DNA of 64,000 nt from Winogradskyella sp. (GTDB lineage Bacteria > Bacteroidota > Bacteroidia > Flavobacteriales > Flavobacteriaceae), in NCBI GenBank assembly GCA_004211785.1, contig SHBX01000011.1, positions 1 to 64,000 of the forward strand, in the 5' to 3' direction. The notes under the pieces were generated by a model that worked only from the letters and a program-made list of their open reading frames with translations, was not told where the DNA came from and searched no databases. Positions 1 through 64,000 of the stretch are shown here, in pieces (the first letter of the stretch is position 1; each line of letters begins with the position of its first letter). A program made the translations under genes and the position numbers.

Positions 1-255
1 TTAAACCTTTCAGAACCAAAGCAGGTTGATGCTTTTTTTATAATAGATGAAACTGGAAATCTAAATGGTATGAAAGTCAGAGATTCAGAAGTAACCATTC
101 AGGCAGAAATCTTGAGAGTACTTAGAAAGATGCCGGTAATGAAACCCGCTATTCACAATGAGGCAAGTGTTGCTGTATTATGTTCCATGATAGTTAAATA
201 TGGTAATGATATCGATATTGAAATGACTTATGTTCCTGAAAGACCAAATAATTAA
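1..255 (+). CDS. C-terminal end of a TonB-like energy transducer domain protein (partial)
   Basis: The reading frame is open from base 1 to the stop at 253-255, so this is the last 84 residues of a gene that begins outside the window. The visible part reads as one small alpha/beta domain: a strand with FFIIDETGN, a helix with ILRVLRKMP, the motif MKPAIHN, then a final strand. That order (strand, GN turn, helix, MPxxKPA) is typical of the TonB C-terminal domain, which in the periplasm touches outer-membrane transporters. The N-terminal part cannot be seen, so the protein could instead be one of the many Bacteroidota proteins that carry a TonB_C-like domain for other purposes. Confidence 0.5.
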   Translation, partial: LNLSEPKQVDAFFIIDETGNLNGMKVRDSEVTIQAEILRVLRKMPVMKPAIHNEASVAVLCSMIVKYGNDIDIEMTYVPERPNN

Positions 256-350
256 AAGTAGGATTACTAACAATAGTGACGTTAAAAAAACTGTTGAACG
301 AAATAAATTTCTATATTAAAATAGATTTACTAGTTAATAAATTTGAATCA

Positions 351-821
351 ATGAACTCAATAGAAATTATCTTATTAAACTTTTCAGAAATTAGAAGACG
401 GAGCATAAAATTATGGAACGGAATCCCAGAAGAACATTTGCATTGGAAACCAGACAAAGGAGCATTCTCTATTATCGAAAAGATTAGACATGTTTTAGAA
501 ACCGAGCACCTATTTCATAAAATAGTAGAGAATCGGGGAAATCTTGGTGATTACCAATCACCATGGAATGGATTAGAATATTCTGATATTGATAATGAAT
601 TAAATTTTGCCGAAGCCTATCGGGCTAAGTTTATTAAAATGATTGAGGGTTTTAACGAGTTAGATTTACAAACTATTAGGATAGAAAGAAGCGAAGTGGG
701 GCAGAGTAAAATACTCGGAGATTACCTTAACAGAATTGCTTATCACGAGTCTGTTCATACAGGACAGATGTTAGACTATTTAAGAACTTTCGGTATTGAC
801 AGACCTTTAATATGGGATTAA
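351..821 (+). CDS. DinB-family (DinB/YfiT fold) protein
   Basis: About 156 residues if translated from the ATG at 351. The open frame extends upstream to a GTG at 276, but the extra 25 residues look like read-through sequence and the family normally begins close to this ATG. Family features are visible: a helix ending in IPEEHLHWKP, the motif IEKIRHVLETEH that supplies one metal-ligand histidine, and a C-terminal YHESVHTGQMLDYLR helix with two histidines. DinB/YfiT four-helix-bundle proteins bind a divalent metal, and many act as thiol-dependent transferases. The substrate here is unknown. A strong terminator follows at 861-890, so the gene is probably monocistronic. A second, unrelated-looking DinB protein lies at 63059-63595. 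Confidence 0.75.
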   Translation: MNSIEIILLNFSEIRRRSIKLWNGIPEEHLHWKPDKGAFSIIEKIRHVLETEHLFHKIVENRGNLGDYQSPWNGLEYSDIDNELNFAEAYRAKFIKMIEGFNELDLQTIRIERSEVGQSKILGDYLNRIAYHESVHTGQMLDYLRTFGIDRPLIWD

Positions 822-860
822 CATCTAATTAAAAGTTGTTGGTTATTTAGTTTTGTATGC

Positions 861-890
861 AAAAAGTGAGCTGAAAGGCTCACTTTTTTT
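861..890 (+). terminator. Rho-independent terminator after the DinB-family gene
   Basis: An 11-bp perfect stem (861-871 with 878-888) closes a 6-nt loop (872-877) and runs straight into a T tract ending at 890. It lies about 40 bp after the DinB stop codon. Confidence 0.85.
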
Positions 891-918
891 ATCTTTAGAG
901 GTAATTAAAAAATAGCTT

Positions 919-1326
919 TTGGAAGAACTTACACTCACCACACCGGCACTTTTATTTTCAGCAATTTCTTTAATTATGTTAGCATATACCAATCGGTTTT
1001 TGGCTTATGCTGCTGTAATTAGAAACCTACGAGATAAATATTTACAACGCAAAGAAGCATCTTTAATACGGCAAATTAACAATCTAAAACTCAGGTTAAA
1101 CTTGACGCGTCAGATGCAAATTTTTGGCATCACCAGTTTATTGTTTTGTGTGTTAACTATGTTTTTAATTTATATAGATTACCATGTAATTGCCGTTTGG
1201 GTTTTTGGAGTAGCATTACTATTACTTATAATTTCCTTAGCCTTTTTAATATGGGAAATTCAAATTTCATCTAAGGCACTTAAGCATCACCTTAGTGATA
1301 TAGAAGAGGATTTAAAACAACGATAA
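919..1326 (+). CDS. DUF2721 family membrane protein
   Basis: 135 residues with three predicted membrane segments at about residues 9-30, 72-88 and 91-112, and a basic, helical cytoplasmic stretch between the first two (residues 35-65, many Lys/Arg). The opening pattern, TPALLFSAISLIMLAYTNRF, matches DUF2721, a family of small inner-membrane proteins of unknown function in Bacteroidota and Proteobacteria. The only start giving this N-terminus is TTG at 919. That TTG is also the end of a promoter-like string (TAGCTTTTG, 913-921), so the true start is less certain than the family call. Confidence 0.7.
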   Translation: MEELTLTTPALLFSAISLIMLAYTNRFLAYAAVIRNLRDKYLQRKEASLIRQINNLKLRLNLTRQMQIFGITSLLFCVLTMFLIYIDYHVIAVWVFGVALLLLIISLAFLIWEIQISSKALKHHLSDIEEDLKQR

Positions 1327-1339
1327 GTAGCTAAACTAT

Positions 1340-2692
1340 TTACTTTTTCTTATTACGCTTATTGTAGTTCTTGTCACCTCGAGTTTTAGGCTTCTTATAT
1401 TTTTTTGCAATTTCTCGTCGGTATGAGCCACCAAGATTTACTTTCCGATTTTTTTCTTTCTTTTCATGAAAAGCAGGTCCAGGAGCATCTTCATCACGAC
1501 GCTTAGTAGGGTTGTAGCGTTCCTTAATCACATCACGTTCTTCTTCAATCAACTCTTTTGAAATCTCTAAATATTCTGGAAGATCAAGATTGTCAATTTT
1601 CATTTGCATCAATTCCTCAATGCGTTCTCGTGATTCTTGCTCCTTTTCTGTGGATAATAAAATGGATAGTCCTTTACGTTCTGCACGACCAGTTCTACCA
1701 ATACGGTGCATGTAGTTCTCAGGATAATCAGGCGTATCAAAATTAATAACATGTGATACGTCATCAATGTCCAAGCCACGTGCCATAACGTCTGTAGCTA
1801 CTAAAAGGCGATTTTCACCTTCTCTAAACTGCTCAATACTACGTAATCTATAATTCTGTGTTTTATTAGAATGAATGACACAAGTTTCTGATGGAAATAA
1901 TTCTTCAAGTTTATCAAACAAACGGTCTGCCATTCGTTTATAAGCCACAAAAATTAAAACTCTGGAGAATGTCTCTTTATCATGAAGTAATTCTTCAAGT
2001 AGATTAACTTTAGTATAAAAATTTGGAACATCATAACGTTGTTGCGTAATATTTTCTAATGGTGTCCCTGATACCGCTATTGAGATTTTGGTTGGATTGA
2101 TAAAGAAATCTGTAATCAACTCGTCGACATCAGTGGTCATTGTCGCCGAAAACATAATGTTTTGTCGTCGTGGTGGCAAAATATCGAAGATATTCATCAG
2201 TTGATGTCTAAAACCAAGGTCTAACATTACATCCACTTCATCAATGACTAATTTCTGAATAGATTTCAACTGTAAAACACGACTTACCGCCAAATCATAT
2301 AAGCGTCCAGGCGTAGCAACTATAATATCTAATCCTTGGGCAACAGCTTGTTTTTGGGTGTTGATGTTTGTGCCTCCATAGACACCAAGAACACGATTAT
2401 TAATATATTTAGATAGCTTTTCAATCTCACTAACAACCTGTACAACCAGCTCACGAGTAGGCACCAAAACCAAGACTCTAGGATTCTCTTGAGTAGAATA
2501 TTTCAGGTTTTTTAAAATCGGCAACATATAGGCAAAGGTTTTACCAGTACCTGTTTGCGCAATACCTACGACATCTTTGCCTGAAGCAACAACATTAAAC
2601 GATTCTTCCTGAATAGGCGTAGGTGTTTCAAAACCTAAGTCGTCAATAGCGTTATGTAAAGGTGTATTTAAATTTAAATCTCTAAAAGTCAC
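1340..2692 (-). CDS. DEAD-box ATP-dependent RNA helicase (RhlE/CsdA type)
   Basis: 450 residues with the full helicase core: Q motif near residues 21-28, Walker A AQTGTGKT at 45-52, PTRELV (Ia), motif II written DEVD rather than DEAD at about 152-155, SAT (motif III), then in the second domain ARGLDI and HRIGRTGR (motif VI). The C-terminal ~75 residues are highly basic (Lys/Arg-rich), a common RNA-binding tail. It probably remodels RNA in ribosome assembly or at low temperature. It is transcribed alone from a TATCTTTG element 17 nt upstream of its ATG. The DEVD variant keeps the catalytic Asp-Glu pair, so activity should be retained. Confidence 0.93.
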   Translation of the reverse strand: MTFRDLNLNTPLHNAIDDLGFETPTPIQEESFNVVASGKDVVGIAQTGTGKTFAYMLPILKNLKYSTQENPRVLVLVPTRELVVQVVSEIEKLSKYINNRVLGVYGGTNINTQKQAVAQGLDIIVATPGRLYDLAVSRVLQLKSIQKLVIDEVDVMLDLGFRHQLMNIFDILPPRRQNIMFSATMTTDVDELITDFFINPTKISIAVSGTPLENITQQRYDVPNFYTKVNLLEELLHDKETFSRVLIFVAYKRMADRLFDKLEELFPSETCVIHSNKTQNYRLRSIEQFREGENRLLVATDVMARGLDIDDVSHVINFDTPDYPENYMHRIGRTGRAERKGLSILLSTEKEQESRERIEELMQMKIDNLDLPEYLEISKELIEEERDVIKERYNPTKRRDEDAPGPAFHEKKEKNRKVNLGGSYRREIAKKYKKPKTRGDKNYNKRNKKK

Positions 2693-2709
2693 AGTCTTAA
2701 TTTATGGCA

Positions 2710-2717
2710 CAAAGATA
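2710..2717 (-). promoter_or_regulatory. Bacteroidota -7 promoter element (TATCTTTG) for the helicase gene
   Basis: On the minus strand the sequence reads TATCTTTG, a full match to the Bacteroidota consensus TAnnTTTG. It ends 17 nt before the helicase start codon at 2692. Confidence 0.6.
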
Positions 2718-2800
2718 GGGTTTCATAATTAGTAGACTAAGGATAGTTAAGGTTTCGTATGATGCTTAAATTTTGGTATTTTGCGGTAATTATTTTTCTA

Positions 2801-4093
2801 TTGAGAACAAACAAATACCATCAACCAGAATCCATTCAAAACTTTAAACAGCAACTATTGTTTTGGGCGCAACAATTTGATGATGTTGTTTGGTTAGACT
2901 CTAATAATCATAATGAAAAATACAGTACTTATGATGCTATTTTAGCTGTTGACGCGTTTACGTCTATAAAGACCGATTATATTGATGCCTTTGAAAAACT
3001 AAACGAATACCAATCCACGACAAAGGATTGGTTGTTTGGATATTTGACTTATGACTTAAAAAACGATATCGAATTATTAGCGTCTAATAATTTTGATGGA
3101 TTGCAATTTCCGGATTTATATTTTTTTCAACCAAAGAAACTCTTTTTAATTAAAGGTAATAAGGTTAAGATACAATACCTACGACTAGTTGATGATGAGA
3201 TTAAAAATGATTTAAGAGATATTCAAGAATCTAATAATTGTACACTTCAAGAATCTAATAGTCCAATAAAAATAAAACTCCGCATTCATAAAGACGAATA
3301 CTTTGATAAGGTGGAACAAATGTTAGCTCATATTCATCGAGGTGATATTTATGAAGCTAATTTTTGTCAAGAATTTTATGCTGAAGACACAGAAATTCAA
3401 CCTGAAGAAACCTTTAATAAGCTAAATAAAATATCTAAGCCGCCATTTGCTACATTCTTAAAAATGAATGATAACTATTTATTATCTGCTTCACCTGAAC
3501 GCTATCTAAAAAAGGAAGGCTCTACAGTAATTTCTCAACCTATAAAAGGCACAGCAAAACGTTCACAAAATAAAGTAGAAGATACTCAATTAGCATTAGA
3601 TTTATCTAAAGATGAAAAAGAGCGAAGCGAAAACATCATGATAGTCGATTTGGTCCGTAACGATTTGTCACATACCGCAAAAAAAGGAACTGTCAAGGTA
3701 GATGAGTTGTGTAAAGTCTATTCGTTTTTACAAGTGCATCAAATGATTTCTACAGTGATTTCTGAAGTTAAAGAAGATGTAAGCCCAGCCGAATTATTAA
3801 AAACCACTTTCCCAATGGGAAGCATGACAGGTGCTCCAAAGATTTCGGCCATGAAAATTATTGAGAATTTGGAAGAAACCAAACGTGGTCTGTACTCTGG
3901 TACAGTTGGTTATTTTGATCCCAATGGTGATTTCGATTTTAATGTTATTATTAGAAGTATTCTCTATAACCAAAGAAAAAAATATGTGTCTTATTCTGTT
4001 GGTAGTGCTATTACAGCAAAGAGCAACCCATTGCGAGAATATGAAGAGTGCTTAATCAAGGCAAAGGCCATGCGCGATGTTTTGGAAAATTAA
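2801..4093 (+). CDS. pabB: Aminodeoxychorismate synthase component I (chorismate-binding enzyme)
   Basis: About 430 residues from a TTG at 2801. An ATG-initiated frame opens at 2759, but its first 14 residues are hydrophobic and unlike the family, whereas MRTNKYHQPESIQNFKQQL after the TTG matches the usual flavobacterial N-terminus. The C-terminal two thirds is the chorismate-binding domain, with PIKGTAKR, then ERSENIMIVDLVRNDL, then GSMTGAPK at about residues 340-347 and a final EYEECLIKAKA. PabB makes 4-amino-4-deoxychorismate for folate synthesis, using ammonia from a PabA glutaminase that is not encoded nearby. Anthranilate or isochorismate synthase is less likely: isochorismate synthase is accounted for by menF at 44229, and no trp gene is adjacent. 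Confidence 0.85.
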   Translation: MRTNKYHQPESIQNFKQQLLFWAQQFDDVVWLDSNNHNEKYSTYDAILAVDAFTSIKTDYIDAFEKLNEYQSTTKDWLFGYLTYDLKNDIELLASNNFDGLQFPDLYFFQPKKLFLIKGNKVKIQYLRLVDDEIKNDLRDIQESNNCTLQESNSPIKIKLRIHKDEYFDKVEQMLAHIHRGDIYEANFCQEFYAEDTEIQPEETFNKLNKISKPPFATFLKMNDNYLLSASPERYLKKEGSTVISQPIKGTAKRSQNKVEDTQLALDLSKDEKERSENIMIVDLVRNDLSHTAKKGTVKVDELCKVYSFLQVHQMISTVISEVKEDVSPAELLKTTFPMGSMTGAPKISAMKIIENLEETKRGLYSGTVGYFDPNGDFDFNVIIRSILYNQRKKYVSYSVGSAITAKSNPLREYEECLIKAKAMRDVLEN

Positions 4094-4210
4094 TTGTAGG
4101 GTTTTTGAGTTATAAACTGTTATATAAAAAATGTATTTGGTATTAGAAGCTGATTTTTTTGTCAGTCATGCGCAACCTTTTTTGCTTTTTGTATCTAATT
4201 AAAAAACTAT

Positions 4211-4828
4211 ATGATGAAAAAGAATTTTAAGTTGTTATTATTAACACCGTGTTTATTTTCTGTTCTCTGTGAACCAGAGGAAGATGTTTGTGGTTTAGAT
4301 GAACCAGAAGCTTATGAAGTTAATGTCGAGAATGTAATGGAAACCTATTCACAGGATGAAACCATATGGTTTAATGCTAAAACATCCTCAATGGTTATAG
4401 ATTTCTGTACAGATAGTAATGAACCAGAACTTATTGAAGATGCACAAGTATTTTTAGACGGGTTGTTTATTTTAAAATTGAATACTAATTTAAATGAATT
4501 TAATGCCGATGTAGTTACGGATGCGACCATTACTTATACCATAGGAGAAACATTCAATTTTAGTGTCTGTTCTGATGCCATTAGTCATTTGCCTACCTTA
4601 ACAAATGATAATGAATTTTATGAATATAGAATTGGCATCTCTATAAATTCGCCAGGAGATTATTGTATTGTGAGTTCAATGGATAATAGCTTTAATTTAG
4701 AAGCTGAAAACAACGCCTTAATATTTGAAGACTATAACACTTTGGATAATAGAATAAGATTTAATAGTTGTGGCGATACTTATACAAGAGAAGGCATCGA
4801 AGGGCACTATTTTTTCAGGGTACAATAA
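4211..4828 (+). CDS. Exported hypothetical protein, six or more cysteines
   Basis: 205 residues. The N-terminus (MMKKNFKLLLLTPCLFSVLC) is a signal peptide. Cys20 could be a lipoprotein cysteine, but the residue before it is Leu, so the lipobox is poor. The mature part is acidic, beta-rich and carries several further cysteines (near residues 27, 66, 118, 153 and 187), consistent with disulfide bonds outside the cytoplasm. No family was recognised. Two adjacent ATGs (4211, 4214) are both possible starts. It stands alone between pabB and tilS, on the same strand, with about 115 bp of AT-rich spacer upstream. Confidence 0.6.
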   Translation: MMKKNFKLLLLTPCLFSVLCEPEEDVCGLDEPEAYEVNVENVMETYSQDETIWFNAKTSSMVIDFCTDSNEPELIEDAQVFLDGLFILKLNTNLNEFNADVVTDATITYTIGETFNFSVCSDAISHLPTLTNDNEFYEYRIGISINSPGDYCIVSSMDNSFNLEAENNALIFEDYNTLDNRIRFNSCGDTYTREGIEGHYFFRVQ

Positions 4829-4866
4829 TTATTGTATATAATTTCATGCATACATCTTAATTTCAA

Positions 4867-4874
4867 TAACTTTG
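4867..4874 (+). promoter_or_regulatory. -7 promoter element (TAACTTTG) of the tilS-ade operon
   Basis: Full match to TAnnTTTG. Only 4 nt separate its last G from the GTG start of tilS at 4879, so transcription should begin at or within about 2 nt of the start codon (a leaderless mRNA). Confidence 0.65.
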
Positions 4875-4878
4875 GTGT

Positions 4879-6195
4879 GTGCAAAAAGATTTCAAAAATC
4901 ATATAAATAATAGCTTTCCTTTTTTTAAAAAAGGAAAGCTTGTTTTGGCAATTTCTGGCGGAATAGACAGTGTTGTTCTAGCACATGTATGTAAAGTATT
5001 GAATTTTGATTTTACGCTTGCGCATTGTAATTTTTCTTTAAGAGGAGAAGAAAGTGATGCCGATGAGGCATTTGTTATAAACCTTGGCGAAGAATTAGAT
5101 GCAGAAGTCTTTACACAACGTTTTGATACTGGCACTTATGCGAAAGAGAATAAGTGCTCCATACAAATGGCAGCAAGAGAATTACGATACGATTGGTTTG
5201 CAGAACTAGCTGAACAACTTAATTACGATTATATACTTACAGCGCATCACGCTGATGATAATTTAGAGACGTTTCTTATCAATTTTACTCGTGGAACAGG
5301 ATTGAATGGCTTAACTGGTATTCCTATGATTAATGATAATATTGTTAGACCATTATTGCCATTTTCTAGAAAAACTATTGAACGTTACGCTAATGAAAAC
5401 AATATTAAATGGCGAGAAGATAGTAGTAATTCTGGTCGAAAATATTTAAGAAATAAATTGCGCCATGAAGTTGTGCCGATTTTAAAAGAAATAAACCCGC
5501 AACTGTTAGATAGCTTTCAAAATACACTTGAAAACCTTAATGATACTGCAGATATAGTTGCAGAAAGTCTTAATGCAGTTACAAAACGAGCTATTGTAGA
5601 TATCGATGAAAACCGTATTAGTTACAAGGTTTCGGAATTGAAAAAAGTAAATAATTCCAAGGCGTATGTATTCGAAATACTTAAAGATTACGGCTTTACA
5701 GAATGGAATGATATTATTAATTTATTAGATGCCGAAACTGGAAAATATGTAGCATCAAACACGCACAAGTTGACTAAGCATCGCGACTTGCTAATTCTTT
5801 CTGATATGCGTATTTCTGTAAGCAACCAACAATCCAAGATTATTTCTGATGGTGAAACGCATGTTAAAACCCCTATTGGAAAATTGATATTTGAGGATGT
5901 TATACAAATTTCAAAATCAGAAAAAAATACAATTTTTGTTGATAAAGAAAAGCTTCAATTTCCATTAGAATTAAGGTTATGGCAAACAGGAGATGTTTTC
6001 TATCCAAACGGAATGATAGGCAAAAAAAAGGTCAGTAAATATCTCAAAGACGAAAAATTAAAGCCTTCAGAAAAAGAAAATACGTGGGTTCTTACATCAA
6101 ATGAAGATATTATTTGGGTAGTTGGTATGCGTGCTGACAATCGTTTTAAAATAGATGATAACACAAACAATATTTTAAAAATAGAATTGTATTGA
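4879..6195 (+). CDS. tilS: tRNA(Ile)-lysidine synthetase
   Basis: 438 residues. The N-terminal PP-loop ATPase domain has SGGIDS at residues 26-31, then [14 protein letters not shown], and [11 protein letters not shown], all TilS signatures. The C-terminal third holds the small TilS C-terminal tRNA-binding domain ([21 protein letters not shown]). The enzyme converts C34 of the AUA-reading tRNA(Ile) to lysidine with ATP and lysine, and is normally essential. The GTG start at 4879 gives the N-terminus expected for the family. The stop codon overlaps the TTG start of ade, so the two are co-transcribed. Confidence 0.95.
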
Positions 6196-7835
6196 TTTTA
6201 AGAGGAAATATAGTAGACATCCAAGGCCGCAAGATCTTCAAAGGTGCAATCACTATCGAGAATGGTAAAATTTCAAAAATAGAAGAAAAAGCCTGCGAAG
6301 AAAATCATTACATCTTACCAGGTTTCGTAGATGCACATATCCATATCGAAAGTTCCATGTTGGTGCCATCTGAGTTTGCTAAAATAGCAGTTAATCACGG
6401 CACTGTTGCAACTGTTTCCGATCCACACGAAATTGCTAATGTACTTGGTGTAAGAGGAGTGGAATTCATGATAGAAAACGGAAAGAAAACACCTTTTAAA
6501 TTCAATTTTGGTGCACCGAGCTGTGTGCCTGCAACACCTTTTGAATCCGCAGGTGCGGTTATAGATGCTGATGATATCAAAACCTTAATGGCAAATCCTG
6601 ATATTAAGTATTTAGCTGAAATGATGAACTATCCAGGTGTCATTTTTGATGATGAAGAAGTTCATAAAAAAATCGAGTGGGCTAAACACTATAATAAGCC
6701 TATTGATGGTCATGCACCAGGTGTTAGAGGAAAAGACTTAAGTAAATATATCTCTGTTGGAATCACGACAGACCACGAATGCTTTACTTATGAAGAAGCT
6801 TTAGAGAAACTTCAAAAAGGGATGAAAGTCATTATCCGAGAAGGAAGTGCCGCCAAAAACTTTGAAGCGTTAATCGATTTACTTCCAGAACATTTTGAAA
6901 ACATGATGTTTTGTAGTGACGACAAGCATCCAGACGATTTATTATTAGGTCACATTAATCAACTTTGTGCCCGTGCCGTTGAGGAAGATATTGACGTTTT
7001 CAAAGTGTTACAAGCTGCTTGTATCAATCCCGTAATGCATTACGGCTTGGATGTTGGATTACTTAATGAAGGAGATGTAGCTGATTGTATTGTAGTCGAA
7101 GATTTAAAAGCTTTTAAAACATTGCAAACCTATATCGATGGTGAACTCGTTTTTGATAATGGCGAATCTAAAATTAAACATGTCAATTTCGAAATTCTAA
7201 ATAATTTTAATACCAAAAAGAAAACGGTTTCAGATTTTGAATTTCAGTCAACTTCAGATACTTCGACAGGCTCAGCAACAAAGATAAGAATTATCGAATG
7301 TTTGGATGGAGAACTTGTGACTAATGAAATAATTCAAAATTCAACAATAGAGAACGGGAATTTAGTTTCTAATACCGAAACAGATATCCTGAAGATGACT
7401 GTTGTGAATCGATATCAGAATGAAAAACCTTCGATAGCATTCATCAAAAATTTTGGACTAAAAGAAGGTGCTATTGCATCATCTGTTGGTCATGATTCGC
7501 ATAATATTATTGCTGTAGGAATTTCTGATGAATCTATTTGTAAAGCTGTTAATCTACTTATAGAAAACAAAGGTGGAATTTGTGCCATATCTAATACAAC
7601 AGAAAAGGTAGTACCATTACCAGTCGCAGGAATAATGAGTGACCAAAATGCCGAAACTATTGGTAAAGCCTATGCAGAATTAGACCAAATGGCAAAAAAC
7701 TTGGGTAGCAAACTTTATGCACCATATATGAGTTTATCGTTTATGGCATTATTAGTTATTCCATCTTTAAAGCTTGGAGATAAAGGTTTATTTGACGGTA
7801 ATTCGTTTAAGTTTACTCCGCTTGAAGTGTCTTAA
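6192..7835 (+). CDS. ade: Adenine deaminase
   Basis: 547 residues, an amidohydrolase-family adenine deaminase converting adenine to hypoxanthine and ammonia in purine salvage. Visible marks are [13 protein letters not shown] near residues 45-56 (metal-ligand histidines), VSDPHE near 76, HAPGV near 173, [10 protein letters not shown], and [10 protein letters not shown]; the C-terminal VGHDSHNI and AGIMSD segments are also typical. The start is a TTG (6192-6194) overlapping the tilS stop (TTGA). Bases 7259-7277 inside the gene match the core of a dispersed repeat (see findings) and encode residues about 356-362, in a segment ([13 protein letters not shown]) that looks like a low-complexity linker. 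Confidence 0.93.
7259..7277. repeat. Intragenic copy of the dispersed palindromic repeat core, in frame in ade
   Basis: TACTTCGACAGGCTCAGCA. The core CTTCGACAGGCTCAG is the recognisable half of a repeat common between genes in flavobacteria. It sits in frame in a Ser/Thr-rich linker of adenine deaminase. Confidence 0.55.
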
Positions 7836-7904
7836 CATTTCATTCAAACTTTTATAGTTATAAACTATTATCTTTAGGCTTCAATAAAAAGAAAACTACC
7901 CACC

Positions 7905-9785
7905 ATGATTAAAAGAATTTTTCTTGTTGTTCTATTAGCAACATTTGTATTAGGTTGTAAAAAGACTGAAAAATCAAGTTCTACAGAAGCTAAGACCGAA
8001 GTAAAAAACACCTACGCTCAAGATAATTATACTAAAAAAGAGGTAATGATTACAATGCGTGATGGTATCAAACTACACACTACGATTTATTCACCAAAGG
8101 ACACCTCTAAATCTTATCCGATTTTAATGAAACGTACGCCATATAGCTGTAGGCCATATGGTGAGGATGCGTTTCCAACTAAAGTTGGGCCTAATACATA
8201 TTTGATGGAAGAAGGCAATATCATGGTATACCAAGATGTGCGAGGACGTTGGAATAGTGAAGGTGTTTACGATAATATGCGTGCTTATATTCCTAATAAA
8301 ACGGGTAAGCAATTTGATGAAGCTAGCGACACTTATGATACTATTGAATGGTTAGTCAATAATGTAGAAAATAATAATGGCAATGTTGGTACTTACGGGA
8401 TTTCTTATCCAGGATTTTATGCGACATATTCGTTATTAGATTCGCATCCAGCATTAAAAGCAGTATCGCCACAGGCTTGTATTGGAGATTTTTTCTTTGA
8501 TGATTTTATTCACAATGGCGCATACTTATTGAGTTATTGGAGAGCGACTTCTGTTTTTGGTTATATGAAAGATAAACCAACTAAAGAATCATGGTATAAC
8601 TTTCCAGATATAGGTACAGAAGACCAGTATCAATTCTTCTTAGATAATATGCCTTTAAGCAAATTAGACGATTATTACGACGAAGATAATGTGTTTATGA
8701 CTCAGTTAGAAGAGCATGTGACTTACGATGAATTTTGGCAAAAACGAGGAATTATCCAACATTTAAAAGATATTAAGCCTGCAACAATGATTGTTGGTGG
8801 CCAGTTTGATGCTGAAGATTTATATGGTCCATACAATACCTACAAAAGTATTGAAGCTAATAGCGATAACTATAATACTGTAGTTTTTGGACCTTGGAGT
8901 CATGGCGATTGGGCTAGAACAAGTGAAAGACAAGTGATAGGTAATGTGCATTTTGGTGATGGCTTGTCAGACTATTTCCAAAAAGAAATAGAAACTAAAT
9001 TCTTTAACCATTTCCTAAAAGGAGAAGCCAATGGTGAAACAGAATTACCTGAAGCCCATATGTTTGATACTGGTAAAAAAGAATGGGTGTCTTTTGAGCA
9101 ATGGCCACCGAAAAATGCAACTAAGGAAAGTTGGTTTATGCAGCCTAATGAACGTTTAACCCAACAAGCTACGCGTAACATTGCTACATCAGACTTTGTA
9201 AGCGAGCCTAAAAAGCCAGTGCCTTATTCTGAAGATGTAAAGGTGGTTTTCACACCGCGTAAGTTTATGACAGATGATCAGCGTTTTGCTTCACGTCGCC
9301 CTGATGTACTGATTTTTGAAACTGAAGTTTTAGAAAATGATGTCACATTAGCCGGAGATATTCTATCAAAATTAAATGTATCAACTACTGGTACTGCTGC
9401 CGATTGGATTGTAAAGTTAGTAGATGTGTATCCAGCAGACACAGAGAATACAGATGACGTACAAGATCATTTAAAGCTTAGTAATTACCATATGTTGGTT
9501 CGTAGTGAAGTATTACGTGGACGCTTTAGAAATAGCATGACAAATCCTGAGCCTTTTGTGCCTAACCAAAAAACTGCAGTTAATTTAAAACTGCAAGATG
9601 TGTTTCATACCTTCAAGAAAGGGCATAAAATTCAGGTACAAGTGCAGAGTACATTTTTTCCATATATAGATGCTAACCCGCAGACGTATGTAGATAATAT
9701 CTTTAAAGCTAAGGAAGAAGACTTTAAAGCGCAGACGCATAAAGTGTATAACGATTCTTCAATAGAGTTTACAATCCTTAAATAA
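7905..9785 (+). CDS. CocE/NonD-family lipoprotein hydrolase (X-Pro dipeptidyl-peptidase-like)
   Basis: 626 residues. A lipoprotein signal peptide ends at VLGC (Cys18), so the enzyme is probably anchored in the cell envelope. The alpha/beta-hydrolase core has its nucleophile Ser167 in YGISYPG, an acid in GGQFDAED (Asp302 most likely) and a histidine in GPWSHGDW (His333), in the order expected for the S15/CocE family. The C-terminal ~200 residues form the jelly-roll domain of this family (YHMLVRSEVLRGRFRNS onwards). Members cleave X-Pro dipeptides, cocaine-like esters or alpha-amino-acid esters and amides; the substrate cannot be told. A near-consensus promoter element (TATCTTTA) lies at 7869-7876. 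Confidence 0.88.
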   Translation: MIKRIFLVVLLATFVLGCKKTEKSSSTEAKTEVKNTYAQDNYTKKEVMITMRDGIKLHTTIYSPKDTSKSYPILMKRTPYSCRPYGEDAFPTKVGPNTYLMEEGNIMVYQDVRGRWNSEGVYDNMRAYIPNKTGKQFDEASDTYDTIEWLVNNVENNNGNVGTYGISYPGFYATYSLLDSHPALKAVSPQACIGDFFFDDFIHNGAYLLSYWRATSVFGYMKDKPTKESWYNFPDIGTEDQYQFFLDNMPLSKLDDYYDEDNVFMTQLEEHVTYDEFWQKRGIIQHLKDIKPATMIVGGQFDAEDLYGPYNTYKSIEANSDNYNTVVFGPWSHGDWARTSERQVIGNVHFGDGLSDYFQKEIETKFFNHFLKGEANGETELPEAHMFDTGKKEWVSFEQWPPKNATKESWFMQPNERLTQQATRNIATSDFVSEPKKPVPYSEDVKVVFTPRKFMTDDQRFASRRPDVLIFETEVLENDVTLAGDILSKLNVSTTGTAADWIVKLVDVYPADTENTDDVQDHLKLSNYHMLVRSEVLRGRFRNSMTNPEPFVPNQKTAVNLKLQDVFHTFKKGHKIQVQVQSTFFPYIDANPQTYVDNIFKAKEEDFKAQTHKVYNDSSIEFTILK

Positions 9786-9792
9786 TATTACT

Positions 9793-9864
9793 CTGTCACA
9801 TCGAGCGGAGTCGAGATGCTTTTAAGTTTATTTCCTATGTTCTCGACTCCGCTCGAACTGACAG
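9793..9864. repeat. Long inverted repeat (REP-like) between hydrolase genes
   Basis: Left arm 9793-9816 and right arm 9841-9864 are complementary over 24 positions apart from two or three mismatches, around a 24-nt loop. The arms carry the core CGAGCGGAGTCGAGA. It could also end transcription of the upstream gene, but no T tract follows. Confidence 0.75.
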
Positions 9865-9920
9865 TATTACTTCTTTCTGATTCATGCAAACATTCAAAAA
9901 TTCATTTAAAACATATTGCA

Positions 9921-9966
9921 GCTTTCCCCTAATGGGGAAATGTCCGCAGGACAAAGGGGCTTTTTT
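9921..9966 (+). promoter_or_regulatory. Tandem small hairpins with T tract directly before a start codon
   Basis: Stem 9923-9929/9934-9940 (TTTCCCC with GGGGAAA, 4-nt loop) is followed by a second stem 9941-9945/9949-9953 (TGTCC with GGACA). The last GGGG run (9956-9959) could pair instead with the CCCC run at 9926-9929. Six T residues (9961-9966) end exactly at the ATG. The arrangement resembles an attenuator or a dispersed repeat; its role is inferred only. Confidence 0.4.
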
Positions 9967-10920
9967 ATGCCAATTATAGAATCCACTTACAAACCACTCT
10001 TTTGGTCAAAGAGTGGTTTTGTTTCTACTGTATTTTCGGGTTTAGGTCGTCGCGTAAAAGGTATTCAGCAAAACCGCGAACGTATTACATTGCCAGATAC
10101 TGATTTTCTAGATTTAGATTGGAGTCATGCAGAATCTGAAAACAATAAGGTTATTATTTTGCTGCACGGCTTAGAAGGTCATGCACAACGGCCTTATTTA
10201 ACAGGAGCTGCAAAACTATTTAATCAAAATGGTATTGATGCCTGTGCTGTAAATTTTAGAGGTTGTAGTGGTGAGCCTAACGTATTATATCGCAGTTACC
10301 ATTCTGGAGCAACAGAAGACTTAGAAGCGGTTGTTAATCATATAATTTCATTAGACAAATATGATGAAATTTATATCAAAGGCATCAGTCTTGGTGCTAA
10401 TATGGCTCTAAAATATGTAGGAGAAGAGCGAGACATACCAAAACAGGTGAAAGCTGTCATAGCTGTTTCAGCACCTTGTGACTTAAAAGGTTCTTGTGAC
10501 GAATTACTAAGTCTAAAGAATAGAGCTTATGCCATTCGGTTTTTAGACCATTTAAAACAAAAGCTAAAACCCAAACTAGAACAGTTTCCAGATAAGATTG
10601 CAATTGACGATTATAAATCCATTAAAACACTAATCGATTTTGACCATATGTATACGTCGAAGGCTCATGGTTTTAAAGATGCTTATGATTATTACGAGAA
10701 GGCGAGTAGTCTACAATTCTTGCCGAATATTAAAACACCAACATTACTTATTAATGCTTTAAACGATTCGTTTTTATCTGCGGAATGTTATCCTGTAAAA
10801 GAGGCAAAAGAAAATTCCAATCTTCATCTTGAGATGCCAAAATATGGTGGTCATGTTGGGTTTATCCAAAAAGGAGAGTTTTATTATAATGAACAAAGGG
10901 CTTTGGAGTTTATTAGTTAG
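9967..10920 (+). CDS. YheT-family alpha/beta hydrolase
   Basis: 317 residues from the ATG at 9967. A longer frame opens at 9916, but its first 17 residues are encoded by the palindromic GC-rich element described separately, so that start is unlikely. Motifs are HGLEGH (oxyanion region), NFRGCSGEPN, YHSGATED, and the nucleophile elbow GISLGAN (Ser about 142). The distal LLINALNDSF carries the acid and the GGHVGF the histidine. This set matches the YheT/EMB8 family of predicted short-chain esterases, whose physiological substrate is not established. Cytoplasmic, no signal peptide. Confidence 0.85.
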   Translation: MPIIESTYKPLFWSKSGFVSTVFSGLGRRVKGIQQNRERITLPDTDFLDLDWSHAESENNKVIILLHGLEGHAQRPYLTGAAKLFNQNGIDACAVNFRGCSGEPNVLYRSYHSGATEDLEAVVNHIISLDKYDEIYIKGISLGANMALKYVGEERDIPKQVKAVIAVSAPCDLKGSCDELLSLKNRAYAIRFLDHLKQKLKPKLEQFPDKIAIDDYKSIKTLIDFDHMYTSKAHGFKDAYDYYEKASSLQFLPNIKTPTLLINALNDSFLSAECYPVKEAKENSNLHLEMPKYGGHVGFIQKGEFYYNEQRALEFIS

Positions 10921-10970
10921 AACCTTCCTTCAATAAAAGATTTTACACGAAATAGTGTATATTTATATTA

Positions 10971-11007
10971 AATAAATTGCTTATAATCAATTTATTGTAA
11001 GTTTTTT
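10971..11007 (+). terminator. Probable terminator after the YheT-like gene
   Basis: A 9-bp AT-rich stem (AATAAATTG 10971-10979 with CAATTTATT 10988-10996) is followed by GTAAGTTTTTT. The low GC content of the stem makes it a weaker candidate than others here. Confidence 0.4.
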
Positions 11008-11142
11008 CCCAAATAAGGTAATTATTAAAAATAGTTTACTTCCTACTTTAATAATACTGTATTCATAATTAGAGTTTTTCTATAGAAACAACGAATACGA
11101 CTTAAAATAGCTTTATATAAATCTAAATAGGCCCATTTTATT

Positions 11143-14100
11143 ATGAGAATATTCTATTTAATACTTCTATTACTTTATTCCTTTCCGACCAGCCTTTCAG
11201 CTACTTCAATTTATAGTGTTGAGACTTTTGAATACCCTGTTGTTGTTCAATCGAAGCGACCGCCTACCGCAAAAGAAATAGACCGGCTATTGCAAAAGTT
11301 GACAGACCCAAATATCAAAGAGGCTTTAAAAGTTAAAATCGCTTCATATGCATTTTACCATTCAGATATATTACGAAAAGGTGTGATGCTAGGTCAGGTC
11401 AATCACGGCAATAGTTTGCCTCAACATATTGAAACTTACCTCAATGTTTACAAACCTAAAATCCATGAAAGTGTAATTTCTAAAATGGGAATTAAGTACA
11501 AGAATAAATATGGTGAATTTCCTAAAACACCTATTATTCCATTCAGTTTCAACGATTTGTATTCTGATGATGATATTATCACTGGATCTGGTGAAGTTGG
11601 TCGACGATTAGAAGCCATTTTTAATGAAAGTCTCAGTGAGGTTATTGAAACCAATATAGGCATTCCAATGACTACACAAGATAGAGCTAGGATTGATGTC
11701 AATGGTTTGGCTTGGAATATGACTGAAGATGGTGCGTATAAAGACTTTCATCACCCTGAAAAATATATTAATCCAAAATCTGGAAATGCCAATAAAAACA
11801 AATTAATTGATGGTGCAAAAAAGGGAAAAACGGTAGTTTACGAATATGATTCTAACGGAAGAGCCTATAAGTTGAGTGCAGATGATGCTGTTAAATCTAT
11901 TCAAAGATTAGATTTGGGAGAAGGCATAAAAATCCCAGGCATAGATCCTGAAATCGGTAGTGCTTCAATGTCCGATTTTCTTCGTATTGCTGAAATTCAT
12001 CAAATCAGACCAAATGGAAAAGCAACTGTTGAAGAAATTATAACCTTTAAACGTAATCAAAAATACTCACCACGTGCTATAGAGGAATACGAAGGTGTTT
12101 TTAAGGATAACCCTGAACTCTCTAGAAAATTTGAAGGCTTTATTACTTTAAGTGGTAAGGTTAGAAAAGCGCAAACGGTAAAGGAAATCGCAGAACTAAT
12201 GCAAGATCATTATAACGTAAAGATTATCTCTTCTGTTGGTGAAATTGATTACGATGTGCTAACCAAAATTATGTTGAAGCATCAGAATATTCAATTAACT
12301 GAAATACTTCCGCAAATGATTAGTGCAGTTACACAATCTGAAGCTTTCAAAATTGCAAAATGGTTAAAATCTGCATCAAAAGCAGATAGAAATTTATTAC
12401 GTAAACAAATGGCCTTGACTTATGCGCCGTTAGAAGCTACTACTATTGATAAAATAGCTTTAGATATTGATTTGTTAGAAGATTTATCTGATGCTGATAA
12501 AAAGTTTATAAAAAACATTTTAATAAACGATTCTAGGCAAATTCGTCGTTATGCAGATGTATTGCAAATGAACCCTGTAGAATTTGTAGCAAAACTTAAA
12601 CCTGTTGGCGATAATTGGGGCATTGTGTCATACATTTCAAAAGATGCAAAAGTGAAACCTTTTGTAGATACCTTAGATGATTTTGAAGGCGGTAAAGCTT
12701 ATCGTGAATTTTTAGAATCCCAAACTGCAAAAGCCCTTAACTTGGACATATTGCTAAATAGTCCAGTTGCTGTAGATATAAATGACACCCAAGCTGTAAA
12801 GGCAGCAAAGCAAGCAAAGGTTACAAAATTTGTGACAGGGTCAATGATGCTGGCAAGCGCTGGTTTGAGCTACGTTTATAACGAAGGGAAACGAAAAGAT
12901 AAAATAAAAGCATCATTATTAGCAACCTTTGAAATCATTCCATTTGTATCACCAGTTCTAAGGTTTAGTGAGCTGGAATACAGGTTAGCGGTAAAAGATT
13001 TAATGATGGAATTGCCACCATTAGCCTTAATCAACATAGGAACAGAAGTTTTTAAATACACAGCTAATACGGTTATTGATTCTTGGACAGATGATAAGAT
13101 GAATCAAATAGCTGAGACTTTGCTTTTAGAAATGACTGATGAAGATTTTGAGAAATCTGAAATCTCAAATCAATTTAGACTTAAAAACCGTGAAGAATTA
13201 CTAACCTATTTAGATGAAGTTTCTCCAGGTCTTGGAAATAATATCGTTAAATTTTCATCTCTTATTGCACCTAAAATTGATGCGAAAATGGTAAATGATA
13301 AACGTGTGCAAGACAACGAAGCAGCGCTGGTAACATGCTTGTGGTTTACAGGTTTTAATTATGAAAAACAAGGTAATTCTTTGAATAAATCCATTTCAGA
13401 TTTTGCACTTGAAGCATTCAGTAGTAAGATAAAAAGTATTGTCACTAATTACGATATCGAAGCCCTAAAAGCACGTGTTTATGAAGAAGGTATTCCAAGC
13501 TTAAATTCTTCTGAACCCTATGAGCGTGTTGGAGCAAGATTTATTTTAGATAACAAACGCATTCGTAAAGAATATTATTATGTTATGCTTAATGACCTTA
13601 TAAATCTTGTTGAAAAACTATACAATGAAAAGAAGAAAAACGAAAATTTAGGATATGTCGCCATTGTTTTTAAGACTATGCAAGAATTAAAAGTACTTTA
13701 TGAAGGTGCGCCAGAAAAAATCAAAAATAATGCCTTAGCCAATTCAAATTTATCAGAAGAATACCGAAGTAAATTAGAATATCTTACCAATTATAAGAAC
13801 CCAAAAAACTTATCCGATTTAGAAGTAGACAGAGAAATGTCCGTCTTATTATCAGATTTTGTTGAGTTTATTCGCAAACTTGCGCTTGTAGTTGATATTT
13901 CTTTAGAAAAGCGTTATCTCAATTTGCAAACTCAACTATATGGTGGTTCTAAATCATTTGAAGAAACTAATGAGGTGCTACTGGGAAGTGAATTTAGACT
14001 TGGAATTAGTGCTCAAGTAAATCCATTGCGTAAAAATCAAAATTGGTCAATTTATTATTACACACAGAATCAATCCGATAATAAGTTTGCGCTTTTAGAT

Positions 14101-16530
14101 TCTAAAAGCCTTCAAAAAAGTAAATTTAATCCTGGTAACGATGGTAATTGGGTCATCGAAGCACCAGAAGAAGAAAGTTTTATTACTATTAATAGCTCTC
14201 TTATTGATGAGTATTTCTCTGAAGAATCAGCATATATAATTATACCTATTTTAGCATTTGGTGATTGGACTAATCCTGTTAGCGAAGTTGGTTTCCCAGC
14301 ACTTCAAAACCCAACAGACTATGCCAATTTATTCACAAAGGATAAAGTCGCGTTTTTAGGTGATAATCTAATGATTACTGTTGCAAGAGGCGAGATTGAA
14401 TCTAAAATTCCTTTTTGGATATATAAAGATGATAAAGCAGAGATTAAAACAACCCTTAAAGCGCCGAGTTATTTAAAAGATGAACAAACCAGTTTAGAAT
14501 ATTCAGTATATGCATTTGATACTGAAACAAAACAGCTGCCTAAATTTTCGCCGCAAAAACATAAATCTGTTGTTGTTAGTTATAATCAATCGATAACGGA
14601 AACAACAGATGCTCAGATATTATTTTTAGAGAATGCAAAATCAGAAAAATTTTATATCACGGTTAAGGCGACTATTAAAAATATAAAAGAAGAATACCAG
14701 CCTAATGAAAAAATTTACGAAATAAATTATTTATCAGAAAACAGACCTAATACAGATGCATCAAATGATGATAATGGAAATTCAAAGGAAACTGATAATA
14801 AAGACGATACAACTGAAGGTGAAGATTCTGATGATGAAGAAACGGCTAAAGATGAAAATGCAGAAGCTATTGAAAACTCAGAAATGGTAACGCACCTAAG
14901 TGATTTAGAGCAACTTTATGCGCAAATACAAGACATACAGAATACTGCAAAAACCCAACATCAAAACATAAAAACTCAAGCTTCAGAAATTAGGTCTCAA
15001 ATAAGAGAATATTCAAAAAGGACTAAAGATATCTCAAAACAAATCGAAGATTTAATTGCAAATAGTACTAAAGAATCTGATGCTATTGCAGATGAGATGA
15101 AAGCTCTGTCAACTAAAATGATTGAGATGAAATCCAAGTCTGAAGAATTAACACTTTCGGTTTGCGAAACTTACAATCAATTAAAAGGTACTACAAAAAT
15201 CAAAACTGTGGATAAGCTTATAAAAAATGCTAAAAATAAAAATGATAAAGCTCATGAGGTTGAGGTTAAAGCTAGGGATTTGGTAGGTGAGATGCGTGTT
15301 TTAAAAAGTAAGGCAGAAAACCTGGATTTATCAATTCAAGCCTTTAAAATAAAGGCAGACCAGCTTATTAAATCTTCTAATGCTCTTATAGAAGAATCCG
15401 TTTTTATAGAAAAAAGTGTAGAGACTTTAAATTTAGCTATAAATGCATTAACCGTACAAAATAACCAATCTCAAGAAACAGCAGGTTCGGCAACAAATAT
15501 CATGGATTTGATTACCAATGAGTATGAATCTTTAGACAAACCTAAAGCATTGAGAGGTACATATAACCAATCAAAAAAGATATTTAAAAGAATAAATGGC
15601 TCTAATAACAAAACAGGAAACCTAAATGACTCTGGATTAAAAACAAGAATTAAAATCGCATCAAATAAACAAGATAATTATGCAGATAAAACAAAATTGG
15701 TAGCCGGTGTACAATTATTAGAAACAAAAAATTCTGGTCAATATGAAGCGCAAATATTGGAAGCAAAGACGGATATCTTAGCCACACATGACGCTGGTAA
15801 ACTATATTACGAACCAATAGCTATTGCTGTAACAAACTCCGAAATTTGTATTGGAGGTATTGAAAACCAACACAGTATAATTGCGCAATCTCATTGTGCG
15901 TTTTTAGGTGACCGAGGGACATGGTCAATGAATAGACAAAAAACTGTTTGTAAGTGTAAATCTGGATATTTCTTTAATGCTAAACAAACAATGTGCCTCA
16001 CTAGAGCAGAATACGAACAAGAGCAAAGGGAAATAGCAGAACGCAGAAAACGTAACTCTGAGGCTTTAGTAAGTATATTAACGGATTTGTCTAATGCCGT
16101 AAAAGACAAGAATAAAACGACACCACCACCGCCTCAACCAGCACCAACAACCCAAACAAATACAGGCGGACAAAAAGAACAACATTTAAGAGATATTGTA
16201 GTGTCAAAAAGAACTGTTACAATTAATGTTTGGGACCATGGTTGTGAAGATGGCGATAAAATAACACTCAGAATTAACGGTATAACACATTTAAGTAATT
16301 ACAATTTAGTAAAAAAGAAAAAAAGCTTCCAAGTCACTTTGCCTAGCGGAAATAATACCTTAGAATTAATTGCAGACGACAGCGGAACAGATTGTCCCGC
16401 AAAAGCAAATAAAGCAGATACTGTAAATAGCGCTGCCATTTCGGTATCAGATGCCACAAAAGGTGGCTATCAAACTTGGTTACTAAAGCAAGGTTCATCA
16501 TCAAGAGCTAATTTCATAGTTAAGCAATAA
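11143..16530 (+). CDS. Very large exported multi-domain protein of unknown function (1795 aa)
   Basis: Function not recognised. What can be seen, with approximate residues: signal peptide 1-20; helical region 21-560 with a short segment at 190-245 rich in Asn/Gly/Lys; a hydrophobic patch 562-645 (three apolar stretches that could insert in a membrane); further helical sequence to about 900; beta-rich domains about 930-1200; an Asp/Glu-rich linker 1203-1248; two long coiled coils about 1252-1336 and 1350-1443; a cysteine-rich knot about 1568-1620 (ICIGG, SHCAF, TVCKCKSGYFF, TMCL) resembling an EGF-like module; a Pro-rich linker 1660-1680; and a final beta-sandwich about 1684-1795 starting VTINVWDHGCEDGD. 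That last domain resembles a C-terminal module in several large bacterial surface proteins, here with an extra cysteine pair. It is transcribed alone, with a near-consensus element TAGCTTTA at 11108-11115. Confidence 0.7.
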   Translation: MRIFYLILLLLYSFPTSLSATSIYSVETFEYPVVVQSKRPPTAKEIDRLLQKLTDPNIKEALKVKIASYAFYHSDILRKGVMLGQVNHGNSLPQHIETYLNVYKPKIHESVISKMGIKYKNKYGEFPKTPIIPFSFNDLYSDDDIITGSGEVGRRLEAIFNESLSEVIETNIGIPMTTQDRARIDVNGLAWNMTEDGAYKDFHHPEKYINPKSGNANKNKLIDGAKKGKTVVYEYDSNGRAYKLSADDAVKSIQRLDLGEGIKIPGIDPEIGSASMSDFLRIAEIHQIRPNGKATVEEIITFKRNQKYSPRAIEEYEGVFKDNPELSRKFEGFITLSGKVRKAQTVKEIAELMQDHYNVKIISSVGEIDYDVLTKIMLKHQNIQLTEILPQMISAVTQSEAFKIAKWLKSASKADRNLLRKQMALTYAPLEATTIDKIALDIDLLEDLSDADKKFIKNILINDSRQIRRYADVLQMNPVEFVAKLKPVGDNWGIVSYISKDAKVKPFVDTLDDFEGGKAYREFLESQTAKALNLDILLNSPVAVDINDTQAVKAAKQAKVTKFVTGSMMLASAGLSYVYNEGKRKDKIKASLLATFEIIPFVSPVLRFSELEYRLAVKDLMMELPPLALINIGTEVFKYTANTVIDSWTDDKMNQIAETLLLEMTDEDFEKSEISNQFRLKNREELLTYLDEVSPGLGNNIVKFSSLIAPKIDAKMVNDKRVQDNEAALVTCLWFTGFNYEKQGNSLNKSISDFALEAFSSKIKSIVTNYDIEALKARVYEEGIPSLNSSEPYERVGARFILDNKRIRKEYYYVMLNDLINLVEKLYNEKKKNENLGYVAIVFKTMQELKVLYEGAPEKIKNNALANSNLSEEYRSKLEYLTNYKNPKNLSDLEVDREMSVLLSDFVEFIRKLALVVDISLEKRYLNLQTQLYGGSKSFEETNEVLLGSEFRLGISAQVNPLRKNQNWSIYYYTQNQSDNKFALLDSKSLQKSKFNPGNDGNWVIEAPEEESFITINSSLIDEYFSEESAYIIIPILAFGDWTNPVSEVGFPALQNPTDYANLFTKDKVAFLGDNLMITVARGEIESKIPFWIYKDDKAEIKTTLKAPSYLKDEQTSLEYSVYAFDTETKQLPKFSPQKHKSVVVSYNQSITETTDAQILFLENAKSEKFYITVKATIKNIKEEYQPNEKIYEINYLSENRPNTDASNDDNGNSKETDNKDDTTEGEDSDDEETAKDENAEAIENSEMVTHLSDLEQLYAQIQDIQNTAKTQHQNIKTQASEIRSQIREYSKRTKDISKQIEDLIANSTKESDAIADEMKALSTKMIEMKSKSEELTLSVCETYNQLKGTTKIKTVDKLIKNAKNKNDKAHEVEVKARDLVGEMRVLKSKAENLDLSIQAFKIKADQLIKSSNALIEESVFIEKSVETLNLAINALTVQNNQSQETAGSATNIMDLITNEYESLDKPKALRGTYNQSKKIFKRINGSNNKTGNLNDSGLKTRIKIASNKQDNYADKTKLVAGVQLLETKNSGQYEAQILEAKTDILATHDAGKLYYEPIAIAVTNSEICIGGIENQHSIIAQSHCAFLGDRGTWSMNRQKTVCKCKSGYFFNAKQTMCLTRAEYEQEQREIAERRKRNSEALVSILTDLSNAVKDKNKTTPPPPQPAPTTQTNTGGQKEQHLRDIVVSKRTVTINVWDHGCEDGDKITLRINGITHLSNYNLVKKKKSFQVTLPSGNNTLELIADDSGTDCPAKANKADTVNSAAISVSDATKGGYQTWLLKQGSSSRANFIVKQ

Positions 16531-16593
16531 CATTTGGTTGATTTTCATTTTATAAATTAACTTTAATTTGTAGATTTAAAACAAATCTATTCT

Positions 16594-18132
16594 ATGCTCA
16601 AAAAAGTCTTTTCCAGTGCCGTTTTTGGTGTTGAAGCTTCAACCATAACCGTTGAGGTTAATGTAGATAAAGGTGTTGGTTATCACTTGGTAGGATTGCC
16701 AGATAACGCTATAAAGGAAAGTAACTACCGTATTGCAGCAGCACTTCAGAATAATGGCTTTAGAATTCCAGGTAAAAAGATTACAATTAATATGGCACCA
16801 GCTGATTTACGTAAAGAAGGTTCGGCTTATGACCTAACTTTGGCTATTGGTATTTTGACAGCATCTAATCAAATAAAAGCTGAGGATTTAGAAGATTATC
16901 TCATTATGGGAGAGTTATCCTTAGACGGAAGTCTACAGCCTATAAAAGGCGCCTTACCAATTGCTGTAAAAGCAAGAGAAGAAGGTTTTAAAGGCTTTAT
17001 TTTGCCAAGTCAAAATGCCAAGGAAGCTGCAATCGTTAATGATTTAAAGGTTTTTGGTGTTGACAATATTACTCAGGTTATAAATCACTTCGACAAAGGT
17101 GAAGTACTTGAGCAAACCATCATAGATACACGAGCAGAATTCACAAAAAACTTAAATTTCCCAGAGTTTGATTTTGCGGATGTCAAAGGGCAAGAGTCCA
17201 TAAAGCGCTGTATGGAAATTGCAGCAGCTGGTGGACATAATATTATTTTGATTGGCCCGCCAGGTTCTGGTAAAACCATGTTGGCTAAACGTTTGCCGAG
17301 TATTCTGCCGCCAATGACTCTGCATGAGGCTTTAGAAACCACTAAGATTCATTCTGTGGTTGGTAGAGTTAAAGCACATGCAGGATTAATGGCGCAACGC
17401 CCGTTTAGAAGTCCGCATCACACGATATCTAATGTTGCATTAGTCGGTGGCGGAAGTTACCCGCAACCTGGTGAAATATCATTATCTCATAATGGCGTTC
17501 TATTTTTAGATGAATTACCAGAATTTAAACGTGAGGTTCTAGAAGTGATGCGACAACCTCTCGAAGATAGAGAAGTAACCATTTCTAGAGCGAAATTTAC
17601 AGTAACCTATCCATCTTCTTTTATGTTGGTGGCAAGTATGAATCCAAGTCCGAGCGGTTATTTTAATGACCCAGATGCACCAGTGACTTCAAGTCCGGCG
17701 GAGATGCAACGCTATATGGGTAAGATTTCTGGGCCATTATTAGATAGAATAGATATTCATATTGAGGTGACGCCAGTACCTTTTGAGAAGCTTTCAGATG
17801 AACGAAAAGGTGAATCTTCTGTAGACATAAGAAAGCGTGTTACTAAAGCACGTGAGCTTCAAACGGAGCGTTTTTCAGAATTAGAAAATGTGCACTATAA
17901 TGCACAGATGAATACCAAGCAAATTCGTGAGTATTGTAAATTAGATGATGCATCTCTTCAGCTTTTAAAATCTGCCATGGAGCGTTTAAATTTGTCTGCA
18001 AGAGCTTATGATAGAATCTTAAAAGTGTCTCGTACGATTGCCGATTTAGAAGGTTCTAAAGTTGTAACTGGTACACATATTAGCGAAGCGATACAATATA
18101 GAAGCCTAGATAGAGATGGTTGGTTAGGGTAG
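16594..18132 (+). CDS. yifB: YifB-family Mg-chelatase-like AAA ATPase (ComM-like)
   Basis: 512 residues. Order: an N-terminal ChlI/Lon-protease-like domain (residues about 20-170), the AAA core with Walker A GPPGSGKT at 221-228 and Walker B LFLDELPEF at about 303-311, the RPFRSPHHT segment between them, and a C-terminal helical Mg-chelatase C domain (SARAYDRILKVSRTIADL). Homologues (ComM) are hexameric helicases promoting branch migration during natural transformation; others are annotated only as YifB. Length and motifs are complete. Convergent with the next gene, the two stops 1 bp apart. Confidence 0.92.
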   Translation: MLKKVFSSAVFGVEASTITVEVNVDKGVGYHLVGLPDNAIKESNYRIAAALQNNGFRIPGKKITINMAPADLRKEGSAYDLTLAIGILTASNQIKAEDLEDYLIMGELSLDGSLQPIKGALPIAVKAREEGFKGFILPSQNAKEAAIVNDLKVFGVDNITQVINHFDKGEVLEQTIIDTRAEFTKNLNFPEFDFADVKGQESIKRCMEIAAAGGHNIILIGPPGSGKTMLAKRLPSILPPMTLHEALETTKIHSVVGRVKAHAGLMAQRPFRSPHHTISNVALVGGGSYPQPGEISLSHNGVLFLDELPEFKREVLEVMRQPLEDREVTISRAKFTVTYPSSFMLVASMNPSPSGYFNDPDAPVTSSPAEMQRYMGKISGPLLDRIDIHIEVTPVPFEKLSDERKGESSVDIRKRVTKARELQTERFSELENVHYNAQMNTKQIREYCKLDDASLQLLKSAMERLNLSARAYDRILKVSRTIADLEGSKVVTGTHISEAIQYRSLDRDGWLG

Positions 18133-18133
18133 C

Positions 18134-20296
18134 TTATTCCTCATCCTTTAGCAAGTAATTATTATTCTGAATCAACTTGTTCCAAGTTTTAGTTACATTT
18201 TGATAACTGTAAACAGCTGAAGCTTTTTTACCTTCTTCTGTAATTTCAAACGCATATTGATTAGCATATCTTGATAATGAAATATAGCGATTTTCTGATA
18301 TAGGATATAGGTGTAATTTGGTGTTACCAGGACGTTCGTAATACAATTTATTATCTTCTATCCAAAATTGTCTTGCATTTCCATAACTACCAATAATATT
18401 TGAGTACTGTTCTAATATTTCTTCTTCGGATTTTGATTTCGTGTATTCTATATGTTGTAATGCTAATTTTAAGAAATAATGCTCTGGATATCTTTCTATG
18501 GCAATTTTGTATAATTTTTCAGCATTATTATAATCACCTTTACTAAGTGCGTCTTCGGCATTCTTAATTGTTTCATCGTAACGCCAGTAATAATAGGTGT
18601 TTCTTATTTTGTTATAGTTATATTCTGTATTCTTTGTAGCATAGAAGTTTCCTGTTTTACCTTTTAAGAACTTATTGATAACTATGTTTTGATAGATATA
18701 ACTTCCAAGCATTAATTTATTGTCACCAGCAAGAATTGGAGCACTCAACTCTTGATTAGAAACGTATGAAAGTAGCCTGTCATCATCTAACCAATATTCG
18801 TAAATTTGTTCTGTGTTTTGGGATCTATAGTTACCAACAAATTTTTGAAGTATCGATTTGGTGACTTCTGTTTTTGATAAATAATCAATTACGGTATCCA
18901 CTTGTACAGTGAAATTTTCCCATTTAGGATTTAGTAGTTTAGTGCGTTCTTGTGTTTCTTTAGCTGCTTTTATATCTCCCTTAAGTAATTGCGGTCTAAT
19001 TTTAAAAGAAGAAATTCCTTGGTTATTTGGTTGAACAATTTCTAGGTTTTTAATAGCATTAATAACTTCGTCATAATTACCAGCAACAATACTGGCATTT
19101 AATAAGTTTGACCCATTATCAATACTTCTGTTTTTGTCAAAACGTTCTTGACAATATTTTGCATAAGCTTCAACTTGTTTTGTCTCCCCATAAACAGCAT
19201 ACAAAAGCCTGTTGTAGATTTCATCACTTGGGTCTATTTCTAGCTGAAGTTTCAGTAATTTTTCTGCCATATCCCATTCTTCGTAGGCAATATGTCTTAA
19301 AATTCGTATCTGTAACTGACGCTGTAAAGGAAGCTTCCCGCTATACTTATAGGCTTGATTGATAAGTTTTTTTTCACCTTCTTCACCAAAGCTATAGCGT
19401 ATACTTCTTTGGGCATTCTCAAAATAAGATATTGCAAACCTTGAGTCTAATTGCTGGGCTTTGTAATAATTTCTGTTTATATGCTCTTTAATTGCCTCAA
19501 GAGAATTGCTATAAAATTCACTAAGATTCAAATCTATATACAAGTCCCTTTTTACTTCTGTTAGACCAATGTTATTTTTAATAAAAACACTTGCATCATC
19601 AAGAAGACTTAATAAATCATTTCCTTCAAAAGTTTGTTCGGAAAGTATTTTGCCATTTTTTGCATTTCTTACAGTAGGTGTTACTTTATATGTTTTTCCT
19701 ATAATTTCATAAGTTCCATCGACATAATAATCATTAAAAATTCTTGATTCGGTAACTTTATTGACTGTTCCACTGGAGTTCGATGTAAAAACTGAAAGTG
19801 TTTTATCTTGTAATAAATCTTGGTAAAGTAACTCTTGAATACCTTCGTTTAGCCAAGTGTTGGCTGTGTCTTTTACTATTGGTTCAAATTCATAAATAGG
19901 CAATCCAATTCTAAATTCCTCTTTAGTAATGAGTTGAGTTTCGAGGTTGCCAGCATCATTTGTGAAACTAATTTCTTTAGTAGTAGCACCTAAATCACTA
20001 CTACCAAATCCAAAATAGGTGATTACAGCCAGTAAAATAAGGTTGAGTGGAAAGATGATTTTTTCACGAAGTTTTAATATACCTTCATTAATACGGTCTT
20101 GGTGATAGAAGTAAATCAATAGAGAAGGTATAACACCTATAAATATCCAAAGTAATAGGTCTACCCAATTCGGTGATATATCATAACGATTTAATATCCA
20201 GTCTATAAATTGTAAAAATGTCCATGCAGCTACCAAATATGCTGCAAAGAATTTTAGAGTATTAAGCCATTTTTTTTTACGTTTTTCTTCTCCCAT
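18134..20296 (-). CDS. Membrane-anchored TPR protein with TolB/FlgO-like periplasmic domain
   Basis: 720 residues. Three apolar helices near residues 10-30, 42-62 and 80-97 resemble the membrane module seen in many bacterial signalling proteins (AAYLVAAWTFLQFIDWIL). It is followed by a domain around 115-245 (RIGLPIYEFEPI, then WLNEGIQELLYQDL, then VDGTYEI) that resembles the CsgG/FlgO/TolB-like domain often placed before TPRs in such proteins. The remainder is helical with TPR-like units (GDYNNAEKLYKIAIERYPEH near 595-615 is the clearest). Usual partners put an adenylate cyclase or DNA-binding domain N-terminal to the membrane module; here there is none, only a short Lys-rich leader. Function unknown. 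Confidence 0.65.
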   Translation of the reverse strand: MGEEKRKKKWLNTLKFFAAYLVAAWTFLQFIDWILNRYDISPNWVDLLLWIFIGVIPSLLIYFYHQDRINEGILKLREKIIFPLNLILLAVITYFGFGSSDLGATTKEISFTNDAGNLETQLITKEEFRIGLPIYEFEPIVKDTANTWLNEGIQELLYQDLLQDKTLSVFTSNSSGTVNKVTESRIFNDYYVDGTYEIIGKTYKVTPTVRNAKNGKILSEQTFEGNDLLSLLDDASVFIKNNIGLTEVKRDLYIDLNLSEFYSNSLEAIKEHINRNYYKAQQLDSRFAISYFENAQRSIRYSFGEEGEKKLINQAYKYSGKLPLQRQLQIRILRHIAYEEWDMAEKLLKLQLEIDPSDEIYNRLLYAVYGETKQVEAYAKYCQERFDKNRSIDNGSNLLNASIVAGNYDEVINAIKNLEIVQPNNQGISSFKIRPQLLKGDIKAAKETQERTKLLNPKWENFTVQVDTVIDYLSKTEVTKSILQKFVGNYRSQNTEQIYEYWLDDDRLLSYVSNQELSAPILAGDNKLMLGSYIYQNIVINKFLKGKTGNFYATKNTEYNYNKIRNTYYYWRYDETIKNAEDALSKGDYNNAEKLYKIAIERYPEHYFLKLALQHIEYTKSKSEEEILEQYSNIIGSYGNARQFWIEDNKLYYERPGNTKLHLYPISENRYISLSRYANQYAFEITEEGKKASAVYSYQNVTKTWNKLIQNNNYLLKDEE

Positions 20297-20364
20297 TTAC
20301 TGTGTATGCTCAATTTAATTTGAAAGATAAATAATATATATGAAACTCAATACTATGTAAATTG

Positions 20365-20372
20365 TATTTTTG
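20365..20372 (+). promoter_or_regulatory. -7 promoter element (TATTTTTG) of the DUF2891-nramp-pxpABC operon
   Basis: Full TAnnTTTG match ending 27 nt before the ATG at 20400. It covers the TTG at 20370 that would open the longest frame, so that TTG cannot be the translation start if this promoter is used. Confidence 0.6.
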
Positions 20373-20399
20373 AATACACCATTAAAATTTGTAATACTA

Positions 20400-21512
20400 A
20401 TGAAAAACATTTGCATTGTTTTTGTGCTTCTATTGTTATTGAGTTGTAACAATAAAGAATCAAATAAAGTAGAATCAGCTGATAAAGTAGAAATTGCCTT
20501 TGAAAAAACCCCTAATCTAAATATTGAAGAAGCAAACCGATTAGCCGAATTGCCTCTAGCTTGCGTGGGTACAGAGTACCCAAATCGTTTGGGACAAACC
20601 CTAGGAAGTAATGAAGATCTAAAATCACCGCAGATGTTACATCCAGCATTTTATGGTTGTTTTGATTGGCACTCTGCAGTTCATGGACATTGGAGTTTGG
20701 TGAGTCTGTTAAGACAATTTCCTAACCTAGAAAGAGCAAATGAAATTGAAGCTTGGCTACTCAATAGTATTTCTAAAGAAAATATAGAAATGGAAGTTGC
20801 ATATTTCGATGACAAAAATAATAAGTCTTTTGAGCGAACTTATGGTTGGGCTTGGTTATTAAAACTTGCTGAAGAATTAAATCAATGGGACAATGATGTG
20901 GCTAGACAAGTTGAGCAAAACCTGCAGCCTTTAACTGACTTAATAGTTGGTAAATACATTGAGTTTTTGCCAAAACTGAATTACCCAATCCGAGTAGGAG
21001 AGCACCCAAACACTGCATTTGGATTAAGTTTTGCCTATGATTATGCAGTAACTCTAAAAAATGAAGCGCTTAAATCGATGATTGAAAAACGTGCTCGAGA
21101 TTTTTATATGACTGATGCTAGCTGTCCATTACGTTGGGAGCCAAGTGGCTTTGATTTTTTATCACCTTGTTTAGAGGAAGCTGCTTTAATGAAGCGCGTT
21201 TTACCTAAAGAAGAATTCATAACTTGGTTTGGAGAGTTTTTACCACAATTAAAAGATGAAAACTTTAATCTTGAAGTTGGTCGTGTATCGGATAGAACAG
21301 ACGGAAAATTGGTGCACTTAGATGGTGTTAATTTCTCAAGGGCTTGGAGTTTAAACTATATCGTTAAAGATTTACCTGAATATTCTCACCTAAAGAATCT
21401 TGCCAATAAGCACGTCAATAATTCTTTACCAAGTATTATTGGCGATAGTTATGAAGGTGGTCATTGGTTAGGTAGTTTTGCAATTTATGCACTGAATTCA
21501 ATAGAAAGATAA
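20400..21512 (+). CDS. DUF2891 family lipoprotein
   Basis: 370 residues from the ATG at 20400; the upstream TTG at 20370 lies inside the promoter element. The N-terminus MKNICIVFVLLLLLSC is a lipoprotein signal peptide with the cysteine at residue 16. The mature protein matches DUF2891: HPAFYGCFDWHSAVHGHW, GWAWLLKLAEEL, RVGEHPNTAFGL, WEPSGFDFLSPCLEEA and GGHWLGSFAIYAL. These Trp/His/Glu-rich helices look like an (alpha/alpha)-barrel. No activity is established for the family. Its stop shares one base with the ATG of the following transporter, tying it to the oxoprolinase operon. Either a role in the same pathway or chance co-transcription is possible. Confidence 0.85.
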   Translation: MKNICIVFVLLLLLSCNNKESNKVESADKVEIAFEKTPNLNIEEANRLAELPLACVGTEYPNRLGQTLGSNEDLKSPQMLHPAFYGCFDWHSAVHGHWSLVSLLRQFPNLERANEIEAWLLNSISKENIEMEVAYFDDKNNKSFERTYGWAWLLKLAEELNQWDNDVARQVEQNLQPLTDLIVGKYIEFLPKLNYPIRVGEHPNTAFGLSFAYDYAVTLKNEALKSMIEKRARDFYMTDASCPLRWEPSGFDFLSPCLEEAALMKRVLPKEEFITWFGEFLPQLKDENFNLEVGRVSDRTDGKLVHLDGVNFSRAWSLNYIVKDLPEYSHLKNLANKHVNNSLPSIIGDSYEGGHWLGSFAIYALNSIER

Positions 21513-22735
21513 TGAAGAGATTCTTCAAAAATATTGGACCTGGACCTTTAGTTGCAGCAGCTTTCATTGGTCCAGGAACTGTAACGTTATGTACTATTGC
21601 TGGTGTTGATTTTGGTTATGCTTTACTATGGGCAATGTTATTATCGGTATTCGCAACTATAATTTTGCAAGAAATGTCAGCAAGATTAGGTGTTATTACT
21701 CAAAAAGGATTATCTGAGACTATTCGTGGAGAGATTAAAAGTCCAGCAATAAGAACTATAATCATAATTCTCATCTTGTCTGCTATTGTTATAGGCAATG
21801 CGGCTTATGAAGCTGGAAACATTTCTGGTGGTGCATTAGGTGTAAAGACGCTTTTTGGCACACCTGAGTTTCAAATTTTAAGCCGTAATATTGATATTTG
21901 GCCTATTATAATTGGTCTAGTGGCTTTTGTGGTATTGTATATTGGTAATTATAAAATCATTGAACGAGCTCTTGTTTTTATGGTAATACTTATGAGTTTG
22001 GCATTTTTAATTACAGCAATAATAACCAAGCCAAATGTCCTTGAAGTACTAAAAGGTATGTTTGTGCCACAGTTTCCGGAAAAGAGTATTCTAACTATTA
22101 TTGGTCTCATTGGTACGACAGTAGTACCATATAATATATTTCTTCATGCGTCTTTAGCTAAAACTAAGTGGAAGTCTAAGGATGATTTATCATACGCAAG
22201 AAAAGATACCGTAATAGCAGTTGTACTTGGTGGTATAGTATCTATGTGTATTATTATTTCTGCATCGGCTGTTTCATTTCAAGATATTAATAATGCGTCA
22301 GATTTAGCATTAGGATTACAACCGCTATTTGGAGATTTTGCCAAATATTTTTTAGCGATTGGTCTTTTCTCAGCAGGAATTACAAGTGCCATAACTGCAC
22401 CTTTGGCTGCTGCATATGTAGCTTCTGGGTGTTTGGGTTGGGGAAGTAGTTTAAAGTCGAAACGTTTTCGAGGTGTCTGGATTTTTATATTGTTTTTAGG
22501 TGTTTTATTTTCTTCAACGGGATTCAAGTCTATTGAAATTATTAAGTTCGCCCAAGTAGCCAATGGTCTATTATTGCCTGTAATTGCTGGTATTCTGATT
22601 TGGATAATGAATAAATCAAACATTCTTGGTAAGTATAAGAACTCTAGATTTCAAAATATTTTAGGGTATATCATCTTAGGTATTACCATTTTCTTAGGAG
22701 TGAAAACAATTTTAACCGTTTTTAATGTCATCTAA
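21512..22735 (+). CDS. NRAMP-family transporter lacking metal-binding motifs (YcsG-like), probably for 5-oxoproline
   Basis: 407 residues with about eleven membrane helices. The NRAMP fold is clear in GPGPLVAAAFIGPG and FGYALLWAMLLS. The two metal-site motifs are changed: DPGN of helix 1 reads GPGT (residues 20-23) and MPH of helix 6 reads VPYN (205-208), so the Asp, Asn, Met and His that contact the ion are lost. Transition-metal transport is therefore unlikely. The Bacillus subtilis relative YcsG is likewise encoded with ycsF-kipI-kipA, the pxpABC genes. From context I infer uptake of 5-oxoproline or a related compound. Overlaps the upstream gene by 1 bp and pxpA by 11 bp. Confidence 0.82.
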   Translation: MKRFFKNIGPGPLVAAAFIGPGTVTLCTIAGVDFGYALLWAMLLSVFATIILQEMSARLGVITQKGLSETIRGEIKSPAIRTIIIILILSAIVIGNAAYEAGNISGGALGVKTLFGTPEFQILSRNIDIWPIIIGLVAFVVLYIGNYKIIERALVFMVILMSLAFLITAIITKPNVLEVLKGMFVPQFPEKSILTIIGLIGTTVVPYNIFLHASLAKTKWKSKDDLSYARKDTVIAVVLGGIVSMCIIISASAVSFQDINNASDLALGLQPLFGDFAKYFLAIGLFSAGITSAITAPLAAAYVASGCLGWGSSLKSKRFRGVWIFILFLGVLFSSTGFKSIEIIKFAQVANGLLLPVIAGILIWIMNKSNILGKYKNSRFQNILGYIILGITIFLGVKTILTVFNVI

Positions 22736-23468
22736 ACTCGAAATAGATATAAACGCCGATGTAGGAGAAGGCATAGGTAATGAAGCAAACATGATGCCTT
22801 ATTTATCCTCATGCAATATCGCTTGTGGCGGACATGCAGGCAATTTTGAGACAATGAAATCTGTAGTAAAATTAGCCAAAGCGCATCAAGTAAAAATTGG
22901 AGCACATCCATCTTTTCCTGATAAAGAAAATTTTGGACGTATAAATATGAAGCTGTCGTTGGAAGAATTATTTGATAGTCTGAAATCTCAAGTTGAAGAT
23001 TTAACGACAGTCTTAAAATCAGAAAATGTAGAAATACATCATATAAAACCTCATGGTGCTTTGTATAATTTGGCAACAAAAGATTCTGAAACAGCTAAAG
23101 TAATTTTGAAAGTTATAAAATCCTTTTCATCATCAGTGAAATTATATGCACCTTACAAATCTGTAATTGCAGAACTTGCAAAACATGAAAATATTGAAGT
23201 TGTCTTTGAAGGTTTTGCTGACCGAAATTACAACCAAGATTTGTCTCTCGTTTCACGTCAAAATAAAGACGCTTTAATCACTGAAAAAGAAGCTGTTTTG
23301 AAACATGTTTTCAAGATGATTTCTGAACAAAAAATCAATACTATAACTGGAGTAGAAGTAGAGTTGTTTGCAGATACAATTTGCGTGCATGGCGATACGG
23401 AAAACGCTCAAAATATTTTAGAATATTTGTATCATAACTTAGAACTTAATAATGTTAGAATACTATAA
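22725..23468 (+). CDS. pxpA: 5-oxoprolinase (ATP-hydrolysing) subunit A, LamB/YcsF family
   Basis: 247 residues, the usual length. Family signatures are DINADVGEG at residues 6-14, SCNIACGGHAGN near 28-39, VKIGAHPSFPD near 56-66, and HIKPHGALYN near 105-114. PxpA works with PxpB and PxpC to open 5-oxo-L-proline to glutamate with ATP, disposing of a spontaneous product of glutamine. Start ATG at 22725 lies within the end of the transporter gene, indicating translational coupling. Confidence 0.95.
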   Translation: MSSKLEIDINADVGEGIGNEANMMPYLSSCNIACGGHAGNFETMKSVVKLAKAHQVKIGAHPSFPDKENFGRINMKLSLEELFDSLKSQVEDLTTVLKSENVEIHHIKPHGALYNLATKDSETAKVILKVIKSFSSSVKLYAPYKSVIAELAKHENIEVVFEGFADRNYNQDLSLVSRQNKDALITEKEAVLKHVFKMISEQKINTITGVEVELFADTICVHGDTENAQNILEYLYHNLELNNVRIL

Positions 23469-23474
23469 TTAATT

Positions 23475-24200
23475 TTGAAATATAATCTTAAATATAGGCA
23501 ATTCAATGAACGTTCTATTTTAATAGAATGGCCATCAATTATTGATGAAAACATGCTTCAAGATATCCAGAATTTCAAAAATGTTTTATTTAATAATTAC
23601 ATTAAACTAAAAGTTGATATAATCAGCACATATAATTCAATATTAATTAATTACATGTCTACTATTGAAGATATCTATGATGAAATTATACATTTAAAAA
23701 CTATATATTCAGGCATAGAATCACGAAGTTCTATAAAATTCAAACTTTGGGAAGTTCCTGTTTGCTACGATGATGAATTTGGAATAGATTTAGAAATTCT
23801 ATCGATTACTAAATCACTATCAAAGCCTGAAATTATTCAACGACATTCTCAACAAATATATACAGTTTTTTTTATTGGTTTTTTACCTGGTTTTTTATAC
23901 TTGGGAGGTTTGCATGAATCGCTGTATTTAGATAGGAAAAAATCACCTAATTTGGATATCAAAAAAGGAGCTGTCGGTATAGGTGGAAACCAGACTGGGA
24001 TTTACCCCCAAAATAGTCCTGGCGGATGGCATATTATAGGCAATTCTCCTATCAATTTTTTCGACCTTAAAAATGAAAAGCCATGCTTTGCAAAAGCAGG
24101 AGATAAAATTAAGTTTCAACCAATTTCTAAAGATGAACATTTTTTAATTTTAAAGGACATAGAATCAAATTCGTATAAACCTAAGTGTATTTCGATATGA
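23475..24200 (+). CDS. pxpB: 5-oxoprolinase subunit B (KipI family)
   Basis: 241 residues. The C-terminal domain has the family signature: FLPGFLYLGGL near 135-145, then GAVGIGGNQTGIYPQNSPGGWHIIG, a cyclophilin-like fold that pairs with PxpC. The start is a TTG 6 bp after the pxpA stop. The first half is more diverged than the second. KipI was first described as an inhibitor of a sporulation kinase; in this non-spore-former the metabolic role is the reasonable reading. Confidence 0.92.
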   Translation: MKYNLKYRQFNERSILIEWPSIIDENMLQDIQNFKNVLFNNYIKLKVDIISTYNSILINYMSTIEDIYDEIIHLKTIYSGIESRSSIKFKLWEVPVCYDDEFGIDLEILSITKSLSKPEIIQRHSQQIYTVFFIGFLPGFLYLGGLHESLYLDRKKSPNLDIKKGAVGIGGNQTGIYPQNSPGGWHIIGNSPINFFDLKNEKPCFAKAGDKIKFQPISKDEHFLILKDIESNSYKPKCISI

Positions 24201-25051
24201 AGGTTAAGGTTATAAAATCTGGTTTGCTTTCCACTATTCAAGATTTGGGACGTTTCGGATATCGAGATTTAGGTGTTCCCGTTTGTGGTGCAATGGATAC
24301 GAATTCGGCTCAATTATCTAATAGGTTACTAAATAATAATAAGGATGATGCAGTTTTGGAAATGACGATGATTGGTCCAAAGCTTCAATTTGATATGCAC
24401 TCCCAAATTGCTATTACTGGAGCTGACATGTCTCCAATGTTAAATGGAGAAGCTATTAAGAACAATAAAGTATATAATATTAAGCAAGAAGATATCCTAG
24501 AATTTGGTAGTATAAAGTCAGGTTTAAGAGCTTATTTGGCTATAAAAGGAGGTTTTATAACAGATTCAATTTTAGGCAGCAGAAGCTATTATATGCCAAT
24601 GACTAGTGCTAATACTATTAAAGGAGATGATTTTCTACCTGCAATTAGCTTTAATAATGACTTGGAGAGAACAATATCTTTTTCAAAATTAAAAACTATT
24701 GATTTTTTTTCAAAAACTCTAAATGTTTTCAAAGGTCCAGAGTTTGATTCCCTTAACCAATATCAAAAAGAAAAAATAATTTCCTCGGAATTTGAAGTGT
24801 CTAACCTTTATAGCCGTATGGCGTATCAGCTTTCACCTTTAATAGAAAATGATTTGCAGTCTATATTAACGGGGCCAGTTTTGCCGGGAACTGTTCAATT
24901 GACACCATCTGGAAGATTGATTGTCTTAATGCGCGATTGCCAAACTACTGGAGGCTATCCAAGAGTATTGCAGCTTGCAGAGGACGCGATTAATTTATTG
25001 AGCCAGAAGAAGGAAAGAGATAAAGTTAATTTTAGAATAGCTGAGCTATAA
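24197..25051 (+). CDS. pxpC: 5-oxoprolinase subunit C (KipA/biotin-dependent carboxyltransferase-like family)
   Basis: 284 residues from the ATG at 24197, which overlaps the pxpB stop as ATGA; a GTG four codons earlier is also possible. Signatures: GLLSTIQDLGRFGYRDLGVP, GAMDTNSAQLSNRLL, ITGADMSP and the C-terminal LTPSGRLIVLMRDCQTTGGYPR. Together with PxpB it forms the ATP-using part of bacterial 5-oxoprolinase. Last gene of the operon; its stop overlaps the tail of the convergent pseudouridine synthase gene by 6 bp, with no room for a separate terminator. Confidence 0.93.
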   Translation: MKVKVIKSGLLSTIQDLGRFGYRDLGVPVCGAMDTNSAQLSNRLLNNNKDDAVLEMTMIGPKLQFDMHSQIAITGADMSPMLNGEAIKNNKVYNIKQEDILEFGSIKSGLRAYLAIKGGFITDSILGSRSYYMPMTSANTIKGDDFLPAISFNNDLERTISFSKLKTIDFFSKTLNVFKGPEFDSLNQYQKEKIISSEFEVSNLYSRMAYQLSPLIENDLQSILTGPVLPGTVQLTPSGRLIVLMRDCQTTGGYPRVLQLAEDAINLLSQKKERDKVNFRIAEL

Positions 25052-25756
25052 CTTAGCACAAGCATCCCATAGCGAATCTTTTGGAAGAGGCGCTTCAATA
25101 AAAACTGGTTCTTTTTTTACTGGGTGTACAAACTCTAAAGTTCGCGCATGGAGGCTTATACTCCCATCTTTATTACTGCGGTCGAATCCATATTTTAAAT
25201 CACCTTTAATCGGACAGCCAATGTTAGATAGTTGCGTCCTTATTTGATGATGTCTTCCAGTCTCTAAATCTATTTCAAGTAAATAAAAATTGTCTAGCTC
25301 TTTGATTATTTTATAACTAAGAATTGCTTTTTTGCTATTATCTATCTCTTTTTTATATGCTGTAGACTTATTGTTTTTAGGATTCTTGCGTAGCCAATTA
25401 ACTAAAGTATCTTCATTTTTTGGAGGCCGATTTTTAATTAACGCCCAATAGGTTTTCTTAGCTTTCTTTTCTGCAAATAACTTATTTAATCGAGGTAAAG
25501 CTTTACTGGTTTTTGCAAACATAACAACACCAGTTGTTGGTCTGTCTAAGCGATGTACAACACCTAGGTATACATTACCTGGCTTGTTGTGTTTTTCTGC
25601 AATATATTCCTTTACAACGTTGCTTAGTGGCTTGTCTCCAGTTCTATCACCTTGCACAATATCTCCAGCACGTTTGTTGACAACTATAATATGGTTGTCT
25701 TCGTAAATAACTTGAAGGTTATTTTTGGTAGATATTATTTTTTTGAAATTAGACAT
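25046..25756 (-). CDS. RluA-family RNA pseudouridine synthase
   Basis: 236 residues without an N-terminal S4 domain. The catalytic motif VHRLDRPTTGVVMFAK (near residues 68-83) contains the nucleophilic Asp, and GRHHQIRTQLSNIGCPIKGD near 168-187 is the second RluA signature. It isomerises uridines in rRNA or tRNA; the short form without S4 resembles RluA/TruC-like enzymes, but the target site cannot be assigned. Its ATG shares one base with the stop of the upstream cupin gene, so it is the last gene of the panB operon. Confidence 0.9.
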   Translation of the reverse strand: MSNFKKIISTKNNLQVIYEDNHIIVVNKRAGDIVQGDRTGDKPLSNVVKEYIAEKHNKPGNVYLGVVHRLDRPTTGVVMFAKTSKALPRLNKLFAEKKAKKTYWALIKNRPPKNEDTLVNWLRKNPKNNKSTAYKKEIDNSKKAILSYKIIKELDNFYLLEIDLETGRHHQIRTQLSNIGCPIKGDLKYGFDRSNKDGSISLHARTLEFVHPVKKEPVFIEAPLPKDSLWDACAKL

Positions 25757-26259
25757 TATTGCCTTGTAAAAGCTTTAATAATTGCACTATGCTGAGGAAA
25801 TTTTTCTGAAAGGTCTTTGCGAGAAGCTAGTGTAAAATCTTTAAAATCAAAGCCAGGAGCAACTGTACATCCTACTAAACTGTAGCTGTCAGAATTGACA
25901 ACCTTAGCGGCAAACCAGTAGTTTTTTGGTACAACAAATTGTAGAACTTCATCATTTAAAATATCATTTCCAATTTTAACTGTACTCAAAACTCCATTTT
26001 CAGATATCATATGCAATTCTATAGGACTACCTATATAAAAATGCCACATTTCATCCTGATTTATCTTATGAAAAGCTGAGAAATCATTAGATTTTAATAA
26101 ATAGTATATTCCTGTACAGTAGTTCCTTTTGCTTTTAAAAACTTCAGCGAGTGATGATTTGAGTATGGTGCCTTCGCTTCTATATGTTTCTTTAAAAAAC
26201 CCACCTTCAGGATGAGGAAGTAATTTAAGTTTTTGTACAATTTCTTCAATAGAGTTCAT
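25756..26259 (-). CDS. DUF985 (cupin_5) family protein
   Basis: 167 residues. The opening LKLLPHPEGGFFKETYRS and central GIYYLLKSNDFSAFHKINQDEMWHFYIGSPIELH are characteristic of the DUF985 cupins; His62, Glu67 and His70 in that segment are positioned like cupin metal ligands. The ATG lies 3 bp after the panB stop and the stop overlaps the next start, so the three genes form an operon. The family has no settled activity. Confidence 0.85.
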   Translation of the reverse strand: MNSIEEIVQKLKLLPHPEGGFFKETYRSEGTILKSSLAEVFKSKRNYCTGIYYLLKSNDFSAFHKINQDEMWHFYIGSPIELHMISENGVLSTVKIGNDILNDEVLQFVVPKNYWFAAKVVNSDSYSLVGCTVAPGFDFKDFTLASRKDLSEKFPQHSAIIKAFTRQ

Positions 26260-26262
26260 AGA

Positions 26263-27081
26263 TTAATATTGCTCCTTCTCATTCGGAAAATCTTCAGATT
26301 TTACATCTGTAACATATTGGCCAATAGCGGTAGTCATTTCTTCATAAAGATTCATATAACGACGTAAAAAGCGTGGATTAAACTCATGCGTCATCCCAAT
26401 CATATCGTGTAATACCAAAACTTGACCATCAACCCCATCACCAGCTCCAATACCAATAACTGGTATAGACACACTTTCTGCTACTTCTCTAGCCAATGCC
26501 GCTGGTATTTTTTCGAGAACAATCCCAAAACATCCTGCTTTTTCTAACATTAATGCATCTTCTTTAAGCTGTTGAGCTTCTTGTTCTTCTTTGGCTCTTA
26601 CAGTATAAGTTCCAAATTTGTATATAGATTGAGGTGTTAAACCTAGATGTCCCATTACTGGGATACCAGCATTCAAAATACGTTTAAGAGATTCTTTTAT
26701 TTCTTTTCCACCTTCTAGTTTTACAGCATGTCCACCAGATTCTTTCATAATTCTTATAGCTGAGCGTAATGCTTCTTTTGGGTCACTTTGGTAAGTTCCA
26801 AAAGGTAAATCTACAACCACCAATGCCCGGTCAATAGCTCTAACGACTGATGATGCGTGATAAATCATTTGGTCTAAAGTAATTGGTAAGGTGGTTTCAT
26901 GACCGGCCATGACATTACTAGCAGAATCTCCAACTAAAATGACATCAACACCAGCACCATCAACAATTTTTGCCATTGTGTAGTCATAAGCAGTTAGCAT
27001 GGATATTTTTTCACCTTTAGACTTCATGTCTACTAAGGTTTTTACTGTAATTCTTTTATATTCTTTTTTAGCTACCGACAT
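26263..27081 (-). CDS. panB: 3-methyl-2-oxobutanoate hydroxymethyltransferase
   Basis: 272 residues, usual length. A (beta/alpha)8 barrel with the signatures [39 protein letters not shown] (metal-binding Asp near 51), VKLEGGKE and [10 protein letters not shown]. It makes ketopantoate from 2-oxoisovalerate and methylenetetrahydrofolate, the first step of pantothenate and coenzyme A synthesis. panC and panD are not in the window. First gene of a minus-strand trio with DUF985 and RluA-type genes. No consensus promoter was seen in the 105-bp divergent spacer to the next gene. Confidence 0.96.
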
Positions 27082-27186
27082 ACTGTTGCAATTAGTGAAT
27101 GGTAAAAATAATGAGATTTGTTAAACTTTTGTTTAACTTTAAGTGGAAATGCCATTTTGAAGGTATTTTGAGAAAAATTATCAATC

Positions 27187-27660
27187 ATGAAAAAACTTAC
27201 TATTTGTATTCTGACTTTATGTTTTATGTTTTCGACTTTTGCACAAACTTCTGAAGAAGACAAAGTTAAACAGACAATCATTGACTTTTTTGATGCGTTT
27301 CACAAACAAGATACTGTGAAACTAAAGTCTATGGCAAAAGGCAATATAAATATGCAATCCATTTCTGTAAACAGAGAAGGCAAAACACGTTTGGATGAAA
27401 ACGATTACGAAAAATTTATTAAAAGCATAGCTGGTATTCCTAAAGACAAAAAATTCGAAGAAAAATTATTGGATTTCAATATTAAAATTGATGGCAAAAT
27501 GGCTAACGCTTGGACACCTTATGAGTTTTGGTTTGATGGTAATTTTAGTCATTGCGGCGTCAATTCTTTTCAGTTAGTAAAAGAAGATAACGATTGGAAA
27601 ATTATCTATTTAGTCGATACAAGACGTCGACAAGGATGTAAGGCACTTTCTAAAGGCTAA
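27187..27660 (+). CDS. Secreted NTF2-like (SnoaL/DUF4440-type) protein
   Basis: 157 residues. Signal peptide MKKLTICILTLCFMFSTFA cleaved before QTSEE. The mature part follows the NTF2 fold: a helix VKQTIIDFFDAFHKQD, then strands, with AWTPYEFWFDG and a terminal strand DNDWKIIYLVDTR. This cone-shaped fold hosts enzymes and binding proteins, and no catalytic residues can be assigned. Probably periplasmic. Divergent from panB and convergent with sdaA, the two stops 2 bp apart. Confidence 0.72.
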   Translation: MKKLTICILTLCFMFSTFAQTSEEDKVKQTIIDFFDAFHKQDTVKLKSMAKGNINMQSISVNREGKTRLDENDYEKFIKSIAGIPKDKKFEEKLLDFNIKIDGKMANAWTPYEFWFDGNFSHCGVNSFQLVKEDNDWKIIYLVDTRRRQGCKALSKG

Positions 27661-27662
27661 AT

Positions 27663-29087
27663 TTAACAATCCGACATATTTACACCAATAGCTAAACCGC
27701 CCTCAGAGGTTTCTTTGTACTTAGCACTCATGTCTTTAGCGGTTTCCCACATGGTTTGAATGACTTTATCTAGTGGTACTTTTACATTTTTTGGGTCGGT
27801 ATCTAATGCCAATTCTGCAGCATTTATAGCTTTTATGGCACCCATGGCATTCCGTTCTATACAAGGTATTTGTACCAATCCTCCAATAGGGTCACAAGTG
27901 AGCCCTAAATGATGCTCCATTGCTATTTCGGCAGCTACAAGTACTTGACCTGGAGAGCCGCCCATTAATTCTGTGAGCGCTCCTGCTGCCATTGCAGACG
28001 ATACACCGATTTCGGCTTGACATCCACCCATTGCAGCAGATATCGTTGCATTCTTTTTAAATAGACTTCCAATTTCTCCAGAAACTAATAAGAATTTTTT
28101 GATGTCTTCAAAGTCTGCGTCATGATTTTCAATAACCATATAATACATTAAAACTGCAGGTATAACACCAGCACTTCCGTTTGTTGGCGCGGTGACAACA
28201 CGTCCAAGAGAAGCATTAACTTCGTTAACTGCCAAAGCAAAACATGACACCCATTTTAGGATTTGCCTGAATTTCACTTCTGTGTCTCTTATAGAGTTTA
28301 TCCACTCGTAAGCATTATTGTATGAGGTTTCGCCTTTAAGTTTTTCATGTGTTTCATATGCACGTCTAATAACATTAAGTCCACCAGGAAGCGTGCCTTT
28401 TGTATGACAGCCAACGAACATGCTGTCTAGCATGACATCCCAAATGGCTTTTAGTTTGGCATCAATTCTATCTGGGTCACGTAGTGATAATTCGTTTTTG
28501 TAAACCAGTTCGCTAATCGTTAGGTTTTCAGCATTACAATAATCTAGAATCTCGGTGGCTTTCTCAATAGGAAAGGGGAAACCTTCAAATTTTTCAGTTT
28601 GCCTTTTGGCACGTTTACGTTCTTCTTGTATAATAAATCCGCCACCGATAGAGTAGTAAGTTGCGGATTTCTTTAACCCATTTCTTAAAGTAGCTGTAAA
28701 CTGAATACCATTAGGATGGAAATCTAAAAATTGGCGATTAAAAATAATATCTTCTTCAAAATCAAAAGGAATCTCTTTTTCAAGATTCAACTTTAGCGTC
28801 TTATTATCTTTTACTTTATCTACTTGGTTTTGTATATCTGTAATATCAAAAGTTACGGGGTCAGTGCCTAAAAGCCCCATTAGTACGGCTACGTCTGTAG
28901 CATGACCTTTTCCTGTCAATGCCAGTGAGCCAAAGAGTTCTACTTGTACAGATGCAACTCCAGTAAAGAGTTCTCTGCTTTGAAGGTCTTTAATCCATTG
29001 TTTTGCAGCTCGCCATGGACCAAGCGTATGTGAACTCGATGGTCCAACACCGATGCTAAGCATATCAAAAACAGAAATAGATTCCAT
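27663..29087 (-). CDS. sdaA: L-serine ammonia-lyase (iron-sulfur type, single chain)
   Basis: 474 residues with beta and alpha domains fused. The start region [20 protein letters not shown] is the family's opening signature; [15 protein letters not shown] and [17 protein letters not shown] lie in the catalytic domain. The [4Fe-4S] cysteines are in [19 protein letters not shown]. It deaminates serine to pyruvate and ammonia. A TATATTTG element 25 nt upstream is its probable promoter. No other serine-metabolism gene is adjacent. Confidence 0.95.
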
Positions 29088-29112
29088 TTGCGCAAACGAT
29101 TTAGTTTTGGCG

Positions 29113-29120
29113 CAAATATA
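29113..29120 (-). promoter_or_regulatory. -7 promoter element (TATATTTG) for sdaA
   Basis: Minus-strand TAnnTTTG match, 25 nt upstream of the sdaA ATG. Confidence 0.55.
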
Positions 29121-29156
29121 GATGTTGTTTTAATACAGTGTTTGCATTTTAGAAAT

Positions 29157-29186
29157 AAAAAAAGCCTGAAACTAAATTCAGGCTTT
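29157..29186 (-). terminator. Rho-independent terminator of the small lipoprotein gene
   Basis: A perfect 10-bp stem (29161-29170 with 29177-29186) and 6-nt loop. Read on the minus strand it is followed by seven T residues (29163-29157) and lies just after the stop of the 29209-29691 gene. Confidence 0.8.
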
Positions 29187-29208
29187 AAAATATATATAGG
29201 ACGATTTA

Positions 29209-29691
29209 TTATCGTCTCGGGAAACTTGTTATTCCGTGTCTTTGCATAACTGCATTGATATCTGAATTGTCTACACGACCTACATTGTCGGCAGGTACAA
29301 CGACGACTCTGAAAACTTGATTCTGTGTGTAAACAACATCTAAATTGTCTAAATCTGAACCTTCTAAAAAGAAACGAACATCATCTTGAGTAAAATCAAA
29401 ATTATAAACTAAATCATCGCCATTGTCAAATATCACAGTTTGAGGCACTAGTCTCCAAACATCTTGACCATTGATTGTATCCCATAAAATATAAACTAAA
29501 GTCACATCAGAAGGGAATACGTTAAACCCATAAGGTTCAATAAATTCATAATTATTTGCGGTATTAAAATCGACAACTATTTCAAAAGCTGAAGAAACAA
29601 AATCGTTATTTTGAACTTCTACGATTTCTTCAGTAGTACAGCTAGTTAATGTAAGGGCAAAAAGAGTAATTAGGGTAAGGATACGTTTCAT
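29209..29691 (-). CDS. Small lipoprotein of unknown function
   Basis: 160 residues. MKRILTLITLFALTLTSC is a lipoprotein signal with a good lipobox (LTSC, Cys18). The mature part is acidic and beta-rich: INGQDVWRLVPQTV and LVYNFDFTQDDVRFFLEG. It ends with a short helix and basic tail (HGITSFPRR). No domain was recognised with certainty, but similar small lipoproteins occur widely in flavobacteria. Monocistronic with its own terminator. Confidence 0.7.
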   Translation of the reverse strand: MKRILTLITLFALTLTSCTTEEIVEVQNNDFVSSAFEIVVDFNTANNYEFIEPYGFNVFPSDVTLVYILWDTINGQDVWRLVPQTVIFDNGDDLVYNFDFTQDDVRFFLEGSDLDNLDVVYTQNQVFRVVVVPADNVGRVDNSDINAVMQRHGITSFPRR

Positions 29692-29771
29692 AATAGTACA
29701 GTTTTTTTAGAGTTATTATCAAATGACGTACCAAAGATTCTATTTGCCCCATTTTTTTGAATAATTATATA

Positions 29772-29784
29772 TGACATCATGTCA
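29772..29784. promoter_or_regulatory. Perfect palindrome upstream of dnaK (candidate operator)
   Basis: TGACAT-C-ATGTCA, a 6-bp perfect inverted repeat around one base, lies 105 bp before the dnaK ATG in the 197-bp divergent spacer to the lipoprotein gene. Dyads of this size often bind dimeric regulators. It does not match the CIRCE element, so the regulator is unknown. Confidence 0.35.
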
Positions 29785-29888
29785 CATTTTTTCTGATGGC
29801 ATAATCATTGACTTATACAAATCGAATTATTTAATGAATCATATTACAATTTTCGCTAAGCGGAAATATTTAAAACTATAAACAAATT

Positions 29889-31793
29889 ATGAGTAAGATT
29901 ATTGGAATTGACTTAGGAACAACCAACTCTTGCGTATCTGTAATGGAAGGTAACGAGCCAGTTGTAATACCTAACGCAGAAGGTAAACGCACAACGCCTT
30001 CAGTCATAGCTTTCGTTGAAGGTGGTGAAATTAAAGTTGGTGACCCAGCAAAAAGACAAGCAGTAACAAACCCAACAAAAACAGTTTATTCTATTAAGCG
30101 TTTTATGGGTAACAAATATTCAGAATCTAAAAAAGAAGCTGAACGTGTACCATATACAGTTGTAAAAGGCGATAACGATACACCGCGTGTAGATATTGAT
30201 GGTCGTTTATATACACCACAAGAATTATCAGCTATGATTCTTCAGAAAATGAAGAAAACTGCTGAAGACTATTTAGGACAAGACGTGTCTGAAGCTGTAA
30301 TTACTGTACCAGCATATTTTAATGATGCACAACGTCAAGCGACTAAAGAAGCTGGAGAGATTGCAGGTCTTAAAGTTCGACGTATTATCAACGAGCCTAC
30401 CGCAGCAGCTTTAGCTTACGGTATGGACAAAAAAGGTACTGACCAAAAAATCGTAGTATTCGATTTTGGTGGTGGTACGCATGATGTATCTATCCTTGAA
30501 TTAGGTGATGGTGTGTTCGAAGTGTTATCTACAGATGGTGATACACACTTAGGTGGTGATGATGTTGACGAGCGTATTATTGATTGGTTAGCGGAAGAGT
30601 TTATCGCTGACGAAGATATGGACTTACGTAAAGATCCTATGGCCTTGCAACGTCTTAAAGAAGCTGCTGAAAAAGCAAAGATTGAATTATCATCTTCTAC
30701 TCAAACAGAAATAAACTTACCATATGTAACGGCTACAGCTAGTGGGCCAAAACACTTGGTACGTTCATTAACTCGTGCAAAATTTGAGCAGTTAATTGAT
30801 GATTTAATTAAGCGTACTATTGAGCCTTGCCAGACAGCATTAAAAGCGGCAGGTTTATCTAAGTCAGATATTGACGAAGTCATTCTTGTAGGAGGTTCTA
30901 CACGTATTCCAGCTGTACAAGCAGCAGTAGAGTCTTTCTTCGGAAAAGCACCAAGTAAAGGTGTTAACCCTGATGAAGTTGTTTCTCTAGGAGCAGGTAT
31001 CCAAGGTGGTGTATTAACTGGTGATGTAAAAGACGTTTTGTTATTAGATGTAACGCCATTATCTCTTGGTATAGAAACTATGGGTAATGTTAAGACAAAT
31101 TTAATTGAAGCAAATACTACGATTCCTACTAAGAAATCTCAAGTATTCTCAACAGCAGCAGACAATCAGCCATCGGTAGAGATTCACGTTTTACAAGGTG
31201 AGCGTCCAATGGCAGCAGATAACAAAACAATTGGTCGTTTTCATTTAGACGGAATTCCACCAGCACAAAGAGGAACACCTCAGATAGAAGTAACTTTTGA
31301 TATCGATGCTAACGGAATTATTAAAGTATCTGCTGAAGATAAAGCAACAGGTAAAAAACAAGATATCCGTATCGAAGCGTCTTCTGGATTAACAGATGAA
31401 GAAATCCAAAAGATGAAAGCTGAAGCTGAAGCAAATGCAGAAGCAGATGCAAAAGTTAAAGAAACAGCTGAAAAGTTAAATCAAGCGGATGCAATGATTT
31501 TCCAAACAGAAAGTCAGCTTAAAGAATTTGGAGATAAATTATCTGATGATAAAAAACAGCCAATTGAAGATGCTTTAGCTGAATTAAAGACAGCATATGA
31601 ATCAAAAGATATAGCAGTTATCGAACCAGCTTTAGAGAAAATCAATGAAGCTTGGAAAGTAGCTAGCGAAGAAATGTACAAAGCACAAGCAGATGCTCAA
31701 GGTGGTGCAGCAGGTCCTGAAGCAGGAGCGCAAGGTCAGCCAGAAGCAGAAGGCGACAATGTTGAAGACGTTGACTTCGAAGAAGTGAAATAA
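29889..31793 (+). CDS. dnaK: Molecular chaperone DnaK (Hsp70)
   Basis: 634 residues. N-terminal ATPase domain with [36 protein letters not shown] and [14 protein letters not shown]; the phosphate-2 motif reads [12 protein letters not shown], the flavobacterial variant of LGGGTFDVS. The substrate-binding domain starts with [16 protein letters not shown] near residue 390, and the tail after 600 is Ala/Gly/Gln-rich ending in [12 protein letters not shown]. It refolds and holds client proteins with DnaJ and GrpE, which are not encoded here. No TAnnTTTG element is obvious upstream. A strong terminator follows. Confidence 0.98.
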
Positions 31794-31820
31794 AACTAAA
31801 GTCAAAAAGACTGAAGTTAG

Positions 31821-31851
31821 AAAAAGCCCAACAGATTTGTTGGGCTTTTTT
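31821..31851 (+). terminator. Rho-independent terminator of dnaK
   Basis: A 13-bp perfect stem (31821-31833 with 31838-31850), 4-nt loop and a terminal T run. It lies 27 bp after the dnaK stop. Confidence 0.9.
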
Positions 31852-31867
31852 GTTGGAATAAAACCTT

Positions 31868-31875
31868 TACTTTTG
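31868..31875 (+). promoter_or_regulatory. -7 promoter element (TACTTTTG) for the RlmI-like gene
   Basis: Full TAnnTTTG match, 17 nt before the ATG at 31893, between the dnaK terminator and that gene. Confidence 0.6.
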
Positions 31876-31892
31876 AAGCCTAAGAAAAACCT

Positions 31893-33122
31893 ATGATATT
31901 CTCTGAAAAAATCAAATCTAATTACCAGCCTAAACGCTTAGCAATAAAGCTCAATGCTAAAGGTGAGCAATCTGTGGTAAAAGGTCATCCTTGGGTGTTT
32001 TCTAACAGCATTGTTAAAGTAAATGACGATGCTCAAACAGGTGATTTGGCAATTATCTTTAGTAAGAATAAAAACAAAGTAGTTGGATTAGGTTTATACG
32101 ACGCAAAGTCTCCAATACGAATAAAAATTATTCATAATGCACAGTCAAAAGCTGATGTAAATGCTGAGTTTTTTCACTCAAAAATAATATCAGCATTTGA
32201 AAAACGCGCTGAGCTTTTAGAAACAAACACTAATAGTTATCGCTTGTTGTTTGGTGAGAATGATGGCTTTCCAGGTTTAATAGCGGATGTTTATTCTGAA
32301 GTATTAGTCGTAAAGTTGTATTCCGAAATATGGTTACCGTATTTAGAACCTATAATATATCGTTTGCAGCAGATTTCTAATGCTGAGACTGTAGTTATGC
32401 GTTTAAGTAGAAATCTGCAGAATAGCAATAATCATAATCTTAGTGATGGAGAAGTCCTTTATGGTACTTTAGAAAACGAAGTTGTGCACTTTATAGAGCA
32501 TGGTATAAACTTTTCTGCAAATGTAATTAAAGGTCATAAAACTGGTTATTTTTTGGACCATAGAGACAATAGAAGGCGAGTAGGTGAGTTAAGTGAAGGC
32601 AAAACAGTTTTGGATGTGTTTTCTTATGCAGGAGGATTTTCAATACATGCATTAGCAAATGGTGCTGATGAGGTCACGAGTTTAGATATAAGTAAACAAG
32701 CTTTGGATATTGCAAGAGAAAATGGAAAGTTAAATGATTATTACGGGATTCATAAAACCATTTCTGGAGATGCCTTTAAAGAAATGAAAGCCCTAATAAA
32801 AAGAGGAAAACGTTTTGATATAGTTGTTATTGACCCACCAAGTTTTGCTAAACAACAATCTGATATAGAGTTAGCAAAAAAGAAATATACACAACTGGCA
32901 GAACTAGGAGCACAATTGACTGCTAAAAAGGGCTTACTAGTTTTAGCGTCATGTTCATCACGAATTTTAGCACAATCATTTTTTGATCTCAACCAGCGAG
33001 TATTAAATGGACAATCTCGTCTTTTTGAGACCATGCTTAAAACCAAACATGATATAGACCATCCAGTAACTTTTCCAGAAGGTGCTTATTTAAAATGCGG
33101 TTATTACCAATTCTTAGAATAA
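31893..33122 (+). CDS. Class I SAM-dependent rRNA methyltransferase (RlmI/PUA type)
   Basis: 409 residues. An N-terminal PUA domain contains GHPWVFSNSIVKV (residues about 30-42). The Rossmann methyltransferase domain has LDVFSYAGGFSIHALANGA near 238-256 for SAM binding and VVIDPPSFAK near 308-317, the m5C/RlmI-type motif IV. Relatives methylate C1962 of 23S rRNA. C-terminal CSSRI supplies the family's Cys-Ser-Ser. Monocistronic with its own promoter. Confidence 0.9.
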   Translation: MIFSEKIKSNYQPKRLAIKLNAKGEQSVVKGHPWVFSNSIVKVNDDAQTGDLAIIFSKNKNKVVGLGLYDAKSPIRIKIIHNAQSKADVNAEFFHSKIISAFEKRAELLETNTNSYRLLFGENDGFPGLIADVYSEVLVVKLYSEIWLPYLEPIIYRLQQISNAETVVMRLSRNLQNSNNHNLSDGEVLYGTLENEVVHFIEHGINFSANVIKGHKTGYFLDHRDNRRRVGELSEGKTVLDVFSYAGGFSIHALANGADEVTSLDISKQALDIARENGKLNDYYGIHKTISGDAFKEMKALIKRGKRFDIVVIDPPSFAKQQSDIELAKKKYTQLAELGAQLTAKKGLLVLASCSSRILAQSFFDLNQRVLNGQSRLFETMLKTKHDIDHPVTFPEGAYLKCGYYQFLE

Positions 33123-33151
33123 AACTGCTATGCATGCATAATATATTTTAG

Positions 33152-33159
33152 TATATTTG
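33152..33159 (+). promoter_or_regulatory. -7 promoter element (TATATTTG) for the nitronate monooxygenase gene
   Basis: Full TAnnTTTG match, 18 nt upstream of the ATG at 33178. Confidence 0.55.
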
Positions 33160-33177
33160 GCAAAACCATTATAAAAG

Positions 33178-34125
33178 ATGCAAACCAAACTTACCCAATT
33201 ACTTCAAATAAAATACCCTATTATTCAAGCACCAATGTTCTTGGTTTCAAATGTGTCAATGGTTACAGAGGCTATGAATGCAGGTATAGCAGGTTGTATT
33301 CCAGCACTTAACTATAGAACTTTAGGCGAGTTGAGAGCAGCTCTAAAAGAATTAAAGGCAAACAAACCTGAAGGCGGTTCTTTTGGATTTAATTTAATTG
33401 TCAATAAATCTAACATTAAGTACAAGGGACAACTAGAAGTGATTTGTGAGGAAGGTTGTGATTTTATTATTACATCTCTAGGAAGCCCAGAAGAAACCAT
33501 CCGTCAAGCACATGCAGTAGGAATAAAAGTGTTTTGTGATGTTGTAGATTTAAAATTTGCTAAAAAAGTCGAAGATCTTGGTGCAGATGCAGCCATTGCA
33601 GTAAATAATGAAGCTGGTGGTCATAGAGGAAATTTAACCCCAGAAGAGTTAACGAGTTTACTAAATAAAGAATTAAATATCCCTGTGATATCTGCAGGAG
33701 GTGTTGGCTGTAAAGCAGATATAGATAATATGTTGAGCTACGGCGCAGCAGGCGTTTCGGTGGGTAGTCCGTTTATAGCATCTATTGAGGCTGGAGTTAC
33801 AGATGAGTACAAACAAGCTTGTGTGGATTATGGCGCAGAAGATATCGTCATGACAGAACGTATTTCTGGTACACCTTGTACAGTGATTAATACACCATAC
33901 GTTCAAAAAATAGGGACAAAACAAACTTGGCTAGAATCTATTTTAAACAAAAACCGCAAACTTAAGAAGTGGGTAAAAATGATTCGCTTTTCAATTGGAA
34001 TGAAAGCTACAGAAAAAGCAGCTAAGAAAGCGACATATAAAACGGTTTGGGTTGCTGGGCCAAGTATAGAGCATACCAAAGCAATCCTGCCTGTTAAAGA
34101 TATCGTTACTAAGCTTATTCAGTAA
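33178..34125 (+). CDS. Nitronate monooxygenase (FMN-dependent 2-nitropropane dioxygenase family)
   Basis: 315 residues, a TIM barrel. KYPIIQAPMFLVSNVSMV opens the protein as in the family; NNEAGGHRGN near residue 143 carries the catalytic-position histidine, and PVISAGGVG plus GAAGVSVGSPF bind the FMN phosphate. Members oxidise alkyl nitronates and related compounds; some act as enoyl-ACP reductases (FabK), but the AGGHRG motif favours nitronate monooxygenase. The stretch from about 260 onward is rich in Lys. Confidence 0.88.
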   Translation: MQTKLTQLLQIKYPIIQAPMFLVSNVSMVTEAMNAGIAGCIPALNYRTLGELRAALKELKANKPEGGSFGFNLIVNKSNIKYKGQLEVICEEGCDFIITSLGSPEETIRQAHAVGIKVFCDVVDLKFAKKVEDLGADAAIAVNNEAGGHRGNLTPEELTSLLNKELNIPVISAGGVGCKADIDNMLSYGAAGVSVGSPFIASIEAGVTDEYKQACVDYGAEDIVMTERISGTPCTVINTPYVQKIGTKQTWLESILNKNRKLKKWVKMIRFSIGMKATEKAAKKATYKTVWVAGPSIEHTKAILPVKDIVTKLIQ

Positions 34126-34200
34126 TTAAAGCTTCAAGTTTTTATTTTTTATACTTAGACTAAAGTCTGTATCTTCATATTCTAAATTATTTCAAAAAGT

Positions 34201-34228
34201 TGTCCCCAATAACATTTAGACAAACGTC
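34201..34228 (+). promoter_or_regulatory. Candidate ECF42-type promoter for the YCII-sigma operon
   Basis: TGTCCC at 34201-34206 and CGTC at 34225-34228 are spaced by 18 nt, 33 bp before the YCII ATG. ECF42 factors are reported to use a TGTCGA-like -35 and a CGTC/CGAC -10. The match is close, not exact. A dyad AGACTAAAGTCT lies just upstream at 34157-34168. Confidence 0.4.
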
Positions 34229-34260
34229 TTAAGGGTATAAACAATTAAATTTTAGAAATT

Positions 34261-34608
34261 ATGAAAAATTTTATGATGATTTTTGTCGGAAAAGAGTATG
34301 TTGATCTTAACCTTTCTCCAGAAGATATGCAAGGTAGAATGGAGAAATGGTTTGCTTGGGGAAGCAAAATGGAAAAAGCAGGAATTTTAAGAGGAGGCGA
34401 AGCATTAACTCCACAAATACGACGAATTGTTGGTGAGAATAGAACAGTAACAGATTTAACTTCAGCTGAAGTTAAAGAGATTGTTGGTGGCTATTACACC
34501 GTTGAAGCCAAAGATATTGATGCCGTAGAGCAGATTGCTCAAGATTTTCCTGACTACGATTTAGGAGGTACAGTTGAAATTCGTGAAATCATGGTTTTTG
34601 ATAAATAA
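34261..34608 (+). CDS. YCII/DGPF-domain protein partnered with an ECF42 sigma factor
   Basis: 115 residues. Ferredoxin-like YCII fold with MKNFMMIFVG at the start, FAWGSKMEKAGILRGGEAL (the loop where the name-giving DGPF residues sit), GGYYTVEAKDIDAVEQIA and a final GTVEIREIM. In ECF42 loci one or more such proteins are encoded beside the sigma factor and are the probable targets of its promoter. The stop shares a base with the sigma gene start. The biochemical activity of these proteins is not known. Confidence 0.88.
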   Translation: MKNFMMIFVGKEYVDLNLSPEDMQGRMEKWFAWGSKMEKAGILRGGEALTPQIRRIVGENRTVTDLTSAEVKEIVGGYYTVEAKDIDAVEQIAQDFPDYDLGGTVEIREIMVFDK

Positions 34609-35855
34609 TGGAACATAAAGACATAGACCATCTTTTTCGGCATCACAGTGGAAAGATGGTCTCTGTTTTAACACGTATATTTGGTTTATCTCATCTAGAT
34701 ATTATAGAAGATGCTGTGCAAGACACTTTTATTAAAGCCAGCATTTTATGGAGAAAACAACAACCTGAGTATCCTGAAGCTTGGTTAACAAAAGCTGCTA
34801 AAAATAGAGTGCTCGATATTTTTCGAACCCTAAAAACTCAGAAGACCCATATTGCCAATCTATCTACAGGTACAGATGCTATTGCTATTAATGAGCTTTT
34901 TTTGGACAAAGAAATAGAAGATGCGCAGTTGCGTATGATTTTTACGGCGTGCCATCCAAAACTTGATGCTCGAGATAGGATTTCATTTGCTTTAAAAACA
35001 GTTTCTGGTTTTAGTACTAAAGAGATTGCCTCTGCATTACTAACTAAAGAAGAAACGATAAAAAAGCGCCTTGTACGTGCTAGAAAATCTATTCAAAAAG
35101 CTGGATTACAATTTTCTATTCCTCAAGGGAAAGCTTTGAAAGAACGACTAGATAGTGTTATGGAAGTCCTTTACATAATCTTTAACGAAGGGTTTCATTC
35201 TAATAAAAAAAACCAGTTAATTAGAGAAGATTTATGTGGTGAAGCCATGCGTTTGTGCCAAATGCTTTTAAAAAATAAAACAACAAGAACTTCATCAAGT
35301 TATGCTCTTTTTGCATTGATGTGTTTTCATTCCGCAAGATTACCAGCTAAAATTAACTTGAATAATGAAGTCATAGATTTAAAGCAACAAGATAGATCCT
35401 TATGGCATTTACCATTAATACAATTGGGTAATACGATGATGAATAAAGCTGTAGAAACGGAAGATTTCTCATCATATCATTACGAAGCAGCTATTGCCGC
35501 CGAGCATTTAAAAGCAAAAACCTATGCGGATACTAATTGGAATAAGATTTTGAATTGGTATGAAAAATTATATACCATGCAACCTATGCCTTCTCATTTG
35601 CTGACTATAGCTGTCATTTGTATACAGACTAAGGATTATAAAAAAGCAGAAAGTTATTTTAATAAACTTGAGCCTAAAGCTTTAGAACAACGGAAATATC
35701 TGTTTTATGCAGCCAAAGCAGATTATTATAAAGCAATCCATAATTTAGAATTGGCAATTGAGCATATTCATCAAGCAATAGAATATGTCACTAACGATTT
35801 AGAAAAAGACTATTTATTAAAAAAGAAATCTGCTTGGTTAAATCAGTTAAATTAA
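34608..35855 (+). CDS. ECF RNA polymerase sigma factor, ECF42 group (long C-terminal extension)
   Basis: 415 residues, twice the size of a plain ECF factor. Sigma region 2 covers about 10-80 (LDIIEDAVQDTFIKASILWR; AWLTKAAKNRVLDIFR), sigma region 4 about 110-165 (ISFALKTVSGFSTKEIASAL, then EETIKKRLVRARKSIQ). The rest is an all-helical extension with TPR-like units, including IIFNEGFHSNKK and DLCGEAMRLCQ, typical of the ECF42 group. The group lacks an anti-sigma factor and is thought to be controlled through this extension. Coupled to the YCII gene by a 1-bp overlap. Confidence 0.92.
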   Translation: MEHKDIDHLFRHHSGKMVSVLTRIFGLSHLDIIEDAVQDTFIKASILWRKQQPEYPEAWLTKAAKNRVLDIFRTLKTQKTHIANLSTGTDAIAINELFLDKEIEDAQLRMIFTACHPKLDARDRISFALKTVSGFSTKEIASALLTKEETIKKRLVRARKSIQKAGLQFSIPQGKALKERLDSVMEVLYIIFNEGFHSNKKNQLIREDLCGEAMRLCQMLLKNKTTRTSSSYALFALMCFHSARLPAKINLNNEVIDLKQQDRSLWHLPLIQLGNTMMNKAVETEDFSSYHYEAAIAAEHLKAKTYADTNWNKILNWYEKLYTMQPMPSHLLTIAVICIQTKDYKKAESYFNKLEPKALEQRKYLFYAAKADYYKAIHNLELAIEHIHQAIEYVTNDLEKDYLLKKKSAWLNQLN

Positions 35856-35946
35856 TTTAAGTTCATCCATATGATTATTTCTTGTGTATATTAAAGTGAA
35901 TGCTTTACCTTTCATATTAATATGAATTATTTTAATCTAGCTTTAT

Positions 35947-37074
35947 ATGGAAACAAGTAGAATTTTAATTGTACTTCTACTATCTCTAGGTGCTCTTCAA
36001 GGTATTATCTATGGTTTTATTTTGTTTAGGTCTACAGCTCAAAACAAGCTCGCTAACCGAATTCTTGCTATTATATTATTTCTTCTATCGTATCGGCTTT
36101 TAGCACAGGTCATGCGATTGTTTGGCATAGGATATTATGATACATGGTATTATGCAATGATAGATATAAGTTGGATTCATGGAGCGTTGCTATATTTCTA
36201 TACCAAAGCGCATTTACATCCTAAATTCAAATTTAAGTCTAAGGATTTGTGGCATTTTCTTCCTGTGGTACTGCAAATCTCATTTAGCATTTTTGTAAGA
36301 CTCCAAAATCTATATTGGGACGGTACTAAAGAGAGCTTATCTTGGTTAGGATATTATGGCTATGTGGTATGGATGAACAACCCCACAATCTATATTGTTG
36401 CCAGTATTCTAATCATTATTTACTCTTACAAAGGACTTCAGCTTTTAAGATTTGGTAGTGAAAAATCATTAATTCAAGACAAAAGACGGACTTGGATACG
36501 TCGGATTATCCGTTCTTTTTTAATTTATTTCTCTCTAGTTTTAGTTGTGCTTTTAGTAGATTTAATAGTATTTAGTGCAGCAAACGAAGGCTCATACTTT
36601 TACTTCATTCGTTTTTATTATTACCCATTTTTTATTGGCATGGCTATTTTAACGTATTGGATTGGTTTGGAAGGTTTCTCAAGACGTAATGAAAAAGAAG
36701 ATGCTAAGAAAAACCCAATTTCAAAAGAAGAGTTTGAAAAGTTAAAAGGTATTTCAGAACAAGTAGAAGGTGTGATGCGAGAGCAAAAGCTGTATAAAGA
36801 CCCAGAAATGTCAGTAAATAGTTTAGGAAAAGCTTTAGATATAAAACCCTATCTCATTTCCCGAAGTGTGAGTGAAGTATTTGGCGTCAGATTCAATGAT
36901 TACATTAATAAATACCGCGTAGAAGAAGTCCAAGAACTACTTAAAAATGAAGAAAATTCTAAATATACGTTACTGAGTTTGGCTTTGGAAGCAGGTTTTA
37001 ATTCTAAATCTTCTTTTAACCGCGCCATTAAAAAACACTTAGGGGTTTTACCAAGCGACTTAAAATCTCATTGA
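35947..37074 (+). CDS. Membrane-bound AraC-family transcriptional regulator
   Basis: 375 residues. Seven apolar helices fill residues 1-240; after a charged linker, residues about 275-372 form an AraC/XylS DNA-binding domain (KPYLISRSVSEVFGVRFNDYI as the first helix-turn-helix and SLALEAGFNSKSSFNRAI as the second). This 7TM-AraC architecture is common in flavobacteria and is thought to sense an envelope or external signal. The next gene, a small secreted protein 116 bp away, is a plausible target. Confidence 0.88.
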   Translation: METSRILIVLLLSLGALQGIIYGFILFRSTAQNKLANRILAIILFLLSYRLLAQVMRLFGIGYYDTWYYAMIDISWIHGALLYFYTKAHLHPKFKFKSKDLWHFLPVVLQISFSIFVRLQNLYWDGTKESLSWLGYYGYVVWMNNPTIYIVASILIIIYSYKGLQLLRFGSEKSLIQDKRRTWIRRIIRSFLIYFSLVLVVLLVDLIVFSAANEGSYFYFIRFYYYPFFIGMAILTYWIGLEGFSRRNEKEDAKKNPISKEEFEKLKGISEQVEGVMREQKLYKDPEMSVNSLGKALDIKPYLISRSVSEVFGVRFNDYINKYRVEEVQELLKNEENSKYTLLSLALEAGFNSKSSFNRAIKKHLGVLPSDLKSH

Positions 37075-37159
37075 GTCTCATTTTTAAAATTGACTCCAAT
37101 ATTTCATAAAAACTGTGTTTCAATTCGCCATTTGAAACGATTTGCATTAGCGAATACAA

Positions 37160-37167
37160 TAGGTTTG
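37160..37167 (+). promoter_or_regulatory. -7 promoter element (TAGGTTTG) of the small secreted protein gene
   Basis: Full TAnnTTTG match, 23 nt before the ATG at 37191. Confidence 0.55.
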
Positions 37168-37190
37168 CTCAAAACTTAAAATATTATATT

Positions 37191-37583
37191 ATGAAAACAT
37201 TACAACTATTATTTTTTGCATTTGTATTATGTTCTGTAAACTCTATTCACTCGCAATCTAAAGATTTAGACTTGGACGTTTTAAAAGGCACATGGAAATT
37301 AGATATGAGTCCACAGGACTTAACAGACAATAATTTTGCCATGATGAAAATTACCAAAGTTGATAAAAACACTATTAAGGGAGAGTTTTATCGTGATGGT
37401 GTAAAAATTAGAGAAGGCCGCATTAATACCAATTTGGGGATTATTTATGGTGCATTAATTTCAGGAGATAATTCTGGAGAATACAATACCACTTTTTATT
37501 ACAAAGGTGGTATATTACATGGCTCAACACATTCAGTGGGTAAAGATTTTTTATCCGTTTGGACAGCAACTAAAGCCAAATAG
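37191..37583 (+). CDS. Small secreted beta-rich protein, possibly lipocalin-like
   Basis: 130 residues. Signal peptide about 1-21 (MKTLQLLFFAFVLCSVNSIHS). The mature 108 residues read as alternating beta strands, starting DVLKGTWKLDMSP, then IKGEFYRDGVKIREGRI, and ending HSVGKDFLSVWTATK; the GTWKLD start and barrel-like spacing recall lipocalin-like domains, but the match is loose. It has its own promoter and terminator and follows a membrane AraC regulator that could control it. Confidence 0.65.
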   Translation: MKTLQLLFFAFVLCSVNSIHSQSKDLDLDVLKGTWKLDMSPQDLTDNNFAMMKITKVDKNTIKGEFYRDGVKIREGRINTNLGIIYGALISGDNSGEYNTTFYYKGGILHGSTHSVGKDFLSVWTATKAK

Positions 37584-37590
37584 AATTATA

Positions 37591-37620
37591 AACCCCAGAG
37601 TCATCTGGGGTTTTCTTTTA
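37591..37620 (+). terminator. Rho-independent terminator after the small secreted protein gene
   Basis: A 9-bp stem (AACCCCAGA 37591-37599 with TCTGGGGTT 37604-37612) and 4-nt loop are followed by TTCTTTTA. It also overlaps the tail of the convergent AraC gene. Confidence 0.8.
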
Positions 37621-38472
37621 CTTAATCGGAATGTAAAATTCTGTTTTTAATTTTTCTTCAGCAACACGTTCAGGATTACTAATGTAACGTTCTCTTACTG
37701 GTGCATCTCTAAGTTCGTAATCGGTTTGTAATAGCCAATCGTTAAACATATAGTTATAGACTTCAGCAAAATGTTTGTAGCTACCTTGGTATAAGAACAC
37801 GGCAAATTTTCCACCTTTAAGTTCTTTAACACCAACATCGCCGTTTGGTTTTGCGTCTTTGTGTATAATTAAACACGCATCATATCTAGTTTTGTTTGAG
37901 TCAATCACACTTGGGTCGTCATGTGGTAAGCCAAGCATTTGTATACCTTTGGTAAAGAGTTTTTGTGCTTTAACCTCTCCCCAAAGTTTTTGCCATGCCA
38001 TTGGGTAGTCTAGTTTCTGATAGTCACCTTGCATACTGTAATACAGACACATTTGGTTTTTAAGCTCTTGAATTTTTGGTTTTTTGATGTTGAGTTCTGT
38101 TGTCATGATGTTCGCTGTTTTGATTACTAATTGTTTTCTGTTTCGATGTTGAGTTGGCGAAATACCAAAATGATTTTTAAAGGCTTTAGATAGGGAAGAA
38201 GGTGTTTCAAAGCCAACATTGTACGCAATCTCTTCAACGGAGTGTTTAGAGTAGCGTAACATCTTGGCTGCCGTTTCTAAGCGTATTCTGGTAATGTAAG
38301 CACCAATGGGTTCACCTAATAACGCTCTAGTAATTCTGTGAAAATGATACGGCGAAAAATGAGACAGTTCTGCCAAATGTGCGATATCTATTTTAGAATC
38401 TAAATGGTTGTGGATATACTCAATAATCGTATTCAGATGTTCTTGATAGATATGTTTTGAAGTGTCTTTCAT
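37618..38472 (-). CDS. AraC-family regulator with GyrI-like effector domain
   Basis: 284 residues. Two AraC helix-turn-helix units occupy about residues 8-108 (IAHLAELSHFSPYHFHRI and IAYNVGFETPSSLSKAFKNHF). Residues about 128-284 are a GyrI-like/SOUL-type ligand-binding domain (GLPHDDPSV, CLIIHKDAKP, GKFAVFLYQGSYKH, then DAPVRERYI near the end), as in Rob- and BmrR-like regulators that bind small hydrophobic molecules. Transcribed alone from a TAGTTTTG element 20 nt upstream. Confidence 0.92.
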   Translation of the reverse strand: MKDTSKHIYQEHLNTIIEYIHNHLDSKIDIAHLAELSHFSPYHFHRITRALLGEPIGAYITRIRLETAAKMLRYSKHSVEEIAYNVGFETPSSLSKAFKNHFGISPTQHRNRKQLVIKTANIMTTELNIKKPKIQELKNQMCLYYSMQGDYQKLDYPMAWQKLWGEVKAQKLFTKGIQMLGLPHDDPSVIDSNKTRYDACLIIHKDAKPNGDVGVKELKGGKFAVFLYQGSYKHFAEVYNYMFNDWLLQTDYELRDAPVRERYISNPERVAEEKLKTEFYIPIK

Positions 38473-38492
38473 TCTTTGCTATTTCTTGAAAA

Positions 38493-38500
38493 CAAAACTA
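38493..38500 (-). promoter_or_regulatory. -7 promoter element (TAGTTTTG) for the AraC-GyrI gene
   Basis: Minus-strand TAnnTTTG match, 20 nt before the start codon at 38472. Confidence 0.55.
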
Positions 38501-38648
38501 AACGTAAATGTACAAAGCCACTTTTCCAATCTTGCTGTGTTTATAAGTATTTGTAAATCATGCCTTTTGCTTATTGATATTTATGATATAAAAATATAAC
38601 TTCGCTTACCTGTGCTGAACTTATTTTAGTATCAACCGATAAATTCAA

Positions 38649-38672
38649 CCTGTACTGAGCGCAGCCGAAGTA
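38649..38672. repeat. Dispersed repeat half-site between the AraC and RES genes
   Basis: The string CCTGTACTGAGCGCAGCCGAAG and following bases resemble the reverse complement of the TACTTCGACAGGCTCAG family core. It lies just upstream of the cassette-like unit. Confidence 0.5.
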
Positions 38673-38713
38673 TTAAAACTGAACTTATCTAATCGTTAGG
38701 GTATATTCAAGAA

Positions 38714-39616
38714 ATGAAGCATATTAAATATAACGACATCAATCGAATGAATGAATTGTTTGAGGGTGTTTTACACAGAGATTTTAACGGCGCAAGTATA
38801 GGTCAAGTGAAACGAGCCATTGAGCATGCTCTTGGTCCAATACCTTATATAAATTGGCCAATGAACTATAGTTTTGCAGTTATAAGAGCAAGGCAATTAG
38901 ATGAGTCAAAAGAAAATATAACTGACCCGAAAACCTTTGGCTCACCGCCTAGTATTGAGACAACTTTAGGTAGAGCTAACTTAATAAATCACCCAGTTTT
39001 TTATGGTACTTTTGACGCAAGGACTGCCATGCAGGAAATAAACGCACCATTGCAAAGTGAGTGTTATGTTTCAATTTGGGAATTTATTAATCCACCACAC
39101 GTCACGACTTTCCTAAGTAATATTGATAAAAGGAACGACCTTTTTCAGTTTAATAATCTTGTACCAAAAGGATTGCCAAAAGGACTTAAAGGAGGCTATA
39201 CGGAAGAGTCACTTGGTCAAGCACTTTATCTTAGGGCTAATGCATTTACAACAAAAAATTACGAGTTCACTTCAAAAATTGCCCATAATATTATTTATAA
39301 CAATGATGCGAAATCTGTTGGATTGGTCTATCCAAGTGTAGTAGATCCATATCGTTGCAATATTTCACTTCATCCTGACTTTGTTAAATCTAACATGAAA
39401 TGTATTCGCATATATAAAATGATTTGGAGTGGTGCATTTATATTTAGGACTCTTTCCCGTGGATCATTGAAGGGAAATAAGATTGTTTGGGAGGAAACTG
39501 GAACATATGAGAGAGATGAAATTGATTTTAAGTATAGTGGAGGACATGGACCTAATGAGATACATCCTGACGCTTTAGAAATCCTTAAAGAAATTCCGAA
39601 TCAGGATAAAATTTAA
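38714..39616 (+). CDS. RES-domain protein (possible NAD-degrading toxin, no antitoxin adjacent)
   Basis: 300 residues. RES-family features in order: FAVIRARQ with the key arginine (Arg58 or Arg60), GRANLINHPVFYGTF at 86-100, a conserved-position Glu108 in TAMQEI, and LVYPSVVDPYRCNISLHP with Pro207-Ser208. RES proteins are ADP-ribosyltransferase-like; those in Xre-RES toxin-antitoxin pairs break down NAD+. The usual Xre/MbcA-like antitoxin gene is not seen on either side. A residue-1-45 helical extension precedes the domain. Boundaries of the surrounding DNA resemble a gene cassette (separate entry). Confidence 0.65.
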   Translation: MKHIKYNDINRMNELFEGVLHRDFNGASIGQVKRAIEHALGPIPYINWPMNYSFAVIRARQLDESKENITDPKTFGSPPSIETTLGRANLINHPVFYGTFDARTAMQEINAPLQSECYVSIWEFINPPHVTTFLSNIDKRNDLFQFNNLVPKGLPKGLKGGYTEESLGQALYLRANAFTTKNYEFTSKIAHNIIYNNDAKSVGLVYPSVVDPYRCNISLHPDFVKSNMKCIRIYKMIWSGAFIFRTLSRGSLKGNKIVWEETGTYERDEIDFKYSGGHGPNEIHPDALEILKEIPNQDKI

Positions 39617-39625
39617 AAGAACATA

Positions 39626-39750
39626 CCCTAACAATGGCTATAATTCATTGTGGTTTTGTGCCACACCAAAATAAAAGTATTAATCAACGGCTGATTTCTA
39701 AGCGGAATAACCCTGCGGATGATTCCACAACGAAATCATAGCCGAGACCG
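39626..39750 (+). repeat. attC-like imperfect inverted repeat after the RES gene
   Basis: After CCCTAAC (39626-39632), the arm GGCTATAATTCATTGTGG (39636-39653) pairs with 39725-39743 over about 16 positions, with two mismatches and one extrahelical T-opposed base. Between them lie about 70 nt with smaller hairpins. Bulged stems bounded by GTTAGGG-type boxes are the hallmark of attC recombination sites. Confidence 0.5.
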
Positions 39751-39818
39751 ATAAGCGTGTTTTTAATTACCTAGCAATATCTTAACTTAGCTTTTTAGCC
39801 TTCTTCAAATAAAAATCA

Positions 39819-40343
39819 TTGAAACAAACTATATTATTTTTTACCCTATTAATTTTGGCAGTTTCTACTGCTCAAGAAAAAGAGTATGTGGTCACAAAAA
39901 AAGGCGATACTATTTACGGAAAAGTAACAAGAGCGACTGGTTTTTTGAATCCTTCTAAGGTTAAATTTAAAATCAAAGACATAAATGGAGATAAAAAAGT
40001 TTTAAATCCTAAAAATGTAGAAACTATAAAGTCTCTCAAAGGCATAGATGGTAAATCCATTATAAAAACTGTTTATGATGATTGGTATGTAAAATTGATT
40101 ATAGATGGTAAAATAAAGGTCTATCAGCTCGTTGATGGCATCATTTTTTTTATTTCAAAGGATAACTCCAAAATTAAATCGAATGATTTTGGTGGTTTTA
40201 ATAACAGAAAAGAGTCACATTCACGAATAAGACCTTTATTTAGTGATAACCCAACGATTTTAAAAGAGTTCGATTCATTAGTTGGGACAGAAAAAAATAT
40301 AAAGTATATGATAGAAAAGTATAATAGTCTATATAATAAATGA
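39819..40343 (+). CDS. Secreted hypothetical protein
   Basis: 174 residues starting at TTG (39819). Signal peptide about 1-18 (MKQTILFFTLLILAVSTA) before QEKEYVV. The mature start KKGDTIYGKVTRATGFLNPSKVKFK recurs in Bacteroidota exported proteins of unknown role and looks like a small beta domain; the second half (residues 115-174) is helical and basic. It lies just outside the cassette-like unit. No activity can be proposed. Confidence 0.65.
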   Translation: MKQTILFFTLLILAVSTAQEKEYVVTKKGDTIYGKVTRATGFLNPSKVKFKIKDINGDKKVLNPKNVETIKSLKGIDGKSIIKTVYDDWYVKLIIDGKIKVYQLVDGIIFFISKDNSKIKSNDFGGFNNRKESHSRIRPLFSDNPTILKEFDSLVGTEKNIKYMIEKYNSLYNK

Positions 40344-40402
40344 CTATGATAGTTCTCGAATTTATTAACTTGGTCATCAATTCATCTTCAAAATAAAACT
40401 CA

Positions 40403-41782
40403 ATGAAAAAATCACTTTTGCTTCTTGTAATAGTATTATTATCTGTTACATCTTTTGCTCAAACTTCACAATCACAAAGACTTGACAGTTTGTTTTCGTC
40501 TTTATATGCCAAGAAAATGTTTAATGGTAATGTATTAGTTGCTGATAAAGGCGCCATTATTTTCAAAAAGAGTTATGGTTTTGCAGACGAGAGTACCAAA
40601 CGTAAAATAAATAATGAAACTATTTTTGAGCTGGCATCTGTATCTAAACAGTTTACGGCGATGGGTATTGTAATGTTGCAAAAAGCAGGTAAGTTGGAGT
40701 ATAATGATAACGTGTCTAAATACATCCCAGAGTTAAATTTTTACAGTGATGTAACAGTTAGAAACTTATTAAACCATACAGGTGGATTACCAGATTATAT
40801 GGGCTTATTTGAGAAAAAATGGGATAAGTCAAAATTTGCCACTAATCAAGATATTGTAAAGCTATTTGCAAAGCATAAGCCCAAGACTAATTTTAAACCA
40901 GGTAAAAAATTTGAGTATAGTAACACAGGTTATGCGTTATTGGCAACAATTATTGAACGCGTATCTGGAAAGTCGTTTACAAATCATTTGGCGTCTACTA
41001 TTTTTAAACCTTTAGGAATGGATAACACCTTTGTGTACAGAAGTCGTTACGAGACTAGAGAGATTGATAATTACGCATTAGGCTACATCAGTGATAAAAG
41101 TGGTAATAAAGTACGCCCAGATAGCTATGGTAAAGAATTTTATTTCTATTATTTAGATGGTATTGTAGGTGATGGCATGGTCAATTCTACTTTAGACGAT
41201 TTATTAAAATGGGACAGAGCTTTATATACTGATAAACTGGTTAATGCAGAAGACAAGGCTTTAATATTTAGTTCAGCTGATACCAAAGATGGCAAAGGTT
41301 CTGGCTATGGTTTTGGTTGGGGAGTTAATACTTCGGATGCATATGGCAAAACGGTTAGTCATTCTGGCTCATGGGCAGGAAACTTGACCTATATAGAGCG
41401 ACAATTAGATAATGATAAAACGTTTATTATTCTTCAGAATAACTCTACGGGATTAAATACCATACCAAGTAAAAAAGTTCGTAAAATCTTAAATGATGAA
41501 GCTTTTGTTATTCCTAAAACAGTTAAGCTAAATGCTGAAGAATTAGACAAGTATACGGGTGTTTTTTCTAACGAAAACTTTCCAATAAAAATTGAATTTT
41601 TTGTACGTGATGGTATCTTAATGGGTCAAGGTGACGGACAAGGTGCGTTTCCATTAGACAGTTATGCAAATCACTTATTTAAATTTGAACCAGCTAGGAT
41701 TTCTATGATTTTTAATCTTGAAGAAGATACTATTGACTTTACGCAAAATGGACAAAGTTTTGTGTTTACTAAAGAGAAGTAG
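40403..41782 (+). CDS. Exported serine hydrolase of the beta-lactamase/class C PBP family
   Basis: 459 residues. Signal peptide 1-19 (MKKSLLLLVIVLLSVTSFA). Catalytic motifs of the family: SVSK at 79-82 (nucleophile Ser79, Lys82), YSN in FEYSNTGYALL near 172, and HSG in SHSGSWAGN near 317. The last 110 residues form a separate beta domain (YTGVFSNENFPIKIEFF onward), common in Bacteroidota members. Such proteins are esterases, D-amino-acid peptidases or PBPs; the three-motif set does not tell which. There is no specific sign of antibiotic resistance. Confidence 0.88.
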   Translation: MKKSLLLLVIVLLSVTSFAQTSQSQRLDSLFSSLYAKKMFNGNVLVADKGAIIFKKSYGFADESTKRKINNETIFELASVSKQFTAMGIVMLQKAGKLEYNDNVSKYIPELNFYSDVTVRNLLNHTGGLPDYMGLFEKKWDKSKFATNQDIVKLFAKHKPKTNFKPGKKFEYSNTGYALLATIIERVSGKSFTNHLASTIFKPLGMDNTFVYRSRYETREIDNYALGYISDKSGNKVRPDSYGKEFYFYYLDGIVGDGMVNSTLDDLLKWDRALYTDKLVNAEDKALIFSSADTKDGKGSGYGFGWGVNTSDAYGKTVSHSGSWAGNLTYIERQLDNDKTFIILQNNSTGLNTIPSKKVRKILNDEAFVIPKTVKLNAEELDKYTGVFSNENFPIKIEFFVRDGILMGQGDGQGAFPLDSYANHLFKFEPARISMIFNLEEDTIDFTQNGQSFVFTKEK

Positions 41783-41859
41783 ATGTCTAAGGTATTAATC
41801 TGTAACAAATTGTAGTTAGCTGCGTCATATAGATACACAACAATTAAAAAATAAAAGTT

Positions 41860-42180
41860 ATGATTCAATTTAAAGGCGCACTGGTTTTAGGTGCATTAAT
41901 AGGCACAGGTATAGGCATTTTAATCGCTCCAGAAAAGGGAAGCGATACTAGAGATAAACTAAAGAAAGAAGGCAAGGACGTTAAAGACCAAATAGTTTCT
42001 GACTTTAAAGAAGTAAAAGAAGATGTTTCTAAAGCAGCAGCTTCAGGTAAAGAAAAATTTAAGCAAGAAGCAGCAGACTTTAAAGTAAGAGCTAGCGAGC
42101 AAGCTGAAAAAGCTATTACCTTTTTAGAAAAGCAATTGGCAGTTTTAAAAGAAAAGAATAAGTCGTTACAAACGCAATAA
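41860..42180 (+). CDS. YtxH domain-containing protein
   Basis: 106 residues. One apolar N-terminal helix with glycine pattern (ALVLGALIGTGIGILIAPEKG, residues 6-26) leads into a long charged amphipathic helix full of Lys/Glu/Ala. This is the YtxH layout, a single-pass membrane anchor plus coiled helix seen in stress-linked proteins. In Bacillus the gene belongs to the general stress regulon; that regulation cannot be inferred here. Confidence 0.85.
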   Translation: MIQFKGALVLGALIGTGIGILIAPEKGSDTRDKLKKEGKDVKDQIVSDFKEVKEDVSKAAASGKEKFKQEAADFKVRASEQAEKAITFLEKQLAVLKEKNKSLQTQ

Positions 42181-42540
42181 AATTAAGAGCTAGTTGTCAT
42201 TTCGACAGAACGAGGAACGAGTGATGAGAAATCTCATCAAGGGAATAATATTAAAAGTTTATAACAATGGTTGACTAAAAAGTCGGCCATTGTTATTTAA
42301 ATATAAATCGAAAGTGTAGTTCCGACAATGTCGGGCGCAACAATTTTCAGAAATAATGAGCTCAGAAGTTTTTTAAGATTTATATCTAGGATTGAAATAC
42401 TTAATATAATTATGATTTCTATTCAGAATGCAATGGCGAATGGTACGCAGTAATTTCCTAATAAATTGTTTTGAACTTTTGGTTCGTTTTGTTTCAAGAC
42501 AAAATGAACATTAAAAAAGAGCAAATAATTAAACTAGAAT
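42181..42540. repeat. Gene-free 360-bp spacer with three palindromic elements
   Basis: Three elements can be seen. At 42194-42240 is a REP-like unit (TTGTCATTTCGAC core; ATGAGAAATCTCAT small dyad). At 42261-42296 is a 16-bp stem (including two G-U pairs) around AAAA. At 42322-42334 is CCGAC-AAT-GTCGG. No open reading frame, tRNA or promoter consensus was recognised. The large hairpin may end the ytxH transcript, though no T tract follows. Confidence 0.6.
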
Positions 42541-43113
42541 CTAAAAGTCTTTAAAAACACCCGATCTTATCGTCGGCCATTCTTCTTTTAAGATACCATA
42601 GCAACAGGTACTACGTCTATAACCATCTTTCATAATAGTATCTTTACGCAAGATACCTTCTAGTGTGCCACCTATTTTTTCAACAGCACGCCTCGATTTA
42701 TTATTACGTGCATCAATACGGAATTCTATCTTTTCAAATTCTAAAGTTTCAAAAGCATATTGAAGCATTAAAAATTTCATATTTTTATTCAATCCAGTGC
42801 CTTGAAAGTCATGACCTATCCATGTCCAACCAATGTGTAGAACTTTATTTTTCCAATTGATAAGACCAAACCTTGTAGAACCCGCATAGATTTGTTTCTC
42901 TTTATCATAAATGATAAACGGAATGATGGTTTTATGATAATAGCCATCAACAGCGACTTGCACATAATCACGTAATTTTTCTGGTGTTGATATATCTGAA
43001 GGCGAGTAGTAAATAAGGTCTTTTTCTTGAGCTATAGCTTCTAGGTTATTGTAATTGCTTAAATCTAGGAGACCTAATTTTACACGGTTGTTTTCTAAAG
43101 TAGGTGCTATCAT
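42541..43113 (-). CDS. GNAT-family N-acetyltransferase (RimJ/RimL-like)
   Basis: 190 residues. The GNAT acyl-CoA site is in WTWIGHDFQGTGLNKNMKFLML near 93-114, followed by KIEFRIDARNNKSRRAVEKIGGTLEGILRKD, the signature of the RimJ/RimL type that acetylates protein N-termini or antibiotics and polyamines. The ATG overlaps the stop of the hydrolase gene upstream by 4 bp, so the two are co-transcribed. Substrate unknown. Confidence 0.88.
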   Translation of the reverse strand: MIAPTLENNRVKLGLLDLSNYNNLEAIAQEKDLIYYSPSDISTPEKLRDYVQVAVDGYYHKTIIPFIIYDKEKQIYAGSTRFGLINWKNKVLHIGWTWIGHDFQGTGLNKNMKFLMLQYAFETLEFEKIEFRIDARNNKSRRAVEKIGGTLEGILRKDTIMKDGYRRSTCCYGILKEEWPTIRSGVFKDF

Positions 43114-43748
43114 ACCAGAGCATTTATATAATCTACATTCACCACATGTTTTCCATCAAATGGTAATATTTCTAATCGGCTACCAAATAATTGATGAGCA
43201 CGTTGGCATTCAATTTCAATTCGGGCTTTATCCAAATATTCATCTTGAGTACCATAAATGAGTTTTACGTTACATTCAGAGTTTAGATATCTAAAGTCAT
43301 CTGGAGTAAACTCTTTTGGTATTCCACCAGAATGTAGTACCAATTGAGATGGTTGTAATTGTCGTTTTACTGCAAAGCGCGTAGCAATGCTAACACCTTG
43401 AGAATATCCGAAAATGATGAGGTTTTTATCTTCTGGGATTTGTTCAGCTTCTGTTACAGCATCAAGATAATTTAAGATATTTTGCATACCAGCTTCAGTA
43501 TTATCACGCGTTAACCAATTGGCGCCGACATGCATTTTGGGTTGTATATAGTATTTACTTGGTGCTTGTGGCGCAATGATGTAGTTTTCTTCTGGATTTA
43601 AAGTTTTAAAATATTTCAGAAAATATTTACTCAAATAGCCCATACCGTGACAAACTAACCATATGTTTTTGGTTTGTTCACTCAATGTGTTTAAAGTAGA
43701 GTAGCTATTGTTGGTTTGATATGTGATTTCTTTTTCGGTTGAATTCAT
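43110..43748 (-). CDS. Alpha/beta-hydrolase (carboxylesterase/phospholipase-like)
   Basis: 212 residues, cytoplasmic. WLVCHGMGY gives the oxyanion region, IIFGYSQGVSIATRF holds the nucleophile Ser in GYSQG (near 116), KLIYGTQDEYL the acid and FDGKHVVN the histidine. The compact size and the first-half pattern QAPSKYYIQPKMHVGANWLTRD resemble predicted carboxylesterases. It is divergent from the menaquinone operon, with 54 bp to the ATG of the thioesterase gene. Because menH is missing from that region a role as a MenH substitute can be imagined, but nothing in the sequence proves it. Confidence 0.8.
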   Translation of the reverse strand: MNSTEKEITYQTNNSYSTLNTLSEQTKNIWLVCHGMGYLSKYFLKYFKTLNPEENYIIAPQAPSKYYIQPKMHVGANWLTRDNTEAGMQNILNYLDAVTEAEQIPEDKNLIIFGYSQGVSIATRFAVKRQLQPSQLVLHSGGIPKEFTPDDFRYLNSECNVKLIYGTQDEYLDKARIEIECQRAHQLFGSRLEILPFDGKHVVNVDYINALV

Positions 43749-43766
43749 TATTCTTTGGACTTTCAG

Positions 43767-43774
43767 TATTTTTG
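43767..43774 (+). promoter_or_regulatory. -7 promoter element (TATTTTTG) for the thioesterase-menF operon
   Basis: Full TAnnTTTG match, 28 nt before ATG 43803. It lies inside the longest open frame (from 43755) and so argues against that start. Confidence 0.6.
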
Positions 43775-43802
43775 CTTTCCGACACTAAAAGTAGGTATAA
43801 CT

Positions 43803-44228
43803 ATGCAAATTTCTAAAGAAGAATTACTACAAAAAGCTAACGCAGCTAGTAAGAACACACTAATGGAAACCTTAGGTATTGAAATTGTGGATTTTACTGA
43901 AGAAACATTGACTGCACGAATGCCGGTAACACCAAAAGTGCATCAACCAGATGGTGTATTGCATGGTGGCGCTACTGCAGCTTTAGCAGAAAGTGTGGGG
44001 AGTTTTGCTGCTCATGTTTTTATTAATACCGAAGAGTTTTTTGTTCGTGGTCTAGAGATTACGGCTAATCATCTTAAGAGTGTAAAAGAAGGTTATATCT
44101 ATGCAAGAGCTTCGTTTTTGCATCGAGGACGCACCACACAATTGTTAGATATTAGAGTTACTGACGAAGACGATAATCTCATTTCTATTTGTCGTTTGTC
44201 TACCATTACTTTACCAAAGAAAAAGTAA
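43803..44228 (+). CDS. Hotdog-fold acyl-CoA thioesterase, candidate 1,4-dihydroxy-2-naphthoyl-CoA thioesterase
   Basis: 141 residues from ATG 43803 (MQISKEELL). A longer frame opens at 43755, upstream of the promoter element, and is rejected. The PaaI-type hotdog motif VLHGGATAALAESVGSFAA (near 60-78) contains the catalytic Glu. The stop abuts the menF ATG, and menD, menB, menA follow in the region. From that context I infer hydrolysis of DHNA-CoA to DHNA (MenI role), the step between MenB and MenA. Family alone would only say thioesterase. Confidence 0.78.
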   Translation: MQISKEELLQKANAASKNTLMETLGIEIVDFTEETLTARMPVTPKVHQPDGVLHGGATAALAESVGSFAAHVFINTEEFFVRGLEITANHLKSVKEGYIYARASFLHRGRTTQLLDIRVTDEDDNLISICRLSTITLPKKK

Positions 44229-45344
44229 ATGAACGAAATTTCTTTTTTTGAGAGTTTAGAACAACAATACGCCAATGAATTACCTTTTGTGGTCTATAGC
44301 CGTCCTATAAACTCTATTGTAAAATGTTGGCTTCAGTCTGATGATCAGCTACATACAACAGATAGTTTTAAGGAAAGTGGATTTGTGTTTTCTCCCTTTG
44401 ATTTAAATGATTCGGCAACCGTATTACCTCAAGAAAAGTGTAAACATCATATTCTCGAAGTTGAAGGTTTAGAAGTTGAAGCTAAGATTGAAACTAAATT
44501 TGAGTCAAATTCTAAAGGGAAACTTGAGCATATTCAATTAGTTAAAAAAGGGATTAATGAAATTAAAAGTGGAGCGCTTGAAAAAATTGTGTTATCTCGT
44601 TTTGAAGAACATCCCTTATCAGTAAATCCTTTATCAACTTTTAAGCGCTTATTTAATACTTATAAAAATGCGATGGTCTATTGTTGGTATCATCCAAAAG
44701 TGGGTCTGTGGTTGGGCGCCACACCAGAATTGTTATTCAAAGTTGAAGGACAACAATTAACCACGATTTCTCTAGCCGGTACCCAATCTTTTAACGCTAA
44801 CGGAACACCAAATTGGACGAATAAAGAAATTGAAGAGCAGCAGATAGTTACTGATTTTTTAGCTAACCAGATAGCGCCATATACAAACAAAACAACAATT
44901 TCAGAGGTAGAAACCATTAGAGCAGGGAATCTTTGGCATTTAAAAACCAGGTTAATAAGTCGGATTTCGAGAACTACTGATTTAAAATCTATCATTGAAG
45001 CCTTGCATCCTACACCAGCAGTATGTGGTTTTCCTAAAGAAATGGCCAAAGCTTTTATTTTAGAAAATGAGAACTATAATCGTGAATTCTATACGGGTTT
45101 TTTAGGTGAATTAAATTTAAAACTAACCAAAACTAGAAATACCAATCGACGTAACGTAGAGAATAATGCTTACAGTGTTGTAAAAAAGCAATCTAATTTT
45201 TACGTGAATTTGCGTTGCATGCAAATAAAAGAGAGCAAAGCTATAATTTATGTTGGTGGCGGAATTACAAAAGATTCTGTTACAGAAAATGAATGGGAAG
45301 AGACCCAGAATAAGACCAAAACTATTGGTCGTATTTTGAGATAA
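44229..45344 (+). CDS. menF: Isochorismate synthase
   Basis: 371 residues. Chorismate-binding fold with KGINEIKSGALEKIVLSR near 118-135, GATPELLFKVEG near 168-179, SLAGTQSF near 186, LHPTPAVCGFPKEMA near 262-276, REFYTGFLGEL and YVGGGITKDS. The LHPTPAVCG/GFLG pattern separates the isochorismate/salicylate branch from PabB-type enzymes. It makes isochorismate from chorismate, entering menaquinone synthesis. Starts immediately after the thioesterase stop; 27 bp separates it from menD. Confidence 0.92.
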   Translation: MNEISFFESLEQQYANELPFVVYSRPINSIVKCWLQSDDQLHTTDSFKESGFVFSPFDLNDSATVLPQEKCKHHILEVEGLEVEAKIETKFESNSKGKLEHIQLVKKGINEIKSGALEKIVLSRFEEHPLSVNPLSTFKRLFNTYKNAMVYCWYHPKVGLWLGATPELLFKVEGQQLTTISLAGTQSFNANGTPNWTNKEIEEQQIVTDFLANQIAPYTNKTTISEVETIRAGNLWHLKTRLISRISRTTDLKSIIEALHPTPAVCGFPKEMAKAFILENENYNREFYTGFLGELNLKLTKTRNTNRRNVENNAYSVVKKQSNFYVNLRCMQIKESKAIIYVGGGITKDSVTENEWEETQNKTKTIGRILR

Positions 45345-45362
45345 GTCCACTCAGAAATTGTT

Positions 45363-45370
45363 TATCTTTG
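45363..45370 (+). promoter_or_regulatory. -7 promoter element (TATCTTTG) for menD
   Basis: Full TAnnTTTG match between menF and menD. The TTG at 45375 begins 4 nt after it and the ATG at 45378 7 nt after it. Confidence 0.6.
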
Positions 45371-45377
45371 TGTGTTG

Positions 45378-47138
45378 ATGAACTACTCGAAAATTCCTTT
45401 AGCTCAAACGGTCGTAACATTATGCAAAACGCATAATATTAAGCATATTATTATTTCTCCAGGTAGTAGAAATGCACCTTTGACTATTGGCTTTACTCAT
45501 GACGACTTTTTTGAATGTTATAGTATTGTTGATGAGCGTTGTGCAGCTTTTTTTGCTTTAGGCATAGCACAACAAACGCAAGAGCCAACAGCTGTGGTTT
45601 GTACATCTGGTAGCGCTTTATTAAACTATTATCCTGCGGTTTCTGAAGCCTATTATAGTAGAGTACCGTTAGTTGTGATTTCTGCTGATAGACCAAAGCA
45701 TTTGGTTGATATTGGAGACGGTCAAACTATAAAACAAAAGAATGTATATGATGAACATGTGTTTTATAGTGCGAATCTAAAGTTAGATTTACGCGAAGAA
45801 ACACAGAAGCAATCTAAAGAAGAAGTTCCGCTGTTTAAGAATTTGGAAAACAAATTTGAAAAGTTATTAGGGCTTCAAAATGGTATACAATCTCAAAACG
45901 AAACTGAGATTCATCAAGCATTGCATAGCGCGGTTATAAATTCTGGACCTGTGCATATCAATGTCCCTTTTGATGAACCTTTATATGAAAGAGTTGATGC
46001 ACTAACCATAAGCCCAATACCTTTTAAGTTACCTAATACTCAACAAATTATTGATGCTAATGAAATTGAAGAGTGCACGGAAATTTGGAGCAATTCTGAC
46101 AAAAAGTTAATATTAGTTGGTGTATTGCAGCCTAATTCAATTGAAGAAAAGTGGTTAGATGAATTGTCAAAAGATGATAGTGTTATTATCATGACAGAAA
46201 CGACATCTAATCTTTATCACAAAGACATATTTCCAGGTATAGATAAACTTATTGCGCCACTTGAAGAAGAAGATTTCAAAAAACTCCAACCAGATGTGCT
46301 ATTAACTTTAGGTGGTTTAGTAGTGTCAAAAAAAGTTAAGCGCTTTCTTAGAGATTACAAACCAAAATACCATTGGTATGTTGAAGAGCATAATGCTAAT
46401 GATACTTTTTTCGTCTTAGATAGACATATTAAGTTAAACCTAAATACCTTTTTTGATGTGTTTCTATCTGGCGTTAATGCCAATTCTAAAAGTGAATACA
46501 AAAAATACTGGTTGGCTATTAGGCAAAAGCGTCGCAAAATGCACGACACATATTTAAAGACTATTCCGTTTTCAGATTTTACAGTATTTGATAAGGTGCT
46601 AAAAAGTATTCCGGATAATAGTCAGCTCCAAGTAGGTAATAGTTCCGCAATACGTTATACGCAGTTATTTCAACTTAAAAATAATATTAATGTGTTTTGT
46701 AATCGAGGCACAAGTGGTATTGATGGTAGTACAAGTACAGCAATTGGTGCAGCTTTAGTATCAGAAGAACGCGTGACTTTTATAACTGGTGATTTGAGTT
46801 TTTTCTATGATAGTAATGCACTATGGAATAATTACATACCAAAAGGCTTTAGGATAATAGTCATTAATAATTCTGGAGGTGGAATTTTTAGAATTTTACC
46901 TGGGCATAAGAATACCGAAAATTTTGACACGTTCTTTGAAACTAAGCATAATCTCAATGCGTCAAATCTATCAAATATGTATGGGTTTGAATATACTTCT
47001 GTTAAAAATGAAATGGAACTAACAACAGCATTGGATACTTTTTATGACTTTTCTAATCAGCCCAAATTATTAGAAATTTTCACGCCTTCTCAAATTAATG
47101 ATGAAATTTTACTTAGTTATTTTGAATTTATTAAGTAG
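45378..47138 (+). CDS. menD: 2-succinyl-5-enolpyruvyl-6-hydroxy-3-cyclohexene-1-carboxylate synthase
   Basis: 586 residues from ATG 45378; TTG 45375 and GTG 45372 are in frame and also possible. A thiamine-diphosphate enzyme: IISPGSRNAPLTIGF near 23-37, VDERCAAFFALGIAQ with the activating Glu near 52, CTSGSALLNYYPAVSEAYYS near 77, and the C-terminal ThDP motif TGDLSFFYDSNALWNN with VINNSGGGIFRILPG. It joins isochorismate and 2-oxoglutarate. Expressed from its own TATCTTTG element besides the menF transcript. Confidence 0.95.
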   Translation: MNYSKIPLAQTVVTLCKTHNIKHIIISPGSRNAPLTIGFTHDDFFECYSIVDERCAAFFALGIAQQTQEPTAVVCTSGSALLNYYPAVSEAYYSRVPLVVISADRPKHLVDIGDGQTIKQKNVYDEHVFYSANLKLDLREETQKQSKEEVPLFKNLENKFEKLLGLQNGIQSQNETEIHQALHSAVINSGPVHINVPFDEPLYERVDALTISPIPFKLPNTQQIIDANEIEECTEIWSNSDKKLILVGVLQPNSIEEKWLDELSKDDSVIIMTETTSNLYHKDIFPGIDKLIAPLEEEDFKKLQPDVLLTLGGLVVSKKVKRFLRDYKPKYHWYVEEHNANDTFFVLDRHIKLNLNTFFDVFLSGVNANSKSEYKKYWLAIRQKRRKMHDTYLKTIPFSDFTVFDKVLKSIPDNSQLQVGNSSAIRYTQLFQLKNNINVFCNRGTSGIDGSTSTAIGAALVSEERVTFITGDLSFFYDSNALWNNYIPKGFRIIVINNSGGGIFRILPGHKNTENFDTFFETKHNLNASNLSNMYGFEYTSVKNEMELTTALDTFYDFSNQPKLLEIFTPSQINDEILLSYFEFIK

Positions 47139-47231
47139 TAAAATTCTGAATAACATGTTAGACTTTCAATTTGAATAGTAAATTTTATTATCTTTAAAAG
47201 ATTCTATCTAATAATCTAAAATATTTATAAA

Positions 47232-47570
47232 ATGAGTAAAAGAGACGACCTTATTGTAAAATATGCTGCAGATTTAAAAGACAAATGTGGCATGAATCCA
47301 GATATGGATTTACTAACTAAAGTAACTATTGGTTTAGGACCATCAATTTATAATGCAGATGCCGCAACTGTTTCTGGTACTGACGAAAAAGAATTGGCAA
47401 CAGTAAAAAATAATTTCTTAATCAAGAAATTAGGGTTAAGTGACGGAGCGGATTTAGATAAGGCTATAGATAGTGTTATTGAAACTTATGGACGTTCTAA
47501 CCGTAACAAATATAGAGCAGTAATATACTATATGCTTGCAAAACACTTTAATAAAGAATCTGTTTACTAG
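47232..47570 (+). CDS. DUF2853 family protein
   Basis: 112 residues, soluble and helical. The whole length fits DUF2853: DDLIVKYAADLKDKCG, DLLTKVTIGLGPSIYNADA, NNFLIKKLGL and KYRAVIYYMLAKHF. The fold is a small helical bundle; its function is not established. It has a near-consensus element (TATCTTTA, 47189-47196) and its own terminator, so it is probably a single-gene unit among the menaquinone genes. Confidence 0.85.
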   Translation: MSKRDDLIVKYAADLKDKCGMNPDMDLLTKVTIGLGPSIYNADAATVSGTDEKELATVKNNFLIKKLGLSDGADLDKAIDSVIETYGRSNRNKYRAVIYYMLAKHFNKESVY

Positions 47571-47586
47571 ATATCTTTTTAAGACA

Positions 47587-47631
47587 TAAAAAGGCGTTAG
47601 AATTCAACTCAAGAATACTAACGCTTTTTTT
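47587..47631 (+). terminator. Rho-independent terminator of the DUF2853 gene
   Basis: GCGTTAG (47594-47600) pairs with CTAACGC (47618-47624), with a further ATTC/GAAT pairing inside, preceded by an A run and followed by seven T residues. Confidence 0.75.
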
Positions 47632-47652
47632 AGTTACATACATTAATAATAA

Positions 47653-47660
47653 TACCTTTG
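47653..47660 (+). promoter_or_regulatory. -7 promoter element (TACCTTTG) of the CvfB-like gene
   Basis: Full TAnnTTTG match, exactly 4 nt before the ATG at 47665. A leaderless or nearly leaderless mRNA is implied. Confidence 0.65.
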
Positions 47661-47664
47661 CGCT

Positions 47665-48495
47665 ATGATACACATAGGCGAATACAATACACTTACTATT
47701 TTAAGAGATACAGAGCCAGGACTTTTCTTGGGTGATAATGAAGAGAACGAAATTTTGCTTCCAAATAGATATGTGCCAAAATCTTTTGAAATTGGAGATC
47801 AGATAGAAGTTTTTGCTTATTTAGATAACGAAGAGCGTCCTGTAGCTATTACCGATAGACCTTATATTAAAAGGGGAGACTTTGCTTTATTACGTTGTAA
47901 TCAAGTCACAAAATTTGGTGCGTTTTTAGATTGGGGCTTGGTAAAAGAGTTATTCTGTCCTTTTAAAGAGCAGGCTTTTAAGATGAAAGCTGGTGGTTGG
48001 TATCTTGTGCATTGTTATTTGGATGAAGAATCTGGACGTCTAGTTGCTTCAAGTAAGACTAACCATTTTCTAGATAATAAAGAGTTAACTGTAGAACGCT
48101 ATGAAGAAGTAGATTTAATTGTGTCACATCCTTCGGATATTGGTATGAATGTGATTGTAAATAAACGTCACCTCGGCCTAGTCTTTAAAGATGAAATCTT
48201 TAAAGACGTAAGCGTTGGAGACAGGTTAAAGGGCACTATTAAAAAAATAAGACCTGGAAATAAATTAGATATTTCCCTAAGTCAAATTGGGTATCGTAAT
48301 ATAGAGCCCAATGCTCAGTTTATCTTGACAGAATTGGGGGATAATGGGGGTTTTCTGTCATTAAATGATAAGTCTGCACCTGATGATATAAAGGATATGC
48401 TGCAAATGAGTAAAAAGAATTTTAAAAAAGCCATTGGCTCATTATATAAAGAAAGAAAAATTGAAATAAAAGAAGATGGTATCTACCTTAAATAG
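47665..48495 (+). CDS. CvfB-like S1-domain RNA-binding protein
   Basis: 276 residues. Three OB/S1-type modules and a C-terminal winged helix are seen, as in CvfB: residues 1-60 (IGEYNTLTILRDTEPGLFLGD), 68-130 (GDFALLRCNQVTKFGAFLDWGL), 140-212 (GLVFKDEIFKDVSVGDRLKGTI), and 220-276 (FLSLNDKSAPDDIKDMLQMSKKNFKKAIGSLYK). Family members bind RNA and affect virulence gene expression in Gram-positive bacteria; a general RNA role is likely here. The stop overlaps the tail of the next, convergent gene. Confidence 0.88.
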   Translation: MIHIGEYNTLTILRDTEPGLFLGDNEENEILLPNRYVPKSFEIGDQIEVFAYLDNEERPVAITDRPYIKRGDFALLRCNQVTKFGAFLDWGLVKELFCPFKEQAFKMKAGGWYLVHCYLDEESGRLVASSKTNHFLDNKELTVERYEEVDLIVSHPSDIGMNVIVNKRHLGLVFKDEIFKDVSVGDRLKGTIKKIRPGNKLDISLSQIGYRNIEPNAQFILTELGDNGGFLSLNDKSAPDDIKDMLQMSKKNFKKAIGSLYKERKIEIKEDGIYLK

Positions 48496-48898
48496 AGGCT
48501 TCTAAACTATTTTCTACCCACGTTATAGCTTCGTTTAGTTTTTTAAATATTTGCCTGTTATAGGTAAAAAATTGATTCTCTACTTCAAATACACCTTTTG
48601 CAAATAAAGCATCTGATACTACTGCATATGCTTTTAAGTTCGGAAAACTCTTATTAAAACGTTTGGCATCATTTAAGTCAATAGAATAAGAATTTGTGCG
48701 GTTGGCAATAAAACCAAAATTTTTATCATCAAAATAGTTTAATATGCTTTCAGTTGATTCTTTAAATGTTCCAAAATCTATATGTATACCTTCTTTAAAT
48801 TCACCCACAACAAATTTTTCAAAAAAGAACAATTTTCCTATTTTTAATTCTTGATAATCAATTAGTTCGGGTGTGTTTTTGTGTTCAGTTATCGACAT
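48488..48898 (-). CDS. Conserved hypothetical protein, SpoIIAA/STAS-like fold suspected
   Basis: 136 residues, no signal peptide. Alternating strands and helices, with DFGTFKESTESILNYFDDKNFGFIANR in the middle and a C-terminal KKLNEAITWVENSL helix, give the beta-alpha order of SpoIIAA-like STAS proteins. The match is from fold pattern only. Starts about 300 bp from menB, on the other strand, and overlaps the cvfB-like tail by 8 bp. Confidence 0.6.
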   Translation of the reverse strand: MSITEHKNTPELIDYQELKIGKLFFFEKFVVGEFKEGIHIDFGTFKESTESILNYFDDKNFGFIANRTNSYSIDLNDAKRFNKSFPNLKAYAVVSDALFAKGVFEVENQFFTYNRQIFKKLNEAITWVENSLEASI

Positions 48899-49126
48899 AT
48901 TCCTTGTTTAACAGAGCGCAAAAGTACTATGCAAGCATAGTATTGTGGTGGTTTTTTTTGACTTTAACGAATAAGGTTATAAAAATTCATGCTTTGTTTA
49001 ACTTCTGTCGTAATTATTTAAAAAAAGCAGTGTTTTATTAAGGATAGTTTAAATAGTTGATTTATAGATAATTGTATTGAATGATAATAAAACGTTTTCG
49101 TCTTGTGGTGTAGAAATTTTAGTTAA

Positions 49127-49147
49127 ACAAAAAGACACTCTTTTTGT
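49127..49147. promoter_or_regulatory. Perfect hairpin/dyad upstream of the menB promoter
   Basis: A 9-bp perfect inverted repeat with 3-nt loop, centred about 50 bp upstream of the menB -7 element. It could be an operator; transcription termination is less likely because no upstream gene reads into it. Confidence 0.4.
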
Positions 49148-49182
49148 CAACTAACCATAGAATTAAAATTAGAATTTATGCT

Positions 49183-49190
49183 TATTTTTG
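49183..49190 (+). promoter_or_regulatory. -7 promoter element (TATTTTTG) for menB-menA
   Basis: Full TAnnTTTG match, 21 nt before the ATG of menB. Confidence 0.6.
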
Positions 49191-49211
49191 TTTGCCAAAT
49201 TATGAGACTAT

Positions 49212-50051
49212 ATGGATAAAATAAAATGGATTGTAGCAAAGGAATATGAAGACATTACATATAAAAAATGTAAAGGTGTAGCTCGTATTGCATTTAATAG
49301 ACCAAATATTAGAAATGCTTTTAGGCCAAAAACTACTTCTGAGCTTTATGATGCATTTTATGATGCTAATGAAGATGTAGATATCGGAGTTGTTTTGCTT
49401 AGTGCAGAAGGACCATCAACTAAAGACGGTATTTGGAGCTTTTGTTCTGGTGGCGATCAGAAAGCTAGAGGTCATCAAGGTTATGTTGGTGAAGATGGTT
49501 ACCATAGACTTAATATTTTAGAAGTTCAACGTCTTATTAGATTTATGCCTAAAGCAGTAATAGCCGTTGTACCAGGTTGGGCAGTTGGAGGTGGACATAG
49601 TTTGCATGTGGTTTGTGACTTGACTTTGGCAAGTAAAGAGCATGCCATTTTTAAGCAAACTGATGCAGATGTTACAAGTTTTGATGGCGGTTATGGTTCT
49701 GCTTACTTAGCAAAAATGGTGGGACAGAAAAAAGCCAGAGAAATTTTCTTTTTGGGTCGTAATTATTCTGCTCAAGATGCATATGAAATGGGAATGGTAA
49801 ATGCCGTTATTCCTCATGAAGAATTAGAAGATACCGCTTATGAGTGGGCACAAGAAATATTAGCTAAATCTCCAACATCCATAAAAATGCTAAAGTTTGC
49901 AATGAACCTTACTGACGATGGTATGGTTGGACAACAAGTATTTGCTGGGGAAGCCACACGTTTGGCGTATATGACGGACGAAGCTAAAGAAGGTAGAGAT
50001 GCGTTTTTAGAAAAACGCAAACCGAATTTTGATAAAAAATGGATTCCATAA
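49212..50051 (+). CDS. menB: 1,4-dihydroxy-2-naphthoyl-CoA synthase
   Basis: 279 residues, crotonase fold. ARIAFNRPNIRNAFRPKT near 24-41 opens it as in MenB, FCSGGDQKARG near 78 gives the first oxyanion loop, VVPGWAVGGGHSLHVVCDL near 119 the second, TDADVTSFDGGYGSAYLAKMVG near 153 carries the catalytic Asp, and the C-terminal KEGRDAFLEKRKPNF is diagnostic. It closes o-succinylbenzoyl-CoA to DHNA-CoA. Followed 14 bp later by menA. Confidence 0.96.
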   Translation: MDKIKWIVAKEYEDITYKKCKGVARIAFNRPNIRNAFRPKTTSELYDAFYDANEDVDIGVVLLSAEGPSTKDGIWSFCSGGDQKARGHQGYVGEDGYHRLNILEVQRLIRFMPKAVIAVVPGWAVGGGHSLHVVCDLTLASKEHAIFKQTDADVTSFDGGYGSAYLAKMVGQKKAREIFFLGRNYSAQDAYEMGMVNAVIPHEELEDTAYEWAQEILAKSPTSIKMLKFAMNLTDDGMVGQQVFAGEATRLAYMTDEAKEGRDAFLEKRKPNFDKKWIP

Positions 50052-50065
50052 ACCTTTAGATATTC

Positions 50066-50971
50066 ATGAATAATATTAAACCATGGCTTTCAGCAATGCG
50101 TTTGCGTACACTGCCATTATCAGTTTCTGGAATTATAATAGGAACATGTCTTGCAGCTTACAATGGAAAGTTTAATGTATTTGTATTTATACTTGCGCTT
50201 TTAACTACCGTGAGTTTACAAATCCTATCTAATCTAGCTAATGACTATGGAGATGGCGTTAAGGGTACAGATAATGAAGATAGAGTTGGTCCTCAGCGCG
50301 CCATACAAAGTGGGGAGATTACTCCAGAGCAGATGTTTGAAGCTATAAAGAAGAATATTCTTATAGTAATAGCCTTAACAATCTCATTAGTTTATGTAGC
50401 TTTTGGTCACACCTATTTTCTTTATGCCTTACTTATTATTTGTCTTGGTGGTTTATCTATTTATGCAGCAATTAATTATACAATGGGTGACTCTCCATAT
50501 GGGTATCGTGCTTTAGGTGATGTTTTTGTTTTTATATTCTTTGGACTTGTTAGTGTTTTAGGAACGTATTTACTAAATGTGAAAACCGTTGATCATATTG
50601 TATTTCTACCAGCAACTACTTTGGGGTTGTTAAGCGTAGCAGTTTTAAACCTAAATAATATGAGAGATTTGGAGGCAGATGCGAAAGTTGGTAAAATTAC
50701 TTTAGCAGTAAAATTAGGAAAGAAAAGTGCTAAGAATTATCATTATTTTTTGATAGTTGCAGCTATGTTTACAGCTACAGTATTTAGTGTTCTGTATTAT
50801 GTAGAACCTTATAATTTCTTATTCCTTTTAAGTTTTATTCCTTTAATCATTCATTTAAAAAAAATTAAAAAAGCTGAAACACCTCATGATTTTGATAGCC
50901 AACTCAAAGTATTGGCATTAACAACTTTTATGTTTTCAATTTTATTAGGCATCGGCTATTTATTATATTAA
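50066..50971 (+). CDS. menA: 1,4-dihydroxy-2-naphthoate polyprenyltransferase
   Basis: 301 residues with about nine membrane helices. UbiA-family motifs: SNLANDYGDGVKGTDNED near 52-69 (first Asp-rich prenyl diphosphate site) and LNLNNMRDLEADAKVGKITLAV near 205-226 (second). It attaches the prenyl chain to DHNA, giving demethylmenaquinone. Only 1 bp separates its stop from the next gene. Confidence 0.95.
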   Translation: MNNIKPWLSAMRLRTLPLSVSGIIIGTCLAAYNGKFNVFVFILALLTTVSLQILSNLANDYGDGVKGTDNEDRVGPQRAIQSGEITPEQMFEAIKKNILIVIALTISLVYVAFGHTYFLYALLIICLGGLSIYAAINYTMGDSPYGYRALGDVFVFIFFGLVSVLGTYLLNVKTVDHIVFLPATTLGLLSVAVLNLNNMRDLEADAKVGKITLAVKLGKKSAKNYHYFLIVAAMFTATVFSVLYYVEPYNFLFLLSFIPLIIHLKKIKKAETPHDFDSQLKVLALTTFMFSILLGIGYLLY

Positions 50972-50972
50972 A

Positions 50973-51656
50973 ATGAGATATATACTTCTATTTGTTTTTA
51001 GTTTAAGTTTTTTTGCATCTAATGCTCAAGTTGACCAATCTCAAACGGGCGCTTGGTATATGTATTTTTATAGTCACCAGTTTAAGAATAGTCAATTTGG
51101 TATACAAGGCGATTTTCAATATAGAGATTGGCAAGGTTTAGGAGATAAGGAGCAACTTTTATTACGTTCTGGATTTACATATACACCAAAAAATGCGAAT
51201 GTAAAATTTACTCTTGGTTACGGAAATGTCACTTCTGGAGCTCCAGGTTCTAGTGATGATACTTCTAGTGAAAGCCGTATATATCAAGAAGCTTTAATAC
51301 CTCAAAAACTGGGTCGTTTTTATTTGACACATCGTTTTAGATACGAGCAACGTTTTGTCGAAAATCAAGATTTTAGGACACGTTATCGCTATAATTTGTT
51401 TTTAAATATCCCCATTAACAAAAAAGAATTAACACCTAAAGCAATATATGCAGCCTTGTATAACGAATTATTTATCAATGGCCAGCAAGATATTGGGAAC
51501 AATCAAACGGTTGAAATATTTGATAGAAATAGAACCTATCTTGGTTTAGGCTATGTTTTAAATGAAAAAATTAAATTTCAATTGGGTTGGATGAATCAAA
51601 AAACCAACACTTGGGGTAAAGGTCAACTACAATTGAGTATGCATCACAAGTGGTAG
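50973..51656 (+). CDS. DUF2490 family outer-membrane protein
   Basis: 227 residues. Signal peptide 1-18 (MRYILLFVFSLSFFASNA) then QVDQSQTGAWYMYF. The remainder is a series of amphipathic strands with aromatic edges (FGIQGDFQYRDWQG, FYLTHRFRYEQRFV, YLGLGYVLNEKIKFQLGWM), ending in HHKW. This matches DUF2490 beta-barrels. It is one base downstream of menA and likely co-transcribed with menB-menA; a link to quinone synthesis is not known. Confidence 0.85.
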   Translation: MRYILLFVFSLSFFASNAQVDQSQTGAWYMYFYSHQFKNSQFGIQGDFQYRDWQGLGDKEQLLLRSGFTYTPKNANVKFTLGYGNVTSGAPGSSDDTSSESRIYQEALIPQKLGRFYLTHRFRYEQRFVENQDFRTRYRYNLFLNIPINKKELTPKAIYAALYNELFINGQQDIGNNQTVEIFDRNRTYLGLGYVLNEKIKFQLGWMNQKTNTWGKGQLQLSMHHKW

Positions 51657-52448
51657 TCACCTAACATTACTTTTTATAACTGTCTTGTGAAGCAGTTTTG
51701 GAAAAAACCGTTTTAAAAATACACCTATAGTTTCCTTTTTACCAATATAAGCCTCAAACTTTTGTTTTGAGATGGCTTTTAGCATGCGTTTTGAAAATTC
51801 GTCAACAGATAATCCATTTTCCGTTGCCTTGTCTAATGCTTCTAGTTTTGTGCCATCACCAGTTAATGCATTACGAGATACATCTGTATTAACAAATCCA
51901 GGACAAATAAGCGTAACATTAATATTATCTTTTTCATGTTCCATTCGTAATACATCAAAGAAACCATGTAATGCGTGTTTTGCACCACAATACCCGGAGC
52001 GATAAGGCGAACCAAATTTGCCCATTAAACTAGTAACAGTTACAAAATGACCAGATTGCTGCGAAATAAAATGTGGGAGCAAAGCTTTTGATAACGCCAC
52101 TGTGCCCAAATAATCAACCTCCATCAGTTTTTTGTCTACAGAAATATCTGTATCTACAATTAATGAACGTTGGCTTATGCCACCATTATTAATAAGTATA
52201 TCTATTGTACCAAAGGCAGTAATGGCTTTTTCTGCAATGGGTTTCATCATATCATAATTTGCCAAATCAAATGGAAGAACCCTAATGTTCTCCGGATTTT
52301 GGCATTGAGACTTCACGGTGTTTAGTGCTGACTCACGCCTTGAAGAGAGTATAAGTTTACAGTTTAGCTGGGAAAATCGTAACGCAAGAGCCTTACCAAT
52401 ACCACTAGATGCACCAGTAATCCATATGACTTTAGTTTTAAAAGTCAT
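51657..52448 (-). CDS. Short-chain dehydrogenase/reductase (SDR) family oxidoreductase
   Basis: 263 residues. Classical SDR: TGASSGIGKALALRF at 11-25 for NAD(P), NNGG at 87-90, Ser (VTSLMG near 141) and YCGAKH near 155 for the active site. Its ATG overlaps the stop of the sterol-desaturase-type gene by 4 bp, suggesting the two act together, for instance on lipid substrates. Resembles the DHRS7-like group. Cofactor and substrate unproven. Confidence 0.9.
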   Translation of the reverse strand: MTFKTKVIWITGASSGIGKALALRFSQLNCKLILSSRRESALNTVKSQCQNPENIRVLPFDLANYDMMKPIAEKAITAFGTIDILINNGGISQRSLIVDTDISVDKKLMEVDYLGTVALSKALLPHFISQQSGHFVTVTSLMGKFGSPYRSGYCGAKHALHGFFDVLRMEHEKDNINVTLICPGFVNTDVSRNALTGDGTKLEALDKATENGLSVDEFSKRMLKAISKQKFEAYIGKKETIGVFLKRFFPKLLHKTVIKSNVR

Positions 52449-53350
52449 ATTTTAGGATGTTTAGCGCGCCATTCGTCCCTTAAATCATCACTGATTTTTC
52501 CGGTACCATCATGTTTCCAGCCCGGTGGTTTTATAAAGTACAGCAATCTTTTTTTTAGAGATTTTTTGCCTGTAAACGCATCTCTAAACATATAGCACCA
52601 TTCTAAAAAAGCAATTTTAACTGGATTAAAGGTTTTGATATTTGTAACCAAACCATAAGTTACTTTTTCGGATTTTATTTCTTCTTGAAATGTTTCAAAT
52701 ATTCTATCCCAAATGATTAAAATGCCAGCATGGTTTCTGTCAAGATAAAGCGGATTGCTACCATGGTGTACACGATGGTGTGATGGAGTATTAAAAATAG
52801 CTTCGAACCACTTTGGTAGCTTGTCTATGGCTTCAGTATGTATCCAAAATTGATACAATAAGCTAATAGACATTTGGAATAATATTAACCCTGGATGAAA
52901 TCCCAACAATGGCAACCACAACCAAAATATAAAGGTATAAAATCCTCCAGACCAAGTCTGTCTTAATGCTGTGCTTAAATTGTAATGTTCCGAAGAGTGA
53001 TGTACAACATGAGATGCCCAAAATAGACGACACTCATGCGATATGCGGTGAAACCAATAATAAGAAAAGTCATCAGCAAAAAACAGTAAAACAAAAGACC
53101 ACCATGTGATTGGAATATCCAATAATCTATAATTATTATAAATCCAAAACAAACCAAGTAAAACTAATGCTTTACTTAAAAAGCCTAGAAAAACATTACC
53201 CAAACCCATAAGAATTGATGCAGAAGCGTCTTTAATTTCATAGCCTTTAATACCTTTTAATTTATCTCGTGTTATGACGTATAATTCTAACAGCATGGAT
53301 AAAATAAAAAAAGGAATGGCGTATAATATTATATTGGGTAATTCTGGCAT
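52445..53350 (-). CDS. Sterol desaturase/fatty-acid hydroxylase family protein
   Basis: 301 residues, four or so membrane helices. The di-iron histidine clusters are HRISHE near 102, HVVHHSSEHYN near 115 and HRVHHG near 194, in the order of the fatty acid hydroxylase superfamily. Members oxygenate lipids, carotenoids or alkylglycerols at the membrane. Paired with an SDR gene downstream (4-bp overlap). Divergent from menC with 59 bp between start codons. Confidence 0.9.
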   Translation of the reverse strand: MPELPNIILYAIPFFILSMLLELYVITRDKLKGIKGYEIKDASASILMGLGNVFLGFLSKALVLLGLFWIYNNYRLLDIPITWWSFVLLFFADDFSYYWFHRISHECRLFWASHVVHHSSEHYNLSTALRQTWSGGFYTFIFWLWLPLLGFHPGLILFQMSISLLYQFWIHTEAIDKLPKWFEAIFNTPSHHRVHHGSNPLYLDRNHAGILIIWDRIFETFQEEIKSEKVTYGLVTNIKTFNPVKIAFLEWCYMFRDAFTGKKSLKKRLLYFIKPPGWKHDGTGKISDDLRDEWRAKHPKI

Positions 53351-53393
53351 TTGTAGTAAATTATCAGATGATAAAATTACGAATTTATTTAAG

Positions 53394-53401
53394 TATTTTT
53401 G
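53394..53401 (+). promoter_or_regulatory. -7 promoter element (TATTTTTG) for the menC operon
   Basis: Full TAnnTTTG match, 8 nt before ATG 53410. It is downstream of the alternative ATG at 53368. Confidence 0.6.
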
Positions 53402-53409
53402 AAACTCTT

Positions 53410-54447
53410 ATGAAAGCTACTTATCAACGCTATGTTTTAAATTTTAAACGCCCAAGTGGCACATCGAGAGGTGTCATGACTACAAAAGAGACCTGGTTTA
53501 TTAGTCTTGAAGACCATGGTAAAATTGGTGTTGGCGAATGTGGCATTTTAAGTGGACTTTCTGTAGACGATAGACCCGATTACGAAGAGAAACTAAAATG
53601 GGCATGTGAAAATATTAATTTAGGCCTAAGAAAACTGGTCAGTGAGCTTGTCGAACTGCCTAGCATTCAATTTGGTTTAGAAATGGCATTTACGTCTTTA
53701 GGTTCTGAAAGTAAGTTCGAATTATTTCCTTCGGAATTTACAAAAGGAAATACCGCTATACCAATCAATGGTTTGGTTTGGATGGGTGATGAAGCCTTTA
53801 TGCGAAAACAGATTGTAGAGAAAATTGAATCAGGCTTTGATTGTATTAAACTTAAAATAGGTGCTATAGATTTTAAAACCGAATTAGATATTTTAAAATC
53901 CATCCGAAAAGAATTTTCGATTTCAGATATTGAACTTCGTGTAGACGCTAATGGTGCTTTTACGCCAAATGATGCTTTAGAGAAGATAAAACAACTTTCA
54001 GAATATCAATTACATTCTATAGAGCAACCTATAAGGCCTCAGCAGTTTGAAGAAATGGCAGAGCTTTGTGAAGCATCTCCATTAGATATTGCCTTAGATG
54101 AGGAGTTGATTGGAGTGTTTTTTGATAACCAAAAAGAAAAGCTCATTTCAATGATTAAGCCGCAATACATTATTCTTAAGCCAAGCTTAGTTGGTGGTTT
54201 TGGTGGTAGTCAACGATGGATTGCTATTGCAGATAAGTATGATGTTAAATGGTGGATTACAAGTGCCTTAGAGAGTAATGTTGGGCTTAATGCCATTGCG
54301 CAATGGACATATACTTTGGGTAATAGAATGCCGCAAGGTCTGGGAACTGGGAGTTTATATACTAATAATTTTCATTCGCCATTAACAGTAAAAAATGGTA
54401 CTTTGCAATACGATATAAATACAAATTGGAAACTTAATATTATATAA
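53410..54447 (+). CDS. menC: o-Succinylbenzoate synthase
   Basis: 345 residues from ATG 53410 (MKATYQRYVLNFKRP). The longer frame from 53368 starts upstream of the promoter. Enolase superfamily: the KxK catalytic pair in CIKLKIG, Asp ligands in ELRVDANGAF near 175, IEQPI near 200, DEEL near 225, and the second catalytic lysine in IILKPSLVGG near 258. Dehydrates SHCHC to o-succinylbenzoate. Bases 53640-53660 inside it resemble the dispersed repeat and encode LVSELVEL, just before the conserved PSIQFGLEMA. Confidence 0.93.
   Translation: MKATYQRYVLNFKRPSGTSRGVMTTKETWFISLEDHGKIGVGECGILSGLSVDDRPDYEEKLKWACENINLGLRKLVSELVELPSIQFGLEMAFTSLGSESKFELFPSEFTKGNTAIPINGLVWMGDEAFMRKQIVEKIESGFDCIKLKIGAIDFKTELDILKSIRKEFSISDIELRVDANGAFTPNDALEKIKQLSEYQLHSIEQPIRPQQFEEMAELCEASPLDIALDEELIGVFFDNQKEKLISMIKPQYIILKPSLVGGFGGSQRWIAIADKYDVKWWITSALESNVGLNAIAQWTYTLGNRMPQGLGTGSLYTNNFHSPLTVKNGTLQYDINTNWKLNII
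53640..53660. repeat. Intragenic copy of the dispersed repeat core, in frame in menC
   Basis: The sequence CAGTGAGCTTGTCGAACTGC is close to the reverse complement of the TTCGACAGGCTCAG core found in ade and between genes. Confidence 0.5.
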
Positions 54448-55409
54448 TGAATTATATACAGCTAGCATACAAAGGATTACATGATTGGTGGAGATATTTA
54501 TTAGGAAGTGTCATTATTTTCATAGCATGGCAGATTATAGGAATGATTCCATTATTAATTTTTATTGGAATAGAAGTTGCAAATGGTGCAACACTTAACT
54601 TTTCCACAAGTATCTCAGATATGGTGGCTATGCTTGGAAGTAATTTATTTCTATTCTTAATGTTAATCTCCTTTGCTGTAGGTTTAATAGGGGTCATTTT
54701 TTCATCTAGATTACTTCACCAACAATCATTTAAAGACTTAACAACAACAAGAAAAAAAATAGATTGGAGTCGTTTTTGGTTTATTTTCATTTTATGGGGA
54801 TTAGTTTCTTCTGGCTTAACTCTAGCTGATTATTTCTTAACCCCTGAAGATTATGTCTTAAATTTTGATTTAAAGGCATTTGCAATATTAGCATTAATTG
54901 GGATTTTGTTGCTTCCTCTGCAAACTAGTTTTGAAGAATATTTCTTTAGAGGTTATTTAATGCAAGGATTTGGCGTATTATTTAAAAACAAATGGGCGCC
55001 ATTGTTAATTACTTCTGTTGGTTTTGGAATGTTACATGTTTTTAATCCAGAAGTAGAAACTCTTGGACCTATGATTATGATTTTTTATATAGGTACTGGG
55101 TTAATACTTGGTATTATGACATTAATGGATGATGGTTTAGAGTTAGCTTTAGGTTTTCATGCTGCAAATAATCTTTTTACTGCATTGTTAGTTACTGCAG
55201 ATTGGACAGCATTGCAAACAGATTCTATTCTAAAAGATATTTCCGACCCAAGCAAAGTTGGGATATTAGAAATTGCAGTACCAGTTTTAATAATTTATCC
55301 AATACTACTCTTTATTCTATCCAAAAAATATGGATGGACTAATTGGAAAGACAAGCTATTTGGTAAAGTAACTCCACCACCAAAAGAAGATTATAAAGTG
55401 CTTGACTAA
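54447..55409 (+). CDS. CPBP-family intramembrane metalloprotease (CAAX/Abi type)
   Basis: 320 residues with eight or so membrane helices. The CPBP motifs are present: EEYFFR at 163-168 (Glu-Glu and Arg), GFGMLHVF near 190, and GFHAANNLF near 231. The family includes CAAX-prenyl proteases and self-immunity proteins; many bacterial members have no known substrate. It is placed between menC and menE with 1-bp overlaps at both ends, so it is translated with menaquinone enzymes. Confidence 0.9.
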   Translation: MNYIQLAYKGLHDWWRYLLGSVIIFIAWQIIGMIPLLIFIGIEVANGATLNFSTSISDMVAMLGSNLFLFLMLISFAVGLIGVIFSSRLLHQQSFKDLTTTRKKIDWSRFWFIFILWGLVSSGLTLADYFLTPEDYVLNFDLKAFAILALIGILLLPLQTSFEEYFFRGYLMQGFGVLFKNKWAPLLITSVGFGMLHVFNPEVETLGPMIMIFYIGTGLILGIMTLMDDGLELALGFHAANNLFTALLVTADWTALQTDSILKDISDPSKVGILEIAVPVLIIYPILLFILSKKYGWTNWKDKLFGKVTPPPKEDYKVLD

Positions 55410-56491
55410 TGGCGCCAAGTTTTAATAAGATTCATAACCGATTTAAGTTTAATGGTCATCATTTTAATCATGAAGAATTTAAAGAAGTTGCATATAGTCT
55501 TATAAAAGAAGGTGACCTTCACGATCGCATTACGGGCGATTTCTTAACCGATTGGCTTAATGATGATGATTTTATTTTTGCAGAAACTTCTGGGTCAACA
55601 GACATACCCAAACACATAAAGCTAGAGAAGCAAGCTATGGTAAACTCTGCCATTGCAACCGGTGATTTTTTTGGATTAAAACCTGGAGACACCGCATTAA
55701 ACTGTTTGTCTAGTAACTATATTGCAGGAAAGATGATGCTTGTAAGAGCAATGATTTTGGGTTTAGAAATTGATTGCGAAACCCCACATTCTAAGCCAAT
55801 GTTTAATACTAATAAGGTTTATGATTTTTCTGCTATGGTTCCCATGCAAGTAGCAGGATCAATAAAGAAATTAGATAATGTAAAAACGGTTATCGTTGGC
55901 GGTTCTAAAATTGTACCATTTTTGTTAGAGTGGATGAAAAGCAGTCCAGTAAAATTTTACGAAACTTATGGGATGACAGAAACGATGACACACGTTGCAC
56001 TAAAACCACTAGATACTTTAACACAAAACGGAGAGGACTTTTTCAAGGCCTTACCAACAGTAAACTTTAGTCAAGATGAGCGTGGTTGTTTAATCATCGA
56101 TGCACCAAATTTGATAGAAACCCCTTTAATTACAAACGATGTCGTTGATTTAAAATCTGATAAAGAATTCAAATGGCTTGGTCGTTTTGATAATGTTATC
56201 AATTCTGGTGGCGTTAAATTATTTCCAGAGCAGATTGAAGATAAGTTATTGCCTATTATCAAAAAACGTATTATTGTGAGTTCTCAACCTGATGATAAGT
56301 TTGGCGAAGTAGTGATTTTAATTGTCGAAACTTCAGATAAGATTTCAGAAGAACTTCAGCACAAAATAAAAAACGCGAAGTCGCTTCATAAATACGAAAT
56401 ACCTAAACACATTTATACTGTTGACGAATTTGTACTCACTTCTAATGGAAAAGTACAACGTCAAAAAACCATACAATCTGTTTTAGGATAG
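55409..56491 (+). CDS. menE: o-Succinylbenzoate-CoA ligase
   Basis: 360 residues, shorter than the ~450 of E. coli MenE but usual for the flavobacterial form. Adenylate-forming enzyme: the P-loop reads TSGSTDIPK at 60-68, with Asp65 in place of the usual Gly; ETYGMTETMTHVALK near 189 is motif A5, LGRFDNVINSGGVKLFPEQIE near 258 includes the hinge, and LTSNGKVQRQKT holds the final lysine. Produces OSB-CoA for MenB. First base overlaps the CPBP stop. Confidence 0.92.
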   Translation: MAPSFNKIHNRFKFNGHHFNHEEFKEVAYSLIKEGDLHDRITGDFLTDWLNDDDFIFAETSGSTDIPKHIKLEKQAMVNSAIATGDFFGLKPGDTALNCLSSNYIAGKMMLVRAMILGLEIDCETPHSKPMFNTNKVYDFSAMVPMQVAGSIKKLDNVKTVIVGGSKIVPFLLEWMKSSPVKFYETYGMTETMTHVALKPLDTLTQNGEDFFKALPTVNFSQDERGCLIIDAPNLIETPLITNDVVDLKSDKEFKWLGRFDNVINSGGVKLFPEQIEDKLLPIIKKRIIVSSQPDDKFGEVVILIVETSDKISEELQHKIKNAKSLHKYEIPKHIYTVDEFVLTSNGKVQRQKTIQSVLG

Positions 56492-56544
56492 TTTACTCAT
56501 TAAAAGTTCCACTTCACTCATTCTGTGTTTTTTAAGATAGGTAT

Positions 56545-56576
56545 TGCATTTAGTTTTATCGAAACTTTTAAATGCA
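56545..56576 (+). promoter_or_regulatory. Two-part hairpin in the leader before the VWA-like gene pair
   Basis: TGCATTT (56545-56551) pairs with AAATGCA (56570-56576), and AGTTT (56552-56556) with AAACT (56562-56566), leaving a 3-nt bulge. It ends 6 nt before ATG 56583 and could affect translation. Confidence 0.35.
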
Positions 56577-56582
56577 GAACCA

Positions 56583-57188
56583 ATGAAAAAGCTAATTAAA
56601 TGTGTTGCTATACTGTTCTTTACAGTGCAACTAAACAGTCAAGAAAGAAGAGTTGAAACAGAATCTGTAACATTAGAGAATCTCTTCACATTTATTGTAG
56701 ACCATTTTGAAGAAGATGGTAACCCTCAGAACATTACATTTCTTTTAAAAACCCATAAGGGTGATTTTTCGGATGAGGATAAATTTATTCTAAAACAAAC
56801 CTTTAAACTGTTATCGAAGCGCCTTAGCAAAGATGATTATGTAAGTATTGCCACATACAATGATTATAGTGGTATTGCGCTTACAAAAACACCACCTAGC
56901 GATTTAAAGAAAATTCTTTACACCATCGAATACCCTAGAGAGAGTATCAATGCTTTTGCAAAAGATGGTATTGAATTGGCTTACACCTATGCAAAAAACA
57001 ATTATGAGGAAGATTATGATAACAAGGTCGTAATGATAAGATTGCCAGAACGTAAAGGGTCAATTAATAGCATGCAAAATTCAGTAACAGCAAACATTGC
57101 ACCAACCAAACAAAAAGGAAATGGTGCAGCAGTCGTCTTATCAGCATTGGCATTACTACCAGAAATAATTCAAGTCATTAAAAATTAA
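56583..57188 (+). CDS. Exported degenerate VWA-like protein without MIDAS motif
   Basis: 201 residues from ATG 56583 (a longer frame opens at 56544 within the leader hairpin). Signal peptide about 1-19 ending in LNS before QERRVE. Residues about 50-160 align by eye with the VWA domain of the next gene: ITFLLKTHKGDFSDEDKFIL against LTFLIDVSGSMGNRNKLPLL, then DDYVSIATYNDYSGIAL against DKVSIVVYAGAAGVVL, and DGIELAYTYAKNNYEED against AGIELAYKLAEKNYKKN. The metal-binding DxSxS is replaced, so no metal site is expected. A hydrophobic C-terminus (AAVVLSALALLPEIIQVI, 182-199) may contact the membrane. Confidence 0.65.
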   Translation: MKKLIKCVAILFFTVQLNSQERRVETESVTLENLFTFIVDHFEEDGNPQNITFLLKTHKGDFSDEDKFILKQTFKLLSKRLSKDDYVSIATYNDYSGIALTKTPPSDLKKILYTIEYPRESINAFAKDGIELAYTYAKNNYEEDYDNKVVMIRLPERKGSINSMQNSVTANIAPTKQKGNGAAVVLSALALLPEIIQVIKN

Positions 57189-57211
57189 TAATCATTAAAA
57201 ACAATCATATC

Positions 57212-59503
57212 ATGAAACATGTATTACAAATTTTTACAATTTTGTTTGTGGCATTTCAGCTTCAAGCACAACAAATGAACATCACAGGTGTTGTAACCTC
57301 AGTCAGTGATGGGTTACCGTTACCTGGCATAAATATTATTGTTAAGGGCACTTCTAATAGAACAGCTACCGATTTTGATGGCAAGTATACTATTAAGGCA
57401 CAAAAAGGAGATAAGTTGGTCTTTGCTTTTTTGGGTTTTAAGACAAAACTAATTCTTGTCGGTAAATACAATACAATTAATGTAGCTCTTGAAGATGATC
57501 TTGAAACTCTAGATGAAGTTGTAATCACAGGTTATACAACTACAACAAAGGCTAAATCTAGAGTTGCTTCAGTAAGAGTTAGTAGCCAAACTATTGAGAA
57601 TAGACCAAATGCAGGTTTTGTACAAACACTTTCTGGACAAGTTCCTGGCTTAAATATTGCAACCAGTTCAGGACAACCAGGCGGAAACTCATTAGTGCAA
57701 CTTAGAGGTGTGAGTTCTATTAATGGTAATAAGGAACCACTGTTTATAGTAAATGGAATTCCAGTAAACGAGAATAGCTTTAGAGCTTTAAATCCTAACG
57801 ATATTAAATCTTTAGATGTAATTAAAGAAGCTAAGGCACTTTCAATTTATGGTAATAGAGGAAAAAACGGTGTGATTATTATAACCACAGGAAAAGGAAA
57901 GTATATAAACCCTGATGCTTTATACATTGTCGATGGTGTAGCTATAAAAAAGCAAGATAATTTTGCAATCGCTAATATTTCTGATACAGATATCGATAGC
58001 AAAATTGAATACTCTAAAGCAGAAGCTAAACGTAAATTTGGTAAGGATGCTAAACATGGCTGTGTAGTTATTACAACACATAAAGGCAATTTTAGGATTC
58101 AAGATGATGAAACCTATACTGTAATTAATGAAAATGTGTTTGAAAGAACGACACTTTCACCATTATCAACCTTTTCTATTGATGTAGATAAAGCTTCATA
58201 TAGTAATGTTAGAAGAATGATTAATAATGGAGAAATAATTCATCCAGATGCTGTTAAGATTGAAGAGATGGTAAACTACTTCAATTATGAATACCCTCAG
58301 CCAACAGATGAGCATCCATTTTCTATAAATACTGAAGTGGTAAAAACACCTTGGCATGAGAATACCAATTTGGTTAGAATTGGTCTACAAGGCAAAACAT
58401 ATAAAAATGAAGAATTGCCAGCATCTAATCTTACGTTTCTAATTGATGTTTCTGGCTCAATGGGTAATCGTAATAAGTTACCACTATTAAAATCGGCTTT
58501 TAAGTTATTAGTCAATCAATTACGTCAACAAGACAAAGTTTCTATTGTTGTATATGCTGGTGCAGCTGGTGTCGTTTTAGAACCTACATCTGGTGATAAA
58601 AAAGATAAAATTATAGCAGCACTAGATAAATTAAATTCTGGCGGGTCAACAGCTGGCGGCGCAGGTATTGAATTAGCTTATAAGTTAGCGGAAAAGAATT
58701 ATAAGAAGAATGGAAATAACAGAGTGATTTTGGCGACTGATGGTGATTTTAATGTAGGCGCATCAAGCGATAAAGCTATGGAAGAACTTATTGAAGAAAA
58801 ACGTAAATCAGGAGTTTTCTTATCGGTCTTAGGATTTGGTTATGGGAATTATAAAGATTCTAAATTAGAGACTTTGGCAGATAAAGGAAATGGAAATCAT
58901 GCTTATATAGATACTATGCAAGAAGCTCAAAAAGTATTTGGCAAAGAGTTTGGAGGAACATTATACACAATTGCTAAGGATGTGAAAATTCAAGTTGAGT
59001 TTAACCCAAAGAAAGTACAAGCCTATCGACTTATTGGTTATGAGAATAGATTACTTAATGATGAAGACTTTGTGGATGATACAATAGATGCAGGAGAATT
59101 AGGAAGTGGACATACGGTTACTGCTTTATACGAAGTTGTTCCTACAGGAATTGAAACAGAGTATTTAAATAATGTTGCAGACTTAAAATACACAGAAACT
59201 AAAACGACAGATAATTATTCTGATGAATTATTCACTGTTAAGTTTAGATATAAAAAACCTGATGCTTCAAAAAGTATCGAAATGGTACATGTCCAAAATA
59301 CAGAAATTACTAAATCAACAGAAGACATGAATTTTGCTTCTGCAATAGCTTTATTTGGTATGCAATTGAGAACTTCTCAATATTACAATAATGCGTCGAT
59401 TGATAAGGTTATTGAATTAGCAGAAAATGGAAGAGGAAAAGATAAAGAAGGATACAGAGCTGAATTTATAAGACTTGTAAAGTCTCATGATAATCTAGAT
59501 TAA
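57212..59503 (+). CDS. VWA domain protein fused to CarboxypepD_reg and SusC-plug-like segments
   Basis: 763 residues. Order: signal peptide 1-19; CarboxypepD_reg beta domain about 22-95 (GVVTSVSDGLPLPGINIIVKG); a SusC/RagA-type plug segment about 100-230 (LSGQVPGLNIATSSGQPGG, IRG-like LRGVSSI, YGNRGKNGVIIITTGKG); a second short plug-like repeat about 232-295 (PDALYIVDGVAI, HGCVVITTHKG); then the YfbK-type VWA N-terminal region (LSTFSIDVDKASYSNVRRMI), a VWA core with intact MIDAS DVSGS at 412-416, and a DUF3520-like C-terminus. No TonB barrel follows the plug. Co-transcribed with the degenerate VWA-like gene 23 bp upstream. Confidence 0.85.
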   Translation: MKHVLQIFTILFVAFQLQAQQMNITGVVTSVSDGLPLPGINIIVKGTSNRTATDFDGKYTIKAQKGDKLVFAFLGFKTKLILVGKYNTINVALEDDLETLDEVVITGYTTTTKAKSRVASVRVSSQTIENRPNAGFVQTLSGQVPGLNIATSSGQPGGNSLVQLRGVSSINGNKEPLFIVNGIPVNENSFRALNPNDIKSLDVIKEAKALSIYGNRGKNGVIIITTGKGKYINPDALYIVDGVAIKKQDNFAIANISDTDIDSKIEYSKAEAKRKFGKDAKHGCVVITTHKGNFRIQDDETYTVINENVFERTTLSPLSTFSIDVDKASYSNVRRMINNGEIIHPDAVKIEEMVNYFNYEYPQPTDEHPFSINTEVVKTPWHENTNLVRIGLQGKTYKNEELPASNLTFLIDVSGSMGNRNKLPLLKSAFKLLVNQLRQQDKVSIVVYAGAAGVVLEPTSGDKKDKIIAALDKLNSGGSTAGGAGIELAYKLAEKNYKKNGNNRVILATDGDFNVGASSDKAMEELIEEKRKSGVFLSVLGFGYGNYKDSKLETLADKGNGNHAYIDTMQEAQKVFGKEFGGTLYTIAKDVKIQVEFNPKKVQAYRLIGYENRLLNDEDFVDDTIDAGELGSGHTVTALYEVVPTGIETEYLNNVADLKYTETKTTDNYSDELFTVKFRYKKPDASKSIEMVHVQNTEITKSTEDMNFASAIALFGMQLRTSQYYNNASIDKVIELAENGRGKDKEGYRAEFIRLVKSHDNLD

Positions 59504-59522
59504 GTTTATATCAAAAAAAACC

Positions 59523-59553
59523 AAAAACCCCAATGCAATGCATCGGGGTTTTT
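59523..59553 (+). terminator. Rho-independent terminator of the VWA gene
   Basis: AAAAACCCC (59523-59531) pairs with GGGGTTTTT (59545-59553), and ATGC/GCAT extends it inside after one mismatch. It lies 20 bp after the stop codon. Confidence 0.85.
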
Positions 59554-59574
59554 AATACTTATCTAAAGAAGTAA

Positions 59575-60432
59575 TTAATTTCCTGCAGAAAGATTTTTCA
59601 TTTCTTCTTCAATCATTGCGTAGAATTGATCAATCTTTGGTAATACTACTATGCGTGTACGTCTATTTGTTGCTCTATTTTCAGCAGTATCATTTTCAAC
59701 TAAAGGCACATAAGAACTACGTCCAGCAGCAATGAGTTGTTGAGAGTTAACACCTAAGCTTTCTAAAACTCTAACAACAGAAGTTGCACGTTTTACACTT
59801 AAATCCCAGTTATCTAATAATGGTGGCTTGCTATAAGATACATTATCAGTGTGTGACTCGACCATAGCCTCAAAGTTAGGCTTGCTGTTTATTACTTTTG
59901 CTACTTTTCCTAAAACTTCATTTGCTCTATCAGTAACGTTATAACTTCCACTTTTGAATAATAATTTATCAGCGATAGAAATAAAGACTACACCTTTTTC
60001 TACATTAACCTCTATATCTGGGTCATTAATACCAACCTCTTTCTTTAAGCTTGTAACAATGGCTAGTGTAACACTATCTTTTCTTGTTAAAGCATCTTGT
60101 AAACGTGTTATTTTTAAATCACGCTCTTTTAAAGACTCTAAAGATTTCTCAAGGTTTTCTGCACCTTTACTTGTTAATTCAGTTAAGTCTTGAGAACTCT
60201 TAATTAAGGCTTCATTGCTACGACGCATATCAGCTAACTGTTCTTTAAGACCTTCTAAACGTGCATTAGCTGCAGCTTGGTCAGATAAGCAAGCATTTAA
60301 TTTTACAGTAGCTGTATTTAATAAATCTTGCGTTTCTTTTTGTTTTTCTTGTAGTGCTAAATAGTCTTTTTTCGATACACATGCCGTAAGTATCAACATT
60401 GCACAAATACTAAGTAGAATCGTTTTCTTCAT
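59575..60432 (-). CDS. OmpA-family lipoprotein with coiled coil
   Basis: 285 residues from ATG 60432 (MKKTILLSICAMLILTAC, lipobox LTAC, Cys18). A longer frame opens at 60507, but the promoter element at 60465-60472 lies inside it. Residues about 25-130 are a coiled coil; about 150-265 is the OmpA/MotB peptidoglycan-binding domain with LLFKSGSYNVTDRANEVL, VESHTDNV, LSVKRATSVVRVLESLGV and NRRTRIVV. It probably links the outer membrane to peptidoglycan. Confidence 0.92.
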   Translation of the reverse strand: MKKTILLSICAMLILTACVSKKDYLALQEKQKETQDLLNTATVKLNACLSDQAAANARLEGLKEQLADMRRSNEALIKSSQDLTELTSKGAENLEKSLESLKERDLKITRLQDALTRKDSVTLAIVTSLKKEVGINDPDIEVNVEKGVVFISIADKLLFKSGSYNVTDRANEVLGKVAKVINSKPNFEAMVESHTDNVSYSKPPLLDNWDLSVKRATSVVRVLESLGVNSQQLIAAGRSSYVPLVENDTAENRATNRRTRIVVLPKIDQFYAMIEEEMKNLSAGN

Positions 60433-60464
60433 AATCAATTGGAGTTTGTTGTTATAAACCGAGA

Positions 60465-60472
60465 CAAAATTA
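60465..60472 (-). promoter_or_regulatory. -7 promoter element (TAATTTTG) for the OmpA-family gene
   Basis: Minus-strand TAnnTTTG match, 32 nt before ATG 60432. Confidence 0.55.
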
Positions 60473-60521
60473 TAGAAAAGAAAAACGATTGATAGTCTGA
60501 TTAACAAAACTTTTAACAGAT

Positions 60522-61526
60522 TTATAAACAGTCAAATTTTTGTTTCTTTTTTATAAAATAATCCCACACAATTGAAGTCCGATTATTATAGTTAGAAAGC
60601 TGCTTTATCTGCTTTCGTTGCTTTAGTAATCTAGGTAAAGTTGTATAAAAACTGATATGTGCTTTAAGTACAGCAAAACAATACGAAGGTTTACCTTTAA
60701 TCAAAAATCGAATACCGGCAATACCGTCCAAAAACAGTCGTGTAAAGACACGTCTAAATACATTTCTATCCGTGTTTTTAACTAATGTATATAAGCTATT
60801 CCTAAAGTTGAGGTATGTCTTTCTTGGACTTGTGTTTTGTAATGTAGCACCACCAACATGAAACACTGCCGATGCACCAACATAGATTGTTTTGTGACTA
60901 TAATTAAATGCACGCCAGCATAAATCTATTTCTTCCATGTGTGCAAAATAGGTGTCGTCAAATCCATTTAACGATTTAAAAACTTCATTTTTTATAAAGA
61001 GACAAGCGCCAGAAGCCCAGAATATTTCAGTAATATCATCATATTGCCCTTTATCTTCTTCAATGGTGTCAAATATACGACCACGACAAAACGGATAACC
61101 ATATTTGTCAATAAAACCACCAGCAGCACCAGCGTATTCAAAATGTGATTTTTGTTTATAGTCTAATATTTTTGGCTGAATTATAGCAACAGTTTCTTCA
61201 GAGTTATAAGCTTCAACTATAGGAAGCAACCAATCTTTCGTCACTTCGATATCGCTATTCAGAAGACAAAGTAGAGGTTCATCGACGTATTTTAGAGCAT
61301 CGTTATAACCTTTAGCATAACCACCGTTTTCTTTATTTTGAATAATTTTAATTTCTGGATAATGATTAGCTAAAAAATCAATAGAACCATCAGTAGAAGC
61401 ATTATCAGCGACATAGATTTTGGCGTCATTAGAACATGTGGTTACTGAAGGTAAAAACTGTTCTAAGAGTGTTTTTCCATTCCAATTAAGGATAACAACA
61501 GCGATATCTTTTGTGCTAAATGTCAT
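60522..61526 (-). CDS. Glycosyltransferase family 2 protein (rhamnosyltransferase-like)
   Basis: 334 residues. GT-A fold: VVILNWNGKTLLEQFLPSV near 10, VADNASTDGSIDFL near 39, NGGYAKGYNDAL near 68, LLNSDIEV near 87 with the DxD-position Asp, and GFDDTYFAHMEEIDLCWRA near 192. Transfers a sugar onto a cell-surface polysaccharide; donor and acceptor unknown. The start overlaps the stop of the HsdR_N protein gene by 4 bp, so the two are co-expressed. Confidence 0.9.
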   Translation of the reverse strand: MTFSTKDIAVVILNWNGKTLLEQFLPSVTTCSNDAKIYVADNASTDGSIDFLANHYPEIKIIQNKENGGYAKGYNDALKYVDEPLLCLLNSDIEVTKDWLLPIVEAYNSEETVAIIQPKILDYKQKSHFEYAGAAGGFIDKYGYPFCRGRIFDTIEEDKGQYDDITEIFWASGACLFIKNEVFKSLNGFDDTYFAHMEEIDLCWRAFNYSHKTIYVGASAVFHVGGATLQNTSPRKTYLNFRNSLYTLVKNTDRNVFRRVFTRLFLDGIAGIRFLIKGKPSYCFAVLKAHISFYTTLPRLLKQRKQIKQLSNYNNRTSIVWDYFIKKKQKFDCL

Positions 61527-61972
61527 TCAGATTTATAATTTGGAATGTCTTTTAAAAATGCATATTGTTCTTTTTCCAAATCCATTTGACAATAATAATG
61601 ATTAATTCCGTTGGTTACCATCAAATAAGTAGCGTTTAATGCCAAGTTATAGCGCGCTATTTGGTCAAACGTATTTTGATTGATGGTTATTTTAGGCGCT
61701 TTGCATTCTACAATTAAAAAAATAGAACCATCAGGATTAAAAATTACAATATCGTAGCGTTTTTTTAAGCCGTTGATTGTGAGTTCTTTTTCGACGTTAA
61801 TCAAAGATTTTGGGTAATCTTTATCAGAAATCAGATAATGTACACAGTGTTGTCTCACCCATTCTTCAGGCTGTAAAATCACAAATTTTTTGCGAATGAT
61901 ATCAAAAATAGAAACTTTATTTTCTGTACTTTTGAAACGGTAGTCGAACTTTGGAAAATTAAGGTCTTGCAC
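61523..61972 (-). CDS. Solitary HsdR N-terminal (PD-(D/E)XK) domain protein
   Basis: 149 residues starting with GTG at 61972. It equals the N-terminal nuclease domain of type I restriction enzyme R subunits, with no helicase part: IFDIIRKKFVILQPEEWVRQH, YPKSLINVEKEL, then the nuclease signature Asp74 in RYDIVIF and ECK at 89-91 in LIVECKAP. No hsdM or hsdS is nearby, so it is not part of a restriction system here. Its pairing with a glycosyltransferase gene (4-bp overlap) gives no functional clue. Confidence 0.85.
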   Translation of the reverse strand: MQDLNFPKFDYRFKSTENKVSIFDIIRKKFVILQPEEWVRQHCVHYLISDKDYPKSLINVEKELTINGLKKRYDIVIFNPDGSIFLIVECKAPKITINQNTFDQIARYNLALNATYLMVTNGINHYYCQMDLEKEQYAFLKDIPNYKSE

Positions 61973-61976
61973 TACA

Positions 61977-61984
61977 CAAAATTA
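61977..61984 (-). promoter_or_regulatory. -7 promoter element (TAATTTTG) for the HsdR_N-GT2 operon
   Basis: Minus-strand TAnnTTTG match exactly 4 nt before the GTG start at 61972, implying a leaderless mRNA. Confidence 0.6.
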
Positions 61985-61994
61985 AAACTTTAAC

Positions 61995-62034
61995 GTCACA
62001 TCGAGTGATTTTCAAAGAAAATTTTATTGAGAAG
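61995..62034. repeat. Dispersed repeat copy between divergent HsdR_N and holA genes
   Basis: It begins GTCACATCGAG, as the left arm of the 9793-9864 repeat does, and contains a small dyad ATTTTC-AAA-GAAAAT at 62008-62022. Confidence 0.6.
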
Positions 62035-62057
62035 TATTAGCCTAATCAGTTAGTTTT

Positions 62058-63062
62058 TTGGAAGAAGCAAAGCAAATAGTCACCGCCATACAAAAAGGCG
62101 ATATTAAACCTATCTATTTTTTGATGGGTGAAGAAGCCTATTATATAGATAAGATTTCAGATTTTATTGAAAACAATATTTTGGATGAAGCTGAAAAGGG
62201 CTTTAACCAAATGGTGCTTTATGGACGCGATATTTCTATTGACGATATAGTAAGTAATGCTAAACGTTACCCAATGATGGCAGACCGACAAGTGGTGATT
62301 GTTAAAGAAGCTCAAGACTTAAGTCGTACTATCGAAAAATTGGTTGATTATGTTAATAATCCACAACCAACTACGGTTCTTGTGGTTAATTATAAGTACA
62401 AAAAGATAGATAAGCGTAAAGCGTTGTATAAAGCTTTGAAGAAAACTGGATTAGTGCTAGAAAGTAAAAAGCTTTACGATAATCAAGTGCCAGATTGGAT
62501 TCGTCGTGTGTTATCTGGACAAGGTTATACCATAACACCCAAAGCCTCGCAAATGCTTGTGGAATTTTTAGGAACTGACTTATCTAAAATTGAAAACGAA
62601 CTTAATAAGCTTAAAATAGTATTGCCAAAAGATTCTCAGATTACTCCTGAGGCTATTGAAGAGAATATAGGTATTAGTAAAGACTTCAATAATTTTGAAT
62701 TACGTAAAGCTGTTGGTGAACGTAATATGACAAAAGCTTTTAGGATTGTTAAGTATTTTGGAGACAACCCTAAAGATAATCCAATGGTAGTCACAGTATC
62801 TTTACTTTTTAATTTCTTCTCACAGCTTTTACAATACCACGGTTTGAATGATAAATCACCAAGAAGTGTGGCATCAACATTAAAAATCAATCCTTATTTC
62901 GTGAATGAATATACAAGTGCTGCAAGAAACTTCCCGATGAAAAATGTGAGTAGAGCAGTAGCCTTACTTAGAGATTTTGATGTTAAAGGAAAAGGTGTAG
63001 GTGCTAATGCAACACCTCAAAGCGATTTACTTAAAGAATTACTCGTAAAAATTTTTAATTAA
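62058..63062 (+). CDS. holA: DNA polymerase III delta subunit
   Basis: 334 residues. TTG start at 62058; IQKGDIKPIYFLMGEEAYYIDKI (written here in parts: GDIKPIYFLMGEE near 13-25) matches the expected N-terminus. Further marks are YGRDISIDDIVSNAKRYPMM and the C-terminal KGVGANATPQSDLLKELL. Delta opens the sliding clamp in the replicative clamp loader. The TTG overlaps a promoter-like string (TAGTTTTTTG), leaving the promoter undecided. Convergent with the next gene, sharing 4 bp. Confidence 0.9.
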   Translation: MEEAKQIVTAIQKGDIKPIYFLMGEEAYYIDKISDFIENNILDEAEKGFNQMVLYGRDISIDDIVSNAKRYPMMADRQVVIVKEAQDLSRTIEKLVDYVNNPQPTTVLVVNYKYKKIDKRKALYKALKKTGLVLESKKLYDNQVPDWIRRVLSGQGYTITPKASQMLVEFLGTDLSKIENELNKLKIVLPKDSQITPEAIEENIGISKDFNNFELRKAVGERNMTKAFRIVKYFGDNPKDNPMVVTVSLLFNFFSQLLQYHGLNDKSPRSVASTLKINPYFVNEYTSAARNFPMKNVSRAVALLRDFDVKGKGVGANATPQSDLLKELLVKIFN

Positions 63063-63595
63063 GAATCAAAGACATATTTGTCTTTCAAAGTATTGTTATG
63101 GTGTTCTGTATGATGAGAAGTCCACATTAACAACTCTCTTATTGGCATTTTTCCCATTAATGGATGTGGTAATATCAGATTGTTTAAATTTTTGTCAGAT
63201 AACTTTCTTGTCTTATATGCTAACTTTTTTTGTTCTTGCTGCATTTGGCTTAACAAATAAACTTTGTTCTTAATACTAGGAACCTTCATATTTTGAGAAC
63301 CTTTGTATGTTTTGCCTTGTACATTCTTTAATCGTTCTTGATACCGCTTAACCACTGTATCATAATCTCTAACGTCACGATTAGATTTCCCAAACTTATA
63401 TCTCAAAAGAAATTTTGGCATGCTTAAAGCCTTATTAACCGCTTTTAGAGTTTGTAATAAATGTAGTGTGTGTTGCCCAGTAGACCATTTAGTTTCTGGG
63501 GCTTTTTCCCAATGATCATCTGGTTGGTTTTGTACCCATTTTATATAATCTAAATGTTTTGATTCTATTAATTCTGCAATGGTATCTTTTTCCAT
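63059..63595 (-). CDS. DinB-superfamily protein
   Basis: 178 residues. DinB_2 type: WSTGQHTLHLLQTLKAVNKAL near 37-57 has one histidine, and MPIRELLMWTSHHTEHHNNTL near 150-170 has the rest, forming the metal site. The start MEKDTIAELIESKHLDYIKWVQ fits the family. Little resemblance to the DinB-fold protein at 351-821 beyond the fold. Probably an independent metal-dependent transferase or hydrolase. Confidence 0.82.
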   Translation of the reverse strand: MEKDTIAELIESKHLDYIKWVQNQPDDHWEKAPETKWSTGQHTLHLLQTLKAVNKALSMPKFLLRYKFGKSNRDVRDYDTVVKRYQERLKNVQGKTYKGSQNMKVPSIKNKVYLLSQMQQEQKKLAYKTRKLSDKNLNNLILPHPLMGKMPIRELLMWTSHHTEHHNNTLKDKYVFDS

Positions 63596-63650
63596 TTATA
63601 GTTTGATATTTCATAAAAGATATAAAATATCTTGCAAATGGGAACATCTA

Positions 63651-64000
63651 CTAATTATCAGATGTATCTCCTTCGATTTTATCAGAGTCTTTTTTTACAG
63701 GTTTTGCTTTCTTGTAAATAGGAATTAAATACGAAATGTTATAACCAAAACCAGCGCCGACAACACCACTATCATAAGTACGATTAAATCCAGGAATGTA
63801 TAGGTTTTCAAAATTATCTGGACTTGTTTCAGAAACCAAAAACTTTAGTTGTACGTTAAGTCCCATAAAAAGATTGGTAAACACTTCTGCTTTAATACCC
63901 AAAATCAATTCGCCCCAAATTGCAGTAAGACCATCAAACTCTTCTGGATTTGTTACCGTGACTTGCTGACCAAAATATTGATTATTGATGTCATAAATAG
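63651..64000 (-). CDS. C-terminal part of a DUF6048-like outer-membrane protein (partial)
   Basis: The frame is open from the window edge to its stop at 63651-63653, so at least 115 residues belong to a gene beginning beyond base 64000. The apparent start at 63908 is internal. Visible sequence has beta-barrel strands (LILGIKAEVFTNLFMGLNVQLKF in parts; VVGAGFGYNISYLIPIY) and ends in a charged Lys/Asp tail. It resembles DUF6048 proteins of Flavobacteriia. Confidence 0.6.
   Translation of the reverse strand, partial: IYDINNQYFGQQVTVTNPEEFDGLTAIWGELILGIKAEVFTNLFMGLNVQLKFLVSETSPDNFENLYIPGFNRTYDSGVVGAGFGYNISYLIPIYKKAKPVKKDSDKIEGDTSDN

Follow-up and report, generated by a model that had tools for sequence, protein, structure and literature searches.

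The window analysed here, a stretch of 64,000 nucleotides from a Winogradskyella genome (contig SHBX01000011.1), carries five open reading frames between positions 20400 and 25051, all on the + strand and with Pfam matches to DUF2891, Nramp, LamB_YcsF, CT_C_D and CT_A_B, which agrees with the place and makeup given in the first-pass annotation:

20400..21512, + strand: DUF2891 gene (PF11199, 458.8 bits); 370 aa with a lipoprotein signal and Cys16; (alpha/alpha)6-barrel-like, related to C. jejuni Cj0554
21512..22735, + strand: NRAMP-fold permease of clade I, 407 aa (PF01566, 317.3 bits; AF2 model; trees)
21569..21580, + strand: TM1 GPGT (residues 20-23), where metal carriers have DPGN (profile and full alignments)
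21794..21841, + strand: TM3 block G95..Y99..G102 N103..G106..G110, N103 facing DraNramp E134 (alignments)
22112..22135, + strand: TM6 GTTVVPYN (residues 201-208), Y207 facing DraNramp H232 and V205 facing M230 (alignments)
22725..23468, + strand: pxpA, 5-oxoprolinase subunit A (LamB/YcsF; NF003814 and NF003816 above cut-offs)
23475..24200, + strand: pxpB, 5-oxoprolinase subunit B, TTG start (TIGR00370 above cut-off)
24197..25051, + strand: pxpC, 5-oxoprolinase subunit C (PF02626, 226.5 bits)

The coupling of all five genes, and the overlap of the permease gene with pxpA that had been pointed out, were borne out by the sequence: the DUF2891 stop and the NRAMP ATG share 1 nt, the permease gene and pxpA overlap by 11 nt, pxpA and pxpB are spaced by 6 nt, and pxpB runs 4 nt into pxpC. 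The stretch 20200-25300 holds no more terminator-like matches than expected by chance (2, versus 2.6 in shuffles). Upstream of the DUF2891 gene lies a ComM/YifB-like Mg chelatase gene (16594-18132), which is read as conserved gene order only.

PxpABC has been reported as a 5-oxoprolinase (PMC13274462, available passages). The window PxpA exceeds the cut-offs of two subfamily models (NF003814, 255.5 vs 226; NF003816, 230 vs 213) and lies below those of three equivalog PxpA models (261/337, 240.5/392 and 206/378). PxpB exceeds that of TIGR00370 (149.6 vs 145.55), and PxpC falls below the curated cut-offs of NF045499 (169/500) and TIGR00724 (205/230.2) and above that of Pfam CT_A_B (226.5/25).

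The AF2 model of the permease (pLDDT 83.6) has the Nramp/LeuT fold, in common with the canonical Nramp/MntH proteins DraNramp and BfraNramp and the Mg2+ transporter EleNRMT, and compares with DraNramp (6c3i_B) at Z 48.2 and an rmsd of 2.2 over 374 aligned residues and with EleNRMT at Z 46.0. The motif exchange claimed earlier holds in the profile alignment and in the full alignment, for which sequences under 380 aa or identical were left out: GTTVVPYN aligns opposite DraNramp GATVMPH, and the protein carries GPGT/VPY in place of both the canonical Slc11/Nramp ligands (TM1 DPGN, TM6 MPH, TM3 Glu134) of DraNramp and BfraNramp and the NRMT motifs (DAGG in TM1, APW in TM6) of EleNRMT. Among the 39 rows of clade I, as defined by the tree, D56, N59 and M230 are absent throughout, with G, T or S, and V instead; H232 is replaced in 39/39, and neither Asp at D56 nor His at H232 occurs in any row. 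The counterpart of E134, which in BfraNramp is E116 and contacts Mn according to the available text of PMC12873925, is Asn in the window protein and all 39 rows. The clade is tightly conserved, with a G/N/Y pattern at the D56/E134/H232 positions, and the six TM3 residues G95, Y99, G102, N103, G106 and G110 are invariant in a 30-row alignment. The broad NCBI model NF037982, 'Nramp family divalent metal transporter', accepts the window protein (101.2 vs a cut-off of 50), as it does GPGS- and GTGS-type proteins, and narrower metal-transporter models leave it below cut-off (NF001923, 167.2 vs 430; TIGR01197, 114.3 vs 272.5).

A phylogeny of NRAMP proteins adjoining pxp genes, proposed by the first-pass annotation and run here, defined clade I, but in the free tree the Bacillus YcsG type falls apart from it. 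In unrooted trees clade I is the branch neighbouring EleNRMT and the canonical Nramps (99/97; 94/81 in a second tree, from which L002 and L177 were left out as long branches). The free tree splits it from the YcsG/PxpT/MumT type (clade II); since the AU test does not reject their union (p 0.311), an independent origin of the two clades is not claimed. Judged against published text alone, the window protein matches the 'orphan' Slc11 outgroup of Cellier (PMC10606218), whose marks, as described there, are A228T, h6 V/Y and, in h3, a Y and an N together with four invariant Gly (mutant GYGNGG), all of which it has (G95, Y99, G102, N103, G106, G110, T202, V205 and Y207). Unlike here, the available passages of that paper give the outgroup neither substrate nor gene context.

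The pairing known in Bacillus had been offered as precedent for 5-oxoproline uptake. There, too, an NRAMP gene lies beside pxpA, but a structural alignment of 381 residues puts YcsG (model 9a52) at just 23% identity to the window protein, and direct comparison gives 22% and 24% for two YcsG-type proteins, one from L205 and one from L216, an unannotated A. baumannii locus, so that the precedent does not carry the uptake reading; close homology to YcsG, assumed first, was dropped. The YcsG-type proteins are 44-51% identical among themselves (L205 vs L214, L215 and L216, loci that gene content and distances suggest to be of this type), and proteins from such gene sets have GPGF/GGTVGGY where the window clade has GPGT/GTTV(V/I)(P/G)YN. 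Gene order at L216 fits mumTLUHC, and its set differs from that of the window in a hydro-lyase, a fused pxpBC and a biotin carboxylase. ycsI is presumably a hydro-lyase homologue.

The idea that an NRAMP homologue takes up 5-oxoproline has already been published for C. glutamicum, where PxpT (2026) is required for growth on 5-oxoproline; as told in the available passages of that report, B. subtilis YcsG is also needed for 5-oxoproline use and PxpT and YcsG are 50% identical, and PxpT should therefore group with YcsG (PMC13274462). PxpT and YcsG (= MntG), like the window permease, are of the NRAMP fold and encoded in an operon with pxpA, and A. baumannii MumT is likewise an NRAMP homologue whose operon (mumTLUHC) holds a pxpA-like gene. 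In the accessible parts of other reports, cell Mn rises when YcsG is overproduced, MntR being the regulator of ycsG (PMC10448178), and MumT, reported as a Mn importer, on deletion leaves lower cell Mn and higher Mn resistance (PMC5050338). Published lines thus conflict over whether NRAMP homologues beside oxoprolinase genes import 5-oxoproline or manganese, and the clade split and residue pattern make the conflict directly testable. MumT and YcsG appear to belong to clade II; what seems new here, judging from sequence comparison, is a protein far from the PxpT/YcsG/MumT type (about 22-24% identical where compared) in a separate, conserved clade.

The neighbourhood, far from being lost in related genomes, is widely kept. 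Across 149 genomes of the Flavobacteriaceae, the window's family, an NRAMP gene lies within 3 kb of at least 91 of 106 pxpA genes, on the same strand in all 91, and in 86 of these pairs the gap between HMM matches is 200 nt or less; this proximity is not chance. Among the matches listed, no NRAMP lies within 3 kb for 15/106 pxpA genes, and four DUF2891-pxpA pairs are without one. (The last 10 of 150 NRAMP places, with E of 6e-20 or weaker, were left out and by inspection none is near pxpA; NRAMP class, whether metal-type, clade I or other, was read from sequence for fetched places, the others being known by position and score.) None of the seven metal-type (DPGN/MPH) NRAMPs read (L033-L039) lies within 3 kb of pxpA. 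Beyond the family, a pseudomonadotal locus (L202) has the same order, DUF2891-NRAMP-pxpA-pxpB-pxpC, with proteins 32-47% identical to the queries; for three of five pseudomonadotal clade members no partner was recognised within 1.5 kb, nor was one recognised for a Pseudoalteromonas NRAMP (L174). Viral contigs held no relatives of the permease or of DUF2891.

Clade I also stands beside genes of the OPLAH/HyuAB-type oxoprolinase/hydantoinase family, whose Pfam families differ from those of PxpABC, in haloarchaea and one pseudomonadotal genome. NRAMP is followed by HyuA in 8 of the 9 haloarchaeal loci opened (from 23 records), and in the pseudomonadotal genome (G268, L201) the NRAMP frame overlaps the tail of a 1216-aa HyuA-HyuB fusion. 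The nearest solved structures of the HyuA-type partners are N-methylhydantoinase and 5-oxoprolinase, and the best NCBIfam model for HyuAB, caprolactamase, is far below cut-off; HyuAB may be no 5-oxoprolinase but a hydantoinase or a different lactamase.

The window DUF2891 protein, with its PF11199 match, has the Cj0554 fold (Z 40.7 and 39% identity to CJ0554 structures 8iev/8ieu), and the Cys16 position is Cys in at least 90% of rows in a 45-row alignment. No activity was read from weaker fold matches, cellobiose 2-epimerase (Z 16.4) and unsaturated glucuronyl hydrolase (Z 16.0), because these scores are little above the level common for helical models; the literature found holds solved structures of DUF2891 but no function. 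In C. jejuni, losing the DUF969-DUF979-DUF2891 operon (cj0552-0554) abolished 5-oxoproline use in a growth experiment described as preliminary in the available text of PMC12795558. DUF2891 is thus common to that operon and the window, but there the transporter candidate, of a different type, is DUF969/DUF979 rather than NRAMP. Such sets also occur in Klebsiella (L083) and Burkholderia (L086), where the Klebsiella relative lacks a signal peptide and starts directly with the domain. DUF979, considered as a substitute where NRAMP is missing, had no match in the 149 family genomes, and HyuB as the oxoprolinase of DUF2891 genomes lacking pxpA was rejected, HyuB occurring in 4/149 and the two of these with DUF2891 (G026, G050) both having pxpA. 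In three Psychroflexus loci (L164, L166, L169) DUF2891-NRAMP is not accompanied by pxpA, which sits elsewhere in the genome; in L164 a gamma-glutamyltransferase gene comes next. Neither pxp nor NRAMP is near DUF2891 in 28/80 named loci (three sub-cut-off fragments, in G085, G008 and G070, were left out), and of 35 loci without a local pxpA, 33 were checked genome-wide (L109 and L112, at contig ends, were left out), with no pxpA match in 17 of the 33 genomes, some of them incomplete MAGs; DUF2891 therefore has some role apart from PxpABC. In Bacteroidota the lipoprotein is exported, and it probably works as an enzyme supplying 5-oxoproline or a precursor, by release or by synthesis. The findings here tie DUF2891 to the 5-oxoproline pathway.

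The analysis shows which genes the operon holds and how they are coupled, the predicted fold, clade and residue pattern of the permease, and the conservation of the neighbourhoods; the chemistry of PxpABC and the need for clade II NRAMP homologues come from the literature, and we infer clade I cargo, transport direction, coupling ion and DUF2891 role. The operon is likely to be a salvage route for 5-oxoproline (pyroglutamate). The DUF2891 lipoprotein would feed it by releasing or making 5-oxoproline or its precursor; the permease would carry 5-oxoproline, or a five-membered lactam acid much like it, through the inner membrane by LeuT-type alternating access, with the organic substrate where a metal site would be; and PxpABC would then open the ring, spending ATP, to give glutamate. 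Uptake of 5-oxoproline on the NRAMP fold, as the first-pass annotation proposed, is the reading that fits best; it gains from conservation throughout clade I, from a second oxoprolinase-type family beside that clade and from DUF2891, although the Bacillus comparison falls away.

It is rather unlikely that the cargo is another small lactam or imide (hydantoin, 5-oxo-D-proline, a pyroglutamyl dipeptide) or glutamine, with 5-oxoproline formed only inside. The haloarchaeal hydantoinase-family subunits, an Asp/Glu-racemase-family protein in 4/9 of those loci, peptidases (M16, M28, S41, S58) among DUF2891 neighbours and a gamma-glutamyltransferase gene after DUF2891-NRAMP in L164 would suit such a cargo, but in the window's family the gene usually found alongside is pxpA, and PxpABC acts, by report, on 5-oxoproline. 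It is improbable that the permease supplies the adjacent enzymes with Mn2+ or another divalent ion, the role suggested for MumT (with urea carboxylase) and for YcsG/MntG. That ions are unlikely cargo had been argued from the motifs and agrees with the replacement of D56, N59, M230, H232 and E134 throughout clade I, but missing DPGN/MPH alone leaves cargo undecided, because MumT and YcsG, apparently also without these residues, are reported to raise cell Mn. The NF037982 label also speaks for metal, as does the window genome (89.7% complete), whose two NRAMP matches are this permease and a very divergent GVSH protein, neither DPGN/MPH; against this, the genome has a ZIP homologue, the metal-type NRAMPs read keep away from pxpA, and the published Mn data concern another clade. 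Export of 5-oxoproline or glutamate to relieve build-up, given that direction is not readable from sequence and PxpABC can act on 5-oxoproline made in the cell, is very unlikely beside the C. glutamicum requirement for growth on external 5-oxoproline and the DUF2891 export signal, which fits outside supply.

If clade I carries 5-oxoproline, the group next to the SLC11 metal carriers, including human DMT1 and NRAMP1, gains a substrate, and the step from organic to metal cargo becomes open to residue-by-residue study. Doubtful, and offered tentatively, is the further suggestion that the NRAMP fold transported lactam acids such as 5-oxoproline before it transported metals. On that view a 5-oxoproline carrier, found in bacteria and archaea and beside two unrelated oxoprolinases, would be sister to the metal Nramps and NRMTs; metal import would have arisen by exchange to D/E/H at a site where the deeply split clade II keeps G/N/Y; and the Mn import reported for YcsG and MumT would be an indirect effect.

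Five genes lie in close succession in the window:

20400-25051, forward strand: DUF2891 lipoprotein, NRAMP-fold permease and the 5-oxoprolinase subunits PxpA, PxpB and PxpC
21512-22735, forward strand: the permease gene of this set

Neighbouring genes overlap by 1, 11 and 4 nt, except for pxpA and pxpB, which are separated by 6 nt. The oxoprolinase operon with an NRAMP gene recognized in the first-pass annotation stands. The closest named relative found for the DUF2891 protein is that of Winogradskyella luteola (Flavobacteriaceae; 75% identity). A ComM/YifB-like Mg-chelatase gene lies upstream (16594-18132); its cluster was present in 10 of 21 compared DUF2891 neighbourhoods, likely as conserved gene order.

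Residues were matched by profile alignment to solved Nramps and in a 131-row alignment (three PDB chains and 128 non-identical proteins no shorter than 380 aa, drawn from 145 matches). G20, T23 and V205 of the permease stand opposite the DraNramp metal ligands D56, N59 and M230, Y207 opposite H232 and N103 opposite E134, so that both alignments bear out the earlier reading that the metal motifs are replaced. The G/N/Y triad at D56, E134 and H232 occurs in 105 of the 131 rows, although counts at these three positions are circular because the rows were selected by that triad. Elsewhere in the 105 rows, the N59 position holds T (104) or S (1), the M230 position V throughout, and the P231 position P (95), G (9) or L (1). 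An AF2 model of the permease (pLDDT 83.6) matches DraNramp with Z 48.2 and the NRMT-type Mg2+ transporter EleNRMT with Z 46.0. Among NCBI models, the protein passes the broad one for divalent metal transporters of the Nramp family (101.2 vs. a cut-off of 50) and falls below the cut-offs of two narrower metal-transporter models.

A first, unrooted tree placed 39 rows, all with G, N and Y, in one group (support 99/97), providing a sequence-based check that is independent of selection by the triad; the next branch united metal Nramps and EleNRMT (97/90), with the caveat that long branches may meet. When rows of the YcsG/PxpT/MumT type (clade II) were added, the window clade (clade I) was kept at 99/98 (38 rows), its link to metal Nramps plus NRMT weakened to 94/81, and the latter two grouped at 91/75. 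The phylogeny suggested earlier for NRAMPs from pxp gene sets separates the window clade from the YcsG-type rows, although a tree uniting clades I and II loses only 6 log units and is not rejected (AU p 0.311). The G/N/Y triad at D56, E134 and H232 is common to both clades. Two more groups related to NRAMP but lacking the metal motifs, of GPGS...FQN and GTGS types, occur in Flavobacteriaceae (L185, L187-L191, L193, L195-L197); in the alignment the GPGS type has G and N without Y, and none of the members examined in either group was near pxpA.

The first-pass annotation had pointed to the ycsG pairing of Bacillus, but B. subtilis YcsG (PDB model 9a52_A) is only 23% identical over 381 aligned residues, no nearer than metal Nramps, and is not a close counterpart. 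Plasmid loci of Lactiplantibacillus, Rhizobium and Acinetobacter, which combine pxpA, NRAMP and pxpB/C with genes for a hydro-lyase and a biotin carboxylase, and one of Deinococcus (pxpA, pxpB, NRAMP) encode NRAMPs with GPGF in TM1, GN in TM3 and GGTVGGY in TM6. Two YcsG-type plasmid-locus proteins compared directly with the window protein share 22% and 24% identity; haloarchaeal clade I members share 44-49%. For Corynebacterium glutamicum PxpT an identity of 50% to YcsG is reported (PMC13274462), and PxpT should therefore be of YcsG type, an assignment taken from that published figure. The Slc11 orphan outgroup of Cellier is characterized, in the accessible part of its description, by a helix 3 Tyr, Asn and four invariant Gly (mutant GYGNGG), A228T and V/Y in helix 6 (PMC10606218). 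The window permease has G95, Y99, G102, N103, G106 and G110 in helix 3 and T202, V205 and Y207 in helix 6, and its clade fits that published description, whereas YcsG-type rows carry F in place of the helix 3 Tyr. No substrate for the outgroup was found in the same portion of text, nor was it joined to 5-oxoproline in the titles and abstracts listed by searches for 5-oxoprolinase or 5-oxoproline together with NRAMP.

Across 149 genomes of the window's family, pxpA occurs at 106 places in 105 genomes, and an NRAMP gene lies within 3 kb of 91 of them, always on the same strand; the neighbourhood is conserved in relatives. None of the seven metal-type (DPGN/MPH) NRAMPs examined (L033-L039) adjoins pxpA. 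Two sequence-confirmed clade I genes are unlinked to pxpA (genomes G018 and G115), and a partial NRAMP at a contig edge in G079 adjoins DUF2891. DUF2891 scored above cut-off at 67 places; pxpA lies no more than 8 kb away at 48 of them and NRAMP at 45, in each case on the same strand, and four adjoin pxpA without NRAMP. Where a genome has a DUF2891 match of more than 600 nt, it carries pxpA in 55 of 66 cases, vs. 105 of 149 overall.

Among 80 named loci found via DUF2891, 39 had all five genes, seven DUF2891 with NRAMP, four DUF2891 with pxpABC and two partial sets; the 28 with solitary DUF2891 indicate independence from neighbouring PxpABC. pxpA lies elsewhere in 16 of 33 DUF2891 genomes without a local copy, including three Psychroflexus and Mariniradius with DUF2891-NRAMP loci. 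In one Psychroflexus locus a gamma-glutamyltransferase gene (L164:12429-14159; TIGR00066 over cut-off) directly follows DUF2891-NRAMP. DUF2891 precedes pxpABC without an NRAMP gene at L068-L071, L104, L136, L153 and L167 (one other gene between in L167), and no substitute transporter was recognized there. Peptidase genes adjoin DUF2891 at L063:8938-11805 (M16), L066:5044-7443 (M28), L075:7352-10582 (S41), L084:6973-7995 (S58) and L107:11232-14450 (S41), standing between DUF2891 and NRAMP in L075 and L107.

Clade I proteins (E 1e-60 or better) occur in five of 249 Pseudomonadota genomes. One locus (L202) has the complete five-gene order, in another (L201) a fused HyuA-HyuB, of the oxoprolinase/hydantoinase family unrelated to PxpABC, overlaps at its end with the NRAMP ORF, and three members had no recognized partner within 1.5 kb. 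HyuA immediately follows NRAMP in eight of nine haloarchaeal loci examined (of 23 records listed); HyuB was seen in seven, with the Halobellus locus cut by the record end and no Hyu gene in that of Natrononativus. An Asp/Glu-racemase-family gene is present in four of the nine, and in Haloarcula hispanica glutamate dehydrogenase genes lie nearby as well. The nearest solved structures to HyuA are an N-methylhydantoinase and a 5-oxoprolinase, consistent with more than one lactam.

Most DUF2891 proteins of the 80 named loci are lipoproteins, 67 of them by a loose lipobox pattern, and Cys16 is conserved in 90% or more of the rows of a 45-row alignment; the Klebsiella form has no signal peptide and starts directly with the domain. 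The 45-row alignment also shows invariant Asp, His, Arg and Glu residues, which together with a barrel-like fold suggest an enzyme that would release or form 5-oxoproline or a precursor. Solved structures of the family are those of Campylobacter jejuni CJ0554 (8ieu and 8iev); a literature search on these codes returned unrelated papers only, and those listed for Cj0554 concern, by title, fluoroquinolone resistance and biofilms. The cj0552-0554 operon (DUF969-DUF979-DUF2891) responds to glutamine, and in a preliminary experiment C. jejuni without it could no longer use 5-oxoproline; in the available text the authors credit DUF969/979 and do not try DUF2891 separately (PMC12795558). The trio also occurs in two of five plasmid DUF2891 loci examined (Klebsiella, L083; Burkholderia, L086), and DUF2891 thus accompanies two unrelated candidate 5-oxoproline transporters. 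The Klebsiella trio (L083:6280-8990) is carried by an IncF conjugative plasmid, and Klebsiella accounts for 35 of the 55 DUF2891-bearing plasmid records (one examined).

NRAMP homologues beside oxoprolinase genes have been published as manganese importers, with genetic and cell-manganese evidence for MumT and YcsG in the accessible texts (PMC5050338, PMC10448178), and no metal-type NRAMP was found in the window genome, leaving room for such a role. However, that genome has a ZIP homologue, and MumT and YcsG both appear to belong to clade II. Clade II likewise lacks D56, N59 and M230 in this alignment, and thus has either a new metal site or indirect manganese effects. The ycsG paper, as available, notes that the earlier ycsG 5-oxoproline phenotype might be polar (PMC10448178); complementation of C. 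glutamicum pxpT by a plasmid-borne copy, in the available text of PMC13274462, answers that objection for PxpT. An NRAMP-fold 5-oxoproline importer is already a published idea, for another clade (PMC13274462); the window permease represents a second clade, well apart from the first and found in bacteria and archaea with two kinds of oxoprolinase-type enzyme and with DUF2891. These wider contexts strengthen the 5-oxoproline uptake route proposed in the first-pass annotation, although its Bacillus support belongs to another clade, and 5-oxoproline or a near lactam is the probable cargo of the window permease. The only other NRAMP-family match in the window genome (G000:C9:48329-49390; L002:1420-2670) is extremely divergent, with GVSH replacing DPGN, and is flanked by ORFs resembling, as judged by eye, a sigma factor and a lipoyl synthase.
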